Assembly: GCA_020746875.1 (NCBI GenBank) | Contig: JAGTJL010000004.1 | Span: 682,001-746,000, forward strand | Source: Rhexocercosporidium sp. MPI-PUGE-AT-0058 | Taxonomy: Eukaryota; Ascomycota; Leotiomycetes; Helotiales | Direction of reading: 5' to 3' | Length of the DNA: 64,000 nucleotides | In this document: piece by piece, positions 1 through 64,000 of the stretch | Layout: each line of letters opens with the position of its first letter | Position numbering within the stretch: the first letter of the stretch is position 1 | Notes under the pieces: model-generated | What the model saw: the letters and a program-made list of their open reading frames with translations, nothing else | Database searches by the model: none | Told to the model about the DNA's origin: nothing | Position numbers and translations under genes: made by a program

Positions 1-697
1 TAATTTTCGCTGCGTACTGCTCGAGTGGCTCATCCAACCACGCCACGAAATCGTCCGGATGTCCTTCGATATATCCTGCAGCCGCCTTCCTCACAATCTT
101 GTATCGCTCTCCTTCCTTAATCCCCTCACTCTCTGGTCCGAGAGTAATGCCAACTTGTGATAATTGATCCGCCACGGCAGAAAACAGACAATGTCCATCC
201 GGCCTGATACTCTTCTCCACCAAGCCCTTCGCAGAAAACTGATCTAGCATCTTCTTCCTCTCAACAGCTTTCTGATCCGGCTGATTGGCAGCTTCCTTTT
301 TCGCCTCCTCAACAGCAGCTTCGTGTGCCGCCGCACGACGAGCCAACCTCTCTTTTTGTCTATTCCTTTTTCGCGGCTGTCCGTCTTCCGAGGGCTCAGG
401 TTCTGAGATTGCTGTTTTATCTAGCGTCTGAGTGATACCGTTCACGCCATTTGTACTGGGCTCATCATTCGTATCTTCCTCGAGATCAGGCACATCCTCA
501 ACGTCTGCGGGCTCGCCGTTCAGAGCTGCGACTTCCAGCCCTTGCTTTTCCTTCAGTTGACGCTCTAATTCTTCGCATTCGCTGTTCACGCCTTTGCGTG
601 TCTTTTTGGTAGCGTTCTTCTTCTTGTTCATGACCCGAGACTGGAGATCCTTCTGTTCTTTGCGATGCCGACTTTGCATGGCTTCGAAGGTCTCCAT
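1..697 (-). CDS. OTU2: OTU-domain deubiquitinase, OTU2/OTUD6 type (5' part only)
   Basis: Cysteine protease that would remove ubiquitin from proteins; the yeast OTU2 and human OTUD6B relatives act on ribosome-linked targets (family knowledge). The ATG is at 697-695 and the frame runs open to the left edge, so the C-terminal half with the catalytic His is missing. Seen: a Lys/Glu-rich coiled-coil N-terminus (residues about 1-60), an acidic linker, a second basic helical stretch rich in Arg/Ala/Glu, then the OTU start with motif RPDGHCLFSAVADQL near residues 163-177. Its Asp and Cys match the catalytic D-G-x-C signature. The order coiled coil then OTU fits OTUD6/OTU2 rather than OTU1. No intron is needed in the visible part. 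It diverges from the MFS gene at 1593. Confidence 0.85.
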   Translation of the reverse strand, partial: METFEAMQSRHRKEQKDLQSRVMNKKKNATKKTRKGVNSECEELERQLKEKQGLEVAALNGEPADVEDVPDLEEDTNDEPSTNGVNGITQTLDKTAISEPEPSEDGQPRKRNRQKERLARRAAAHEAAVEEAKKEAANQPDQKAVERKKMLDQFSAKGLVEKSIRPDGHCLFSAVADQLSQVGITLGPESEGIKEGERYKIVRKAAAGYIEGHPDDFVAWLDEPLEQYAAKI

Positions 698-1592
698 TGT
701 GGGCGAGTCGTGGTGGGGGCGGGGTACTCGAAGAAATGATGGCGAGGTGCCTTGTGCTCACTCGAAGAAGTGTTTGTAGACGGCTTATATTGATCTGCAG
801 CTGAAGAATAGACGATGTGCTGTGTGGTCTTTTGGAGAAAGAGTGAGACTTTAAATGGCTGTTGAAGGTTCGCGGAAATTCAATGTTCAATTAATTTCCA
901 CGCCTTGTTTGCTCGTCAAGCAAACACCCCTCTCGGCTCGTCCCGCTCTCACTCTCAATCTCGACGTCAAAACTCTTCCCCTCTCACCAATCACAACAAT
1001 CCGGTCTTTACCCACACGATCACGGAAATCCCGACCTATCATGACCAGGCGTGCCGAGTCCCGACCGAGGGACGGCAACTTCGCTTTATTCCCGCGCAGC
1101 ACAGTAAAGTAGCAGTTTAGTCTGCCTGTCCGCTGGAAGAATGGGGCAAGGCCAGAGCAGCAACATCAGGTAGGGTAAAATCCTGTTGGCTGTGGCTCTC
1201 CGGAGGGTAGTATAGTCTTACGTCTTGCTTAGTCTATTTCTTGATTTAAGAGCATCGTTACTAGAAGTATTCTAGTTGTGGTGATCATACACCTTCCAGT
1301 CTCTTTTCTCAACGTCCTGCTTCTTTCTTATCTCGATCTGTTGTCGTTGTCTTTTACTTTGCTTACTCTTACTCTGTCTATCCACTCTCTCTTCGAATAT
1401 CTTGGTCCGGACAAATTCAGTATCAGAGTCTGCTCGAGTCTGAGCAGAACCCCACTACTGTATCAAGTCCAGCGGTCTGGTCTTGGTCTATACAATCAAC
1501 CTCCTCCCCGACACCGCTCGCTCACATAAGCCTCTATTCCTAAAAGCCTACCTCACCATAGCCAGGCAAGGAACAAAAAAAAATCAGATATC
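698..1592. promoter_or_regulatory. Divergent intergenic region between OTU2 and MFS gene
   Basis: About 0.9 kb separates two start codons on opposite strands, so it should hold both promoters and leaders. The last 350 bases before the MFS start are pyrimidine-rich (for example 1300-1400), as is common in fungal promoters and 5' leaders. The open frames here are short, lie on both strands and show no recognisable domain. No specific binding site is claimed. Confidence 0.5.
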
Positions 1593-3405
1593 ATGTCTCC
1601 TCACGACCCAGAGAAAGAAGTTTTAGAAAGCTCATCCTCGCCACATAGACCCGGCATCGACAGGCCAATGGAACAGCCAGGCCTCTCAACCCTTCAAGAT
1701 GCAGGTAAAGAAAGAGAAACAGACACAGACACAATTCACTCGCACACCCACTCCTCCGTCAACAGTATAGACATAGAAATAAGCCCCAATCCAGTCTCGC
1801 CAAACCCACCCCTCTCACAAACGAAGTCCAAAGCTTCATCCGTGAGATCGCGAGCTGTGACGATAGTCCCACGCGCAAAGAGGAGAGGCCTCTTAGCGAG
1901 ACTGACCGTCATCCCCGAGGTGGAGCGGCCGTACGAGTATAAGAACAGTACGAAATGGTTCATTACATTTCAAGTCGCTATAGCAGCCGCTGCTGCTCCG
2001 ATGGGAAGTGCGATTTTACTCCGTAAGTCTAAACAACCAAACTGTTAAGGTCATAAGTAAGAAGTTAGAAGTAAAGGGCTGATTAGATTTCTCAGCTGCA
2101 CTCCCAGAGCTAGCAATAGATCTCAACACCACTCCGACAATCACCAACCTATCCGTTGCCATGTACATGCTATCCATGTCCATCTTCCCCCTCTGGTGGT
2201 CTTCATTCTCCGAGACACTAGGTCGGAGATCTATCTACCTAACCTCCTTCGTGCTCTTCACGTTATGGAATATCATTTCCGCGATATCGACTTCAATGGG
2301 GATGTTGATAGTGATGCGAGTTCTAGGGGGTGGTGCCGCAGCTTCAGTACAAGCTGTGGGTGCTGGGACGATTGCCGATATCTGGGAGGTGAGGGAACGA
2401 GGTCGAGCTATGGGGATCTTCTACTTGGGACCTTTACTTGGTCCCCTACTGGCGCCTATTATTGGAGGTGCTTTGTCACAGGCTTGGGGGTGGAGAGCTA
2501 CCCAGTGGTTTCAGGTGATCTATGGTGGTATATTAGTTGTTCTACTAACATTTTGTCTCCCCGAGACCCTGGCGAAGCGACAACCCCAAATTGGCCCTGA
2601 GATCGATGAAAAATCAGGAGTCCGGCCAGAGCTGACGCGAATATCAACTCGGCAGTCGGTCCATCTGAAAACAAAGAAAGCTGCTAAGGTCTTCAAGCGC
2701 TGTATCATCGACCCATTAAGCGTTATAGCATATCTACGTTTCCCAGCCGTCGCTCTCACGGTGTATCTAGCAAGTGTCACCTTCGGCTCGCTATACATCC
2801 TCAATATATCCATTCAACAAACATTCTCCGAGTCTCCATACAATTTCAAGGTAATCATCATCGGTCTGCTGTACATTCCGAACTCTCTCGGCTACGTCTT
2901 AGCTTCCTTGATTGGAGGAAGATGGACCGACTATATCATGCATCGAGAAGCACGAGCTGCTGGTCGATTTGATGCATTAGGAAGACTGGACTTCCGACCA
3001 GAAGACCGGATGCGGGAGAATGCTTGGATCGCTGCAGTCATGTTCCCTGGTGCTATGGTCTGGTACGGATGGACTGCCGAGAAAGGAATCATCTGGATCG
3101 TACCAATGGTGGCGAACTTCTTCTTCGGTGTCGGTAGCATGATCATTTTCGGTGTGGCAACGACGATGCTCACAGAGTTCCTTCCGAAGCGAAGCAGTAG
3201 TGGCGTGGCCGTGAACAACTTCGTCAGAAACATCTTCAGTTGTGTTGGAGGAGTTGTTGCTGAGCCACTGATTAATGCTATCGGCAACGGATGGTTGTTC
3301 ACTGGACTTGGTGTCATTTGCTGGATAAGTGCGTTTGGAGTCGTATTCTCTATGAGGAAGTTCGGCCCAAAATGGCGTATCACAATGGATGCGCAATTGA
3401 AGTGA
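1593..3405 (+). CDS. MFS drug:H+ antiporter, DHA1 family (Qdr/Aqr/Dtr-like)
   Basis: Membrane exporter expected in the plasma membrane, using the proton gradient to expel drugs, weak acids or metabolites (family knowledge). Model: exons 1593-2022 and 2096-3405 with one 73-nt intron; 579 aa. The join restores the run LLPALPELAIDLNTT at TM1-loop. Seen: a hydrophilic Ser/Thr/Pro-rich N-terminus of about 120 residues, then hydrophobic helices. The MFS motif A region reads ETLGRRSIYL. The TM5 motif C-like stretch GIFYLGPLLGPLLAPIIGG is typical of the Qdr/Dtr branch of DHA1. A central cytoplasmic loop (about residues 300-345) is basic, and six more helices follow. The stop lies 8 bp from the stop of the convergent regulator gene, so their 3' UTRs almost surely overlap. 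The substrate cannot be read from sequence. Confidence 0.9.
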
Positions 3406-3413
3406 GTCAAGGA

Positions 3414-5389
3414 TTAGAAGTATCCTGGCATAGATGCGGTCGTATCTGGACCCTGTAGATGAGGGCTAAGAGCCCCAGATTGCTGTTGCCACTGCTCAGC
3501 TCCTACTTCAAAGACCATTGGAGTGGCGAGAGTTATGACCCTCGAATCACCCGATGTCCAGGCGACATGTCCTAAGCTGGGATTCTGGAAGAGCGCCAAT
3601 CTCTGAGCTTCAGTGGCAATCTCTCTGGCAGATCCCTCGTTGAACTCAAGCTTCCGCTTCAGGCTTGCGGCGGTGCTTTCTGACCACCCTACCAGCCGCT
3701 CACTGTTTGGAGAAGCACCCATTAGTTCTTTCCAGATCTCAAAGATCTTAAAGTCATCTCGCTTATGCTGCCGGAGAAGACCTTTGACTACGAGCGACGT
3801 CGACCACCGAGGGAGAGGACGCAGTTGTTTCTCGTAGTGTTCGGCGAGGTGGATGAATCTTCCTACTTGTTGTCAGTAATCTCCATATATGTAAAGTAGT
3901 AGTGGTTTGTCCAACACAACAGGTATGGCCATGAAGTATGTGGCTCGCGATGAAGAAGCTACCAAAAGAGATGTAGCGGGGTCCCGAGTCTATCACAAGG
4001 AACGATACAAGTACTTAGGAGAGAACCAAGAGAAGATGCTAGAACAATGCATGAAATTCCTCAGAAGAGCATACCTTCCCATGTATACAAGCAGCATCCA
4101 CAATATCCACAACCCCAAGCAAACTTTTTCCTAGCTGGTACGTTCCAAGCCTCCCATAGCGTTGAGTTCTCTGAAAGACAATGGACTTGCTGCAGGTGCT
4201 GCTTCAATTTGTCTTTTCTCGTAAAGGTCCTGTCTTCGACTTTTTTCCTACTACAGTTCTGAAAGTTGTGTTGCTCAATCAGGTGCATGACTATCTCGTC
4301 ACGGGTTGTCGCAAACCTGGTACAGAATGCACAAGTCCACCCAGTCGTTGAGTGTATCGCAGGCTCTCCATGCATACAAGTCCAATGCGTTTGTGGATCG
4401 TGTAGCTCTTCGTGTCGCTTCCAGTCACCCTTGCGAGGAAAACTCCACTGGCAAGCTGTGCATTGGTATTTCTCGTCTCCTACAAAGTCACTTGCGGGTC
4501 CTGGCAGAGTGGCAGAGACGGACTTTGTTTTACGATGACCTCGGGTCGGTTTGAGGAGTAAATCGACAGGAGCTTCCTCTGCAATTGTTGCACAGAAAGT
4601 AGCATCAGGGACATGCCGCGACGTGACAAGTTTAGTGGGAGTGATTGACGGAACTGTTGGTAACTCATGCTCGTCGTCATTTTTATCTACGTAATGATCG
4701 CATATAGATGCGAGTGTCGAAGATGTGCCCCAAGTTATCGACGAGGATGCGTAAGATGAGCGGTCCGAATCAGCTGCATAACTCAAGTGTCCAGAAGATG
4801 GCGATAGCAGTGGTATTGTATCCGTCATCGACGATGCTGCAGAGCGACGGAAGCCGTTCAGAAGACCCATACTTGGAGGGCAGTGAGCAAGCTGCTGGTA
4901 TGCATCTGGTAGCGAAGAATATGAACACGAAGACTCTTCTTGAGCGATACCAATTGAGGTCCAATCGTGTGTCCCTTCTGATATAAACGGTGGGAAGCTT
5001 GAGAAATCTCCACCGAGGTCGCCAAAGTTCATAGCATTCGAAAGACTTGTTTGACTTTGGAAGTCATGTTCAATAGTCCTGGTCTCTACATTCGCCATAC
5101 CCTGCATTTGAAAGCTTGGTACTTTGTCTTCTGCTTTTGTTGAAGGCATCGAAAGGCCGATATCTAATCAGGGATTAGCCGAGGTTCCGTAGCACACAAC
5201 AGTCAGTGACTTACCATTTGACTCGATAGATTGGCCCTTGTTCTTCCACCAGTTGTCAATCTGCTTTCCACTGAGTCCTTTTTCTGCCTGCAAGAATGCC
5301 TTGTCGCGTTTTCTCGGACGCTTCTGTACGGTAGATGCCCACCGGCGGAGCGTCCACTCTTGGTCCTCAGTGATGGGCGGAGGATCCAT
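3414..5389 (-). CDS. Homeodomain plus C2H2 zinc-finger transcription factor
   Basis: Nuclear DNA-binding regulator; targets unknown. Model: exons 5389-5215, 5163-4075 and 3862-3414 (introns 51 and 212 nt), 570 aa. Residues about 1-60 form a short homeodomain-like region with the recognition-helix signature GLSGKQIDNWWKNKG, like KN/TALE-type homeodomains. A Ser/Thr-rich middle of about 180 residues follows. Then come C2H2-type fingers: YQCTACQWSFPRKGDWKRH, WTCAFCTRFATTRDEIVMH and a degenerate third in the RKDKLKQHLQQVH stretch. A Cys-rich WGCGYCGC segment follows and continues after intron 2 as RFIHLAEHYE. Exon 3 is confirmed by the open frame to a stop and by the usual order of this fungal family. 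The second intron is long for the organism and its acceptor is the less certain junction. Confidence 0.75.
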
Positions 5390-6686
5390 TATGAGTACAA
5401 AGCACTTGAATGTTTTGGTAAATCAAAGCAAGAATTGAACGAGTCACAAACGCACGCAATGACAATCCTTGTGAGAAGAGGACAGAACGTAAAACGAGTG
5501 TGTGTCTGCCAACTCCACGTCGAAAAGCATCAACAAAAAAGGCTTAAACAAATCCCATCATCCGGGCTTATGTATGGCAGTGTGTGCATCTATTCACAGA
5601 GCCTCGAGTACTGGTAGGGCGAAGTGAGAGGGCGCAAAATGCCCAGTTTCAGCATTCGCCCTTCAGCAGCCATCCCGTATTCATGATCTGGCAGCCAGGG
5701 GTGCTCAGCAGTACAGTAGGGTGCAAAAAGTCTACACACTGCCAAGGTTTATCTAACTACAAAAGGTCAAGCGGTTACTTATCAAGGTTAGATGTGGCTG
5801 AAGACTAGCTTCAAGAAGTCAAGCCCGCCTTGGCAGTGTGTAGACTTTTTGCACCCTACCTGTACTGTACCCGCGCATCACTCAGCTCCGATAAGCTGGA
5901 ACTGAAGCCCTTGATCGCTGTTCCCGCATGTTTCCTTTTGGGCTTGCTCTTGAAACGCGCTCGGTCCCACGACAACAACACAAGGCAATCCTCGACGTTC
6001 TGTAAGATGAATTGCTGGAGGTGATTGGTCCGACCTTGAAACGGGACGAACACGGAGAGTTGAGGTGCGAGGTGGCACGACGTCAAGTCCAGTCAGGGTC
6101 AGCTTGTGACCGCTCACCGTCGGTGTGCGTCTTTGTTGAGCGATGCACCCGCCGGAAGAAAATATGGCTTGTAGAAGCCATGACGTCCAGGATGCGAGGC
6201 GGAATCATTTCGTGACCGGTGAAGCGAGAATCGGGCTCGAAACAATTTCTTGATTTTACAACCTCATTTTATTGCAGAACCTTTTGAATGAAAGTTGAGA
6301 AGGGCATTATAAGTTACTAATGCAATGTTTAGAGTCTTCCCTTTCAATTTTAGAGGTTCTAATTGAGTCGTTGTTACGAAATATTATAGTATTCGTTCGT
6401 ACGGTCGCAACTCGCTTCACCGCTCACGAAATTATTCCGCCTCGCATCACGCCTATCACTATACACACCTATGTACGTAAAGGTCCTCAACAACCTTCAA
6501 CTCCTTCAGAAGCTTATAATCCTCATCATCAAGCTCCATACTCTTCTTCCCACTTCCCACTAAACCCCGCACGCCCATCCTTAAAAGAACAGCATACTAC
6601 TTCTACACCGTATCCGCACTAAAGCCCCTTAGTCCTCCCTCGTCCATCCAACCGAGAACCCATTCGCGATCTTCGTAGAGTTTCCG
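5390..6686. other. Intergenic region, gene-poor, contains a MITE
   Basis: Apart from the 138-bp inverted-repeat element at 5717-5858 I see no gene. Open frames are under 100 codons, overlap on opposite strands and show no domain. The first 200-300 bases are the promoter side of the homeodomain/C2H2 gene. Confidence 0.5.
5717..5858. mobile_element. MITE with 29-bp perfect terminal inverted repeats and TA target duplication
   Basis: Bases 5719-5747 are the exact reverse complement of 5828-5856 (29 of 29 bases; each arm begins GGGTGCAAAAAGTCTACACA). Both ends are flanked by TA (5717-5718 and 5857-5858), the target duplication made by Tc1/mariner/pogo transposases. The element is 138 bp and has no coding capacity, so it would be a non-autonomous MITE mobilised in trans. 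An inner 7-bp inverted pair (ATCTAAC/GTTAGAT) adds further fold-back potential. Identical arms suggest recent insertion or ongoing activity in this genome. Confidence 0.85.
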
Positions 6687-7175
6687 TTAAACTTTACGGA
6701 AAGGACGTGCAGAACTTAATTAATAGTAAGGAGACGGCTGATGGGTTTAGAGGGCGAGACTTACGCGAGGAGAGAGACGGTCCCGATTCCGAGGACGGGG
6801 TGGCCAGAAGCGGTGGCGGTGATGGAGTGGTAGGTTGAAGGCGGAGAGGTCTTTCCAGAAGTGTTGGTGGTCGGGGAATATGTACCAGTCGTGGTAACGG
6901 CGTGGTTCTGAGTGAGACGGGATGGGGATGTTTGCTTTAGATTGCTCGGATGTATCTCTGGAGTTCTCGGTAGGTTTTATCATCGTTCTTCAAATGTTCG
7001 TCTTAGGTAACAGCAAGGAGATGGACTTACGACGATGATCCTGACCCTGAGTTGAGGTAAGTACCGGAAGTATGTTGAGTAATGAGCTCGTGGAATCATC
7101 GCATTTGATGTTTTTAATAGCGAAGAATTTACTTGTGAGCACATCTACCGGTGTTGTCCTGTCTGCCTCTTTCAT
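6687..7175 (-). CDS. Candidate small Thr/Ser-rich protein, three exons (tentative)
   Basis: Tentative model: exons 7175-7031, 6957-6765 and 6714-6687 (introns 73 and 50 nt), 121 aa. The middle exon encodes an uninterrupted Thr/Ser-rich run (NHAVTTTGTYSPTTNTSGKT) followed by a more hydrophobic stretch (GHPVLGIGTVSLLA), like the tail of a cell-surface protein. Donors are GTAAGT and the frames join cleanly, but the last acceptor (AAG) is weak, no signal peptide is seen and no family is recognised. It could be a chance frame. Confidence 0.25.
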
Positions 7176-7372
7176 CTGCAAGCTCCCGAATATGTTGTGA
7201 AAGAATATTTAAATGAAGGTTGGTTCAACTAGACTATGAATGTGAAGGTTAATAACCTCATTCATGGATCTACCAGTTTCCAATTCTTATTATCAACAAA
7301 AAGTTCTTTTGACTTTGTCGAAAAGGAAACAGTATTCTAGCTCCAGGTGAATGAGAAAGCCAAAGACCCAGT

Positions 7373-9160
7373 TCACGCAAAAGACTTCCCATTCAACCAA
7401 CGACTCAGCATGTCTAAAGCCACTTCAGGTTGGTCTTGAGGCACCTATCAAGCAAGCAATTAGCCGCGGTTCAAAGTCAATAGCATTAATGAACTTACCA
7501 TATGACCCGATCCATCAATAGTGACAAGAGCAAATCTCGTCTTCTTCTCATCACCCTCAACCATCTTAATGTTGACTTCTTTCCAAGCCCCAACAACGGC
7601 CTCCTTTCCATTCTTGATGCTCTTCCAAGGCTTCAGATCAATGGAGTTGAACTCAGATTGCCCTTTCCATGGCATGTTTGCAGTCCATCTCTTGGCACCT
7701 GCGGTGTTGCAAGCCAAATCCAGATTACCCTGGTAGATAAGCAGATCGATCTGATTAGCGAGAAGATATTGGACTTCGGGTACCAAGCTGATGGAGAGAT
7801 CGTCAGTCAACTCGAAGGCATCAGAGACTGCGGGTGAGATAACGCTGAATTTTTTGATTTCTTTTGGTACCCCAAGCGCGGCGAATGAGGACGGAAGATT
7901 GAGGTAGTCCTGGATCCAAAGAGTGTTGGGATAACAGACATCATCGATCTCGCATGGAAGTGTAACTTAAATGAATTAGAATGATAGGTATAGGGTAGCA
8001 TGGAGAATGGTGGAAATGACTTACTGTCGAATCTGTTCCTACCACCTGCGCCGGACTCTCCATCGTACCACTTGACAACGCCGTCCCAGCAAACCTCAGC
8101 AGCGGCAGCGCAGATTGCAGGATCTGGGTGATCATAGCAAGTTTTTGAGACAGCCATACAACGCGGGAGGTTGGTTGCCATGATATCACAGCGAGTCTCG
8201 TTGAATATTGGCTTTTTGACACCTGGATTGGTGGTACACAGGGTCTCCCAATAGCCGTAGGCAGTGTCTAGCGGCGAAACGTAGCCGTTTCCAATTGCCA
8301 CGGACTTAAGATGCACTTGTGGTTGCTTGGGATGTAGGATATTCTGCGCAACTATCTGGGCACCGAGAGCCGGGAGGTAATGACCCTAAGATAGAATCAG
8401 CGGTGTACTTTCCGGACATTTGATGCATCGGGGGGACAAAAAGACTTCGACGTACAGCATAGCTCTCTCCTGTAATAACTACTGGTCCGTTTTTATGCTC
8501 GGGAAATACTTGGCTGACAAACATCTGCAAGAACAGATGCATATCTGCAGCACTGGTGAAGGAGTCACCTGGGATAGATTCACCCTCATCGACATACGAG
8601 AAACCAACGCCCGCAGGCTGATCTACGAAAATGAAGGCCGTTTCTTTGTTCCATCCGTAAGGGTTGTATGTTGTGCCATTTCCATGCTCATTGATCAAAC
8701 ACGGGCCAAGCTCTTGGAGCATACCCAGCATAGATGAGCCTCCGGGACCCCCCGTCAGCCTAGGGATACATTAGCAAAGCGCAGTGACGCGGGATTGTCA
8801 GATATATGGTTCAATTGCATATGAATTGCTTGAGATTGTCAGGATTTGTAATTAGTCAATTGGTACGTACCACAACCCCAATGGTTCATCATCAGTTTTC
8901 GAGCTCGCACTCTCGCTCTTAAAATACCAGAAGAACAGATGCTTGTGACCAACATCGAGCCATCCAGTATACTGATCGACAGGAGTGTTGCAAAGCGTCG
9001 AGTTCTGCCTTTTGACTCGAATTGAGTGGTTGGGAGACACCTGACTTTGGTAGAGAGCGAAATCACCTGAATTGGAAGTGGGCTCGATAATTGGTACTTG
9101 TGACTCTGCCAGAGCAAAGCCCGATGCGACACATGCCTGGAGCAGAAGAGACAACTTCAT
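7373..9160 (-). CDS. Secreted serine carboxypeptidase (peptidase family S10)
   Basis: Removes C-terminal amino acids from peptides at acid pH, in the vacuole or outside the cell. Model: exons 9160-8871, 8759-8456, 8385-8025, 7965-7499 and 7444-7373 (introns 111, 70, 59 and 54 nt), 497 aa, close to the usual S10 length. A signal peptide is evident (residues 1-19, [19 protein letters not shown]). The oxyanion-hole strand reads [12 protein letters not shown] and the nucleophile motif GESYAGHYLP spans exons 2-3. The catalytic Asp sits in [11 protein letters not shown] and the His in DGSGHMVPQDQP, which spans exons 4-5; all three are present. Paired Cys residues and several N-glycosylation sites (for example NGTTYN) fit a secreted enzyme. 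The gene stands alone; whether it is vacuolar or extracellular is not decided. Confidence 0.93.
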
Positions 9161-11172
9161 ATTGAATGCGTTGCCGTTTGCATGTTGAAGAGTAAATGCT
9201 TATATAGGTGAGACCAAGCTTTGAGGTCGTCGACGCCTCGGTTAGGCTTCCCCACTGATCATCCAATGAGGAAGGAGCTCACAGACCCAGGTACAACGAC
9301 GTGAAATTACTAGAACAAGAGTACGTACGAAAACCCCCACTTATGATGCTGACATGCAGAATAATAGACAGGCACCAGTATTCGGATATCGGTATTAGAG
9401 TCGTGCTCAAATTCAAGGGGATTTGGATCCGACAACTTCGGTGTTCGGGATGACCAATTTACCCCGAAACATACCTGACGAACTCCGTCCTGGTCCAGAC
9501 ACTGTCGGCCTCGACTTTGGAAACATCTGGTCGATTTTGACTATTGGTGTTCAGGCTTGATGATTGAGGCTAAGCAGAAAGAATATCGTTTAGTGTTTAT
9601 CAGAAATTCCACTTCGCCATTTAAAGATCTCGATCAAAATGCATCATACAGGAACGGTGAGATCGACATGTTCACCGGCATGTATTTACTAGTGACGCAA
9701 GTTTTTGGAGAATTCGAGGGCCAAGTCAATTGGCTCATGATTTCATCTTCGTAAGACATTTGTAACCATAAGTATTCTTCCTCCTTCATTGATTGCCAAG
9801 CTCCTGGTATTTACTTTGCCAGCAGGCAAACTAAGCTAAGCGAAGGAGGACATCGATGGCCATGATTAATCCCACTGAACAGATACCGAGGACGCAAAAA
9901 CCCTTGAAACCCGCCTGAAATTGTTCGTAGTAAATTTGTTGAGAGATATTGTGGTAGTGATCTCATTGACAAAGAATAAGATTGTGTGCTCCTTAACTCT
10001 CAGTATAGATTTTAGACCCAACTTGTGCTGGTTGGATGTGGAATGCGCGGATCGAAGACCCATTCACCGGGTCACTTGTAGCCCAACAGTTCCTGGCCCA
10101 ATAGAATAAGCAAGTAATATATAAGTAATCACCACTATTATAATCTGCAATCTCGAGTCTTGTAACATCAACAAAGCAGAAAGCAGCCTCAAGATGCTCG
10201 CTACATATTCGGCAACAGACCCACAAAACAAAACAACAACAATCCCGATCATATAACTAAAGAAGCGATTCCACCCATCAAGCCACTCACATGGCCGAGC
10301 CGTCAAACTCAATGCTAGCTTCAAGCAAACTTGAATACTAACATCTCACAGTCCTCCGCACTGCCTAGGACCACACCCCTTCCACCCCGTCCGACTACTG
10401 GTCCCAATCAAGCCCCGTCACGTCGTCTTCAACCGAAGAAAACTTCGCCAAGGGTAAAAACCTTTGAGAAAATCAGATCACCCAGTAGCGGTAGGGTTAC
10501 CAGAAGCTGTCTTCCTTGAAGCACTTTCACTCCCTTCTAAGTTTGGCTGTGCAAACGCACCTGCCGAAAGTTCAGCAGCTGCCTGATCAGCAGCCGCAAG
10601 TAATCAGAACAACTCGGAATGGAAAAACAAAAACACTTGAAAAGATAAAACACCAAAAAATTCGACTGGTAAGTAAAAACTCCCCGCTTCTGTATGTAAT
10701 GTGCAACGAGTTTGACGGCTCAAATAAATTTTCTTTTTATTGGCTTTTCTTCTCCCTAGAATTATATTCACGATGTTTTAGTAGTAAGTAAGATACGTAT
10801 TATTTACATTTTGACGAAGAGGTCGGAGGAGGGGTATTTGACTAACAATAAGCCGAATATCAATTGAAGGAAGAATAAAGATTTTACTCCAAACCTTCAT
10901 CTCACACAAATATACAACCCTCTAAAACGACTCTTTTTTGATCTTGACTCTAATTGTTCTCAAATTCGAGGTCTGAGAAACATCTCAAAACAGTCTCCGA
11001 AGTACTTGTAATAAGAACAATGTGTTGTCTTGACTTTGAGCATCTAGAGCTCATCTGGCAGTCACCGTTTGAGACAGCATCATAGACTATTAATCGTTGG
11101 CAACGAAAAAGAAGACAAATGTGTGTGCCATAACCCGTAAGTTCATTTCATTACTACATCCCTGAACCTAAC
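9161..11172. other. Intergenic region of about 2 kb, no gene seen
   Basis: It holds the carboxypeptidase promoter on the left and the 3' side of the SHMT gene on the right. Frames here are at most about 90 codons, and none has a domain, signal peptide or splice pattern. Between 10700 and 11000 the sequence is noticeably AT-rich. No repeat or RNA gene was recognised. Confidence 0.45.
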
Positions 11173-12938
11173 CTATGTACTGGACTCCCAAGGCAAAGAA
11201 AACGTACCAACCCACTCCTCAACCTCGCTCCTTAACTGCACAATCTCTGTCTCGTTCTCCCCTTCCCCAAGATACTCCAAGAAAGCCTTCACACTACCAG
11301 GGTTCTTCCTCTCCTTCGCCTCCGCAGCCTCCTTAGCAGTCTTCGCCAACCGCTGTGTAATAGTCACAGCTCTATTTACCACATCCGCTACTCTGACGAA
11401 GTCCTCTGGTTGGAAACCTCTTGTGGTCATGGCGGGTGTGCCCATTCTGAGTCCGCCGGGCTTGAGTGCGGATTTGTCGCCTGGTACGGTGTTCTTGTTC
11501 GATGCGACTCCTACGAGCTCGAGAACGCGCTCCACGCGTGCTCCATCGACACCCTGGGGCTTCAGATCGATGAGCACGAGGTGGTTATCTGTTCCGCCTG
11601 AGACGATAGTATAGCCTAGACCGCCCTTGTCTTTGGAGTCACCGAGACGTTTGGCGAAGGCTTGGGCGTTGAGGAGAACTGCTTCTTGATAGGTTCTGAA
11701 CTCAGCACTCTGAGCTTGCTTAAGAGCAACTGCCAGAGCTGTGATAGTGTGGTTATGTGGCCCGCCCTGGTGTCCTGGGAAAACCGAAGCATTAATGGGG
11801 TCTTCCAAATTCCACATTTCTTGCTCCTTGGTCTTTGGATTGGTCCGTCTAACTCCCTTTCTGAAGAAGATCATGGCACCTCTTGGACCACGGAGAGATT
11901 TGTGTGTAGTCGTAGTTACGACATCCGCATATTCGAAAGGCGTAGGGATAACCTTCGCTGCTACCAGACCAGAAATATGTGCCATGTCTGCCAGAAGATA
12001 TGCGCCAACCTTGTCGGCAATGGCTCGCATACGGTCATACTCAATAAGTCTGCTATAAGCAGAAGTACCGGCAATGATAAGCTTGGGTCTATAAAGCATA
12101 GCCATTTCCTCCAACTTAGCGTAGTCAATAAGGCCAGTAGATTCGTCCAGACGATAGGGGAAAGTTTCGAAGTATTTGGAGATGGCCGAGATCTTCTTGG
12201 TAGGTGTTTGGTATCCGTGAGAAAGATGTCCGCCATGGGGTAAATCCAGACCCATTATCCGATCATGTGTATTGAGGAGAGCAGAATAAGCCATAAGATT
12301 TGCAGGAGATCCAGACAGAGCTACCTCAATCAGTTAGTGGAGTTCAACAGATACGAAGGGCAACATACGCTGAACATTGACACCCCATTCCGAATCCTTC
12401 AATCCAAAAGTCTGTAGAGCACGCGATTGACATAATCGTTCTGCCTGATCAATGAACTCGTTTCCGCCATAATATCTTGCTCCTGGGTACCCCTCGGAAT
12501 ATTTGTCTGCAAAGCGGTCAGAAAAGAGTCACCCCACTTCGTACAAAGACCTACTTTGCATAACACTTCCTAGAGCATCGAGGACTGCTTGCGAGGTGAA
12601 GTTTTCGGAGGGAATGAGGTTAATGAAGTGCTTCTGCCTTCTTTTCTCCTGTCCTGCGCGTCAACACCAATTCCAACCTAAGCTCCGGGATTCATGGGCA
12701 AGCGTACATTCTGGAGGATATCGTAAATTGCTGGATCTGCGTGCTCGAGATCTGCAGAAAGTAGCTGTATTTTGGCATTCTGATTAGTGTTTAGCACATA
12801 GAATGAGGAGATCCTTCGTACCTTCTGCTGGGACTCTGCCGTCATGGACGATGCCGCTCGCCTCGTTCCAAATACTGGCGCCGCTCTGCGAGCAGAAGCT
12901 CTGAGCAAAGACCTCGAAGCTCCCCTAAAAAGAGACAT
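11173..12938 (-). CDS. SHM1: Serine hydroxymethyltransferase, mitochondrial isoform
   Basis: PLP enzyme converting serine and tetrahydrofolate to glycine and methylene-THF, feeding one-carbon metabolism. Model: exons 12938-12822, 12764-12708, 12648-12555, 12506-12369 and 12320-11173 (introns 57, 59, 48 and 48 nt), 517 aa. The first about 31 residues are Arg/Ala/Ser-rich without acidic residues ([20 protein letters not shown]), a mitochondrial presequence, so this is the SHM1 rather than the cytosolic SHM2 type. Family blocks: [52 protein letters not shown], and the PLP-lysine motif [15 protein letters not shown]. The C-terminus has [17 protein letters not shown]. All four junctions fall inside conserved blocks that become continuous after splicing, which makes the model firm. 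Confidence 0.96.
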
Positions 12939-13990
12939 GCCGATCTGGCAGAATCAGTACTATGCTGCAGACAACTTAGGAATCAATTGAAGCTCACCTC
13001 TTTCTTGTGCGAACACAGAGTCAAGAGTCATAGAAAGAAGCACCTTGTTCCCGGTCCAGAGAGACTCCGATTCAATTCCCCGCCACACGCAAAATGCGCT
13101 AGCGATCTGTGGCGCCCTCTGCGTACATATCTCCAACCTCGCGCCCTCTCGCTTCTTCTCCTTCTTCTCCTCTTTTCTCCTCACAACTAAAGCGGAAGTG
13201 ATGAATGCCTCTACGTCAGGTCCAGCTCTGGCCTTCATCGGCGGGCGATGTTGCTATGTCTCGGGCTCACATCACCACTCATCGAGGGACAATGTGAATA
13301 TATCTGATCCGTCTTTCTGTTGATTTAATTATCTTCTGAACTATCGTTTCTAGACCCCCTTCACTTGTGGCTCCTGGCCGTTGATTGATCTTGACCTTGC
13401 ACCTGTTGATAGTTATGCGTTTCCTTGTGTTCTTCATTTTCTACATGAACTTATCCCTACATGTTCTGAGTTGCGATTGTGATGATAATTTGTTATCGTC
13501 GTAACCGTGGTTCCGGACGTATCTCCGAATGTAACTTTTATTTCCGAGCAGGGGAGCACCCCGCCTGTTATCACTGTAATGTCCAGTTCCAACTCCAGCT
13601 TGCCAGCCCATTTCTTGATTCTCTGCAGTTTGAGCCAGTGTTGAATCTGTTCCAGCATTTGGTCATGGTCTGACATCATCGAGGTGACGCTCCCGTAGGT
13701 TAGTGAGTGCTGCGTTTTCCGTGGCGATGAACCCTTGATGTTTGCGACACTCTTGATGTCTTTGAGCATTGGCTGTACCTCGCCACAGCCCGATAATTAG
13801 AAACATTTCGATACGCTAGACAATCATCACCGCCACTTCACATAGCCTGTAGATAGTACCAATACCATATTGTTTCAAGTTCATGTATTCCATTCCGTGC
13901 AGATGCAAGAAAGACTAGTAAAAGCAACCGGCCTTGAAGAAAGCCCCTGCCCGTAACACTCCGTATGCTACCGTCACAAAAGCATTCCCT
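12939..13990. other. Intergenic region upstream of SHM1 and downstream of eL19
   Basis: It contains the SHM1 promoter and the eL19 3' UTR. The only sizeable frame is the 111-codon ORF at 13434-13769, listed separately. Nothing else was recognised. Confidence 0.45.
13434..13769 (-). CDS. Small ORF of unknown function (doubtful)
   Basis: An ATG-to-TGA frame of 111 codons with mixed composition, including a helical Leu/Lys/Gln stretch (QMLEQIQHWLKLQRIKKWAG) and a Thr/Val-rich stretch after it. No signal peptide, membrane helix, intron or known domain. It lies in the 1-kb gap between two housekeeping genes on the same strand and could be chance or a leader ORF. I do not recognise it. Confidence 0.2.
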   Translation of the reverse strand: MLKDIKSVANIKGSSPRKTQHSLTYGSVTSMMSDHDQMLEQIQHWLKLQRIKKWAGKLELELDITVITGGVLPCSEIKVTFGDTSGTTVTTITNYHHNRNSEHVGISSCRK

Positions 13991-14821
13991 TTACTTGGTC
14001 TCAGTCTCCTCATCATCTCCGAACATCGCACGTTGCTTGGCAACAACTCTCTCCTGCTTGCGCTCACGAGCAGCCTTGGTCTTCAAGCGCTTGGCGTCCA
14101 TCTCGTCCTTCAGGACTCTCTCACGCGCCTTCTCGGCCTTGGCTCTGTGGATCTATGGCGTTGTTAGATTGTAACCCTCATCTGACCCATCCCGCGCTAT
14201 ATCAACTTACGTGCTCAACCAATGCCCGCTTGTGCTTGAAGGTGTTACCCTTGCTCAGGTGGTAGAGCTTGTGGTAAAGGTGCTTATCGATCTTGCCGCT
14301 GGCACGGTACTTGACGAGGAGACGGCGGAGGACTCGGAGACGGCGCATCCAGACAACTTGGCTGTGAAAAAACATCAGATTTGCTCGTCAATCCCATCCG
14401 CGTACTATATTATAGCATACCTAGGCATACGTGCGTCCGCAGTACCCTTACGCTTTCCGAAACCACGGTGTCTGCCAATTCTCCGGGCGGCTGTGAGCTC
14501 ACGAGCGCGGGATCTCGAGTGCATGGTGACGGGCTTTTGGATGATGAGGCCATCTGCAACGAGCTTGCGGATGGTTTGGCGGGAATTGGCGTTAGAGATT
14601 TCGCTGGTCTCATTGGGATCAAGCCAGATCTTGCGCTTTCCGCAGCCTACAACGGAGGCCGCCAGGCGCTTTTGGGTGGTGAGGTTGACCCTATCGAGAG
14701 AAATTGAAGTCAGCAAGCATTCGAAAGTCTATGACGCATCCTGCGCAGGCCAGCGGTACGGCATAGGGACTCGAGAGATCCCAAATTGTGAGGGCGCTGT
14801 GGATATTGAAAAGGCTTACAT
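13991..14821 (-). CDS. RPL19: 60S ribosomal protein eL19
   Basis: Structural protein of the large ribosomal subunit that reaches into an intersubunit bridge. Model: exons 14821-14820, 14690-14421, 14361-14211 and 14152-13991 (introns 129, 59 and 58 nt), 194 aa, normal for the family. The protein starts [20 protein letters not shown], contains [20 protein letters not shown], and continues across intron 2 as [20 protein letters not shown]. It ends in a basic helix and ETETK. The start codon is created by splicing: the first coding exon contributes only AT, the donor is GTAAGC, and the next exon starts with G followed by GTCAAC. No other ATG gives the conserved N-terminus. Several introns near the 5' end are usual for fungal ribosomal protein genes. 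Confidence 0.95.
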
Positions 14822-15452
14822 CTTGACAGCGTGGTTGATGTTGTCGTCGGTGGGATGGTCGTCGTGGTTGTCGATGGGCGAATTCCTGATGGTCTCTCGA
14901 AATGAGGAGGTTGATTCACGCTAGCATCTCGTCTCAGAAGTCAAGCTGACTAATCGCGAAATTCGTTGTGCGGGACAGGGCTTCTTTCTCGGCTAGCCCT
15001 CGACTCAATTCCAGATTCTCCCAGGGAAAGGAATGGCTCAAGCTCAAGCATTGAACAGCAGCAGCAGAGTAGTAAGACTGCTACAAATTACCCAGCAACG
15101 ATCTAGCAGATCCCAGTTCAGAATGTATTGCCCAAGATGTTGCCCTGCGGAATGGCAGTCAAGCTCTGCCATATCTGCCAAGCTCCGCTTTACACGTGAC
15201 ACGAACAACACCGTACTGGCTTCGATATTGAGCAAATCAAACTCTCGCAAGTCTCATACCCGGTGTTGAAGGCAGGGGAAGTGAGGATGTATAGCTCTAT
15301 TCTATTTCACCTTCAAATTAGGGTACACGGTTGGCATTTGAGAAACGTTTAGGGAGACACTTCTTGTGTTCAATGCATCATCTAACAACCTCAATCACTG
15401 CAATGCACCAACTCTTTTTTCTACCAAAATATATGCTTTTTTCATCAGTCAT
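14822..15452. promoter_or_regulatory. eL19 promoter region and GCN1 3' flank
   Basis: About 630 bp between the eL19 start and the GCN1 stop, both on the minus strand. It must hold the eL19 promoter and leader and the GCN1 polyadenylation region. No coding frame is convincing, and I did not recognise a specific factor site with confidence. Confidence 0.4.
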
Positions 15453-18400
15453 TTACTCATCAAATGCAGCCTCTCCAAGATCCACCTTCCCTACACTCCA
15501 AATCTCTCTCTCGTCATCGACTTCATCATTAGATAGTCCCAATCCACCCTGTCCTCCTTCAGCTTCCTTTCTCTCCCGTGCCGTATTACCAAGTCTCAAA
15601 GCCACGCGCTTGAAGTAATCCTGCATAGTTCTCTTCTGATTGGCAGGCAAGTCCTGCGTAGAAATGTACTTGTCGAATATCTTGCTCTCATCGTCCACTA
15701 CATTGAAAAGAGCCATGAATGCTGCTTCTGCAGCGAGCTTGACGGGGATAACGGGGTCTCGAACACTGGCGAAGACTGGAAGTGCTAGCAATGGTAGATG
15801 CGGTCGAATAATTTCCATGTGATGCCGGCAGGTTGTACGTATTACCACCAGAGCGAGCCGGCGGGTATCTACAGAGTTGCCAGGTTGAATGAGGCTAGCG
15901 AGTGCTTCGAATATTGGTTTGATGGCTTCGTAGTCTCCACTGCGGCTGTCTAGTAGCAGGTACTTACCCGCGGCTAGAACACAATTGTCGGAGATGAAGT
16001 TCTGCGTACGTTAATTACGAAATCAATGGGGCTTAATAGCTACTTACATTCTTGCTTGTCATGCCCTGGCAGATGGCCGGCGGTAGGTCATCTGCGAACA
16101 CAGTCTCGGTAAGGGAGGTTGGTGCTTCTAGGAGGACAGCATTCAAAGCCAAAACAGATGACTGGCTGAAGTGATTTGGCAAGACACGATTCTTGATGAG
16201 GCCAGCCGCGCTCTCCGCTGGTACATTCTTGATGAGAGCAGCGAGCAACTTGGCATTAGTAATGGCCATTGAGACGTCGTTATCTTCTGAGTCAGTGTCA
16301 ATTAAACTGAGAACTGCACCTCTTGATGCTTCGCTCATATTTGCCCCTGCCTTACTGATGACTTCGTAAAGTGCCTTCAGCATAGCATTGCGAACTCCAG
16401 CATCTGAGGTTTTTGAACCAGTGACCAACTCGGCGATCAAAGGATCGATACGAGGCGTCAATGTGATCAGAGTACCTAGGGCTTTAGCTGCTCGTGTTCT
16501 CAACACCTCGCTCGAAGTATCGGCCAATGATTTAGCAAATGTTCGTTGAAGCTGAGGCAAGAATGGCTTGAGGAATGTGGGGATCTTCTCGAGAAGATTA
16601 TTCAATGTCAGTAGAATTGCAGCCTTGACATCCACCGAACGTTCAGACACGACTCTGATGAGCGGTCCAGTGATCTGGGTAACGAATGGTTTCAAAGAAT
16701 CTCCACTTGTTCGATCAACAATGTCGGAGATAGCCAAAGCAGATTGGGTTCTCTGCTCTGGAGTGCCGTTCATCAGACCCTGCAAAAAGATAGGCAAGAT
16801 GGCGTTGATACCCTTGGGCAGTGCGAAACCTGGAAGATTGGCACCTGCAACACCGACATGTTGCAAGATTTGTCGAGTAGAATAAACTAATGCTTCCATT
16901 TCCTCTTTCTTCAGGTGTTTTGTGAACTCGGAAAGCGCGGTCCAAGCAGCTTTCACGACCTCCTTATCGCTATCATCAAATGAGATCAGTAATGCCCGAA
17001 TGATGTCTTGGTTGTAACGAGAATAGTCAACTGTTGCTGAGGTAAAGAATTTCGCCAGATGATAGTCAGTCGCAGCTCTTCTTCGATGATCGTCATGCTT
17101 GACAAGTGCCAGCAAGACACTCATAGCAGTGTTCAAGCCATCAAACTCATCAATAGACAAGACCACGGTATCGAAGGATGCATCGAGGTCAGCAAGGAGC
17201 TCACCATCCTTACATGCGATGATATTGTCCATGAGAGAATTCAGAATACTTGGTAGGCGGCGTGTCATTGCAGACCCAGCAACAGTCGACAGGGATGCAA
17301 GAGCCTTAGCGTTGAAGGATGATATGGGAGATGTGGTCAGAGTGGGGATCAAGTTGGGGAGAATAATGTTGGACCGTGTGGTCTCGGTGAGAAGGGTTAG
17401 CAGAGCGGAGAGTGCATTGTCGGCTTCGTCTTCAGTCCGCAAGAGACTCAAAAGGTATGGCAATACCTGATCTACCGCTCTCTTTCCAAGGATCTGTTGT
17501 AAAGAGTCGAAAGCTTCCGCTGCTGCCTCTCGGACCTCTTCGTCGGAATCGGTCAGGGAAATTCGGACGACGGATATGAGCGTCTTTTCGTGGTCTTCCA
17601 AGGCATCTGGGGATGCAGAGGATATCAGTTCGCGCAACGCAATGCAAATGCCCTGCTTGGCATCTGTATCGGTCGATGTCTGGAGACCCTCTTCGAGAGT
17701 TGGTAACAAAGTCGACAGCACACCATCTCCAGCTTTGCGAATCAACTCCCCAAGGGCGTTGCCCGCAATAACCTTCTGCTCCATATTGGAGCTTCCAAGT
17801 CTTCGAATGATGAGTTGAGATAATGTGGGAATGAGCTCCTTCAGTGTTCTTGGAGAAGAAGCAACAAGAGCCTTCCAGACGTTCACAGCAGCACTTCGGA
17901 CCAAACCAGACGTATCGCAGCGGCAAATGTAGAGCGATGACAAGACCTTGTTCCTCTTCTCTTCGCCGAGAACCTCCAAGAGTGATACCCCCGCTTCTTG
18001 TGCCCCCTCTTCAATTTCGTCTGCCTCCGAAATTGCACTAATACCAGTGAGATTGAACAGCAGGTCACCAACCAGCTCAACCGAACTAAGTCGGATTCTA
18101 TAGCTGTCATCCGCAAGACCTCGTTCAAGTTCCGGAAGCAGAAGATCAATGGATTTAGTAGCAAAGTTCTTGACGAGTAATCGGCCGGCACGAAGAGACG
18201 TATCACGAATGGATTCTACTTCGTCTGCAAGACCAGACAGTATAGGAGGAATGATCCTGCTGAGATAGTTGGCGAAGCTGTTTCCGAAACAAACAGGCAA
18301 GAATATAAAGAGCGACATGAAGCCCTCGCGAACAGAAGGTTTGGCGGAGGCAACATTTTGAAGGATGGTAGGGAGGGTCTCTTCCAAACGACCTGTTCCA

Positions 18401-21400
18401 AGACCTGCGAGGACTTCACTGAGAGCTTGGGCAGAACCAAGTCGGTCTCCAGCACCAGTGTCTGATTTGAGGGTTTGCATTAGGCCTGGAATAAGATCTG
18501 GGAGTGCATCCTCGCCCAATTTTTCGATGAGTGAGCCCAGGGCTTTAGATGCAGTTGCACGTGTTGTCGGAACAGGATCAACGACAGCAATCTTAAGACC
18601 TGCAACCAAAATCGGCAAATGGGAAACAAGATCTTTTCGTTCAGTAAGATGTGCCAAACTACCAATGACCTGAGCAGATTTTCGCTTTGTGGCCGATCGA
18701 TCTCCCAGGCCTCGCTCTAAGATACGTGCAACGAGAGCAAGAGATGGAGCGTCTAGGTAATGAATGAATGAGACCTTGATCAGTGCGTCTAATGCGCCAT
18801 CGGTATACTTGGTGGGATCACTCAGGGCCTTGAGAAGCACATCGACTAAACCCTTGATTTCTGGGTTGTTGATAACCTCACCAAAACGCTTCAAACTTCT
18901 ATTGGCAGCAAGTCGAACTTCTTTGTGACTATCATTGAGTACGCCAGTCAATGGTGGAATAATTTCTGGTAGACTTTGCGCGAGTTGTTGAGGGTCGAGG
19001 TATGCCATGGCACCGAGAAGATCGCAGGCACCTTTCTTACTTCTCCATTGCTGGTCATCGAGACCATCCAGCAGTGTCGGCAAGATTCGCTTGACACCAT
19101 AGGAGCTCAAGCTGGCAAAGCAAGATTTTGCAGCCGCTAAGCAACCGTCACGCACATCGGCACTGGCATCACCAAAGCTGGAGAGCAGCTGAGGCACTAT
19201 TTGAATGACATATGGCTCGAAGATACGGCCAAGAATAGTCGATAAGAGCTCGTATGCTAGGAGAGCACCCTCGCGATGGTTGACATCCTTTTTGTTTTCA
19301 ATACCGCTCTTCAGTGTTGACATGACGCGGTATTCTCTCAGGGCAGATATGCCTTTACCGTTGACGATTCCAGCGAGACCATAGGCTGCACCACGTCGAC
19401 CGGCGTACTTTTTCGAGTTGAAGAGGCGCTCAAGAACATGCTGAATATATTCGGGGGTGTTGTCGCTCGATGCTCTCACCAGCGGTGGTAGGCATTCGGC
19501 GACCGCATATTGGACAGCCTCAGAAGGTGTACTTAAAGTATCCAGAAGTCTCTGGACAACCTTTGGCACACGAGAATCTCCCGACTTGAGATGTCGAGCT
19601 AGGGCACCGTACATGATAATGACGGCCTCGTTAACTCGGTCTGCAAACTCGGAACCCTTGTCGGGAGCCTCTAGGGTTTGCTCAAATGTTTTCATAAGAT
19701 CCTCTACTTTATCCTTCCCATGAATAGCAATGATAGTGGTAGCTGCCTCGACCATCTGCTCTCGGACGTTGGGATCTCTATCACCAAGGGGACCCCGCTC
19801 GATAAGAAAACGTAGGAACTCGTCCAGCATGCTCTCTTCAAATACCGCAGCAAGCTCCTTGAAAGCCAGAGCAATCCCATTTCTAGCTTCCCAGGGGTCC
19901 GACAAGTCCATCTTTTTGGGCATCCCATACTCGTCGAGCTGAGGAACTCGTGGTTTGGCCAGCTCTTGGTACGTAACCTCTAGGCGTGCTAACGTATCAC
20001 GGAATGTCGACGGCGCTATCTTCACAGCCTCTGCTAGTGACCGCGCTGCTGCCCTCCTGAGTTGCTTATCTGGGCTTCCAAGATATGGTAGCATTGTAAG
20101 AGGTGTGTTGGCTGAAACGGAAAAGTCGCTCTCGTCCCATATCTCTCTCCCGATTTCAACATTCTCTCCGACATCGTCGTGGCAAGCTAGCCAGATTTCT
20201 TCAGAGAATTCGAATTCACTCATGTCGATGTCGGCGCTGATAGACTGCAGTACGGAAGTTCGGACAGAGATTTGTGGGACAATTGCACCTTTGGCAAGGA
20301 TCGAAATCTCCTGGTTGGTGATATTTGGAGCAAGACAGCGGCAAAGGTCCGCCAAGCAATCTTTGACTATCTTGTAGTGCTGGTTGTAAGTTTGCATAGA
20401 GAATATCAAGATTGACAATACTTCCTCGCGCGGTACAAGAATATCGGAGCAAGCATCAGTGTGGAATGTCAAGAACTCCAAAGCCAGAACGAGTTGGGCT
20501 TCTGCGTCATCGGAGTCACCAAAACCTCCCTTTCGGAGCACTAAGAATACAAGAGGGAGTATGTAGGTCAAGGAGACCGTATCGAATGGGCGCTGTTCTC
20601 CTGAGAATCGAAGGCGGTATAGAACTCGAGTAATGAGTGCGCCTAGTGGCTCTTGCACCAATTGTTCTGCGAGATGAGGGACATCAAGAGCTCGTAGAGT
20701 TGCAATCCCAATGAACGGTCGGAGAACACCAATGCGACCAGGTAATATTTCGGCGCACTGAATGTATGCCTCGGGAGCAGCATTGGCGGTTATGAGGCCA
20801 GAACCGGCATTGATAACATCGACCAATGCTTTTACTGCAGCGCCCATCCAGAGGCTTGCCTCGGTGGGGGGGCCAGTCGCTAGGCTTTTGATAATTCCGA
20901 TTCCCCGTAAAAGTCTTGCTTCAAGGTATCTGATTTCCAAGCGGATGCTAGCTTCCTTTTTAAGCTGAGCTTTGACTTTAGCGCTCTCTTCAGGGGTGAG
21001 TTTTTTCTGCTGACCCTTCTTCTGGGCTAATTGTGCTCGTAAATCTTCCTCCCATTTGAGTGTATCGTAATCTTTAGTGTTCTTATTTGGCACGTAACTC
21101 TGAGACTTTGAAGCAAGGACATCCACAAACGCAGTGCCTTCCTCGGTTCGGAAAATTGCCGCCTCAGTTGGGCCAACAGTGGCAAGCTGAGACGGGTTGA
21201 GATCCTTTTCGATGAGATCTACAATTCGGGAAATCATTGTGTCCGGTGAAACGAAGGCAAGTTCGGCAGCAGCATTGAACGCTGCCTTTTTGACGCTTTC
21301 AGACTTCTGCGAGGATTCCTAAGGTAAGTTAGTCCACATGTTTACCGTACAGTTATTGAAGATTACTGACAGATTCGCTGAAGCTAGTACAGTCAAGGAT

Positions 21401-23660
21401 TTGTTGCATTAACTCATCCCCGGATCTTCGCGCCAGTTCTCCTGGATCAACTTGAACTCGGAGGCATAGCTCGATCCAATTGACACGCGGGATCAGCTCC
21501 GGTCTTGACAAAACAAGCAGTGATATCATTTGTCGTCTCCGTACCATGATATCGACTTCACAGCCCACCTTGGCCATCTCAGCTGCAGAGAGACAGATTG
21601 ACTTGACGATCATATGAAGGTTCTGGTTTTCTGTTTTTGCGGAGGTAGCCGCACTATCCTTGTCCCCGGATTCGACACAATATTGCCAGCGCCAAAGTCC
21701 AGCGATGATTATAGCCGAGATATGTGCTGGCTCGCGAGCGTAAAGTTGTGAAAGAGTTCGTGATCCAATATTTCGAAGTTCTGGCTTGACACTGGATGAG
21801 CAGATGCAAAAGATGATAGCTTGTGACCAAGCAATGGCGACTACCGAGTCTGAATCGAGAGTAGCAAGTCCTGGTGACACAGAGGACAAAGCACGAATGA
21901 ACCACTTGAAATCGTCTTCGCTGGAAAGCTTTCCGTAAATGCGCTGATTTAGTAAGAACGATGGTTTAGGCTCCATTGTTAGGGCTTGACGGTCAACCTG
22001 GGCTTTCTTGAGTGCGCCCTCGACTTTTGCGTTTGAGCACAAGGCGAGTTTAGGTTGCGCAATTGCTGTGAGAACATAGGCACAAGTGACAAGACCCGTC
22101 TGCGCAGCTGCTAGTGGATTTGCGGTGACCTCCTGCCAGATATCCATCAGCGCTGGGGTGGTCGACTCTGCGAGCTTGGAAAATTTAGACTTCAAGATCT
22201 CCTCGTTGTCCATGGTAAAGAACAATTCCCCGAGCCGCACAGCCCATATCTTCTTGACAGGAACTTTTTTGTCGGACAAGCCTTTAACGAATGAATCAAT
22301 GACTTGCTTGTCGATCTCGAGACCGTTGAGCAGACCCCAGGTAACATAATGAAGAAGCGTTAGAGTCTCCGAATGAAGAGCTGTTTCATTGGTTTCTTTG
22401 CCAGCAATGATGGCCATCGCAGGAGCAACATGGGTCACTGCTGCGTTTGAGGGTGGCAGCACAGTAAGCATATCCGCATAATAGACTCTCTGCTCCGCAG
22501 ACGGTACTTTCCCAGATTTCAACGGAACAAGAATTTCTTGGGCGATCTGAATGATCAAGTCCGAGTTGTGACTCTTGAGGACGGCAGCTTTGAAGGCCGA
22601 GAAAGCACCTTGTCGCACAACAGGGTTGGTAGATTTGGTGTTAGCTAGTAAAGGCTTCAACAGGTTGTTTCGAAGAACACTCGAGAGGTCTATGGCTTCC
22701 GGGAAAGATTGAAGAAGCGGAGTGACCAGATCATTGAGCACAACTTCAGGAGCTCGAAGAAGAGCCTTTTCGAGTGCAGGGACAAGCACTTTCTCTACGT
22801 CTTCCAATGTAGTGAAGTCAACAAAAAAGTCCCCTAAGGCTTTCGAGATGTGCGCTGGTACAGGGGTCCGCGATCCAATAATCTCTCGAATGTAGAAGGC
22901 ATAGTATTCCGATGCATACGTTGAAAGTATCTTTTTGGCCTCGGGTTTCCTTGCACATACCCCAGCAATGACACCTAACATAACGGCGTTCTTCCCAGAT
23001 GGTTGTGGTCCTTTGGCAGCGAGCACGTGTATAGCATCCTTAATTACTTTCTCCCTGATACCGCTCTTCGAGAACGCCTTTCGCAGCCCACGCCTAGTGA
23101 TGACAAGTGCCGTCTGCTTCATATTGGATCTCGTGGACTCGCTGAGGCAGAGTTCGAGAACCCGGGCATCGCTTTGAATCACCTGCAGTCCCCATCTGTC
23201 CCAGTATGCCGTACCGGCGATTTCCTGCAGCAAAATACTACACCATTCGATCAGGACATAGGCATTGCCTGGAGCGAGCCCCTGCTTTGCAGTCTCTGCA
23301 TCGATAGTTTTTACAAACTCCACCAGCGCTTCTGGAGCGCACCCAGAACTGAATATTGCCCTTATGCATCGTTGTACTGCTTGCCGTGAATTTCGATCGT
23401 GGTAGTATGGGTATGTGATGAAAAGAAGTCGTAGTAGAGGTGGGAAGAGCCCCTGGCTTATTTCTGCCAGAAGAACAGTATCAGCATGTACCCTGAGGTC
23501 AAAATTCCTGACCCAGCAGCTTACCGTTGTTCGAGAGCCTTTCTTCGAGGATGTGCAGGATGCCCAAACGAATGGTGGTAGAAGAGGAAGACAGTGCTAC
23601 CTTGGTGGCACTGAGATCGAGATCCACCCCGCCCGTACTGTTGACCTCCACCTCAGTCAT
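15453..23660 (-). CDS. GCN1: GCN1, activator of the GCN2 kinase (HEAT-repeat protein)
   Basis: A very large ribosome-bound scaffold that, with GCN20, carries the uncharged-tRNA/stalled-ribosome signal to the eIF2-alpha kinase GCN2 (general amino acid control). Model: exons 23660-23525, 23463-21371, 21318-16048 and 16001-15453 (introns 61, 52 and 46 nt); about 2682 aa, essentially the yeast length. Nearly the whole protein is HEAT-type helical repeats. The central part resembles the eEF3 N-terminal HEAT domain (region with LFNSKKYAGRRGAAYGLAGI and NHREGALLAYELLSTILG). The conserved RWD-binding region follows. The C-terminal exon ends in an acidic tail. The start at 23660 opens with MTEVEVNSTGG and joins exon 2 smoothly. 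The donor of intron 2 (GTCAGT) is slightly unusual. It lies head to head with a helicase gene across 229 bp. Confidence 0.97.
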
Positions 23661-23889
23661 TTCGCAGATTCAGTTTCCTTGTCATGACCCGAGGTTGACT
23701 CGAGTTGGGTTCTGTAGTGTTCCGTGGGCTTTGTCGCGTGGTTTTTGGAGGTTGGGTTGATTAGCGACCTCCCAGATAAATATTGTAAAAAAAGGGACGC
23801 TGCTGCAGCGTTATCAAACACCCCGCATTTGATATTGAACTTCGACTTCAACTTCTAGTAAAACAAAACACCCTCAAAAAATTCCTGCT
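23661..23889. promoter_or_regulatory. Compact bidirectional promoter between GCN1 and DExH helicase
   Basis: Only 229 bp separate the two divergent start codons, so both promoters must share this DNA. A TGACTC hexamer at 23696-23701 matches the core of the fungal Gcn4/CPC1 site. A short palindrome (CGCTGCTGCAGCG) lies near 23798, and an A-rich leader follows just before the helicase ATG. Whether the hexamer is used is inference. Confidence 0.6.
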
Positions 23890-26800
23890 ATGGCTGGGGG
23901 AAAGAAGAAAAAGAAGCCAGCGGCGAACCCGGCCAGAGGATTTGCAACCACCTCTATTGCATCCAAGCCAAAGATCGAAGTTGCTGAACAAGAAACGCCA
24001 CCGACAGCCTCATCCGAGCACCAAGGCAATCTCGAAAAGGAGGAGAAAGACCAAGCCGCGCCCGCAGATGCAAAATCAGACTCATTACTAGCATCGAACA
24101 AGACTTTGACTGCAGAGGAATTCGAGAAACAGCTGGAGGATTCGGAATTACAAATTCTTGTTGAGAAACATGCCCAGAAATCGAAGAGAGATGCCCTCCG
24201 TCAGAAGACGAGACTGGAGACAGATCGCCGTGTCTTGAGGAGCCAGGCAGAGAGCCTCAACACCAGAAAATGGCTACCTCCGGAATTGATGGAAGAAATA
24301 TTGGATTTGGTCAGCGGAGAGGGACGTTTCGCAGGGCAGTCAAACGACTCTTCTAGTAATATCAAACAAGCCTCGGAGGAGGAGTTGACGATACGTCTTT
24401 GGACTCTACAGCAAGCTCTCGTTGGGGCAGGATTCAATGAGGAGAAGGTGGTTCGAGCTATAAGGCATGTCTTGGATATATCGGACAAGATAGGAGTGGG
24501 AAATAAGGATGCAATCTGGGGCATGGAAGAATCCTTGGAATGGCTAGCTAGGGAGTGTACGAGAGATGAGCTTCCGGACTACGAACATACCCATCGAAAA
24601 GCTGGGATATTATCAAAGTCGCAGACGGGTCTGTATTTGTCTATGTTTCCCTACTTCATTATGCTAAATATTTTCCAGACACACCCGTTGATAGCCCTTT
24701 ACCATCTGGAGCAACAACTCCTCGTATTGAGTCAGATACGAGACACATGGGGTCTATAGTATTCAACAACAATGCTTCGGCCATAGAGAGACAGCGTTCG
24801 CCTGCTAAGAAGCAAGTAGCTCTTGACTATGATAGCGACATTGATCCCGATGATCTCTTGCCCGTCTATCTAGAATGCAAGACAAACTTGTTTCATGCAC
24901 AGCAGTCCATGCCAAGAAAAGAACCTACACGTGGAAATACTCGACGCCCTGCTGCAAACACCAAGGCTGCTGCAGCTAGCACAGACCCACAACCAGCAAG
25001 ATGGCTTCGAAAGATCAAGAAGATCCAGGATGATGTTCTGTTTGACCAGTATGTTGCCGATCAGCAGTGGGAAGCCAAGCGGATTGAGCTTGAAAAGGAA
25101 GCTGCAGCTCTTCGAAAAGCTGTGGAAATTAGCCTGGACAACAGCGACTCCAACTCCCAAGGGTCCCAGACTTTGGTTGATTCTGATGATGAGGTTAGCA
25201 AGGAAGCTGCTAGAATAGGCGCTGAATTACTCGAGGAGAATGGAAGTGACGATGATGGAGCCTTAGCAGACCTATTTGCGAGTCTGCCGGTAAACGAAGT
25301 TGATCCTCTCACTGGAAAAAGCAGCACTGTTGTAACTGGCCTGAACGGTATCAAGGTTACGATCAGAGAGTTTGGAAAGTGGTCAGGAATCAACCCTACC
25401 AGAGTGCTCGAGGAGGCTTGTCGTGCTCGGTACATTACCCCCTTATCTACTGACTAACATGCAACTTGATATGCGGATTTGGGATGTAGCACTAACATGA
25501 CTTCTAGGGATTCATCGGTGAGGTTTAATTTCACTCTTATATCTGATTCAAGCTTCTCAAATCGACATTCGCTACGGATTATGTGGTCAAAGGCACAGGA
25601 CATTTCACTGTTGACTCCACTCACGCAGATTGACTGCATATCTTCGCCCAAATCACAGATTTTCACTATGACTTCGGTATCAACTCCTGATGCTAAACAG
25701 TCGGAAGCCTATGTCGCGACTGTTGCATTGTTTCTATTGTTTAGCTCTTCGGCGAAAGAGGACAAGGTATTCCTCCGCTTGCCACCTGCGTGGAGAGATC
25801 TGTGGACAGAATTCGCCGAAGCAAAGAAAGAGAAAGCAGATGAAACAGACCGCTCAAGTATTCGTGTCTTCCGGGATATGGTTCGCGAGAAAAGGGATCA
25901 GGAACTCGAGGATGGTGTCCTCATACAAGGCGCTTTCAGAAATCGGAACACTGTTCGAGCGCTGGACAACAGTGATGAATCTGGACCGGACAAAGCCAAC
26001 AAGAGCTTGTTGGAACCCCAAGCCTACCAGCGAATCTGGTACGACAAATGCAATACACAGAGTTACCAAATGATGCTAGTTAGTTCTCCCTCCCTCCAAG
26101 TGTTTGCTCTCTTCTAACGTGATCTTAGAATTCGCGCATGCAACTTCCGATGTGGGGCTTCAAGAACGAAGTCCTCGCAGCTATTGACCGAGAGCAAGTT
26201 GTTATCATCTGTGGAGAGACTGGATGCGGCAAGAGCACCCAGGTTCCCTCCTTTATTCTGGAACATTTACTTTCCCAAGGCAAACCTTGTAAAATCTATT
26301 GTACGGAGCCACGGCGTATATCAGCAATCTCGCTTGCCAGACGTGTCAGCGAGGAACTTGGAGAACGTAAGAATGATCTTGGTACTTCGAGATCTCTAGT
26401 TGGCTATGCGATTCGCCTAGAGTCCAACACCTCCAAGGAGACCCGCCTAGTTTACGCAACAACAGGCATTGTGATGAGAATGCTCGAGGGATCTAATGAT
26501 CTGAAGGATATCACGCACATTGTTCTCGATGAAGTACACGAGCGGACGATCGATAGCGACTTTTTGCTGATAGTCTTGAAAAAGCTCATGGCACGTAGAA
26601 GAGATCTGAAGGTCGTTTTGATGTCTGCGACAGTCGATGCCGATCGATTTTCCAAGTACCTAGATGGTGCTCCAGTGCTTACTGTTCCGGGCCGCACTTT
26701 CCCTGTTACGGTCAAATACCTTGAAGATGCCGTGGAATTGACTGGTTACACACTAGACAATACCTACCAAGAAAAGTTCAAGGACCTGGATGATGATGAA

Positions 26801-28778
26801 ATTGAGCCTGCCGACGCTGGTCTTACCGAGGCAAACAAAGTTGAGAATACCAAGGCTCTTCGAGGGTATAGTGGTAGGACCAAGAACACCATTGCGCAAT
26901 TAGACGAGTACCAGATTGATTTCGAATTGGTCACTCAGCTCCTTGCGAGAATTGCTACGGACGACCACCTGCAGATGTTTAGTAAGGCTATTTTAGTCTT
27001 CCTCCCTGGTATTGGTGAAATTCGCCAGCTCAACGACATGCTGGCTGGGCATCCTGTGTTTTCCGCGAATTGGTATGTCTATCCACTTCACTCGACAATT
27101 GCCAGCGAAGATCAAGAAGCTGCCTTCCTCGTACCTCCACCCGGAACTAGGAAGATTGTTCTCGCCACAAACATCGCGGAAACTGGTATCACGATCCCGG
27201 ATGTTACTTGCGTTATTGATACCGGAAAACACCGAGAGATGAGGTAACTAAATCATATTGAGATGTTGATCTTCCCTTGCTTACTTTGTAATAGATTCGA
27301 TGAAAGAAAACAACTTTCTAGACTTCTGGAAACATTCATAAGCAAGGCAAACGCCAAGCAGCGAAGAGGTAGAGCGGGAAGAGTTCAAGAGGGACTGTGC
27401 TTCCATCTTTTCACGAAGCATCGGCACGATGAATTGGTAAGTCACACTCTTTCATAGGAAAATTACAGCTTCGAGATTCCCTTCGCTGACTTTCGGTTCT
27501 AAAGATGTCTGATCAACAAACCCCCGAACTTCTCCGGTTGTCACTCCAGGATCTTGCCATTCGTGTAAAGATTTGCAAGCTCGGTGGTATTGAGGAGACT
27601 TTGAGCCAAGCTTTAGATCCACCGTCGTCCAAGAATATTCGCCGGGCAGTGGATGCTCTCATAGACGTCAGAGCCTTGACACCTGGCGAGGACCTCACCC
27701 CTCTTGGTATCCAATTAGCACGCCTGCCACTAGATGTCTTTTTGGGAAAGTTGATACTTCTCGGCAGCATTTTCAAATGTTTGGATGCTTCTATTACCAT
27801 CGCAGCTATCTTGTCATCTAAGTCTCCATTCTCCGCTCCATTTGGTGCACGAGCACAAGCAGACACTGTTCGACTAGCATTTCGCAGAGGCGACTCGGAT
27901 CTTCTAACCGTCTACAATGCGTACCTGGCGTGGAAGCGAGTCTGTGTGACTGGCAACTCGGACTACCAGTTCTGCCGAAAGAACTTCCTCAGCCAGCAGA
28001 CACTGTTGAACATTGAGGATCTCAAGGGCCAGCTTGTTGTGTGTTTGGTCGATTCTGGGTTTTTGCCGTTGACGGGAGAGGAGCGTACAGCTCTTAATAG
28101 GTAAGCCGGTCATCCTAAGTTCTCGATATGACTGACATTTTAGAACCCGCTACTCCAGTAAACGCCGGCAATTCTTTGACATCCCTCAGCGGGCGAACGC
28201 CAATAGCGACAACGATATCGTTACCAGTTCTGTCATTGCTTGGAGCTTCTATCCAAAGCTGCTCACTCGAGATGGAAGAGGTTTCCGAAATGTTGCGAAC
28301 AATCAATCTATCAGTCTTCATCCATCCTCAGTCAATAAGGGTCACCACGAACTGAAATGGCTTTCGTACTATCATATTATGCAGAACAAGCAGTAAGTGT
28401 GATCTGAACTTCTCCCTAGCACCCTTGTTGACTCGATTTAGATTTTACAATGCTCATGAAACCACTGCGGTTGAAGAATTCTCTATCGCTCTCCTTTGTG
28501 GTGACGTTCGGTGCGATGTAAGTGGCTTCCAAAGAATCTCAGAGTGCAGAGCTAATCTGATGTAGATGTATGCCGGAGTATTCATCCTCGATGGAAACAG
28601 AGCACGATTTGCAGTGTCTGACTGGAAAACAATGCTTGTAATTAAGACACTGAGATCCAAGCTACGTGATATCTTGACGAGATCTTTCAAGAGTCCTGGA
28701 AAGCAGCTCACTAGTCAACAGCAGAAATGGTTGGAGGTTTGGCAGAAGATTTTCTCGCAGGAGTTCAAGGACAAATAA
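23890..28778 (+). CDS. DExH-box RNA helicase, DHX29/ucp12/YLR419W type
   Basis: ATP-driven RNA unwinding enzyme; the animal relative DHX29 helps 40S subunits scan structured 5' UTRs. Model: exons 23890-24628, 24679-25429, 25508-26078, 26129-27243, 27295-27436, 27505-28100, 28144-28392, 28442-28517 and 28566-28778 (all introns 43-78 nt), 1483 aa. The N-terminus is Lys-rich, then a UBA-like helical region (about 175-235) and an RWD-like region precede the core. Motif I is GETGCGKST (716), Ia TEPRRISA, motif II DEVHER (about 821, so DEVH instead of DEAH), motif III SAT, and motif [10 protein letters not shown] (about 1081). Helicase-associated and OB-fold regions follow, with typical blocks [17 protein letters not shown] and [21 protein letters not shown] plus RWD before the core is the mark of this subgroup. 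Confidence 0.93.
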
Positions 28779-31330
28779 GCGGCAGCTGCAACTGCGATAG
28801 AATTTTAGACTGCATAGACTTGGCGTTAGACATCAATGCTCATTGCTCTTCGCCGACCTAATGTATTTGCTTGGGCATCAATATGCCCAACTGAACCAAA
28901 ACCCTGCGAGTTCTGTTACTTCCCATTGAAGGTTCTAGTACGAGATCTAGGATCAAGCCGGTCAGACTAGATGAGGAGTCTTGGTGTTTTTACCAATTCG
29001 TTTCAAAACATCGTTGAATAAGTAGAAGTCCTTTGCGAGCCCCTGGTATCTCGGACTTAGACGCCTTGTGAACAGCTGAAGTTGTTTCAGTACCAGTGTC
29101 CTCGCCATATCAGACCACCATATTTCCGAGACAAACAAGCTGTAAGAATTTGGTTGAATTGAACTTCATCACCAAGTTATAAATAGTCTGTATCGCTGCT
29201 GCGACGTTTGTTGGATATTATTTCTTCGGCAGTTGGCTTTGGAGACCATACTCGTACTCTTTGGCACCCGTAGCAGTCCTTTGCAGCCTCTGGAATAAAA
29301 TAAAATAAATGGCTTGTATTTCTCGTCTCGGTAAAACACCGCCTCCCTTTCCCTTTCTAAAAAGAAAAACCGATAAAACACAACACTATCGCTAGCTGAG
29401 GAATTATACGGTTAGAACAGAATCAGACACGAAAAAAAAGCAACAAGAAACAGATAGCTCAAGAGTCATCTTTTTCTCTGTGAACAGGGCTTTCTAGCAG
29501 GGAGGCCGCATATATGAATGTTTTAAGTTCTTCTATGCGCGCCCCAAACTCTGCTAGCAAATATTTAAGTAGCCTGCACGATTTAACCAATTACGTCACC
29601 AAACAGACCGAAATCTGAAGGCTGGTTGAAGGGAATCTGTTATTTCGTTAGATATAGGAGGACGTGTTTTTGGAGATTCTGAGGGGTGCTTCGGTTGCAG
29701 GTCGTGGTCGTGTTAGTAAACAGCTAGGCGACCACGTGATGGAGTGGCCGATAGATATCTTTTCTGAGCTTGTGCGTGATTAGTGAGGAAATCGGGGGTG
29801 CTGGATGTGGTCAGTTATGCTGTCTAGATATATAGAGAGCGTAGGCTTAGGAGTTGTTTTCATTTTAGCTTGGAAATTTGAGGATGTTGAATGAATGATG
29901 AAAGCAAAAGTCTTAGAAGCATGTACCCACCAGAGGTCCATCTATCCTTCTCTGATGAGTGTTAAAACATCCGCATGACTTGTCACCTGACTCCTTATTA
30001 TAAAGTTGAACTTGGCTCGTTGTACAGTACATTTTGTCTTCATCGTCTTCTTTCTAACTAGCAAAATATACCGAGCGGATGCACTTCTCATTCCATTCTC
30101 GCTAGTCTCCCCCCATTTCATCCTCGGTGACAAGCAAATTATTGCGCCATACAATCTGTACAGCCTGTGTCGGTCTCCAAGGAAGCTTGAAGGCGTGCTA
30201 TAGTCGAGCCTCGCTCATCCGTCATCCGTCAATCGCCATCTCTCTCCAGCTCTTTACATTGATATCGCATTACTAACTTTCCCGCTTATATCCGTAGGCG
30301 GCCCAAGCATCTTGTAAATAACTTAGCAAATGAAATTCGAAGGCAGGCATTTCTGTATCAAGATGATGAAGTGCTTGCTTGGACTTCCTTCCCACGTTCA
30401 CTTGCGCAACATCCGCAGAAGAGCGATACTGGCCAACATACAACCTGTAACTCAGATCAATACCGGGGTATAACGAGTATTCTTTAAAAACTTATGCCAA
30501 ACATACAACAAATACCATCGCTGTAAAGAAACCAAAATTTGGGCCGACAAATTTGGGGTGGGATGGATTCTGGTCTCTACCACACTGGAAACACACCCAG
30601 GGAATTGGAAGAGGTACGCACGCCATTTTGGGCTTCGTGAGGTCATACTTTGGTGATAGAGACAAACTGTGACGATACTGAGAGCCAGGAGAAAGGATTT
30701 CGGGGATACCTGGTTGGATACATGACTATCTCGACCCCAAGCATCTGGTTTCTTTTAATAAAGCGCTAAGGGGTGACGTATGGGTGGACTCTTGAAGCAC
30801 CTGCAGTCAAAAGTCGGTGTTAGCTTAGCGAACTAATGAAGTAGGAGGATACTTGTTAGAAAGCTTGCATCTGATGAAGATCCCCGTTGAATGTAGGAGA
30901 GGCATTGTGCATGCGATAAAATGATAAATGATTGTTCTGCTGGCGCCTGGAGACTTTCTTGTTCTGACCCCTCCAAACACCTAGGAATAAGTTGAGTAGG
31001 AAAAACTATGAAGAACATACAAAGGAAAATCTCGATCAAATGCAACTGGCCGGACGCAAGTCCGTCTCCTTTTCTTTGCTGGGTCCCAAGAAACACATGC
31101 CTTTTGGAGCTTTGAACCACGGTTTGCTGCTGCGTCCGGCGGTACCCAGAGCCTAGAGGAGAGAGAAAAGCCCCTTCAAAATGTCATCGGTCTGCTTTGT
31201 ATGAGAGACTCTGTACCTACATCCTAATTAGACATAGCTACAAATACATGTGGGCTGCAGGTTCTCAGATCAGAGAGCAAATCACCTAGTTGGCAAATGG
31301 CAGTGCGGCTAGAGAACAAGCAAAGAAAAG
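28779..31330. other. Intergenic region of about 2.5 kb, no gene seen
   Basis: It lies between the helicase stop and the forkhead gene. Reading frames are at most about 95 codons, scattered on both strands and without domains. The right half is probably the promoter and a long leader of the forkhead gene. No tRNA box pair, repeat or transposon end was recognised. Confidence 0.45.
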
Positions 31331-34300
31331 ATGGGGACAATCAATCCCTGTGTGCTAGAGACCAGTCACGTGGAAGAATCCCGGATATTCGTTCTCCATG
31401 ACCTCTGGGACAATGCGGCAGTGTACGACATCCAGATCTGTGATGAGCTTGCCGGCGCCAGACCCTTTCCGCCTGGTCAATACTACCCATTCGAACTGAG
31501 CATGGCTATGGACGAGTTGTCACCCTCTAAACGGAGTGAACTGACAGCGATGACTTCAAACGCCACCCCCGAAGCAGACGCAGAAGCAGAAGCCGAACCG
31601 GTCGCAACTGCAGCAATTCTCGACAACCCGCTGCACAATCCGCTGGCCGACAACGACAACAACAACGAAGCTGCCGCTCTCACCACGCCCCCCGAGAATG
31701 CGACCGATGATGCGCTACAACAGGTCTCGTCTGAAGCAGAAAAAATGCCGCCCAGGGAAGACAAACAGACAGAGAGGCCCTCCGAAGTGTTGGTTACGGT
31801 CGCGAATGCTGGGGATGAAATGACAGAGGGGGACGAAGAGCGGGGAGCGCAAATGCAGCCTTCTCTTGCTGCAACGCCAGCACTGCCAGAGCCAGACATA
31901 TCTCGTTTCGTTGCTGAGATCAATGCGTTGAACTCGAATCCAGATGTTCTGGCACAGATGATACAAGGTCGGGCGTACATACCAGAGCTCATGCCGGACC
32001 TAGGATTCCCTCATGACCAGGATTTACAGTCTGCACAACACGCCAGCATCCCTCATGACGGACAGGTTCCCATCCAAGACAATTGGCTCACCGGTATGAA
32101 CGCAATGGTCCCAGGTATGCCTATGCCGGCTCCTACGATGTTCGAGAATAGCCTCCAAGACGCGGCATATTACAACTCCGAATATGGCCAACAAGCTGTC
32201 GCGGACGCAGATCATAAAGTTCAGGGCTACGCAAAGATCGAATTTGACGATGGGCACTTCTATTTGAATTCATACTCCCTCATGATTGGCAGAGACTTGC
32301 GCCTTCAAAAGCTTCAGATGAGGAACGGGTCCGGGGCTCAACGAATTTCGACCACCAAGGCTACAAAATCAATCGTCAGCGACAGAGGTGGATTCGTTAG
32401 AGAGTTCGACGAGGATGAGTACGAGGAAGGGCACGACCGAAAGCGGAGACGGAAAGATCGCGGGTCCAGTAGGCCCAGCAAGCGCATCAAGAAGTCAAGA
32501 TCCTCCGGCTCATCCTCACATCGTCACTCCAGACGACCCTCTATGGCTCCACCAATGGATATTCCACAACATCAATACTCAGACTCAGAACGCCCTGCCA
32601 GAGTAGATGTCGAGAAGCACCAGCCGTCCCCTCACAAGATGGTTACACTATACATACATCCTCCATACCCGGCTAGCACATCAGATTGGAAAGCTATTTC
32701 GAGAGAGCATTTATTGATCGCGTTCAATTTTGAAAAGAATCTATGGGAGGGTCAAGTCAAGGGGAGAAACGGTTGTTTTGTGGAAGATGAACTCAAAAGC
32801 CAAGACCAAGTTTTCGAACTCACGAACGGCTGCCATTTACAGATTGGCGCGGTAGAGCTATTATTCAGACTCCCAGAGCACATCCCAATTGGCAAAACAG
32901 GAGCCGACGAGGATGAAGGATCTGATGACGAGGATGATAGCACTGCAGCGGGTCTCCAATTCGACACAGATGGTGATGAGCGGCTGAAGTATGTGATGGC
33001 CGGTAAGGAGATGAGTCTAGACTTCCAGAATGAGCGGCGGCAGGCCTTGGGCTTGGACGACGACAGCGATTCGGATGACTATGACGATGAAGACGAGCGA
33101 GAGCGAGTTGATAGGGCAAGCGACGAGGAAGATGACGGAGGAATTGATATCGGCCAGTCTCAACTTTACAGCGACGAGCAAGATTCAGAAGAAGGGGTAG
33201 AGGATGTAGTGGAAGATGAAGAGGAAGAGCGTGACGGTGACCAACAGGAAGGTGAAGTAGAGTACGACTTTGAGGACCTGAGACCCGAACCTGAACCTAT
33301 TACCCCCGAACCCAAGAAGCGAGGAGTCGGTCGCCCACCAAAGGATGGAATATCCAAGCGGCAACAGAAAGAAATGAAAGCAGCGCAGCTTGCCAAAGAA
33401 GCTTCCGAAAAAGAGTCCAAGAAGGCCTCCAAGAAAGAAGAGAAAGTCTCTAAAGAACCTAAAGCACCTAAAGAAGTCAAGGAGATCAAAGAGGTCAAAG
33501 AAGGCAAAGAGGGCAAATCGGCCAAAAAAGGTATTAAAGCCGACCCAGGCAGCCAAGGACTCGCGGATACTGGCAACAAGACTGCCCCTGAGGGTGGTGA
33601 GAAGAGAAAGGTTGGCCGCCCCCGAAAGCATCCAAGACCAGACACGCCACCAGAGCCAAGAGAGAAACGCAAGTACACAAAGAGGAAGCCTAAAGAGCCA
33701 AAAGAGGGGGAAGCCAAAACTGAAGGCGAGGCTGGCGATGATGAAAACAAGGATTCGAAGGAGCAGAAACCCCCTAGGTCGCCCCGATCACCTTCCCCAA
33801 ATTTTGTCGAAGCGGACCTCACTGAAGAACAACTCGCCAAACCTTCTTGTAACTACGTCCAGCTCATCTATGAGGCACTTTCGGAATCGAAGCATAAGCA
33901 AATGTCATTACCACAGATTTACAGGGCCATCCAACGAAAATACCCGTATTTTGTCTGTAGAGTTTCTACAGTTGGATGGCAGAGCAGCGTTCGCCATAAT
34001 TTAGGACAAAATGAGGGGTTTGAAAAAGTGGAGCGTGATGGTAAAGGGTGGAAGTGGGCTATAAAAGAGGGTGCTACCTTCGAGAAAGAGAAAAAGAAGA
34101 AAGCCTCTCCTCCACCTCAGTACCAACCTGGACACATGCAGCCGATATATCCAGGCTATCCTCATGGGTATTCAATGCAAGGCTATCCTCCTCAAGGGAT
34201 GATGGTCCCACCCATGGGTTATCAGATGCACCACCAAATGCCTCCCAATTACCGTCCCGGTCAGCCGCAACAGTATATGGGCCATATGGGGCATCCACCA

Positions 34301-35722
34301 CATATGAACGGGCTCTACCAGCCAGGTTCTCAGCCTCCCATGAACAGTCAACCCTCGTTGACAATTCCACCTGCGTTGGCTCCTCCAGCCTCTACTTCTT
34401 ACAGCTCTCCTTATGGTCCCAAGCCCGCTGCCTCTAATCTTCCTGCAAGTCAGCCCAGCCCTTCAACTGCCCAACCAGGTTCTTCAACAAGTCAACCTGG
34501 CCTTCCAACAAGTCAGTCGGGTCCTTCGTCAAGTCAACCAGGTCCTTCAACAAGTCAGCCTGCTTCTTTACAGAGTCAACCTAATCTGTCGACGAGCCAA
34601 CCAGACACTCCCGCTAGCCAATCAGGAGCACAAGCAGGTCAACCTGGATCCTCAACGGCTCAATCGGGTCCGCCAAGTCAACCAAGACCCTCGAATGACC
34701 CATTGGGGCCATCGAGCAGTAAACCGGGAACTGCGACGAACCGCCACCCTAAAGAATCTGGGTCAACCGACACACCCGTATCTCAGTCAGGACATCAGCA
34801 TGCACGACAGCCCCAATATCCTCCTTATGGTCAATCACAACACTTCGCTCAATCGTTTCCTCCACAGCAATCACCGCCACAACAACCTCCACAACAACCA
34901 CCTACTCAACTATCGCAACTGCAGCAAAAACAAACATACCCAAGCCCTCAGCCATATCAGCCTCAACCGCAACAACCGGCACCTCTTCAAATCCAGGCCC
35001 AGCCTGTACAGCAAATTGGCATGGGCACCTCTGCTCCAGTCAATCAAAAGCTTATGTCCGCTATCGAATCGTTCAGAAAAGCTTTAGCAATTCAAATGGC
35101 CGCAAAGCCTAACGGCATCGCGATACTAGATGGTGCTGTGCGCAAGGTTCTTGGACAGAGTAGTGACGATGCCTCTGGCCATCCGGATGAGGCTCCAATT
35201 GTAGAAGTTCTACAGAACATGCTCAAGAAAATCGGTCTCCTCCCGCAGGCTGGTGCTCCTAATTCGCACAGCGAGCAGATATCGTCCCCACCTCCGCCTA
35301 CACCTCAACCGCAAACCCAATCATACCAACAGGCGAATCACAGCGGAACACAAGCAGGCACATCACAACCTCAACCGCCTGCCAAATCCACTGGATCAGA
35401 AAAGCCGAACCCTACGATTATGCGGCCCACTTTTAACCAGAACCGTCCGAGTGGTACTTCGATCCCAAGACCGCCAATGAACACAATGGGAAGATCTAAT
35501 TCAAATAGCACCAACGCAACAATGCGACAGCAGACTCCTCTGGACTCGCCTGCACCTTCTGCAAACCTCTCGAATGGAGCCAGCACGCCGTTGCCCACAA
35601 ACGAGATAGGTCAGATTGAGGGTCCGAAGAAGGAGGTTGTCGATGATTCGTTGCTCGTCAAGAGTGAGCTGGCGACTGGGCCTTCACCCCCTCCCTCACA
35701 GTCGGCAGAAACGAGATCATAG
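31331..35722 (+). CDS. FHL1: FHA-forkhead transcription factor, FHL1 type
   Basis: Nuclear regulator; yeast FHL1 controls ribosomal protein genes together with IFH1 (family knowledge). A single open exon of 1463 codons. Seen in order: an acidic/Ala-rich N-terminus; an FHA domain that is split, with its first strands at about 297-330 and the rest at about 433-515 (core block WKAISREHLLIAF), separated by a basic low-complexity insert; an acidic Asp/Glu-rich stretch; two AT-hooks (RGVGRPPK at about 664 and RKVGRPRK at about 759). The forkhead domain spans about 836-913 (SCNYVQLIYEALSES, PQIYRAIQRKYPYF, WQSSVRHNLGQNEGF). A long Gln/Pro/Ser-rich tail follows. FHA upstream of forkhead plus AT-hooks fits FHL1 better than FKH1/2. 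The start is uncertain: an internal ATG at 31502 or 31508 could be the true one. Confidence 0.9.
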   Translation: MGTINPCVLETSHVEESRIFVLHDLWDNAAVYDIQICDELAGARPFPPGQYYPFELSMAMDELSPSKRSELTAMTSNATPEADAEAEAEPVATAAILDNPLHNPLADNDNNNEAAALTTPPENATDDALQQVSSEAEKMPPREDKQTERPSEVLVTVANAGDEMTEGDEERGAQMQPSLAATPALPEPDISRFVAEINALNSNPDVLAQMIQGRAYIPELMPDLGFPHDQDLQSAQHASIPHDGQVPIQDNWLTGMNAMVPGMPMPAPTMFENSLQDAAYYNSEYGQQAVADADHKVQGYAKIEFDDGHFYLNSYSLMIGRDLRLQKLQMRNGSGAQRISTTKATKSIVSDRGGFVREFDEDEYEEGHDRKRRRKDRGSSRPSKRIKKSRSSGSSSHRHSRRPSMAPPMDIPQHQYSDSERPARVDVEKHQPSPHKMVTLYIHPPYPASTSDWKAISREHLLIAFNFEKNLWEGQVKGRNGCFVEDELKSQDQVFELTNGCHLQIGAVELLFRLPEHIPIGKTGADEDEGSDDEDDSTAAGLQFDTDGDERLKYVMAGKEMSLDFQNERRQALGLDDDSDSDDYDDEDERERVDRASDEEDDGGIDIGQSQLYSDEQDSEEGVEDVVEDEEEERDGDQQEGEVEYDFEDLRPEPEPITPEPKKRGVGRPPKDGISKRQQKEMKAAQLAKEASEKESKKASKKEEKVSKEPKAPKEVKEIKEVKEGKEGKSAKKGIKADPGSQGLADTGNKTAPEGGEKRKVGRPRKHPRPDTPPEPREKRKYTKRKPKEPKEGEAKTEGEAGDDENKDSKEQKPPRSPRSPSPNFVEADLTEEQLAKPSCNYVQLIYEALSESKHKQMSLPQIYRAIQRKYPYFVCRVSTVGWQSSVRHNLGQNEGFEKVERDGKGWKWAIKEGATFEKEKKKKASPPPQYQPGHMQPIYPGYPHGYSMQGYPPQGMMVPPMGYQMHHQMPPNYRPGQPQQYMGHMGHPPHMNGLYQPGSQPPMNSQPSLTIPPALAPPASTSYSSPYGPKPAASNLPASQPSPSTAQPGSSTSQPGLPTSQSGPSSSQPGPSTSQPASLQSQPNLSTSQPDTPASQSGAQAGQPGSSTAQSGPPSQPRPSNDPLGPSSSKPGTATNRHPKESGSTDTPVSQSGHQHARQPQYPPYGQSQHFAQSFPPQQSPPQQPPQQPPTQLSQLQQKQTYPSPQPYQPQPQQPAPLQIQAQPVQQIGMGTSAPVNQKLMSAIESFRKALAIQMAAKPNGIAILDGAVRKVLGQSSDDASGHPDEAPIVEVLQNMLKKIGLLPQAGAPNSHSEQISSPPPPTPQPQTQSYQQANHSGTQAGTSQPQPPAKSTGSEKPNPTIMRPTFNQNRPSGTSIPRPPMNTMGRSNSNSTNATMRQQTPLDSPAPSANLSNGASTPLPTNEIGQIEGPKKEVVDDSLLVKSELATGPSPPPSQSAETRS
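34428..34695 (+). repeat. In-frame tandem repeat of Ser/Gln/Pro units in the forkhead gene
   Basis: About twenty loose copies of a 12-15-nt unit encoding variants of SQPGPSTSQ (for example QPGSSTSQPGLPTSQSGPSS) lie in the tail of the FHL1-type protein. The units are imperfect and always in frame. They are likely a disordered activation or interaction region and may vary in length between strains. Confidence 0.7.
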
Positions 35723-38700
35723 GTCAGGACACGGTCTGAGGAACGAATTCATGAAAGTATGAGTACGGAGTTATTGGTGGGATACCGGGCTATTGGGGTA
35801 ATGCATTTGAGGGACATTCATGGCTGGCGTCAAAATAGGGATAGGTCAGGCTGGCATTGTCAACCACAGAAATTTGCATTTGTTTACCAATGGCGTTACA
35901 GATATCCCATGGCGTATTGCTAAATTTGGGAGACTAGGCGGACGGAGCACATTCGATATTCTGATAGGATCTTGTTCAAGCATTTGTACTTATGGACATG
36001 CACATAGTATTTTACTAGCTACCTAGTGTTGCTTGGAATACATAGTCTCAAGTCAAGGGACTCGGTTCCACTCTTTTCTAGTCTACTTCACCGTGTATCG
36101 CTTCCTTCGATGCCAAGTCTCTACATCTGGAATGTCGTGCGCAAGTGCCTGCAGATGTCGCTGTATCGAACTACGGAGCGGTCCGAAACCGGGTCGCGCT
36201 GCATGAACAAATATTGTTTTCTCCTAATGTCGGGTCTCTCATGCCACTCGCTATTCCTGAACCCGTCGGTGCGGGGTGATAGGATTCGCGTCACATCCGG
36301 ATTGGACTGTTGTTCTCATCGTGCCGTTCGCTTGCCTTTATTTGCCCCTTTCAACATCTCGATATGTGGTATAGGGAGACAATTGCCCTTCTTGTCTCTT
36401 CGTAACCTTCCTGTTCATTGATTTGGCGGTGAGTAGTCGATTTTGTAGGGCTTGCGAGTGATTTCGGTTCGTCGATGCATCGTGGTGAAGGCTTCCTTGT
36501 CTGCGATCCTGTGGAAGACGAAATTAGTTATGGTTCAAGGATGTGCAATCATTTGTGTTGGGAACTCAGTGAGGCGAGGGTAATTTGCTCCTTCATCCAT
36601 TCAGCTCTCGCTATCAAGTCATGGTGTAGCTGATACCAGACCGCCTCGGACACAAAACGACTCGGATCAATTAGTAAGGCGGTCGCTCGAATCTACTGCA
36701 TTCTCCAGTTCGGAGAATGTCGACTTAGGCTTTCATTACCGGTCTCATGAGGCGGCAGATAGCAACTTTGATGTGATTGGAGTCCGAGGTAAATTGTGTA
36801 CTAGAACATTGGCCGAGTGGATAACGATTCTGCGACAGGTCTGTTGAGCTGAAATTCCTTCCCTGTAAGAATCCCTCAATCCTCCATTCGCCCCCCTGGA
36901 GTCCCGTACGACACTGATATAGATCAAATTGCCAGATCGTGCAGCCAGGTACGATTCTAACGAGGATTTTATGAGACAAGATGAGGGTTGAATGACATGA
37001 AGGTTTGAGTTTTGTCCTGCCTCGGGAGAATTACATGGAAAGCATTCGCGACGGTCGCTTCAGAAGGGCGTCTGGTTTCAAATATTGACTTTGCCGCGCA
37101 TCTTCGTTTGGGAGCTTAAGCAAAGTCCCGAAATTCTCGGTCACCGATCGGTGGATTTGGAATATTGCATTGCACTTTCATGAACATGTTATTGGCTCTG
37201 GCATGGTGTGTCTCCGAAGCGCTGATGACACGGGAAGCGACTCGACTTCTCTTGACCGTCGCCCTGCTTGTAAGGTCATTACACAGATGTGGCACTGAAG
37301 ATTCATTCTCCCTGGATTTTTCTCGAACTCGTGTCTGACAAAAGGTATCCTTTGGCTTTGCGAAAAGCTTTCAAACCCGATAAGCGCTATGTTGGAGCGA
37401 AAAGTGGGAATGTCCGGCGTAACCGAGACGACATAGACGCCCGACTACAAGCATCGAAGAGGCTGCGTTGCCAGAATAAGCCGCCTCTCTGGAATGGACT
37501 TCTCATTGCCAATCTCATGGTTATTGATTTCTCTCGGATGTGTGGGGTGAGGCGTTCCAGCCTTGCGCCACTGTCGTGGTGGGCCATGGGGTCTGAGAAT
37601 TTTGCTGAAATACCTCATGTGTCCTGGGTCATGGATATTTGCCCTTTGGAATGTATAACGCCTTTCGTGAGAAGTGCCAGGGATCACCAATAGGGATGGG
37701 CACAACTTAATGGAATCCCCGTCATGGCCGTCCTAGTGGGGGTTGTTATCCTTTTCCAGGGTCCTAGGTCCTTGGAGATATTAGGTCCTGAGAATCAAGC
37801 AATGACACTCGCCCTTCTGAACGAGTGGCAACACAAAAACGAAGAGGTTGAATACCTGTACAGGTATGCAGAGAAGCCCTGATGGTGTGAGCGATTTCTT
37901 CCTGCCGGTACGGGAGCGCTGATGGAAGTTTGCTTGACAGCCAATGTATCACCAGGCTGAAGGACTTGAACTGACGGAATCTTCTTGTATAGTAACGACT
38001 ACATTGGTGCATCTTTGACGGGAGATAGACAAGTGAGGCCTACTAGGCGGAAGATTGCCCTTTGGTATTTCTCTTCTTGTAGTCGGCGTGAGTGGTGTGA
38101 TTAGAATCAGCCATGGCTCCTTTGGTTCGAATGTGGTTCGTTCGTAATCCTGATCCGAAACTTGATTTCGAACAAAAGCCAGAATATACAGGTTCCTAAG
38201 GCGAGCTTGAATGGATGGTCGTCGAGAAAGTCGACGATGGAAACTCAACGAGGGGTGTCCTGGGAAGGAACTCTTATATCCGGCGACGGGTGTACCATTT
38301 TGTTGTCCTTCATGATGATCAGGTCCAGAATATGGCTAGACGTTCATTCATATGTCGATCAATAACTATGGAAATTAATTTTGGCACGGGGTATCACCGG
38401 TTTATGTATGACAGTGCGAAAGCGCACACTCATTCTCGACCACTGAGGAGTTCGCACTGAATGAGGCGAGACTGCGTGAGAGGGATTGTCGATCCTTGTG
38501 CAAAGAGCCCAAAACTCACGTCGCAACTTTGCGAATGTCGGATTCTCGTGGCAACTGAAGATTTCTGACAAAGATCCATTTTAAATGCCGCCCAGTTAAA
38601 TAGAAAATGTTCGTCTAACAATTCTCCAAAAATCGAACTGCATAATGCAATGCAACGACAACGTTCACCGCTATTTAAAAATCCTCTTCACTGGTATCTC

Positions 38701-39158
38701 CTGCATCTCTAGAAATTTGGGGGCCGAAGAAGTGGCTTGCCGCAAAGCATGATGTTGACCATTCTCGGGGGAGAGCGAATCATGAAAGACCTCGTTTGCT
38801 CGCCTCACCAGGGCGAGCTCATCCACGCTGCCCCAGACTGCAGGGAGCTGCCAAAATTGCATACGTGGAGCAAGCTAAGTCTCGCCTCTAGAACAGCTGA
38901 GCTCTTCCAAACGATCCCTTGATGCAGCGCGAGGCAGAAAAAGGGTATTGGTGTTTGTGTCTGCCCATTGGCATTCTCGCCTCTGATGAGCCCAACATGC
39001 CCTCTGTATAAAGAGCTCCTGAAGCGGCCAGCCTCGTCAGTAACTTTAGAGGATCAGATACGAGAATTTCTATTCATCTCTTTTCTTTGACTCTTTTCAA
39101 GATATTGTTCTATCATCTTGTCGCATCAGCGATTCTTCTTCCTTAATTGTTATGAGCC
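35723..39158. other. Intergenic region of about 3.4 kb, no gene seen
   Basis: The longest frames (131-134 codons at 36026-36421 and 37289-37693) have no domain, signal peptide or plausible splice partners. The composition is ordinary, not strongly AT-rich. A small hairpin (CATTCTCC/GGAGAATG, around 36699-36719) is the only structure noticed. The right end is the promoter of the small gene at 39159. A non-coding transcript cannot be excluded. Confidence 0.4.
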
Positions 39159-39702
39159 ATGTCTTCGTCCACCGACAAGAACCGATATTGGATACCTCAT
39201 GTGGACATCAACAAAAAAGTGATCACCGCCGAGATTCAATATTACCTTGGCCCTGAATCAACAGTGCGGGCATACACCCAAGATGTATTTCATCCCATCC
39301 TTCTTCTTTATGCCTGCTTGAGCTAACACAATCCCCAGGGCGAAGACGGATTTCTCATCACCACCCCAGGAGAATGCTTGACAGACGTAAGCATCATCAC
39401 CTAATGATATCTCCTTGACGAGGGTATTGACGGGAGAACAGGAGCAAATCGATGATATCTGTCGCAAGTCCAAGGAAGTGTGGGACAAACAAGCAGCAGC
39501 TCGGTCGAAGAAGGAGTCAGACAAGCAACTCAAACGTCCACTCCATAAACCCGTCGTAGTGTCACGAGGGTCGAGAAACACCGATTCAACTCGAAGTCGT
39601 CGGCTCACAGGCGAACGGGAAAGAGGAGAAGGATCAGGGTCGGGACGAAGACGTTCAGACGAGCGAAGCTACGATAGCTATAGTCGAGGCGATAGATGGT
39701 GA
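39159..39702 (+). CDS. Small conserved-looking protein with basic, Arg/Ser-rich tail
   Basis: Model: exons 39159-39284, 39339-39386 and 39442-39702 (introns 54 and 55 nt), 144 aa. The first 60 residues are compact and look folded (NRYWIPHVDINKKVITAEIQ, then EDGFLITTPGECLTDEQIDD). The rest is Lys/Arg/Ser/Glu-rich and probably disordered, ending RSYDSYSRGDRW. Both junctions keep phase 0 and the first donor/acceptor pair joins TQD to GEDGF smoothly. No signal peptide or membrane helix, so probably intracellular. I do not recognise a named family; the splice pattern and the ordered N-terminus argue that the gene is real. Confidence 0.65.
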
Positions 39703-40829
39703 CGAATAACTTGGGGAAGGACACTTGCTTCTTGGGATGACACAGTGGAGTTCAAGGATGGGCTAGTCTTCAGGTGGTCTTCTGCAAGCGCTTCATGTTT
39801 GCACTTGTCTGTTGCTAAATGCAACAGAGATAGATTGGCAGCTAAAACAGAGAAGGGAAGGACGACGAAGGCCAAGGGGCCATTCACCGCTCCAAGTGAT
39901 TTTGAGAGAATGTGCATAGCGTGGGTTGATTTTCAACGCCTGGTATTTTAATTAGCAAACCAGATCCATTTCTAAACAACCCTTAAAGCAAAGCCAAGAT
40001 TTGAATGGCATGACTCATCTAACGGTTCGAATCTGGAGGCCATTTTTATCAAGCCATCATCGTGAAAGTCTTCCTACTTGCACCTCATCCTCGCTTGCAC
40101 GAAGGGCAAAATATGTTAAGCCAGATTCACACATTCTTCGGTGAAAGGGGGCAACAGCAAGCCTTATAGAATCCCGATATTGCTTGCGGCTGAATTTTGC
40201 CTCTCAAAATAAGGCTGTCGTTGAATGGAGGCTCAGCTGCCGGGCAAGGCAAACTCACGATGCATATCAAGTCGGCGAGGCAATAATCTGCTCATGCAGG
40301 GCTGTGGCAAAACTAGACAACGGGTTTAAGTCAGCCCGGACGCCACCACGGGGAGCCTCGTGTTTCGAGTTTGCAGGATCAAGACACAAACAATTAATAG
40401 CTGTAGTACAATTGTGAAGCGTTTGGCTTAATGCGGGATTTGTGTGTGGTGAACATCGCCGACCCCAGCGATAGTGAACTCTTTCCATGCTTCGCAAGAA
40501 GGAATGGTAGGGACTGGAAGTCGGACGAAATGACTTCTCGGAAAGATACCGTTTCAATCGAACCTCGAATTTGAATTGTAGGAAATCTTCTTGGAATTTG
40601 CTTGGGGCCTATTTTGCAACTGAAGAATCGGTGCAGCACAGGACTGTCACCGATAGGGTCCGCGGGAGGGAAGATGCTTCTTGTCAGACATTCAGTCTCT
40701 GTGATTGCCATCAAAATTGCCGTAAGGCGTCTTCTCAGTACTTTATATACTGTAGAACTTCTGCGGTGAAGCTTGAAGCTTAAAAAATCAAGAGAATTCT
40801 CCTGGCTGCAAATTCCAGCCAACACGAAG
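39703..40829. other. Intergenic region, no gene seen
   Basis: About 1.1 kb without a convincing frame. The GGTTCGAATCT near 40024 resembles a tRNA B-box, but there is no A-box or acceptor stem around it. It is likely 3' UTR of the small gene and promoter of the broken secreted-protein gene. Confidence 0.4.
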
Positions 40830-41408
40830 ATGCGTTCCTCAATCACCAGTGCCATCTTTTCGATGATACTTGGCGCGACAGCCAGGCTCTTCAGCACTTA
40901 CCAATTCTTCGCGCATCCATACCTTCCACTTCTGACCATTCTAGAGTCTCAAGCCTCCTTCGCAAACGGTCAGGACCTTAGCCACTAAAGAAACTAAAGC
41001 GGAGTGCTGACTCTACCAGAATCCTTTTGGATTGGCTACACGAAGTACAAGCAATATTCGCAACGTTTCTCTCCTATAGCCGGAGGCAGCATATCATTCA
41101 CGTCATAGCACCATACTCCAACAGGCTGGCAGAACATGTACATCTTCGCGAACGAAACAGCTCACGGTCACGCTGTCCCTCCAGAAGCAATTGACCACGG
41201 GTTTGGCTTTGATGAGTATGGCAACTGGAACTTTCAAGGTCAGAACAAGTTCGTAGCCTGCCAGACGAGGGAACAGATCAAGCGGGGTCCGTATCAAGGG
41301 TATCAAATCTGGTGGAAAGGTGCTGGCTCTGTTCGTGGAGTCAACTGTATCGAGCTGATATCTCTGGTGAAAGCCGGGCAGCCTGGGACTTGTGGAAACG
41401 GTCATTAG
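40830..41408 (+). pseudogene. Secreted-protein-like gene interrupted by one in-frame TAG
   Basis: Model: exon 1 40830-40968 encodes a hydrophobic start (MRSSITSAIFSMILGATARL) like a signal peptide. A 51-nt intron with a branch-like TGCTGAC follows, and exon 2 starts at 41020. Exon 2 reads well (ESFWIGYTKYKQYSQRFSPI, then AGGSISFTS) to a TAG at 41106-41108. It then continues in the same frame with clearly protein-like sequence (HHTPTGWQNMYIFANETAHG, ending GTCGNGH) to a normal TAG at 41406-41408; 176 codons if read through. Both halves share one frame, so only the TAG breaks the gene. Options: a recent nonsense mutation, a sequence error, stop read-through or RNA editing. A TAG-ended intron seems unlikely because no donor gives the right phase. 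The family is not recognised. Confidence 0.6.
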
Positions 41409-41585
41409 GTTTGAGTAACCACCTTTAGTCCGAGGATCGAATGTTCTGGTCGAATATGGCGTAGTTGGAGTAGAAGCTCGTATTGTGCGGTTTACGGACA
41501 TGACTTGGTTTGAGATTGGCTTTCGTATTAGTGTCTTATTTTCCAGGATAGTTGCGATCGAGTATTTGCTGCCATCCCTAAACCT

Positions 41586-42264
41586 TCAAGACCCTTCCAA
41601 GGCTGTCTTCCCACCAGGAGCTTTTTGATCGAGACTCCTTTCGTACCTTGCGAGATCGAAGGGACCAGCAGACCACAGTACGAGTGCCTGAACGCCGACC
41701 TCCACCTTTTCTCCGCCTATGATTTTCCACTTCTCACCACCTGTGATGTAACCCATCACGTTGACCCACTCTCCAATCTGAGTCTCGTTTGAGTTCAAGG
41801 TAGTAATGAGAAGGTTGACATCCACCAAGGCTTTGAGCAGATTTCCTGGAGGAAGGTTGTGTTCCAGGGTTAGGATTGCCGTTTTCGTAGAGTAATTTGT
41901 GACACTATGATATGTCAGTTTGATAGCTTCACATTCTTCCAAGGCAGTTCTTCAATGATAGTTAATCATCGTCTCGTCTGGACCAATGAACAGGAAACGA
42001 AAACAAAGGTCGGTAACCAGGTAAAGTCCTATCATTTGAACCTCCAGTCAAGAGCTCCAAGGGACCCAAACAACTTTTCTCTGTAACAGAGACATACACC
42101 ATTCATGCTGATATCATCTCAAAAACCCTAGAACAGATAGGAGTTGAAGAGAGAAGAGATCCTCACCACCCTAAGAAACGGACTTTGGAACCTAGAGAGA
42201 ATCTGCCCAGGTCAGAAAGCAAGCATAACTTCGTAGGAATTGGCCCATTGTGTATGCCGGCCAT
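41586..42264 (-). CDS. TEN1: CST telomere complex subunit TEN1
   Basis: A small OB-fold protein that with STN1 (and CDC13/CTC1) protects telomere ends and controls fill-in synthesis. Model: exons 42264-42167 and 41904-41586 with one 262-nt intron, 138 aa, a normal TEN1 length. The join makes the family signature continuous: GSKVRFLGCVTNYSTKTAIL, then TLEHNLPPGNLLKALVDVNL and IGEWVNVMGYITG, ending VQALVLWSAGPFDLARYERS. These are the OB-fold strands seen in fungal TEN1 proteins. The intron is long for this window and its donor (GTGAGG) is slightly weak, but no other donor restores RFLGCVT. It is divergent from SNF7, whose start lies about 0.5 kb away. Confidence 0.85.
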
Positions 42265-42771
42265 TGAAATTTTTTTTGGGAAGCCTGAAGAGAATGCTTT
42301 CTTGTCGTAGTGAAGCTATTCAGATGTCAGATATGTCGGATGGAATGAAGTCACGGTTTATACAAGCCTGGGCACGTGCCAAGAGATGGCGCTAGGCCTT
42401 AATAAGCGATAGGTGGACTTGCTCGTCATCGTGGACTCTCTGGTCATTCACGATACAGGCAACAAGACAAGACAAGATACTGTACCTGGAGTCAGCGTCA
42501 CGAAACCAACCAGCTATTCTCCAAATCCCCCAACACTTCAAGTACGATCCCTCGCGACACGACTTCCTTCGATATTCTGCAAAACCTCTTTGTCCTGAGC
42601 TCACAGTGCCCCACTATCACCAGCCTTCCGATAGCGAATCTCGACCGGAAAGGTTTATCTAGATCCCTCTTCCGAATTCGAAGACCATTACACGGAGTCA
42701 AGATTGTCTCTCGGGACTGGGCGGTCCGTCGATATCGATTTCATCAGGACAACAAAAGCACATAATACAAG
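42265..42771. promoter_or_regulatory. Divergent promoter region between TEN1 and SNF7
   Basis: 507 bp between two start codons on opposite strands. No convincing frame or recognised factor site; a shared promoter region is inferred from the layout. Confidence 0.5.
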
Positions 42772-43675
42772 ATGTCTGGAGTGTGGGGTTGGTTTGGGGG
42801 GCAGAGTGCCCAGAAGAGAAAGGATACCCCCAAGAATGCCATTCTTGGTTTAAGATCGCAGCTGGAGATGCTGCAGAAGCGAGAGAGACATCTGCAGAAC
42901 CAAATGGATGAGCAGGATGCTATTGCCAGGAAGAACGTGAGCACGAATAAGAATGGTATGCAGCCCACTCGCCCTTGCATGGACCAAGCCGCAGATGGCG
43001 AAGATAAACTTGAAGCTGGCCCGAAAACATACTGTGTTGAATTCGAACTCCTACTGATATCTTGATATAGCTGCTAAGGCTGCTCTCCGACGAAAGAAGC
43101 AACATGAACATACCCTTGAACAAACCACTGCCCAAGTAGCAACCTTAGAGCAACAAATATACTCGATCGAGGCGGCGAATATCAATAGAGAGACTCTTGC
43201 GGCTATGGAGCGTGCGGGCGAGGCCATGCAACAAATCCATGGCAAGCTTAACATCGACAAAGTCGACGAGACGATGTACGTTACACTACGCATCTTGGAG
43301 TCCGGAACAAAATTGCTGACTGTTTGGTTCTAGGGAGAAGCTTAGAGAGCAGCACGCTTTGGGCGAGGAAATTGCTCAAGCTATCACAAGTGCTCCTATT
43401 GGCGAACCGATCGACGAGACAGAGTTAGATGATGAGCTGGCTGAGCTGGAGCAGGAGCAACTTGATAACAAGATGCTCAAGACTGGAACTGTTCCCGTGT
43501 CGGATGAGGTGCACAGGTTACCAGCAGCCGCGAATGGAGAACGTAAGTTACACTTTCACCTACCTCTAGTCACTTACTTATATTGTTTGCAGTCAAAGGC
43601 AAAGCACCAGTGCATGCCGAGGAGGAAGACGAAGAGGAAGAACTTCGGAAGCTACAGGCCGAGATGGCTATGTAA
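42772..43675 (+). CDS. SNF7: ESCRT-III core subunit SNF7 (VPS32)
   Basis: Polymerises on endosomal membranes to cut vesicles into multivesicular bodies; also used in the fungal RIM/PacC pH pathway. Model: exons 42772-42955, 43071-43275, 43334-43542 and 43593-43675 (introns 115, 58 and 50 nt), 226 aa. The N-terminal basic helical core starts MSGVWGWFGGQSAQKRKDTP. Long coiled-coil helices follow (ALRRKKQHEHTLEQTTAQVA and NRETLAAMERAGEAMQQIHG). The C-terminus is acidic and ends in a MIM1-like helix EEELRKLQAEMAM for binding VPS4. All junctions keep frame, and the length and charge pattern are typical of SNF7 rather than VPS20 or VPS60. Confidence 0.94.
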
Positions 43676-45506
43676 CTGTGAGGATGTTACGGCCACCACT
43701 TTTCTTTTCACCCACCGCACGACACCTGCGTCGTGTCTGGGACCTGCATGTTGCTGAGGGGTTATGGTTGCGTTGGGATTCCACAATTGCGTTTTTGAAG
43801 ATTCCAGATCCACCTTTTGAGCCGGCGTTTAGGATTTGCTGATGTACATCTTTTAAAATGGGGATACCTTTTCATCCACCGACAAGATACACAAGCACGC
43901 TCGCCGTCATCTGATAGGTACTGTACTCCGAATCGAGATTTTTGTGCCACGTGAGATACACCGCCAAATCCAGCAGCCGGGAGCTAATGTAATCTGTAGC
44001 TAGGCAAGGTAGGCAGGTAGATCCGTCAAGTGAGGCTATCATCCAGGTTCTTTTAGAGAAAGTCTCACTGGAACTTGATATGCTCCACTAATCCCGAAAC
44101 ATATCTTTTTGTCATTCAAGACGGACCGAACATTAGTATGTCTCTCTAGAATGAATGCCAATTTGGGTACAGGTTGCAAATAGGAGGAAGAGTGCTCGTG
44201 ATACTCCAGTCATTATTGCGTGCTTGACTCGGGTAACTGCGCTTTGTTCGGTAAGAGACGGGATGATGACTCGGGTGATTCGGGTCCTGTGAAGTCCACT
44301 ATAGTATAACAAATATTCATACCACACTTCCCTTCCCTTTATTGACTTCGACAATTTACCTACCTTAGCACATACCACAGTTGTCCTGAGTACATCTCAT
44401 CGTCTAAAGTATGTATAAATGAACTTCGCTAGAGACTCAGGTTAATGGAGGGGTGCTATTTTGGCTACGTACTCCGTGGATACTGAGCTCGCTAAACGAA
44501 TCCTTGAAGCTCATGCCTCGAAGAAAGTCGTGGGACAACGAAGTGACTTCTGTTCGATTCATTATTCCGTGTCACTATCCAACCCCACACTGATGCTTAA
44601 TGTCCATTAGGAGAATTCGTCGGTCGATGCAACCCACAGTCTGCATCCAATTCAGCGAATTACATGGACCGATCGGCCATCACAGGCTTCTCCTGACGAG
44701 GCATACAAGGCGAACACGTCGCATGCATGCATTGCGGGACGGGAGTCAAGGACCTCCCTTCTCACGGCCAGGAACCCATCGAGCCAGTAGGAAGCATATC
44801 GAGCAAATTCCACCCAACAACAGCCTACCGTAGCACGATGCAGAGCCATGGTTGTCATGTCCCGCACGGCGGATTACGCATGCTGGCAAGCAAGTACAGT
44901 AAGTCGAGAGTTCTTTGTTGCAGCCCGGTTAACCCGATATGTGTTGGCCTGCAGCGTTGGGCCGCATTCGATGTGTTGCGATATCGCGGTGGTCGTCGAC
45001 TGCTGCAGCATGCGATCAGTGCAAGACCACTGGCCTGCGACGTGGCGCCAGTCCCCTTCTCTGCTCCAATTAGTATCGAGCACGATATTGATCATTTGCT
45101 CGACAGGTAGTTTCTGTCGTGGGGTGTCCCCCGCGGAAGGAACGTGGGTCGGATTATGTCGAGTCCTCTGTCTCTCACTGTTTCTGCCGGATTGCCAATG
45201 GCAACATTTCCTCTCTTCCTCTGTCTCTGCAATCATACTTCATAGAGAGTTCATTGTCTGTGTTCCATTTCAACAATCACTTCTCAATTTGTTTTTCAAT
45301 TGCAACTGCAGCTCAACCTCCAATCCACGTTGCTTAGGCCGACCTTGTGTCCACGACGGAAATAATTCGACCTTAAAATCCCCGATATTAGGTGCCCGCA
45401 TATTGCCGAGAAATCTTCTGACATGGGGAGGGGAGAATAAGAGGAACACGCAATACGTTCTAAGTGAAGCTTCTCAATCGTCTCTGGACGAGGCAGACTC
45501 TCTAGT
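43676..45506. other. Intergenic region of about 1.8 kb, no gene seen
   Basis: No frame shows a domain. The 278-codon frame at 44848-45684 overlaps the start of the next gene in another frame and has poor protein-like character. Part of this region is likely the promoter and leader of the multi-exon gene at 45507; an upstream leader exon cannot be excluded. Confidence 0.4.
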
Positions 45507-48500
45507 ATGGAAAAACCTTCCGTTTCAGTATGTCCCTTTAGGACGCAAGTTCATGACCCGTCTTCTATTCAGACGGAAGAATACGAAGTACAGACTCAGA
45601 AATTCGAGGTACAAACCCAAAAGTACGAATTCCAAGCGCCTCAGAGATTCGAGGTCCAACAAACAAAATACGGCAAACCCATGACTTTTACGGGTACGGA
45701 GAAGGATCTTGCGCTTCTCGCCAAGTGCAAGAAGGGTACTGCGTTTGAATATCAAGTTGACGGTAAGCTATCCACCCATTGTACTTCCGGATTGTGATCT
45801 GGGTGATCCATGCTCTCGGAAAATACTCAAATCAACATGCATTGAAGCATTGAACAAGGATCAATATTCTCAAACGGATTGGCACATCAGGATTTGACAA
45901 AAAGCTAATTTGGTTGCTCAGACGATTCCGACAATGAATCAATAAAAGAAGGCGAGGACAACGACGACAACCCTGTGTCCGAATCTCCGGCCGAGCTTGA
46001 GGGTGACAACGAGGGGCAGAAAACTATGGACGGTGGGGGGATCCAAAGAATGACGATGGTGGCGGGCCCGAAATTGCTGGGGAAGCCAGCATATCCCAAC
46101 CTGTCACATCGGAGGTCACTGAGGATGGACCTGAAGGTGTTTCTAGTGTGCCGCCGACGGCCCCTGATCCTCCAACCCAGGGTGATGATGTAACTTCACC
46201 ATCCAGTCCCAACAGCGTTCATTTCGCTGATGACACTGCTCCACTTGCTTTCGAGTTCAGACCTAAAGGGAAAAATAACAAGCAATCGAAAAAGGACGCC
46301 AAGAAGGATAAGAAGCAGGATAAAAAGGCCAAACAAGCCGAGAAGGAACTTGAACCGGAATCCATCGTTGAAGTCGAGAATATCGAAGAAGAGGCTCCGA
46401 AGCTTGAAAAGAAAGGAAAGGAATCCAGGAAAGACAAGAGGCAAGACAAAAGGTCGAAACAGGCCAACAAGGAACCCGAAACTGAGAAGCCAGTTGAGAC
46501 CGAAAAGCTCGAAGACGACTTTCCGAAATCCGGCAGGAAGGGGAAGAAGGGAAAGAAAGCAGACAAGTCCTGGGAGCCTGAACCGACAATTGATGAGGAG
46601 GTGAAGCCAGAAAAAGCCGAGAAGCAGGAGAAGGGAGGTAAGGGTAAGAAAGACAAGAAGGGCGGAAAGGGGAAAGAGAAAGCTGGTAAAGCTTTGGCAG
46701 GTGTAGCTGCGATAGGTGCAGCTGCCGCCATAGCCAGTGAAATGACACCTCCACCGTCAGACGAGTCGCCATCAGATAGCCCTGGTGAGGGCGAATCTGG
46801 TCCCGCCGACGACCTAGATCCCGTCGACAACATCACTACTTCAGACCCAGCTCCCTTGACGGATGTTGTGGAAAGTATAGATGTAGCTCCAGCTTCGGAG
46901 CCAGAAGCTATAGTCGAACCGACAGAGGCTCCTATCGAAGCCGAGTCGGCACCAAGTCCTGATGAGCCTGCTGGTGAAGAGCCATCAGCACCTGTAGTAA
47001 GTTCCTATTGCCCCAATGTATTTCAAGTCTAACCCTATGAAGGAAGAAACACCAGCTCCCGTAGAGTCTGCACCAGAATCAGTGGTAAGTCACAAGCTAC
47101 GGATATGACATAAACCGTTGACAGTACTAATATTTCGACAGGTTGAAGATATTCCAACCCCAGCGATTGAAGAGTCCACACCAGAAGCGGTAGTACGTTG
47201 AAGTCCCAATTCAGGCAAATGACATGCATACATACAGATGAACTGATCTTTCAGCAGGCGGAGGAAGCTCCAGCGATAGCGATAGAGGAGTCAGTCCTGG
47301 AACCTGTTGTAAGTCAAAGCCCCAAGCCATGCAAACGGCATACACCTGAGCCATTGTACTTACGCCTCAGCAGGTTGAGGAAGCCTCAGCCGCAGCTATA
47401 GAGGACCTAGCCCTAGAACCTGTTGTAAGTCAAAGCCCCAAACAAGGCATACGACATACACCTTGGACAATTGTGCTAACGGCTCAACAGGTTGAAGAAG
47501 TTCCAGCCCCATCTACAGAGGGGTCGGCTCCAGAAGCTCCTGTGGTAAGTGCCCACTTCCAATCGCGAATCTCAAAACGTCCCTCCGCTCAAGATCGGGT
47601 TCGAATTTTCAGCCGCTGACGACTTTTTGTAGGTCGAAGACGTCCCCAGTCTAGCTGAGGAGCGAAGTCCGGATCTAGCGGTAAGTTTTCTCGAGCCAAG
47701 TCTTCCCCGGGACAGTCTGACTCTGATCTGGAAATTCAATGTTGATGTTCAAGCAGGTAGAGGAGACTCCAGCCGAAGAAGTTGAGGAGGAGAGCCCAGC
47801 GCCTGTGGTAAGTTCTCATTCGATGCAACCTCTTGTCTATCTCGCCTCCAACAAGGCGCCGTTACTAAGTCGCTCAGGTTGATGAAATTCCTGCCCCAGA
47901 GGCAGAAGAAAGTGCCGTCGTAAGTCTTGATCCGAGACTACTACATTATGACACTCCAATAATGATTGAGATAGGCTGAGGACACAATTGCTCCCCCTGA
48001 AGAGCCAGCACTGGTCGTAAGCTTCGATGAATATAATTAGCCGAGAATTCTTGGCTACACCGATGTTCTATCTCTAACAGCTTTATAGGTCGAGGATACA
48101 CCGGCTCTAACTGAAGAAGACCCTAGTTCTGAACCTGCTGTGAGTTTTGTTCAAACTTGATTCTCGAGATTTTGGTTTGAGGGGGAAGCGAATTGCTAAT
48201 TTCGTCTAGGCTGAGGATCCACCGGCTCCGATCGAAGAAGAGACAGCTCCTGCGCCTACTGTGAGTTTCAAACGAAGAATTTCCTCGGGAAGTCTCATTC
48301 GAAACAAGAGTTAATTGCTGACTTTAGCTAGGTTGAGGATATACCGACTCCTGTTGAAGCGGAGTCTAGCCCCGCGCCAGTGGTAAGTCTCCCTCGATGC
48401 ACTTCTCCTGACGACCTCAGTGACAGCAAAAATCTAAATCTCACTTCGCTTAGGCGGAAGATACATCGGATCCTGTTGAAGAAGAGTCTAGCCCTCCAAC

Positions 48501-51500
48501 TGTAGTAAGTCAAGTCTCTTATTTCAAGTCGCCGCCAATGTTCATGACCTTGAAATACCGATCTGACTTGTCTTTCAGGAGGATGCACCAGCTCCAATCG
48601 TCGAAGAGCAGGCTGCTACTGAAACAGCAGTGAGTCTTCTTAGTTCCACCCTTCTATCTACCCACCTGTTGTCTTACCTTTCGTAGCTCTGGCTGACTTG
48701 AATAGACTGAAGATGTACCGGCCGTAGAGGATAGCCCGGCACCTACCGTAAGCCTTCTACCCACCAACGATTCTTCAGGGAGTACCGGGCCGGAGACCCG
48801 TCGCTAACGTTTCTGTAGGAGGCAGAAACACCAGCCTCGGATCCAGTTGTGGATGAACCCAGTTCAATACCAGTTGTGAGTTCTACCCTTTGAAAGGCTT
48901 CTGGCAGCAATTTATTACTGTTGTTCATCTTCGCTACAAACAGTACTGACCTCCATCTTCTAGGCCGAGGAGGCAGCAGCCACAATAGATGATGTAAATT
49001 CCAGTCCTGCTGTAAGCATATCTTCCTCCAATCTCCTTAATTCCGAAAAGCCTATTCATGCTCCTTCGAACCCAAGTAGAGCAATACTAACCTCATATTC
49101 TCCATATCCATAACTTTCTTCGTACTTACATATTTCAGGAGGATGATAGCCCACCAGATGCTCTTGAGGAGGTTTCCGAGTCCGAGCCAGAACCAGTGGT
49201 GAGTCGATCCAAACCTCGTTACCGCTTTGGGCGTAGCTACAGGCAGATAGCTAACAAATGTTAGAAGGAAGAAGAGCCTTCACCGCCGGCCGAAGAAACG
49301 CCAGCTGGTGAGGACACGCCAGCTTGTGACCCGGAACCAGAGCTTGTAAGTTGTTTACGAATATTTTCCTAAGTGTTTCGTTCCATGTCGTCGGGATAAC
49401 TAGTTTCACGGCTGACATGTAATAGGCAGCTGAAAGCCCTGAAGCTCCAAGCGAGCCAACTCCTGGTCCCTCGGAAGAAGAGACAGTTCCTGAACCCGTA
49501 AGCTCCTTCTCGTGTTCGCTCCTCCGAGTCTAGTAGAATAATCGTCCAGCTCGCAATTTCTTCTGTCGCGAGAGCTCATTTTACTGACACGAGAACAGAC
49601 CACCGAGGCTCCAGAATCAGTTGCAGAGGAAGCTCCTGTTGTAGTAAGTCGACCACCTTTTCACCTAACCCTAAACTCCACTACACTACCGAAGTTTAAA
49701 GCTCTTTGTGAACGGAAACGGGACTATCCTTGGAGTATGCCTTATGTATTGGGCCCCCAATGCTGATTTATATAGGTCGAGGAAGAGCCTCAAGCGGCTG
49801 CTGAACCCACCGATGAAGTGGTAAATACACTTTCTCTATTCAAGTCACCCAATATAAATTTTCTGCGCCGTGGCTGGCGTTCTTTACCTCTCCCCCCACC
49901 AATTTAATTCGCAATTTCTGAACCACAGCTAATTATTACCAGATTGAGGAGACCCCTCAGCCATCAGAGGAAGAGCCAGTCCCGACGGTAAGTAATTTTC
50001 AATCGATGTGTACAAGTCGTAACTTCCGTACGCGACATTGCCTGGATCCCAAAACTAACTTTGGCAGGCTGATGAGACTTCTGAGCCCGCTGAGCCCGCT
50101 GAGCCTGAAGCTTTGGCCGAAGAGACTCCAGCTCTAATAGTAAGTGTAAATCCGTCCATATTTGTACCAGTTTTTCAGTCAAATGCGGACTGTGATTGTG
50201 CCAATGCATCTCGAGCTTTGTTACAAGCACTGCACCAACCCTGTACCTTTCGAAAGTGAAAAATTTCAACATTAATTTTCGTACAGGTTGAGGAATCAAA
50301 GGAAGAGGAACCAGCCCCAATAAAGACCGAGGCTTCTCCAGTTGAAAGTGACCTACCTCCCACAGAGACGGTAAAAGAGCCGCCCGCAGAGACTAGCGAC
50401 GATACCGAGGAGGCGGAAGAATCGAAAGATGGCGACGATTCGAGTCCCCTCCAGCCCAGTGAGCCTGAGGCTCCTGAAGTCGTTGCTGAAAATGAGACGG
50501 CGCCTGTTGTAGATGACCCAGCTCCGTTGGAGAGTGAAGTCGCACTGGACTCGGCTGTAAGCTACCAGTTCTTCATTCAGATAAGCTTAAGCGATGGCTA
50601 ACGTGGGTAGGCTGAGGAATCTACGCCAGAAGAGCCGTCAGCGGACTCTGAGGAACCAGAAAAGACCGAAGAAAGTCCCACCAGTGATGGACAAGGGGAT
50701 TCGGCACTGACTGAAGTGGTACGCGCACTACTCATCATTTTTTTCATTGAGTTATTAGCTGTCAGGAATAATTTTGGAGGTATCATAGATATGTGGGATA
50801 ATGTGAGCTAACATGTACCGCTTAGGCCCAGGGCTCGGAACCTACCGAGGCAAGTGATGAACTACCCTTGGTCATGGATGCTGCAGAGCAAAGCACCGAG
50901 GAGAAGGAAGCCCAACCTGAAATTGTTGAATCCGAGGCGCTGGTAAGCTAAATGTGACGAGCCATTTTGGCATCATGAACGACTGACATAATTGCAGGCC
51001 GAGGAGTCGGAAAACAAGGAGGAGGTGGAGGTCCCATCTAGTTCTCCCAGTGATGAAAAGCCTGATGAGACTCAATCGGCTCCCGAAGCAGCTCCTGTCG
51101 AGGCTGACAACATAGTGAGTTATCCATTGATTCATTCAAGTCAGAGCGAGCTTATGAACTAACCCAATGTAGGTCGAAGAAGTCGAAGAAGTCGAAGAAG
51201 CCGAAGAAGTCGAAGAGGTCGAAGAAGTCGAAGAAGTCGAAGAGGTCGAAGAAGTCGAAGAAGTCGAAGAAGTCGAAGAAGTCGAAGAAGTCGAAGAAGT
51301 CGAAGAAGCGGACACAAGTCCAGCCGATTCCGAGCCGCCAACAATTGACAGCGATCAAACTCCGGCTTCTGATGAGTCCAAGGAGGACACTGAAATTCCA
51401 ATAAGTGACCAACTCGAGGAGAATCCAGCCATCGAGACCGCCGATGCTCCCGAAGAGGTCAAGGAAGAGCCCGAAACTACGTCGACTGAACAGCCTGAAC

Positions 51501-54500
51501 TAAACCCCGCGTCTGTCGAAACTGCGCCAGAGGTTAGCGAATCTCCAACTGAAATTGAATCGTCTGAACTCAGCGAAGAAATATCCGAGACCGTGGTCGA
51601 AACGCCTGCCGAACTCGAAGAAGCTACTAAGTCTATCGAGGAGGATAGCAGTGAGGTATTGGCTGAAGACACGCGTGCCGATGATGCGGTAGATGCATCT
51701 GTTCTTGAGGAGAATGGCGAGCCTTCAGGAGATTCTAGCGAGCCATCGGCCGAGCCCGAAAGCCCTCTCGTTGCTGAAGAAGCCGTCGAGTCGTCTCCGG
51801 ATGAGGTTGTGGCCGAGAGTGAACCGGTTTCCGTTGAAGAAACTCAGGAAGAATCTCAACCCGAAGAAATAGCCGCCAGCGAAGAGGCACCGGCTCCTTC
51901 GGTCGTCGAAGAGAAGGAAGAATGCCTTGCTCCAGATGAATCTTCGACGCCCGTCGAAATTGAGGAGCCTGAGATATTAGCAAACGAAGTGGAGGAGCCA
52001 GAAGAAGAAGAATCCTCGGAGCCTATTGAGCCCGCAGCTGAAGAGACCAAAGACGAGCCGACTCCAGTTGAGACTATCGCTAGTGAGCCTATTGTCGAAG
52101 ACTTGAAGGATGATAGTAATCCGGAAGAAGGGTCCGAATCTCATGCTGTGGAAGAACTCAAAGCGGAACCCACTGTCGATGAAGCCAAAGAGGTGAGACA
52201 CATGCACAACACCATCATTCTGCAAAAAAATTAGCACAATATCCCGAACTTAGCTGACAACAGTTCTAGCCCGAAATTGAAGCTGAGCCTGAAACCACTG
52301 AGTCAGCTGTTGACGAGGTTAAAGAGGTGAGTCTTCGGGAAAGAATCCTATTTCATACGTCTCGCTAACGACATCAGGCCGAACCAGAGGTCGCAGCTCC
52401 TGATGAAAGTGGACCTTCTGACCCCCCAGAATCGACCGAGGCGCATAGCTCAGACGAGTCCAAAGAAGTTGAGGTTGAAAGCGAAAGCCAACCAGCTATC
52501 GTTGAGAAGGTCGAGGATGACGAAGAAGCTGTTGAAAGCACCCTCGAGCCTGTTGAGGATGCCGAAGAGGTACGAACACTGCCCTGAGTGTGCTTGTATC
52601 GGGAATGAAAATTAACTTCATATAGGAGGAACAAGCCCCTGTTGTGGCAGTTGAAGACGAAGTCAAAGAACCGGAGGCTGTGGTGGATAGCACCCCTGAG
52701 ATTGTCGAAGAAACAAAAGAGGTATGGAAAAGTCCCAAGCAGTTACGCTTTACACACTCCAAAACGAGGAGATGTGTCGTCTAGTCAACTCCCGAATTCA
52801 GAAAATAACTTCTTCTAGGAGGTACAAGCTGAACCGGCCCCAGAGGAGGCTAAAGAGCCGGAGCCTGCCTTGGAGACTCCCGACGTAGTTGAAGAGGTAT
52901 GTCAATTTTACCAAAAGCAAGTGAGAACATGGACCTAAATATTCACAGGCCGCCCAGCCAGAAGAGGCTGAAGCACCAGAACCCGAGCCGGAGGCTGACA
53001 GTACCCCTGAGATTGTTGAGGAGATTAAAGAGGTATGCTGGAGTGCGAGTGTTGAAAAACAACTGCTGATGCATAGTAGCCCGAGGCAGTGCCCGAAGAA
53101 ACAAAGGAGTTGGAGCCTGAACCGGAGCCCGTTGTCGATAGTGCTCCCGAGGTATTGGAGGTATCCCAGCCGGTATGTACCTTCAAATTCGGTTGGCTCA
53201 CTAAAGTCCACGGTTGACAAACAAATTCTAGGATGAACCAAGCGTTGAACCAGAGGCTCCCGCCGATGAGCCCAAGGAACCTGAGCCTGAGAAGGAGCCT
53301 GAGCCTGAGAAGGAGCCTGAGCCTGAGCCAGAAGCTATAGTTGAAGAAGTCAAAGAAGTATGCCCACTTCTGTCCATGTCACGAAATCACCACTAACTTT
53401 GGCAGGTTGATCCTGAAACCGATAGTCCTTCTCCGCCCCAGGAACTGGAAGCTAGTGAGGAAATTGTCGCGGAAGGCGGCGACGAACCCAAAGACAGCTC
53501 CGTCCTGGACGATGCCTTACCCATTGCGGCCGGAGCAGCAGCGGCTATAGCTGTCGGAGCCATAGCAGCTGAGGTTCTGTCTGACGATAAGCCCGTAACC
53601 GATAAAGCCATAGTCGAAGAACCCGAACAGCTTCCAGAAGTGGCCGAGGAGCCTGGATCGGGAGAGACACCCTCAACCCCGAAATCGGACAAAGACAAAC
53701 GTAGACATCGCTCTTCGAGACATTCGCGTTCGAGTCACCACAGCAGCTCCAGCAAGGACGTGCCTCGTGAGGAACGACCCCATACGAAACGCCGTGAGAC
53801 CGAGCCATCCCCCAAGTCATCTCCAAAGACCTCTCCGAGATCCGCCAGGCCAATTCGCCATGACAGCGGGGTAAGTACTGGAAGTTCTGGCTCTCATAGA
53901 CATCGCAAGGATCGAACTCCTGAGGAGCAAGCCGCCCACGATAAGCGAAAGGAGGAGAAGCGGGCAAAACTACGGGAGGCAGAGGCCGAATTGACGAAGT
54001 CGATACCCTTGGAAAGCGCTGTAGTAGAGGAGGAACCAGAAGCTCCAATTCCAGCTATCCCCAGGCGCATGTCGTCGTCTCGACGATATAGCAGCAGCAA
54101 GTCTGCCACATCTCATGGCAGTACAGCGGACGGCGACAAACGACCTAATTTACTGGGTTTGAAGGGCGTCAGCGTTGTAAAGAGCCCCTTCGTCGCCACC
54201 GATAAATCTCATATAAAAGAAGTGGTGGAGAAGGTCAAGGCACCTATCATCGACCGACCTCGTTTCTCCATGGATCACGAGCGGCCAAAGCTTTCTCGAA
54301 GAGAGACGACAAGCCACCATACGAGATCTCATCGTAAGGAGAAAGAAGACAGTGACAAGGCGGAAGAAGAGAGAAAGGCCAGAAAGTCTCGGCGGGAGTC
54401 TGAGAAAGCCATGGTGGCTGCTCGGGAAGAAGTCGCTGACAAAGCTAAGAAGCTCCAGGAGAAAGAAGACGAGGAGCGCAGAGCTAGGCGCGAAGAACGC

Positions 54501-54746
54501 AGACTCAAGAGAGCGGAGCTGGAAGCGCTAGAGAAGACTTCCGAGTTCAGTGGTGGGAAGAACTCGGAAGTTAGTGCTGATAAAGGCAAGGAGGCCGAGA
54601 GGATCCGGGACGGCGAAGCTGTTCGAAGTAAGGAGAGAGTGCACCGACATCGTCACAGACGTGAGAAGGAGAAAGAGCGAGAGAAGGAGAAGCCGAAGGG
54701 ACCGCTTAATTCCTTATTGTCGTCGATGAAGAAGGTGTTCAACTGA
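45507..54746 (+). CDS. Giant micro-exon gene for an acidic Glu/Pro/Ala-repeat scaffold (about 2094 aa)
   Basis: About 39 exons, extreme for a fungus. Exon 1 (45507-45762) has repeats such as EVQTQKFEVQTQKYEF. Exon 2 (45922-46996) is acidic, then Lys-rich (KKDAKKDKKQDKKAKQ), then a hydrophobic Ala run (ALAGVAAIGAAAAIASE). Next come 36 exons of 42-1020 nt, mostly 42-81 nt, encoding degenerate units like VEExPAPxEEExxPAPV. The last exon (53406-54746) has a second Ala run (IAAGAAAAIAVGAIAAE), a Ser/Arg/His-rich zone (RSSRHSRSSHHSSSSK) and a charged coiled coil. Every intron but the first is phase 0. One base is missing in a G6 tract at 46035-46040, so exon 2 needs +1 to read through. Involucrin-repeat proteins or the Woronin-body tether leashin are the nearest types I can think of, but this is a guess; no enzymatic domain is seen. 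Confidence 0.75.
47142..47490 (+). repeat. Three consecutive homologous exon+intron units of 116-117 bp
   Basis: Units 47142-47257, 47258-47373 and 47374-47490 each hold a 51-nt exon and a 65-66-nt intron. The introns of units 2 and 3 share their first 17 bases (GTAAGTCAAAGCCCCAA) and are similar to the end, including an ACATACACCT/GCATACACCT block. The intron of unit 1 resembles them more weakly. Similarity that extends through the introns shows duplication at the DNA level of whole modules. Confidence 0.8.
51173..51307 (+). repeat. Minisatellite: 15 tandem copies of a 9-bp VEE unit
   Basis: Fifteen copies of GTCGAAGAA (copy 4 begins GCC; copies 5 and 8 end GAG) encode Val-Glu-Glu repeated fifteen times at the start of the 1020-nt exon of the micro-exon gene. 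The near identity at DNA level points to recent slippage expansion and likely length variation between strains, always in frame. Confidence 0.95.
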
Positions 54747-55068
54747 TGATATGATCAAGTAGTGGAGCATATATGGGCATTGGGTTTCAAGGGTTTGAGG
54801 TTATGGGTATACGGGGGAAATTCAGTTTCGGTCTACTTTGTTGATGAATTAGTGTGTTGTGAGATATGTGTAATGTCCGATATGTATTTCGTAGCGTATA
54901 TATTGAGAGCTTTCAGGTATAGTTCTTGATAGAGCACTTCACAATCATCGTTGTCTCTTCAGTATGTCCAGACTCTCATTGGTGTCTATGGCAAGCTGCC
55001 TTCCCATGACCAAAAATCACAACCAACTTCCATGCGTATAGACCAAATGGAATAGTGCACGCGGACCT
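54747..55068. other. Short convergent gap
   Basis: About 320 bp between the stops of two convergent genes; AT-rich, fitting 3' UTRs and poly(A) signals. Nothing else seen. Confidence 0.5.
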
Positions 55069-56238
55069 TCACATAATCTTTCCACCAGCAGCAATCCAAT
55101 TAGCCTTGTTCTTAGCGTTACATTCAGCCAAGGGAGCTGTGGCAAGTTGTGCTTCCTTCTCCGTGAATCTGTACAGTACTTCCGGGTTACCTCGGTTCCT
55201 TCTAGAAATAACATAGGAAATTCGATGGGCTGTTGTGATATTTGCCAGACTTGGTACGAGAAACGACGGTTGAAGAATTTAATGCAGCCGTTGAGAATTT
55301 TCAGGCGCTCTTCACCAATGCAATCCATGTAGAGTGCATGGCACTCGATGCACCGAATCACGCAGTAATTATAGGACGGGCAGCAGGGCTGTACCAACAG
55401 CTGTGAGGGCAGACTTGAACTATTCTATTTGTCAGGATGGATGATAATGCATTTTTTCCAGCTAATACTCACATCAACAGGCTCTCCCTTGGAGACTTTA
55501 TAGTCAACTTCGTCGAGGGTCTTGAGTCTGACATTTCTGGATGGGAGCTGACGGATATACTTCGAATCCTCCAAGTGTGGTCGTTCGTGTTCAATGTAGA
55601 CACTCAACATCAACTCATCGGGGCACTCGCGGCGTAGAATCTCGAGAGCTATCATGACAGCTGATATTGGGAACATAAAATCGCCAATCACTTCCTGGCC
55701 ATTGTGATCCACCTTTCCAGTCATGCGGTGCAAAACCATTTCTTGATCGAAGGTTTTCTTGCGGAGGCGCGCGCGCTCGATGTCTGCAACCATTCTCTCC
55801 TGCATCATCTCCTGGCGTATGGCATCTGCACGACATCCCATGCTATCTCTCTCCCATTCGAGACATTCCTTCAGAGCCTATTGTGATCAGTTGGCGAGAG
55901 CTAGTTGCGCCAGAATGCTTACCTCATTATCAATTCGAATGGCTTCAAGGTGCTTCTGCAAAGTTTGGAGCTCAGCCTTCGTATCCACAGGCTCACTGGC
56001 AGCACGAGCAATGGTAGTGAATTTGGGAGTTCTGACTTTGATGCCAGTCCTGAGAACAGAAATCATCAGACCGCGGGGCCTGCGCTTCTTTGCGCGCCGT
56101 CAGCAGAGGCGAAATGTCGCTAAGGGATCATGAACGTACCTCAGGAATAGTGAATTTGACGGGAGTTGTCTTTGATTTGTCCATTGCATCAGCAACAACA
56201 CTCTCGGAGGAGTTGGACTCAAAAGCTTCTAAAGCCAT
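55069..56238 (-). CDS. Unknown protein, five exons, with a decayed paralogue nearby
   Basis: Model: exons 56238-56140, 56087-55923, 55877-55473, 55424-55258 and 55201-55069 (introns 52, 45, 48 and 56 nt), 322 aa. Starts MALEAFESNSSESVVADAMD, with a basic patch (KRRPRGLMISVLRTGIKVRT), then coiled-coil helices (DTKAELQTLQKHLEAIRIDN; MMQERMVADIERARLRKKTF). A mixed region (ISAVMIALEILRRECPDELM) and a Cys-containing segment (NYCVIRCIECHALYMDCIGE) follow, then a charged tail ending AAGGKIM. No signal peptide or membrane helix. Two acceptors 5 nt apart before exon 4 (55425 or 55420) give either this protein or a 239-aa form ending LLPVL. A degenerate copy sits at 57490-58160, showing the family duplicates locally. 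Function not recognised. Confidence 0.65.
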
Positions 56239-57489
56239 TGTTGCGTTGTTATTGTTGTTGTTGGTGTTGTTGTTTTGTTGCGATGGTGATGGTCGTAGAA
56301 TAGACGGAGGAGTAAGGCGGGGACGTGGAAAGGCGAGGCTACGAAGCAGTCGAGACAGCGGGAGGCCTACCACCTTATTCACCGCCTATGAGGCTTGCTT
56401 CTTATCGTTAAAGGTGAGGAATCTTAGTCGACTTTGAAAAATCAGTTACTCCAATTTCGGGCGGCTTGGCAATCATGACAACTGATGGAAAAGAAAAGAT
56501 TAGACTTATGAAACTTTCTTAATATAATAGTCGAATACTAGCAAGAATGCACCACCAAATGCCTTGATAGATGTGATTCAATTGTAATTTAGTAGAAGTG
56601 AGACTTTCATAAAGCATGAATGTGTGATCAATATCTTTGATAGTATAGAAATGATTCTGCCGCATACGTGATGTGTCTAAAGTCAGGCTGTCAACACTAT
56701 TACATAGGAATGATTGCTTACCGTGGTTTATTACTACATGTCTTTATGAATAAGACATAGTTGTTTTTTGCTAGGAGTAGGACTTGTATAGAGCACATAT
56801 GCGTGTTTTTTATTTTGGACAGTGGAAACATTGTCATTGCCTTGCACCTGCGGCCTAGGTCAGAAGCTGGGCCGTCGTTGATGACGCAGCTCTAGTCCTG
56901 ATAACTAATCTCATACTTGTCATTGTCACATTCTTGAATATTCTGAAACAATGAACTCAATGTGCAAAATTCATTTTTTCTACAGGCGTCGCGGAACTTA
57001 GCGAAAAGTAAACATCACGTGATGCGCCTAGATTTCCATAGTTTCGGAGCGCGATACTAAACCAGCGACACGGATTGGACATTCAAGAAAAACTTTTAGA
57101 TACGGTCTATATATTATATTTTATATCTAAGCCACAGTCTGAATTCAATTGTAGCATCAAGGCCACGCAAGTTTGCACTTGACTGAGGATTGATAATCTA
57201 GTGATAGCAAGATGATACTTTTATTTCTTCATTCTGTGAACTGCACATAATTGTTCTAACTCAACAGAATGAACTTTTTCCTTTGTCATTCTCAAAAGGG
57301 AACCCATGCAAATTTTACGTGTTTCTGATGAGTATATGCTTTGGTAAGGAATCTCTGTAGTATCCACGACTATGCATTGGCCATTCTCGGGCTACATACA
57401 GGCACATAATGATTAATTAGGGCTAGAGAAAAACTCGATTTCATACATTTTGACGTCATTGTATTGTGGTAATTGCAGTTTCCGGAAGT
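56239..57489. other. AT-rich intergenic region between the unknown gene and its decayed copy
   Basis: About 1.25 kb, visibly AT-rich, with no frame of note. It contains one copy (about 56998-57023) of a 26-bp sequence that recurs at about 58461-58486, each upstream of one of the two related genes on the minus strand. The core contains ATCACGTGAT, a palindrome of the E-box kind. Confidence 0.5.
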
Positions 57490-58160
57490 TTATCGGCAGT
57501 TGTCATGTCTCAAGCGAGGCTGTGCCAAACAATCTTTGGCTTCCATTTGTAACAAATTAAGTACATTTCCGTCATCCTCCCAATACATGTAAATAGGGTG
57601 GCTTCGAATGCACAGAATGGTTTGTTGAAGATCTGGCAGAAGGTAGAATCGGACTGCGTAGACAGCAGAATTGAACTGTTTCTTCCCGTTAGAAAATTTG
57701 TTAATCAATTCATCATAAGGATCTTACTCACGTCAACAGGCTTGCCGGCCTTAACTTTGGAATCCATCTTGAGAATCGTCGTGACAGGGGGGGTGCTGCT
57801 TTCTTCCCTTGACATATTCCTGCGACTCCAAATCCATTTGCTCTTCGACAAAGTAGATATTCTTGAACTCATTTCCGGGGAACTCTCGGTGAAGGATTTT
57901 AAGAGTAATCATCTTGTTCGATGCTGAGGCGAATCTAGCGCCTTTCTCCTATTGGTCATTGACATTTGTATCTTTCTTGATATTCAATAGCGACATCTCC
58001 TCATTAGTCTGCTTGCGTGCACGGGCTCGGCCTGCCTTAGCTACATGAATCTCGCCCTGGCTTCTGTATTAAGTGACAACTCGAAATTCACCTTCTGCAA
58101 TTGAAAGTCTCCCGGTGCGTGCTTTGCACAGCCAGTATCTGAAGCGCATTCAAGAGCCAT
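57490..58160 (-). pseudogene. Degenerate paralogue of the unknown gene at 55069-56238
   Basis: Read on the minus strand from an ATG at 58160 (MALECASDTGC). It keeps recognisable pieces in the same order as the intact gene: a basic-acidic helix (RQTNEEMSLLNIKKD), a block KMITLKILHREFPGNEFKNI matching VMIALEILRRECPDEL, then VEEQMDLESQEYV, then after a one-base shift ILKMDSKVKAGKPVD matching LKTLDEVDYKVSKGEPVD. A GTGAGT donor sits at the equivalent place, and an exon opening FNSAVYAVRF and containing CIRSHPIYMY matches CIECHALYM. Stops and at least one frameshift at the C7 run (G7 on the plus strand, 57787-57793) interrupt it. It is most simply a pseudogene from local duplication. Confidence 0.65.
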
Positions 58161-59726
58161 CTTCAGATTCATAATGGTTTTATAATGTAAGATCTACTTT
58201 GGTTAGTTGGCAATCACAATCTTATGAGAAGCCGGTTTGATTTCAAGATCTCAGACAATGAAAATCCAGATTATTGTAGGCTCTACTGGTTCTATCTGGT
58301 AAGGTGGATATGTTTTGTTGCATACGATGGTACTATGAATCTTGCCAAGACACCAAATTGTTAGTATTCTAATTCTATAATAAAGAAGCTTTTGATTCTG
58401 CGCTGTTATTCTTGCCGTTGCACATTATTACAAGTTAGACGTTGAATTCACAAATCGACTTTAGCGAAATGTAAACATCCCGTGATCAGGTGTTTGACGT
58501 CAGCCACTTAGATGCAGCCATCCTATTACCGCAGAAATGGAAATTCGAACATTTAATTGAGACTCTTCGTCACTAATTTGAGGGTACTAGTATCTTTTGG
58601 CTTAGGTGGGAGCCCATGAATGCTGCTTAACGTAAAATAGTAAAGCCAAGGTAACATAAAATTGGAAAGCTGTAACTAGCAAAATGATCGCGGCTCATCC
58701 AGGGCCAAGCCACTCGCTTTCTGAACTCTTTAATGAATATGACTCAGACTCCTCAGTAAATTACTGGATTTCTGCGAAGAGAATGGCACGAAAGGCGTAC
58801 CATATGCTACTAAATGTACGTTTACAACCTGATGGTGGCATCCTCAACTGAAGAACAGCCATGTAAAGTCGGCAAGTTGTACAAGGTACAAGGTGCCAGG
58901 TTCGAAAATTCTATAATTCCCTTTGAAGTGCTAGGACACGCGACTTTGATGTCTTGGGACCCGTAAGTAGGGACTCGGGTGCAAGAATAGGGTTGAACCG
59001 GTTTGAGCTCGGTTAAAGTTTTGCGTAGATAAATATTCAACTAAGCAAGTTCCTGACCATCCCCCTATGAATTAATTCTGCTAACGATGACCTATCCGTA
59101 AAATTCTCGTTGAACCTAACAACCGGGTTTACCATGAGCATATCACGCAGGAAAAACCCTAATGGTTTGTGGGATTGTAGCTTACATAGTTCGCACAAGT
59201 TTCTGGGATGCAAGTGGCCTTGAAAAAGGAGTCTGTGATAGGACATAATCTATATGTTGAAGGGAGCTCAAGGAGTTGGTCGGTCTCCTATCTAATTTTT
59301 CCCCTTTTTTATATTTATTTTGCTTTGTGTTTAGAAATTACCGAGAGCACAGTTTACCAGAACGATTTTTTTTTAATTCTATCGCAACACCAGCTTTGAG
59401 AAAGCCGGCTAGTGAATCAGCGAACCAGCGAACTTTCGTTAATATATCAAAAAAACATCCAAATAGAAATTGCCATTGTTCTGCTTAGCCATTTCCAAGA
59501 GGCTAATCCACCTGACACGTACCATATCACCACTCCAACGCGACTTCTTACTTAAACGAAAAAGACTCTTATGACTATCTTAAAAACAACCTCCTGGGAA
59601 TAACCTCTCTAGACAACTCCAGCCGCAGATTATCAGCGACCGCTAGATGACATGTGTTGCTCGAAAGTATTCCTGGCGCGTGGCAGAGGTTCCCTGCGAT
59701 GAGCCTTCGTGAACGACAAATCGAAA
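58161..59726. other. AT-rich gene-poor stretch
   Basis: About 1.5 kb with only short frames (under 75 codons). It contains the second copy of the 26-bp repeat near 58461. No transposon ends or RNA gene recognised. Confidence 0.4.
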
Positions 59727-60183
59727 TTAGCGACGATCAAAGAGACCTTTTATATTCTCAATCTCGATGTTTAAACGAGAGACAAGAATTATAATCTTTG
59801 CCAACTCATCATTAGTCTTGGCACGACGTATAGCCTCTTGAGCCACGGCTATGTTGAAAGCAGATCCTTACAGTTCTCTTTCACCTCGGTTTCCATATCT
59901 ATCGACGTAGTTGCAACCCATGCACGGCTTGGCCCAGGCCCTATTGAGCGCACCTGTCAAGCTGCCCGACTTGGAGGGTCATGGCGAGAAGTTCGAGGAT
60001 CTTGGTGTTGCGCTCAGCGGTGTGAGCATGGGATTTGCTTAGTACGGAGGAAACTTGAGTGGTGGCTTCCTTTACCATAATGTCGAAGAGGATTTTGGCG
60101 CGTGGAACACCGCTGATGGCCTTGAGCTTTTCGTGGATGCCTCCGAGTTGATTGGAAGCTACAGATTTGTCAGAGCACTTCAA
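59727..60183 (-). CDS. Fragmentary gene: helical protein part (tentative)
   Basis: A protein-like frame of about 70 codons (ASNQLGGIHEKLKAISGVPR, then KILFDIMVKEATTQVSSVLS) ends at a GTGCGC donor at 59953. It can be joined through a 14-nt exon (59898-59885) to 59848-59727 (AVAQEAIRRAKTNDELAKII, ending FDRR). The last intron would be only 36 nt, below the usual limit, and no ATG is seen at the left end of the frame. The sequence looks like an alpha-helical protein end and may belong to the broken block at 60567-61684 or be a separate relic. Confidence 0.3.
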
Positions 60184-60566
60184 TATAAGAACAAGTTGAT
60201 CGACTTGCGTTATATTGATCCCTATTAGAAGCTTGGTTAAATAGACGAGGAAGACATATTGTGTGTAATTGGATGGGTCGTGCTGTCTCTGTGGGGTATT
60301 ACGCTGCTTTGTCTGTCAACGATGTTCTGGTCAGGCCGAAAGTGGATTGGAAACTTTAAAAGAGCAAACTGAAATAATAGATTCAAGTACGTACGCTAGC
60401 TCAACTTGGTTATGTCGGGTCTGCGCTGCCTGACGTGTGTGAATCACTGGTCAGAATTCACCAGCAATAGTAGCGAGCACGATAACCTTCTCGAACTGCT
60501 GTACCAATTTCAGAATGGAACGCGACGACTAAAATTAATTATGCGTCTTAGTCTTGAACTCTCCAC

Positions 60567-61684
60567 TCAACAACTTGTAGAGTTGTAGGTGAATGGATCG
60601 TCGCAGTTGTAGCCAGGGTCGGGGAGCGTCTTGTAGAGGCGGATCGATTTGAGGCTTGGATTAGCGTGCAGTGCAACCTCCAGGATAAACTTGATAATTT
60701 CGTCCAGATATTCTCCTCCACCTCCACCTCCACCTCCACCCCAGTTTCCCATGTCGTCCTCATACTTGGGACCCATGTACCGTGCCAGCCACATGGCTTC
60801 AAAATTGCCGTTTGTAGTTGTCGGTTCCTGCGAGGCAGTGCCAGAACCCTTTATCTTTTGCCCGACGATCCACAGCAAGGTTATACGCGACGTCCTCTAC
60901 ATCCTCATTACTGATATGGCTAGTGGTTGCACGGTCGATCATATCCTTGACAGTCCAACCGAATTGGCGAGCAAACTCCTTCTCAGTAATGCCGAAAGTC
61001 GACTTCAGCATGCGGAAATTGAGCTCAAATCCGGGTCCATTGTACATGGGGCGGTTCAAGAGCATCATCCAAATGTATCTGTTGTGGAATCTGTGGGCCA
61101 CATTTTCCTGACAAAGGCGATTCCTCGGCAGTAAATGCAAACAGCGAACAAGGGTATCTTCTAACAGGAATCTTTCTCATGGATTCCAAGTTTGCGAGAA
61201 TTTCTCTTTGCGCAACCGATACAAACGAGCTCGTGAGTTGGGATCTCGGTATTTTCATCGGTATTTCCGTCCTTCTCGCTCAACCCTACCTTGTCCAACA
61301 AATATTGCTTATCACCAACACAGCTCTCTAGATATTGATGGATACAGCGAGATAACATGACCTCAACACTCTATGTAAAGTCAAAATGAGAAGCTTTCGA
61401 AGACTTACAATTGACTTATGAGGCAGCCGGTGTCATAAGTGTAGCTCGAACGGCAGATGTTGTCCCAGATGGCATTGTTGCTAGCTCTGAGGCCAAACAG
61501 ACCTGCAAAAGAGCAACACAGTTTCATGTAGATTGCCGTACCGATGTCGAAGTATTTTTTTGACACGATGCAATGGAAGTGGGTGCCTTTGAAGGACGTC
61601 GTGCTGTGTTGGGGATTTCGTAAGTAGGTGTTGAGGAGAAGGCACCCTGGCAAGCCTGATTTTGTTCTGTAGTGACAACGTCAA
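60567..61684 (-). pseudogene. Broken gene with single-base frame shifts, unknown family
   Basis: Three protein-like frames follow each other on the minus strand. First, 61653-61405 with KYFDIGTAIYMKLCCSFAGL and a GTAAGT donor at its end; an acceptor near 61365 would join it to FVEVMLSRCIHQYLES. Second, after a shift near 61183 (one A too few), a long frame FLLEDTLVRCLHLLPRNRL with RYIWMMLLNRPMYNGPGFEL and FGITEKEFARQFGWTVKDMI. Third, after a shift near 60806 (one T too many), FEAMWLARYMGPKYEDDMGN, then a Gly9 run, then LDEIIKFILEVALHANPSLK. The pieces read as one protein of about 370 residues with Cys/Trp-rich parts. Two homopolymer indels suggest a young pseudogene or assembly errors. Confidence 0.5.
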
Positions 61685-62706
61685 AACTGTTAGTTTCTAA
61701 TTCAAAACACTCAGTATAATCTAGAAATCATTTTTGAGAGAAGGGTATTGCGCTGCTTCCAGCTCAATTAGCTTCTTGTAACAACTATCCACGCGATATG
61801 CTTAACAGCATCCTACCTTATGGTAAGCCCTATCTTTTTCTATCACATTAGCAAAATACACTATATCATACCTAGAGTTTTCGGAACCATGAGTTTTAAG
61901 TGCTTGGTGCTATACAATCTGTTTGTCCCAGTTCTGGCTGATGGAGCGGGGTCTCCTGACGCCTGTAGCAGTATTTTAAGCTTACCTCTACTTTACACAA
62001 CCGAAGGCTGGCAATGTCGTTTTCGGAATTTTACTGTAAATCGATATTTGATGGACTCTAGGTTTATGGAAGAATGAATGCCCTCATTGAAGCGATTGGT
62101 AGTAGTTCTTGACTACTGAGAGATTAACTTTGCGTGCCCATGATGTGATGCTTCTAAGGGCATTGATGTTAAAAGCTTAGCACATGACTCGATGAGGACT
62201 TCCTCAAGGAGGTGTTGAGGCAGCCCACGAGTAGACGCCCTTTGTTTGCTATTACATCTTACTTCGATGCCGGATTTTTACTAGCTTTCTGCATGAGCAT
62301 GTTCGCTTAGCAAACAATACAGTACAGTACTTTCAAATATAGTGAGCTTGAAAGTTTGCCGGCAAATCTAGCGAATAATTAATTGAAGGACCGCAACTGT
62401 TCCGCAAGTCCAGCTACTGCCTGTTTGACCTTGTACATCACGTGTGATTGCTCTCCCCACCTGCCGAATCCAGCCTGCTTCGCTTACGTTTCTAGCTTCC
62501 CAGTTCAACGACATTCTTTCCTAAGGACCTACCTAGGTATCCCATCATCCTTACCGATATTTTCAAAATTATCTAATCAGGAGCATCTGTCCAATCAAAA
62601 TTATTTGCAGTAGGTTCGGTGTGGAATAGTAAGGACCCTTGGCGCGGGCGTGATTTGGAGCCCCTCCGATAGTGACCTCCTTCTAGGCAACAAACTTACC
62701 CTCGCA
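61685..62706. other. Intergenic region, no gene seen
   Basis: About 1 kb, AT-rich on the left, becoming ordinary toward the F-box-like gene whose promoter it should contain. The frame at 61820-62077 is short and featureless. Confidence 0.4.
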
Positions 62707-63567
62707 ATGGACGCTCTCATTCCAATTTTCCGGAGGAGTCGAGTATCTTCGAAATCGAGAGAGCACATTCCAATGTATGACATGGGGTCAACCGTTCACC
62801 TCGGGCCCAAGCTATTTCGATTGCCTCTCGAAATCCGCCTCGAGATCTTCGCATACCTTTTCTCTGATACACGTCAACAATCAACCGCCGCCAAAGCCGA
62901 AAAATACATGGTCCCATTTAGTCACATCTCTAGCGGTCTCATTTTCACCAATCATCAGCTTCTTGCAGAGACAATCAACTACATCTACGCCATCCCGCGT
63001 ATCACATTCCCGCGACCCGAGCTTTGCTCTTCGATCCTCACCATTTGTCAACCGCTCTTGAACCGTCTCTCGAGCTTGGAGATAACGCTTAAAGCTTACG
63101 AAACACATCTGCTGAATCCAATATGGAATCTCATCCTTGCAGCTCAAGCACCGCTAACTGACTTGACACTGCATCTCGTCCCAACATACCCCGGCCAGAT
63201 GATCTTCCCAGTCCCGAGTTACGTCATTCTGCGCGAGAAGTATCAATTAAGACCTCAATTCGAAGGTGGCGTACGACCTTGGGCTCCACCATGCTTCCAT
63301 GATCATTCATTCTTCGGATTCCATTCGAACAATTTTGGTACCGGTCCTGATATGGCGTTGTCTCAATCGCCGCTAGGGAGAATACCAGGCCTACGACATC
63401 TAACAGTTTCTGGACAGCCGGAATTTTCCCAGAACTTTGAGTTGGCGATTCTGAAGTTGCATGTCGGGATGAGGAGTATGGCCTTGAGTCAAGGCAAGGA
63501 GGTAGAGATGGCGGAGTTCTGCGGCGTGAGGAACGGCTGCTTTTATTTCGAAGCGTGGATTTCTTGA
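62707..63567 (+). CDS. F-box-like protein
   Basis: A single exon of 286 codons starting at the ATG at 62707. The frame is open upstream to 62650, but no ATG lies there. Residues about 37-55 read KLFRLPLEIRLEIFAYLFS, the leucine/proline-rich helix that opens F-box and related 2EXR motifs in fungal proteins. The rest has the scattered Leu and aromatic pattern of this group (FTNHQLLAETINYIYAIPRI, LNRLSSLEITLKAYE, PLTDLTLHLVPTYPG). Such proteins often act as substrate adaptors of SCF ubiquitin ligases, but in expanded fungal families the role is mostly unknown. Intact despite the decayed neighbours on its left. Confidence 0.75.
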   Translation: MDALIPIFRRSRVSSKSREHIPMYDMGSTVHLGPKLFRLPLEIRLEIFAYLFSDTRQQSTAAKAEKYMVPFSHISSGLIFTNHQLLAETINYIYAIPRITFPRPELCSSILTICQPLLNRLSSLEITLKAYETHLLNPIWNLILAAQAPLTDLTLHLVPTYPGQMIFPVPSYVILREKYQLRPQFEGGVRPWAPPCFHDHSFFGFHSNNFGTGPDMALSQSPLGRIPGLRHLTVSGQPEFSQNFELAILKLHVGMRSMALSQGKEVEMAEFCGVRNGCFYFEAWIS

Positions 63568-63855
63568 TTCTGGGAGAGCACCTCAACAGTAAGGGTTCCT
63601 AGATATGGAGAATGTAACACTAAACGATGTCTCCATTTCTCAAGTGTTGCCCTCAACTAGGACTTGAAAAAGCGACGATAAATGCTATTACATAATTCGA
63701 AGAACAATTCCTTACAAGGGAAAAGAGAAGAAACAAGGGGAAAAAAGAAGGGGTGGCATCCAACTTTCAACTTCTACACAATAACCCTGGTGGAGGCTAT
63801 GGGTTGGCTACCAAACCGCTTAGTAGCATCAGACAAATTTAGGACATGCAAGAGC

Positions 63856-64000
63856 CTAAAGTCCCATACCAAAGGGACTACGTGATGGTGTACTCCACGG
63901 TGCGGCCGTTATTGAGCATTGGGTGCCGGGAACATGGAGGTGTTAGTCCTCAAATCTCGATTTCGCGGGATTCAGGATAGGCATACCTGAGCTCCACCGC
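63856..64000 (-). CDS. Possible 3' end of a gene entering from the right edge
   Basis: On the minus strand 64000-63987 could be exon sequence (reading AVEL) followed by a good donor (GTATGC) at 63986 and a perfect-looking branch site (GGACTAACAC). The first AG after it (63893) opens a 37-nt exon STPSRSPFGMGL to a TAG at 63856. The branch-to-acceptor distance is rather long. Only the far end is visible, so the family is unknown. Confidence 0.25.

What the first reader, a model, noticed from the sequence alone, without database searches (positions are those of the whole stretch)
46997..53405. A fungal gene with about 39 exons: a 6.4-kb array of micro-exons encoding acidic repeats
From 47043 to 50139 there are 24 consecutive exons of 42-81 nt, each bounded by a clean donor and acceptor, followed by larger exons of the same composition. 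Filamentous ascomycete genes usually have a few introns, and coding micro-exons in such numbers are exceptional. The alternative view, unrelated scraps, is contradicted by all 37 introns being phase 0, by the shared boundary pattern (exon starts V/A/E-E, ends P-V/A or K-E) and by an intact 1.3-kb last exon. This is the best candidate in the window for an undescribed mode of gene architecture.
Basis: partly seen in the sequence, partly recalled or inferred. Interest (0 to 1): 0.92.

Follow-up and report, generated by a model that had tools for sequence, protein, structure and literature searches.

The report
Fungal gene of tandem phase-0 mini-exons
A mould gene codes for a long, negatively charged protein linker partly through two dozen small, in-frame exons that look like repeated copies of one exon and its intron, a layout known from animal collagen and titin genes but unusual in this kind of fungus.

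Summary
A gene model with all phases allowed gave 37 introns between 46997 and 53405, all phase 0, including the 24 exons of 42-81 nt. A strict scan found 13 such exons in a row, against at most 2 in 52 background strand-stretches and 200 shuffles. They look coding: in motif codons 2 and 3 of the units, positions 1-2 are conserved and position 3 is nearly random. In order, they fit the Rhynchosporium agropyri orthologue better than 400 of 400 permutations; exons 2-13 alone do so weakly. Neighbouring small exons resemble each other and introns 2-5 share sequence, so the 24-exon part most likely grew by tandem duplication of a roughly 51-nt exon with its intron. The whole array encodes 1,204 acidic Pro-rich residues (net charge -398). 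I infer a spacer or tether, like titin's PEVK or fungal leashin, but it is neither. No RNA evidence was available. 'Micro-exon' fits loosely: 18 of 24 are at most 51 nt, none at most 36. An unexplained frame break lies near 46035-46040. A new variant of a known architecture, not a new mode.

The parts
45507..45762 (+). 5' exon: start codon and conserved N-terminal stretch, followed by a phase-1 intron 45763-45921 (boundaries read by eye)
   Evidence: One place in the genome; 58 of 85 residues identical, ungapped, to the start of the R. agropyri protein P0001; AlphaFold2 on the single sequence is uninformative, mean pLDDT 45
45922..46996 (+). Second coding block: acidic start, lysine-rich stretch and a short Ala/Gly hydrophobic segment. 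The reading frame changes inside it, near the six-G run 46035-46040
   Evidence: aligns with P0001, clearly from about 46079 on
47043..50139 (+). 24 small exons (model exons 2-25), 42-81 nt, commonest length 51 nt (9 of 24), all phase 0, mostly encoding (V/A)-(E/D)-(E/D)-x-P ... P-x-P-V units
47251..47508 (+). Youngest duplicated block: 2.2 copies of a 116-bp exon-plus-intron unit, 78% matches
   Evidence: Tandem Repeats Finder; intron pairs 4/5, 2/5, 3/5 and 3/4 are the top four of 666 intron pairs
50287..53357 (+). 12 further exons (57-1,020 nt, model exons 26-37) of similar acidic composition, all phase 0, without the 17-residue period
51173..51308 (+). 9-bp tandem repeat (mostly VEE, 15.1 copies) at the start of the 1,020-nt exon
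53406..54746 (+). Last exon, 446 codons plus stop: Ala/Gly hydrophobic segment and basic Arg/Ser/His/Lys-rich C-terminus
   Evidence: 72% identity with P0001 over query residues 1540-1980, which lie in this exon; one place in the genome

Best explanation
It is a real, single-copy protein-coding gene of a fungus related to Rhynchosporium. Its middle is an array of symmetric (phase 0-0) exons, of which the 24 small ones grew by repeated tandem duplication of a roughly 51-nt exon together with its short intron; the 12 larger ones have a similar composition but no such unit, and their origin is open. The spliced array encodes a 1,204-residue acidic, Pro-rich and presumably disordered chain between two conserved ends, which I take to act as a spacer or tether, possibly elastic. 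Because the introns are short (46-147 nt), splice sites can be paired across the intron, so exon size should matter little. Every internal exon can be gained, lost or skipped without breaking the frame, whereas retaining a single intron breaks it in 36 of 37 cases. Shown here: anatomy, coding constraint on the unit motif, order shared with an orthologue, one copy in the genome. Inferred: duplication (strong for the small exons), the splicing itself (strong but without RNA), the spacer function (moderate to weak).
For: Gene model with 37 phase-0 introns; strict chain of 13 against at most 2 in background and shuffles. In motif codons 2 and 3, positions 1-2 conserved and position 3 near random (entropies 0.25/0.54/1.72 and 0.25/0.41/1.81 bits), and position 2 of codon 5 conserved at 0.25. 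Exon order matches the R. agropyri protein better than any of 400 permutations for exons 2-37, 14-25 and 2-25. Neighbour similarity of the small exons 0 of 5000 permutations, still 5 and 4 of 5000 in two sets without the youngest block. Introns 2-5 similar, 116-bp unit repeat. Period of 17 residues in exons 2-25. Array 29% E, 15% P, 12% A, 10% V, net charge -398. All 36 internal exons are multiples of 3; 1 of 37 introns could be retained in frame. Leashin, a fungal tether, also has an acidic Pro-rich repeat linker that its authors compare with titin PEVK (PMC2690989, passages).
Against: No transcript was seen. The splice-only model recovers just 17 of 37 introns exactly. For exons 2-13 alone the order test is weak (21 of 400 permutations as good). 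Outside introns 2-5, intron sequences show no clear similarity, so duplication there rests on the exons. The 17-residue period is absent from exons 26-37 and weak in the orthologue: 0.154 against 0.112 expected in residues 565-730 and not among its top lags over 540-1880. The frame break near 46035-46040 leaves open that this copy, or this assembly, does not encode the full N-terminus. P0001 is itself a gene prediction as far as I could see. The tether function rests on composition and layout alone.
Confidence: 0.72

Rival explanations
1. Titin-like tuning: the array is not only spliced but skipped in a regulated way, so that cells set the linker length by choosing how many phase-0 exons to include.
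For: All 36 internal exons are frame-neutral; differential splicing of titin, of PEVK exons above all, gives isoforms of different length and elasticity (PMC6105519, passages).
Against: No RNA data. Frame-neutrality follows from duplication alone. Alternative splicing is uncommon in fungi: one paper gives about 6% of fungal genes (PMC11121469, passages).
Confidence: 0.15
2. Introns were inserted into an existing repeat-coding exon, by introner-like elements or intronisation at repeated proto-splice sites, rather than copied with the exons.
For: Introner-like elements are linked to intron gain in some fungi (PMC4457414, abstract); most introns here are not alike.
Against: The DNA from 47043 to 50286, introns 2-25 included, has no second place in the 62.7-Mb genome at that search's sensitivity (introns 1 and 26-37 were not searched); the introns of the small exons sit at the same unit boundary and phase; introns 2-5 resemble each other together with their exons; neighbouring exons are similar.
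Confidence: 0.08
3. It is a decaying or non-coding relic: repeats with chance splice-like sites.
For: The reading frame changes near the six-G run 46035-46040.
Against: No stop inside the 38 exons of the model, and mostly canonical splice sites; conserved amino-acid motif with near-random third positions; C-terminal exon 72% identical to another species.
Confidence: 0.04
4. It is the leashin (LAH) gene itself, the Woronin-body tether.
For: Acidic Pro-rich repeat linker between conserved ends, as in LAH (PMC2690989, passages).
Against: Predicted LAH proteins are 5,936-7,480 residues outside Neurospora, whose 10,821-residue locus encodes two proteins (same paper); this gene encodes about 2,090. 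The paper finds LAH in all sequenced Pezizomycotina; here three homologues turned up, the two named ones from helotialean genera (placement recalled), though two of the three searches scored only the 7,999 and 7,993 candidates sharing most words.
Confidence: 0.06

Closest known systems
Fibrillar collagen genes (54-bp exons)
   Same: Long run of small, length-related exons for a repetitive chain, with whole exons as the unit of growth (PMC4450265, passages: a block of 23 contiguous 54-bp exons)
   Different: Animal gene; Gly-X-Y triple helix; here exons of commonly 51 nt encoding acidic Pro-rich sequence in a fungus
Titin PEVK region
   Same: Many small exons encoding a Pro-, Glu- and Val-rich chain (PMC6469411, passages: 113 annotated PEVK exons in human)
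   Different: Almost no lysine here (0.2% in the small exons), no Ig domain in the four pieces scanned, far smaller, no known splicing regulation
Schistosome micro-exon genes (MEGs)
   Same: Very small symmetric exons that allow in-frame alternative splicing (PMC4350168, passages)
   Different: MEG exons form most of the coding region and the products are described in secretions or glands; here the 24 small exons are 1,254 of the 5,943 nt of coding sequence modelled from 46007 on
Leashin (LAH) of filamentous ascomycetes
   Same: Highly acidic Pro-rich repeat linker between conserved ends (PMC2690989, passages)
   Different: Much larger; the passages I read mention at least ten introns at the Neurospora locus but no array of small exons
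RAG0_09220 of Rhynchosporium agropyri (P0001)
   Same: Orthologue: 72% identity in the C-terminal part, collinear acidic middle
   Different: In one alignment it lacks six stretches of 10-22 residues across the counterparts of model exons 3-15; 17-residue period weak, own 42-residue repeat; its exon structure was not seen

Membership tests
Leashin (LAH) | Giant size (5,936 residues or more in the predicted homologues) | tested here: not met
   About 2,090 residues by summing the exons, frame break ignored
Leashin (LAH) | Acidic Pro-rich linker between conserved termini | tested here: met
Leashin (LAH) | N-terminal domain binding the Woronin-body protein WSC | not testable with these tools
   No LAH sequence was at hand to compare
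Titin PEVK | Pro-Glu-Val-Lys composition | tested here: not met
   K is 0.2% of the small-exon part and 2.4% of the whole array; P, E, V, A make 70% of the small-exon part
Titin | Ig and fibronectin domains | tested here: not met
   No Pfam family at or above its cut-off in four pieces: 5' exon, second block, 1,020-nt exon, last exon; the other exons were not scanned
Tandem symmetric exon array (collagen-like architecture) | Run of same-phase exons, each a multiple of 3 | tested here: met
   36 of 36 internal exons, 37 of 37 introns phase 0 in the model
Tandem symmetric exon array (collagen-like architecture) | Origin by duplication of exon with intron | tested here: met
   116-bp unit repeat and introns 2-5; neighbour similarity of the 24 small exons. 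Clear at intron level only for the youngest block, and not shown for exons 26-37
Micro-exons | Exon of at most 51 nt (definition in PMC4317164, start of abstract in the listing) | tested here: inconclusive
   18 of 24
Micro-exons | Exon of usually at most 36 bp (definition in PMC11121469, passages) | tested here: not met
   0 of 24
Schistosome-type micro-exon gene | Small symmetric exons make up most of the coding region | tested here: not met
   1,254 of 5,943 nt modelled from 46007 on
Introner-like elements | Similar introns at many places in the genome | tested here: not met
   The DNA 47043-50286 with introns 2-25 matches only itself (only best candidates scored, simple repeats skipped; introns 1 and 26-37 not searched)

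The most novel reading that the evidence does not exclude
A fungal counterpart of the titin spring: an exon array whose copy number, by duplication in evolution and by frame-neutral skipping within the cell, sets the length of an acidic tether between two cell structures.
Probability: 0.13. Interest if true: 0.85.

Novelty: new variant of a known kind. Interest (0 to 1): 0.55.

Why it matters
If transcripts confirm it, this is a compact natural test case: 37 consecutive introns where retention breaks the frame (36 of 37) and skipping does not, in a group whose genes usually carry few introns (recalled). It would let one measure splicing fidelity per intron, test how intron definition handles small exons, and watch an exon array grow between related species. 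It would also show that tandem duplication of symmetric exons, known from animal structural proteins, arose in filamentous fungi too.

Tried and rejected
Introner-like origin: the 3.2-kb stretch 47043-50286 searched against the whole genome found only itself. Pfam searches of four pieces gave no family above cut-off; two matches below it (DUF2613 E 0.66, DUF5662 E 0.13) were ignored. AlphaFold2 of the 5' exon was uninformative. The search with the orthologue's first 210 residues found nothing but that protein, and a search from P0003 found only P0002 besides itself. Weak intron pairs outside introns 2-5 (z up to 3.4 among 666 pairs) were not counted as evidence; within introns 2-5, pair 2/4 reached 3.0 and pair 2/3 was not in the top 25. 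An intron bridging the frame break was considered: a simple scan listed six GT-AG pairs giving the right frame, all with poor donors, and they lie in or next to a stretch conserved in P0001, so I judged it unlikely. A plasmid search with the last exon found nothing. The 42-residue repeat of the orthologue is not in the window's array.

Is it in print? Searches (20 of 90 papers listed; 5 of 5; 10 of 3,991; 12 of 58; 8 of 572; 4 of 4), seen as listings, showed no fungal gene of this kind in the rows listed. One 2024 paper says that functional microexons had not been described in filamentous fungi before, while noting predicted ones in fungal genes and tests in fission yeast (PMC11121469, passages).
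Full report
What is there. The window is a 64-kb part of a 3.19-Mb contig in a 62.7-Mb assembly of 60 contigs, from a fungus close to Rhynchosporium judging by its best protein match. I number exons as: 1 is the open frame ending at 46996, 2-25 the small exons, 26-37 the larger ones, 38 the last. A Viterbi gene model with all phases allowed returned 37 introns between 46997 and 53405, every one phase 0, plus one spurious intron in the last exon, which I dropped. Introns are 46-147 nt, median 71. Donor and acceptor sequences are mostly canonical.

Is it more than chance? A strict scan without an amino-acid model found 13 chained small exons (47975-49643). Background gave at most 2 in 52 strand-stretches, and 200 dinucleotide shuffles gave at most 2. 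A model using splice sites and stops alone recovered only 17 of 37 introns, or 12 at the highest penalty. So splice signals alone do not give the full model; coding content is needed as well.

Is it coding? Two lines say yes. Among the 24 small exons, codons 2 and 3 keep their first two positions while third positions are close to random (entropies 0.25, 0.54, 1.72 and 0.25, 0.41, 1.81 bits), and codon 5 keeps its second position; codons 1 and 4 vary more. This suggests selection on the protein motif over a long time. Secondly, the exons joined in order align with the R. agropyri protein better than all 400 permutations of exon order, for exons 2-37 (z 5.1), 14-25 (z 4.8) and 2-25 (z 4.2, only just above the best permutation). 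For exons 2-13 alone the result is weak, with 21 of 400 permutations as good. The orthologue is probably itself a prediction, but it was not made by me.

How it arose. Tandem Repeats Finder shows a 116-bp unit of exon plus intron at 47251-47508. Intron pairs 4/5, 2/5, 3/5 and 3/4 are the four most similar of 666 pairs. Other introns show no clear similarity, but neighbouring small exons remain more alike than permuted ones (0 of 5000 for all 24; 5 and 4 of 5000 in two sets without the youngest block). The small-exon part has a 17-residue period with a weaker one of 8. The larger exons 26-37 do not share it, so the duplication claim is for the 24 small exons. In the orthologue the period is weak (0.154 against 0.112 expected in residues 565-730; not among the top lags over 540-1880). 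In one alignment the orthologue lacks six stretches of 10-22 residues across the counterparts of exons 3-15, two of them 17 residues long and nearly coinciding with exons 3 and 15; another alignment pairs exons 2-5 without a gap, so this is uncertain. The homologues P0002 and P0003, found through the C-terminus, show no 17-residue period among their top lags. The DNA of the small-exon part occurs once in the genome, which speaks against introner-like elements.

What the protein is. The array encodes 1,204 residues, 29% E, 15% P, 12% A, 10% V, net charge -398; the small-exon part has 0.2% lysine. It lies between two short Ala/Gly-rich hydrophobic segments and ends in a basic tail. No Pfam family passed its cut-off in four pieces scanned. 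By analogy with leashin and with titin PEVK I infer a spacer or tether; this rests on composition and layout only. It does not meet the size of leashin or the composition and domains of titin.

How it would work. In fungi with short introns, splice sites are thought to be paired across the intron (recalled), so exon size need not hinder splicing. All 36 internal exons are multiples of three, while 36 of 37 introns would break the frame if retained. Errors by skipping would give shorter chains, errors by retention would give broken messages. Whether skipping is used is unknown.

Open problem at the 5' end. The 5' exon matches the orthologue's start (58 of 85 residues), and the block from about 46079 on matches it in another frame; the switch lies near a six-G run at 46035-46040. 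An assembly error is the simplest reading, a real frame change is not excluded.

Verdict. As an architecture it is a new fungal variant of tandem symmetric exon arrays, not an undescribed mode. Interest is moderate, rising if transcripts show length variation.

Noticed in passing
46035-46040: Reading frame changes near a run of six G within the second coding block, while the R. agropyri protein aligns on both sides of it.
   Followed up: partly
51173-51308: 9-bp repeat (95% matches, 15.1 copies) encoding mostly VEE at the start of the 1,020-nt exon; perhaps young and length-variable.
   Followed up: no
46694-46744 and 53517-53567: Two short Ala/Gly-rich hydrophobic segments flank the acidic array on both sides; possible membrane or self-association elements.
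   Followed up: no
47425-47490: The only one of the 37 introns whose retention would keep the frame open.
   Followed up: partly
P0001 (R. agropyri protein), around residues 1451-1540: The orthologue has a 42-residue repeat in its acidic middle that the window's array does not show: repeats seem to grow independently in each lineage.
   Followed up: partly
31313-35722: A 1,469-codon open frame with a Forkhead domain and a marginal FHA domain and a Gln/Pro/Ser-rich low-complexity C-terminal part.
   Followed up: partly
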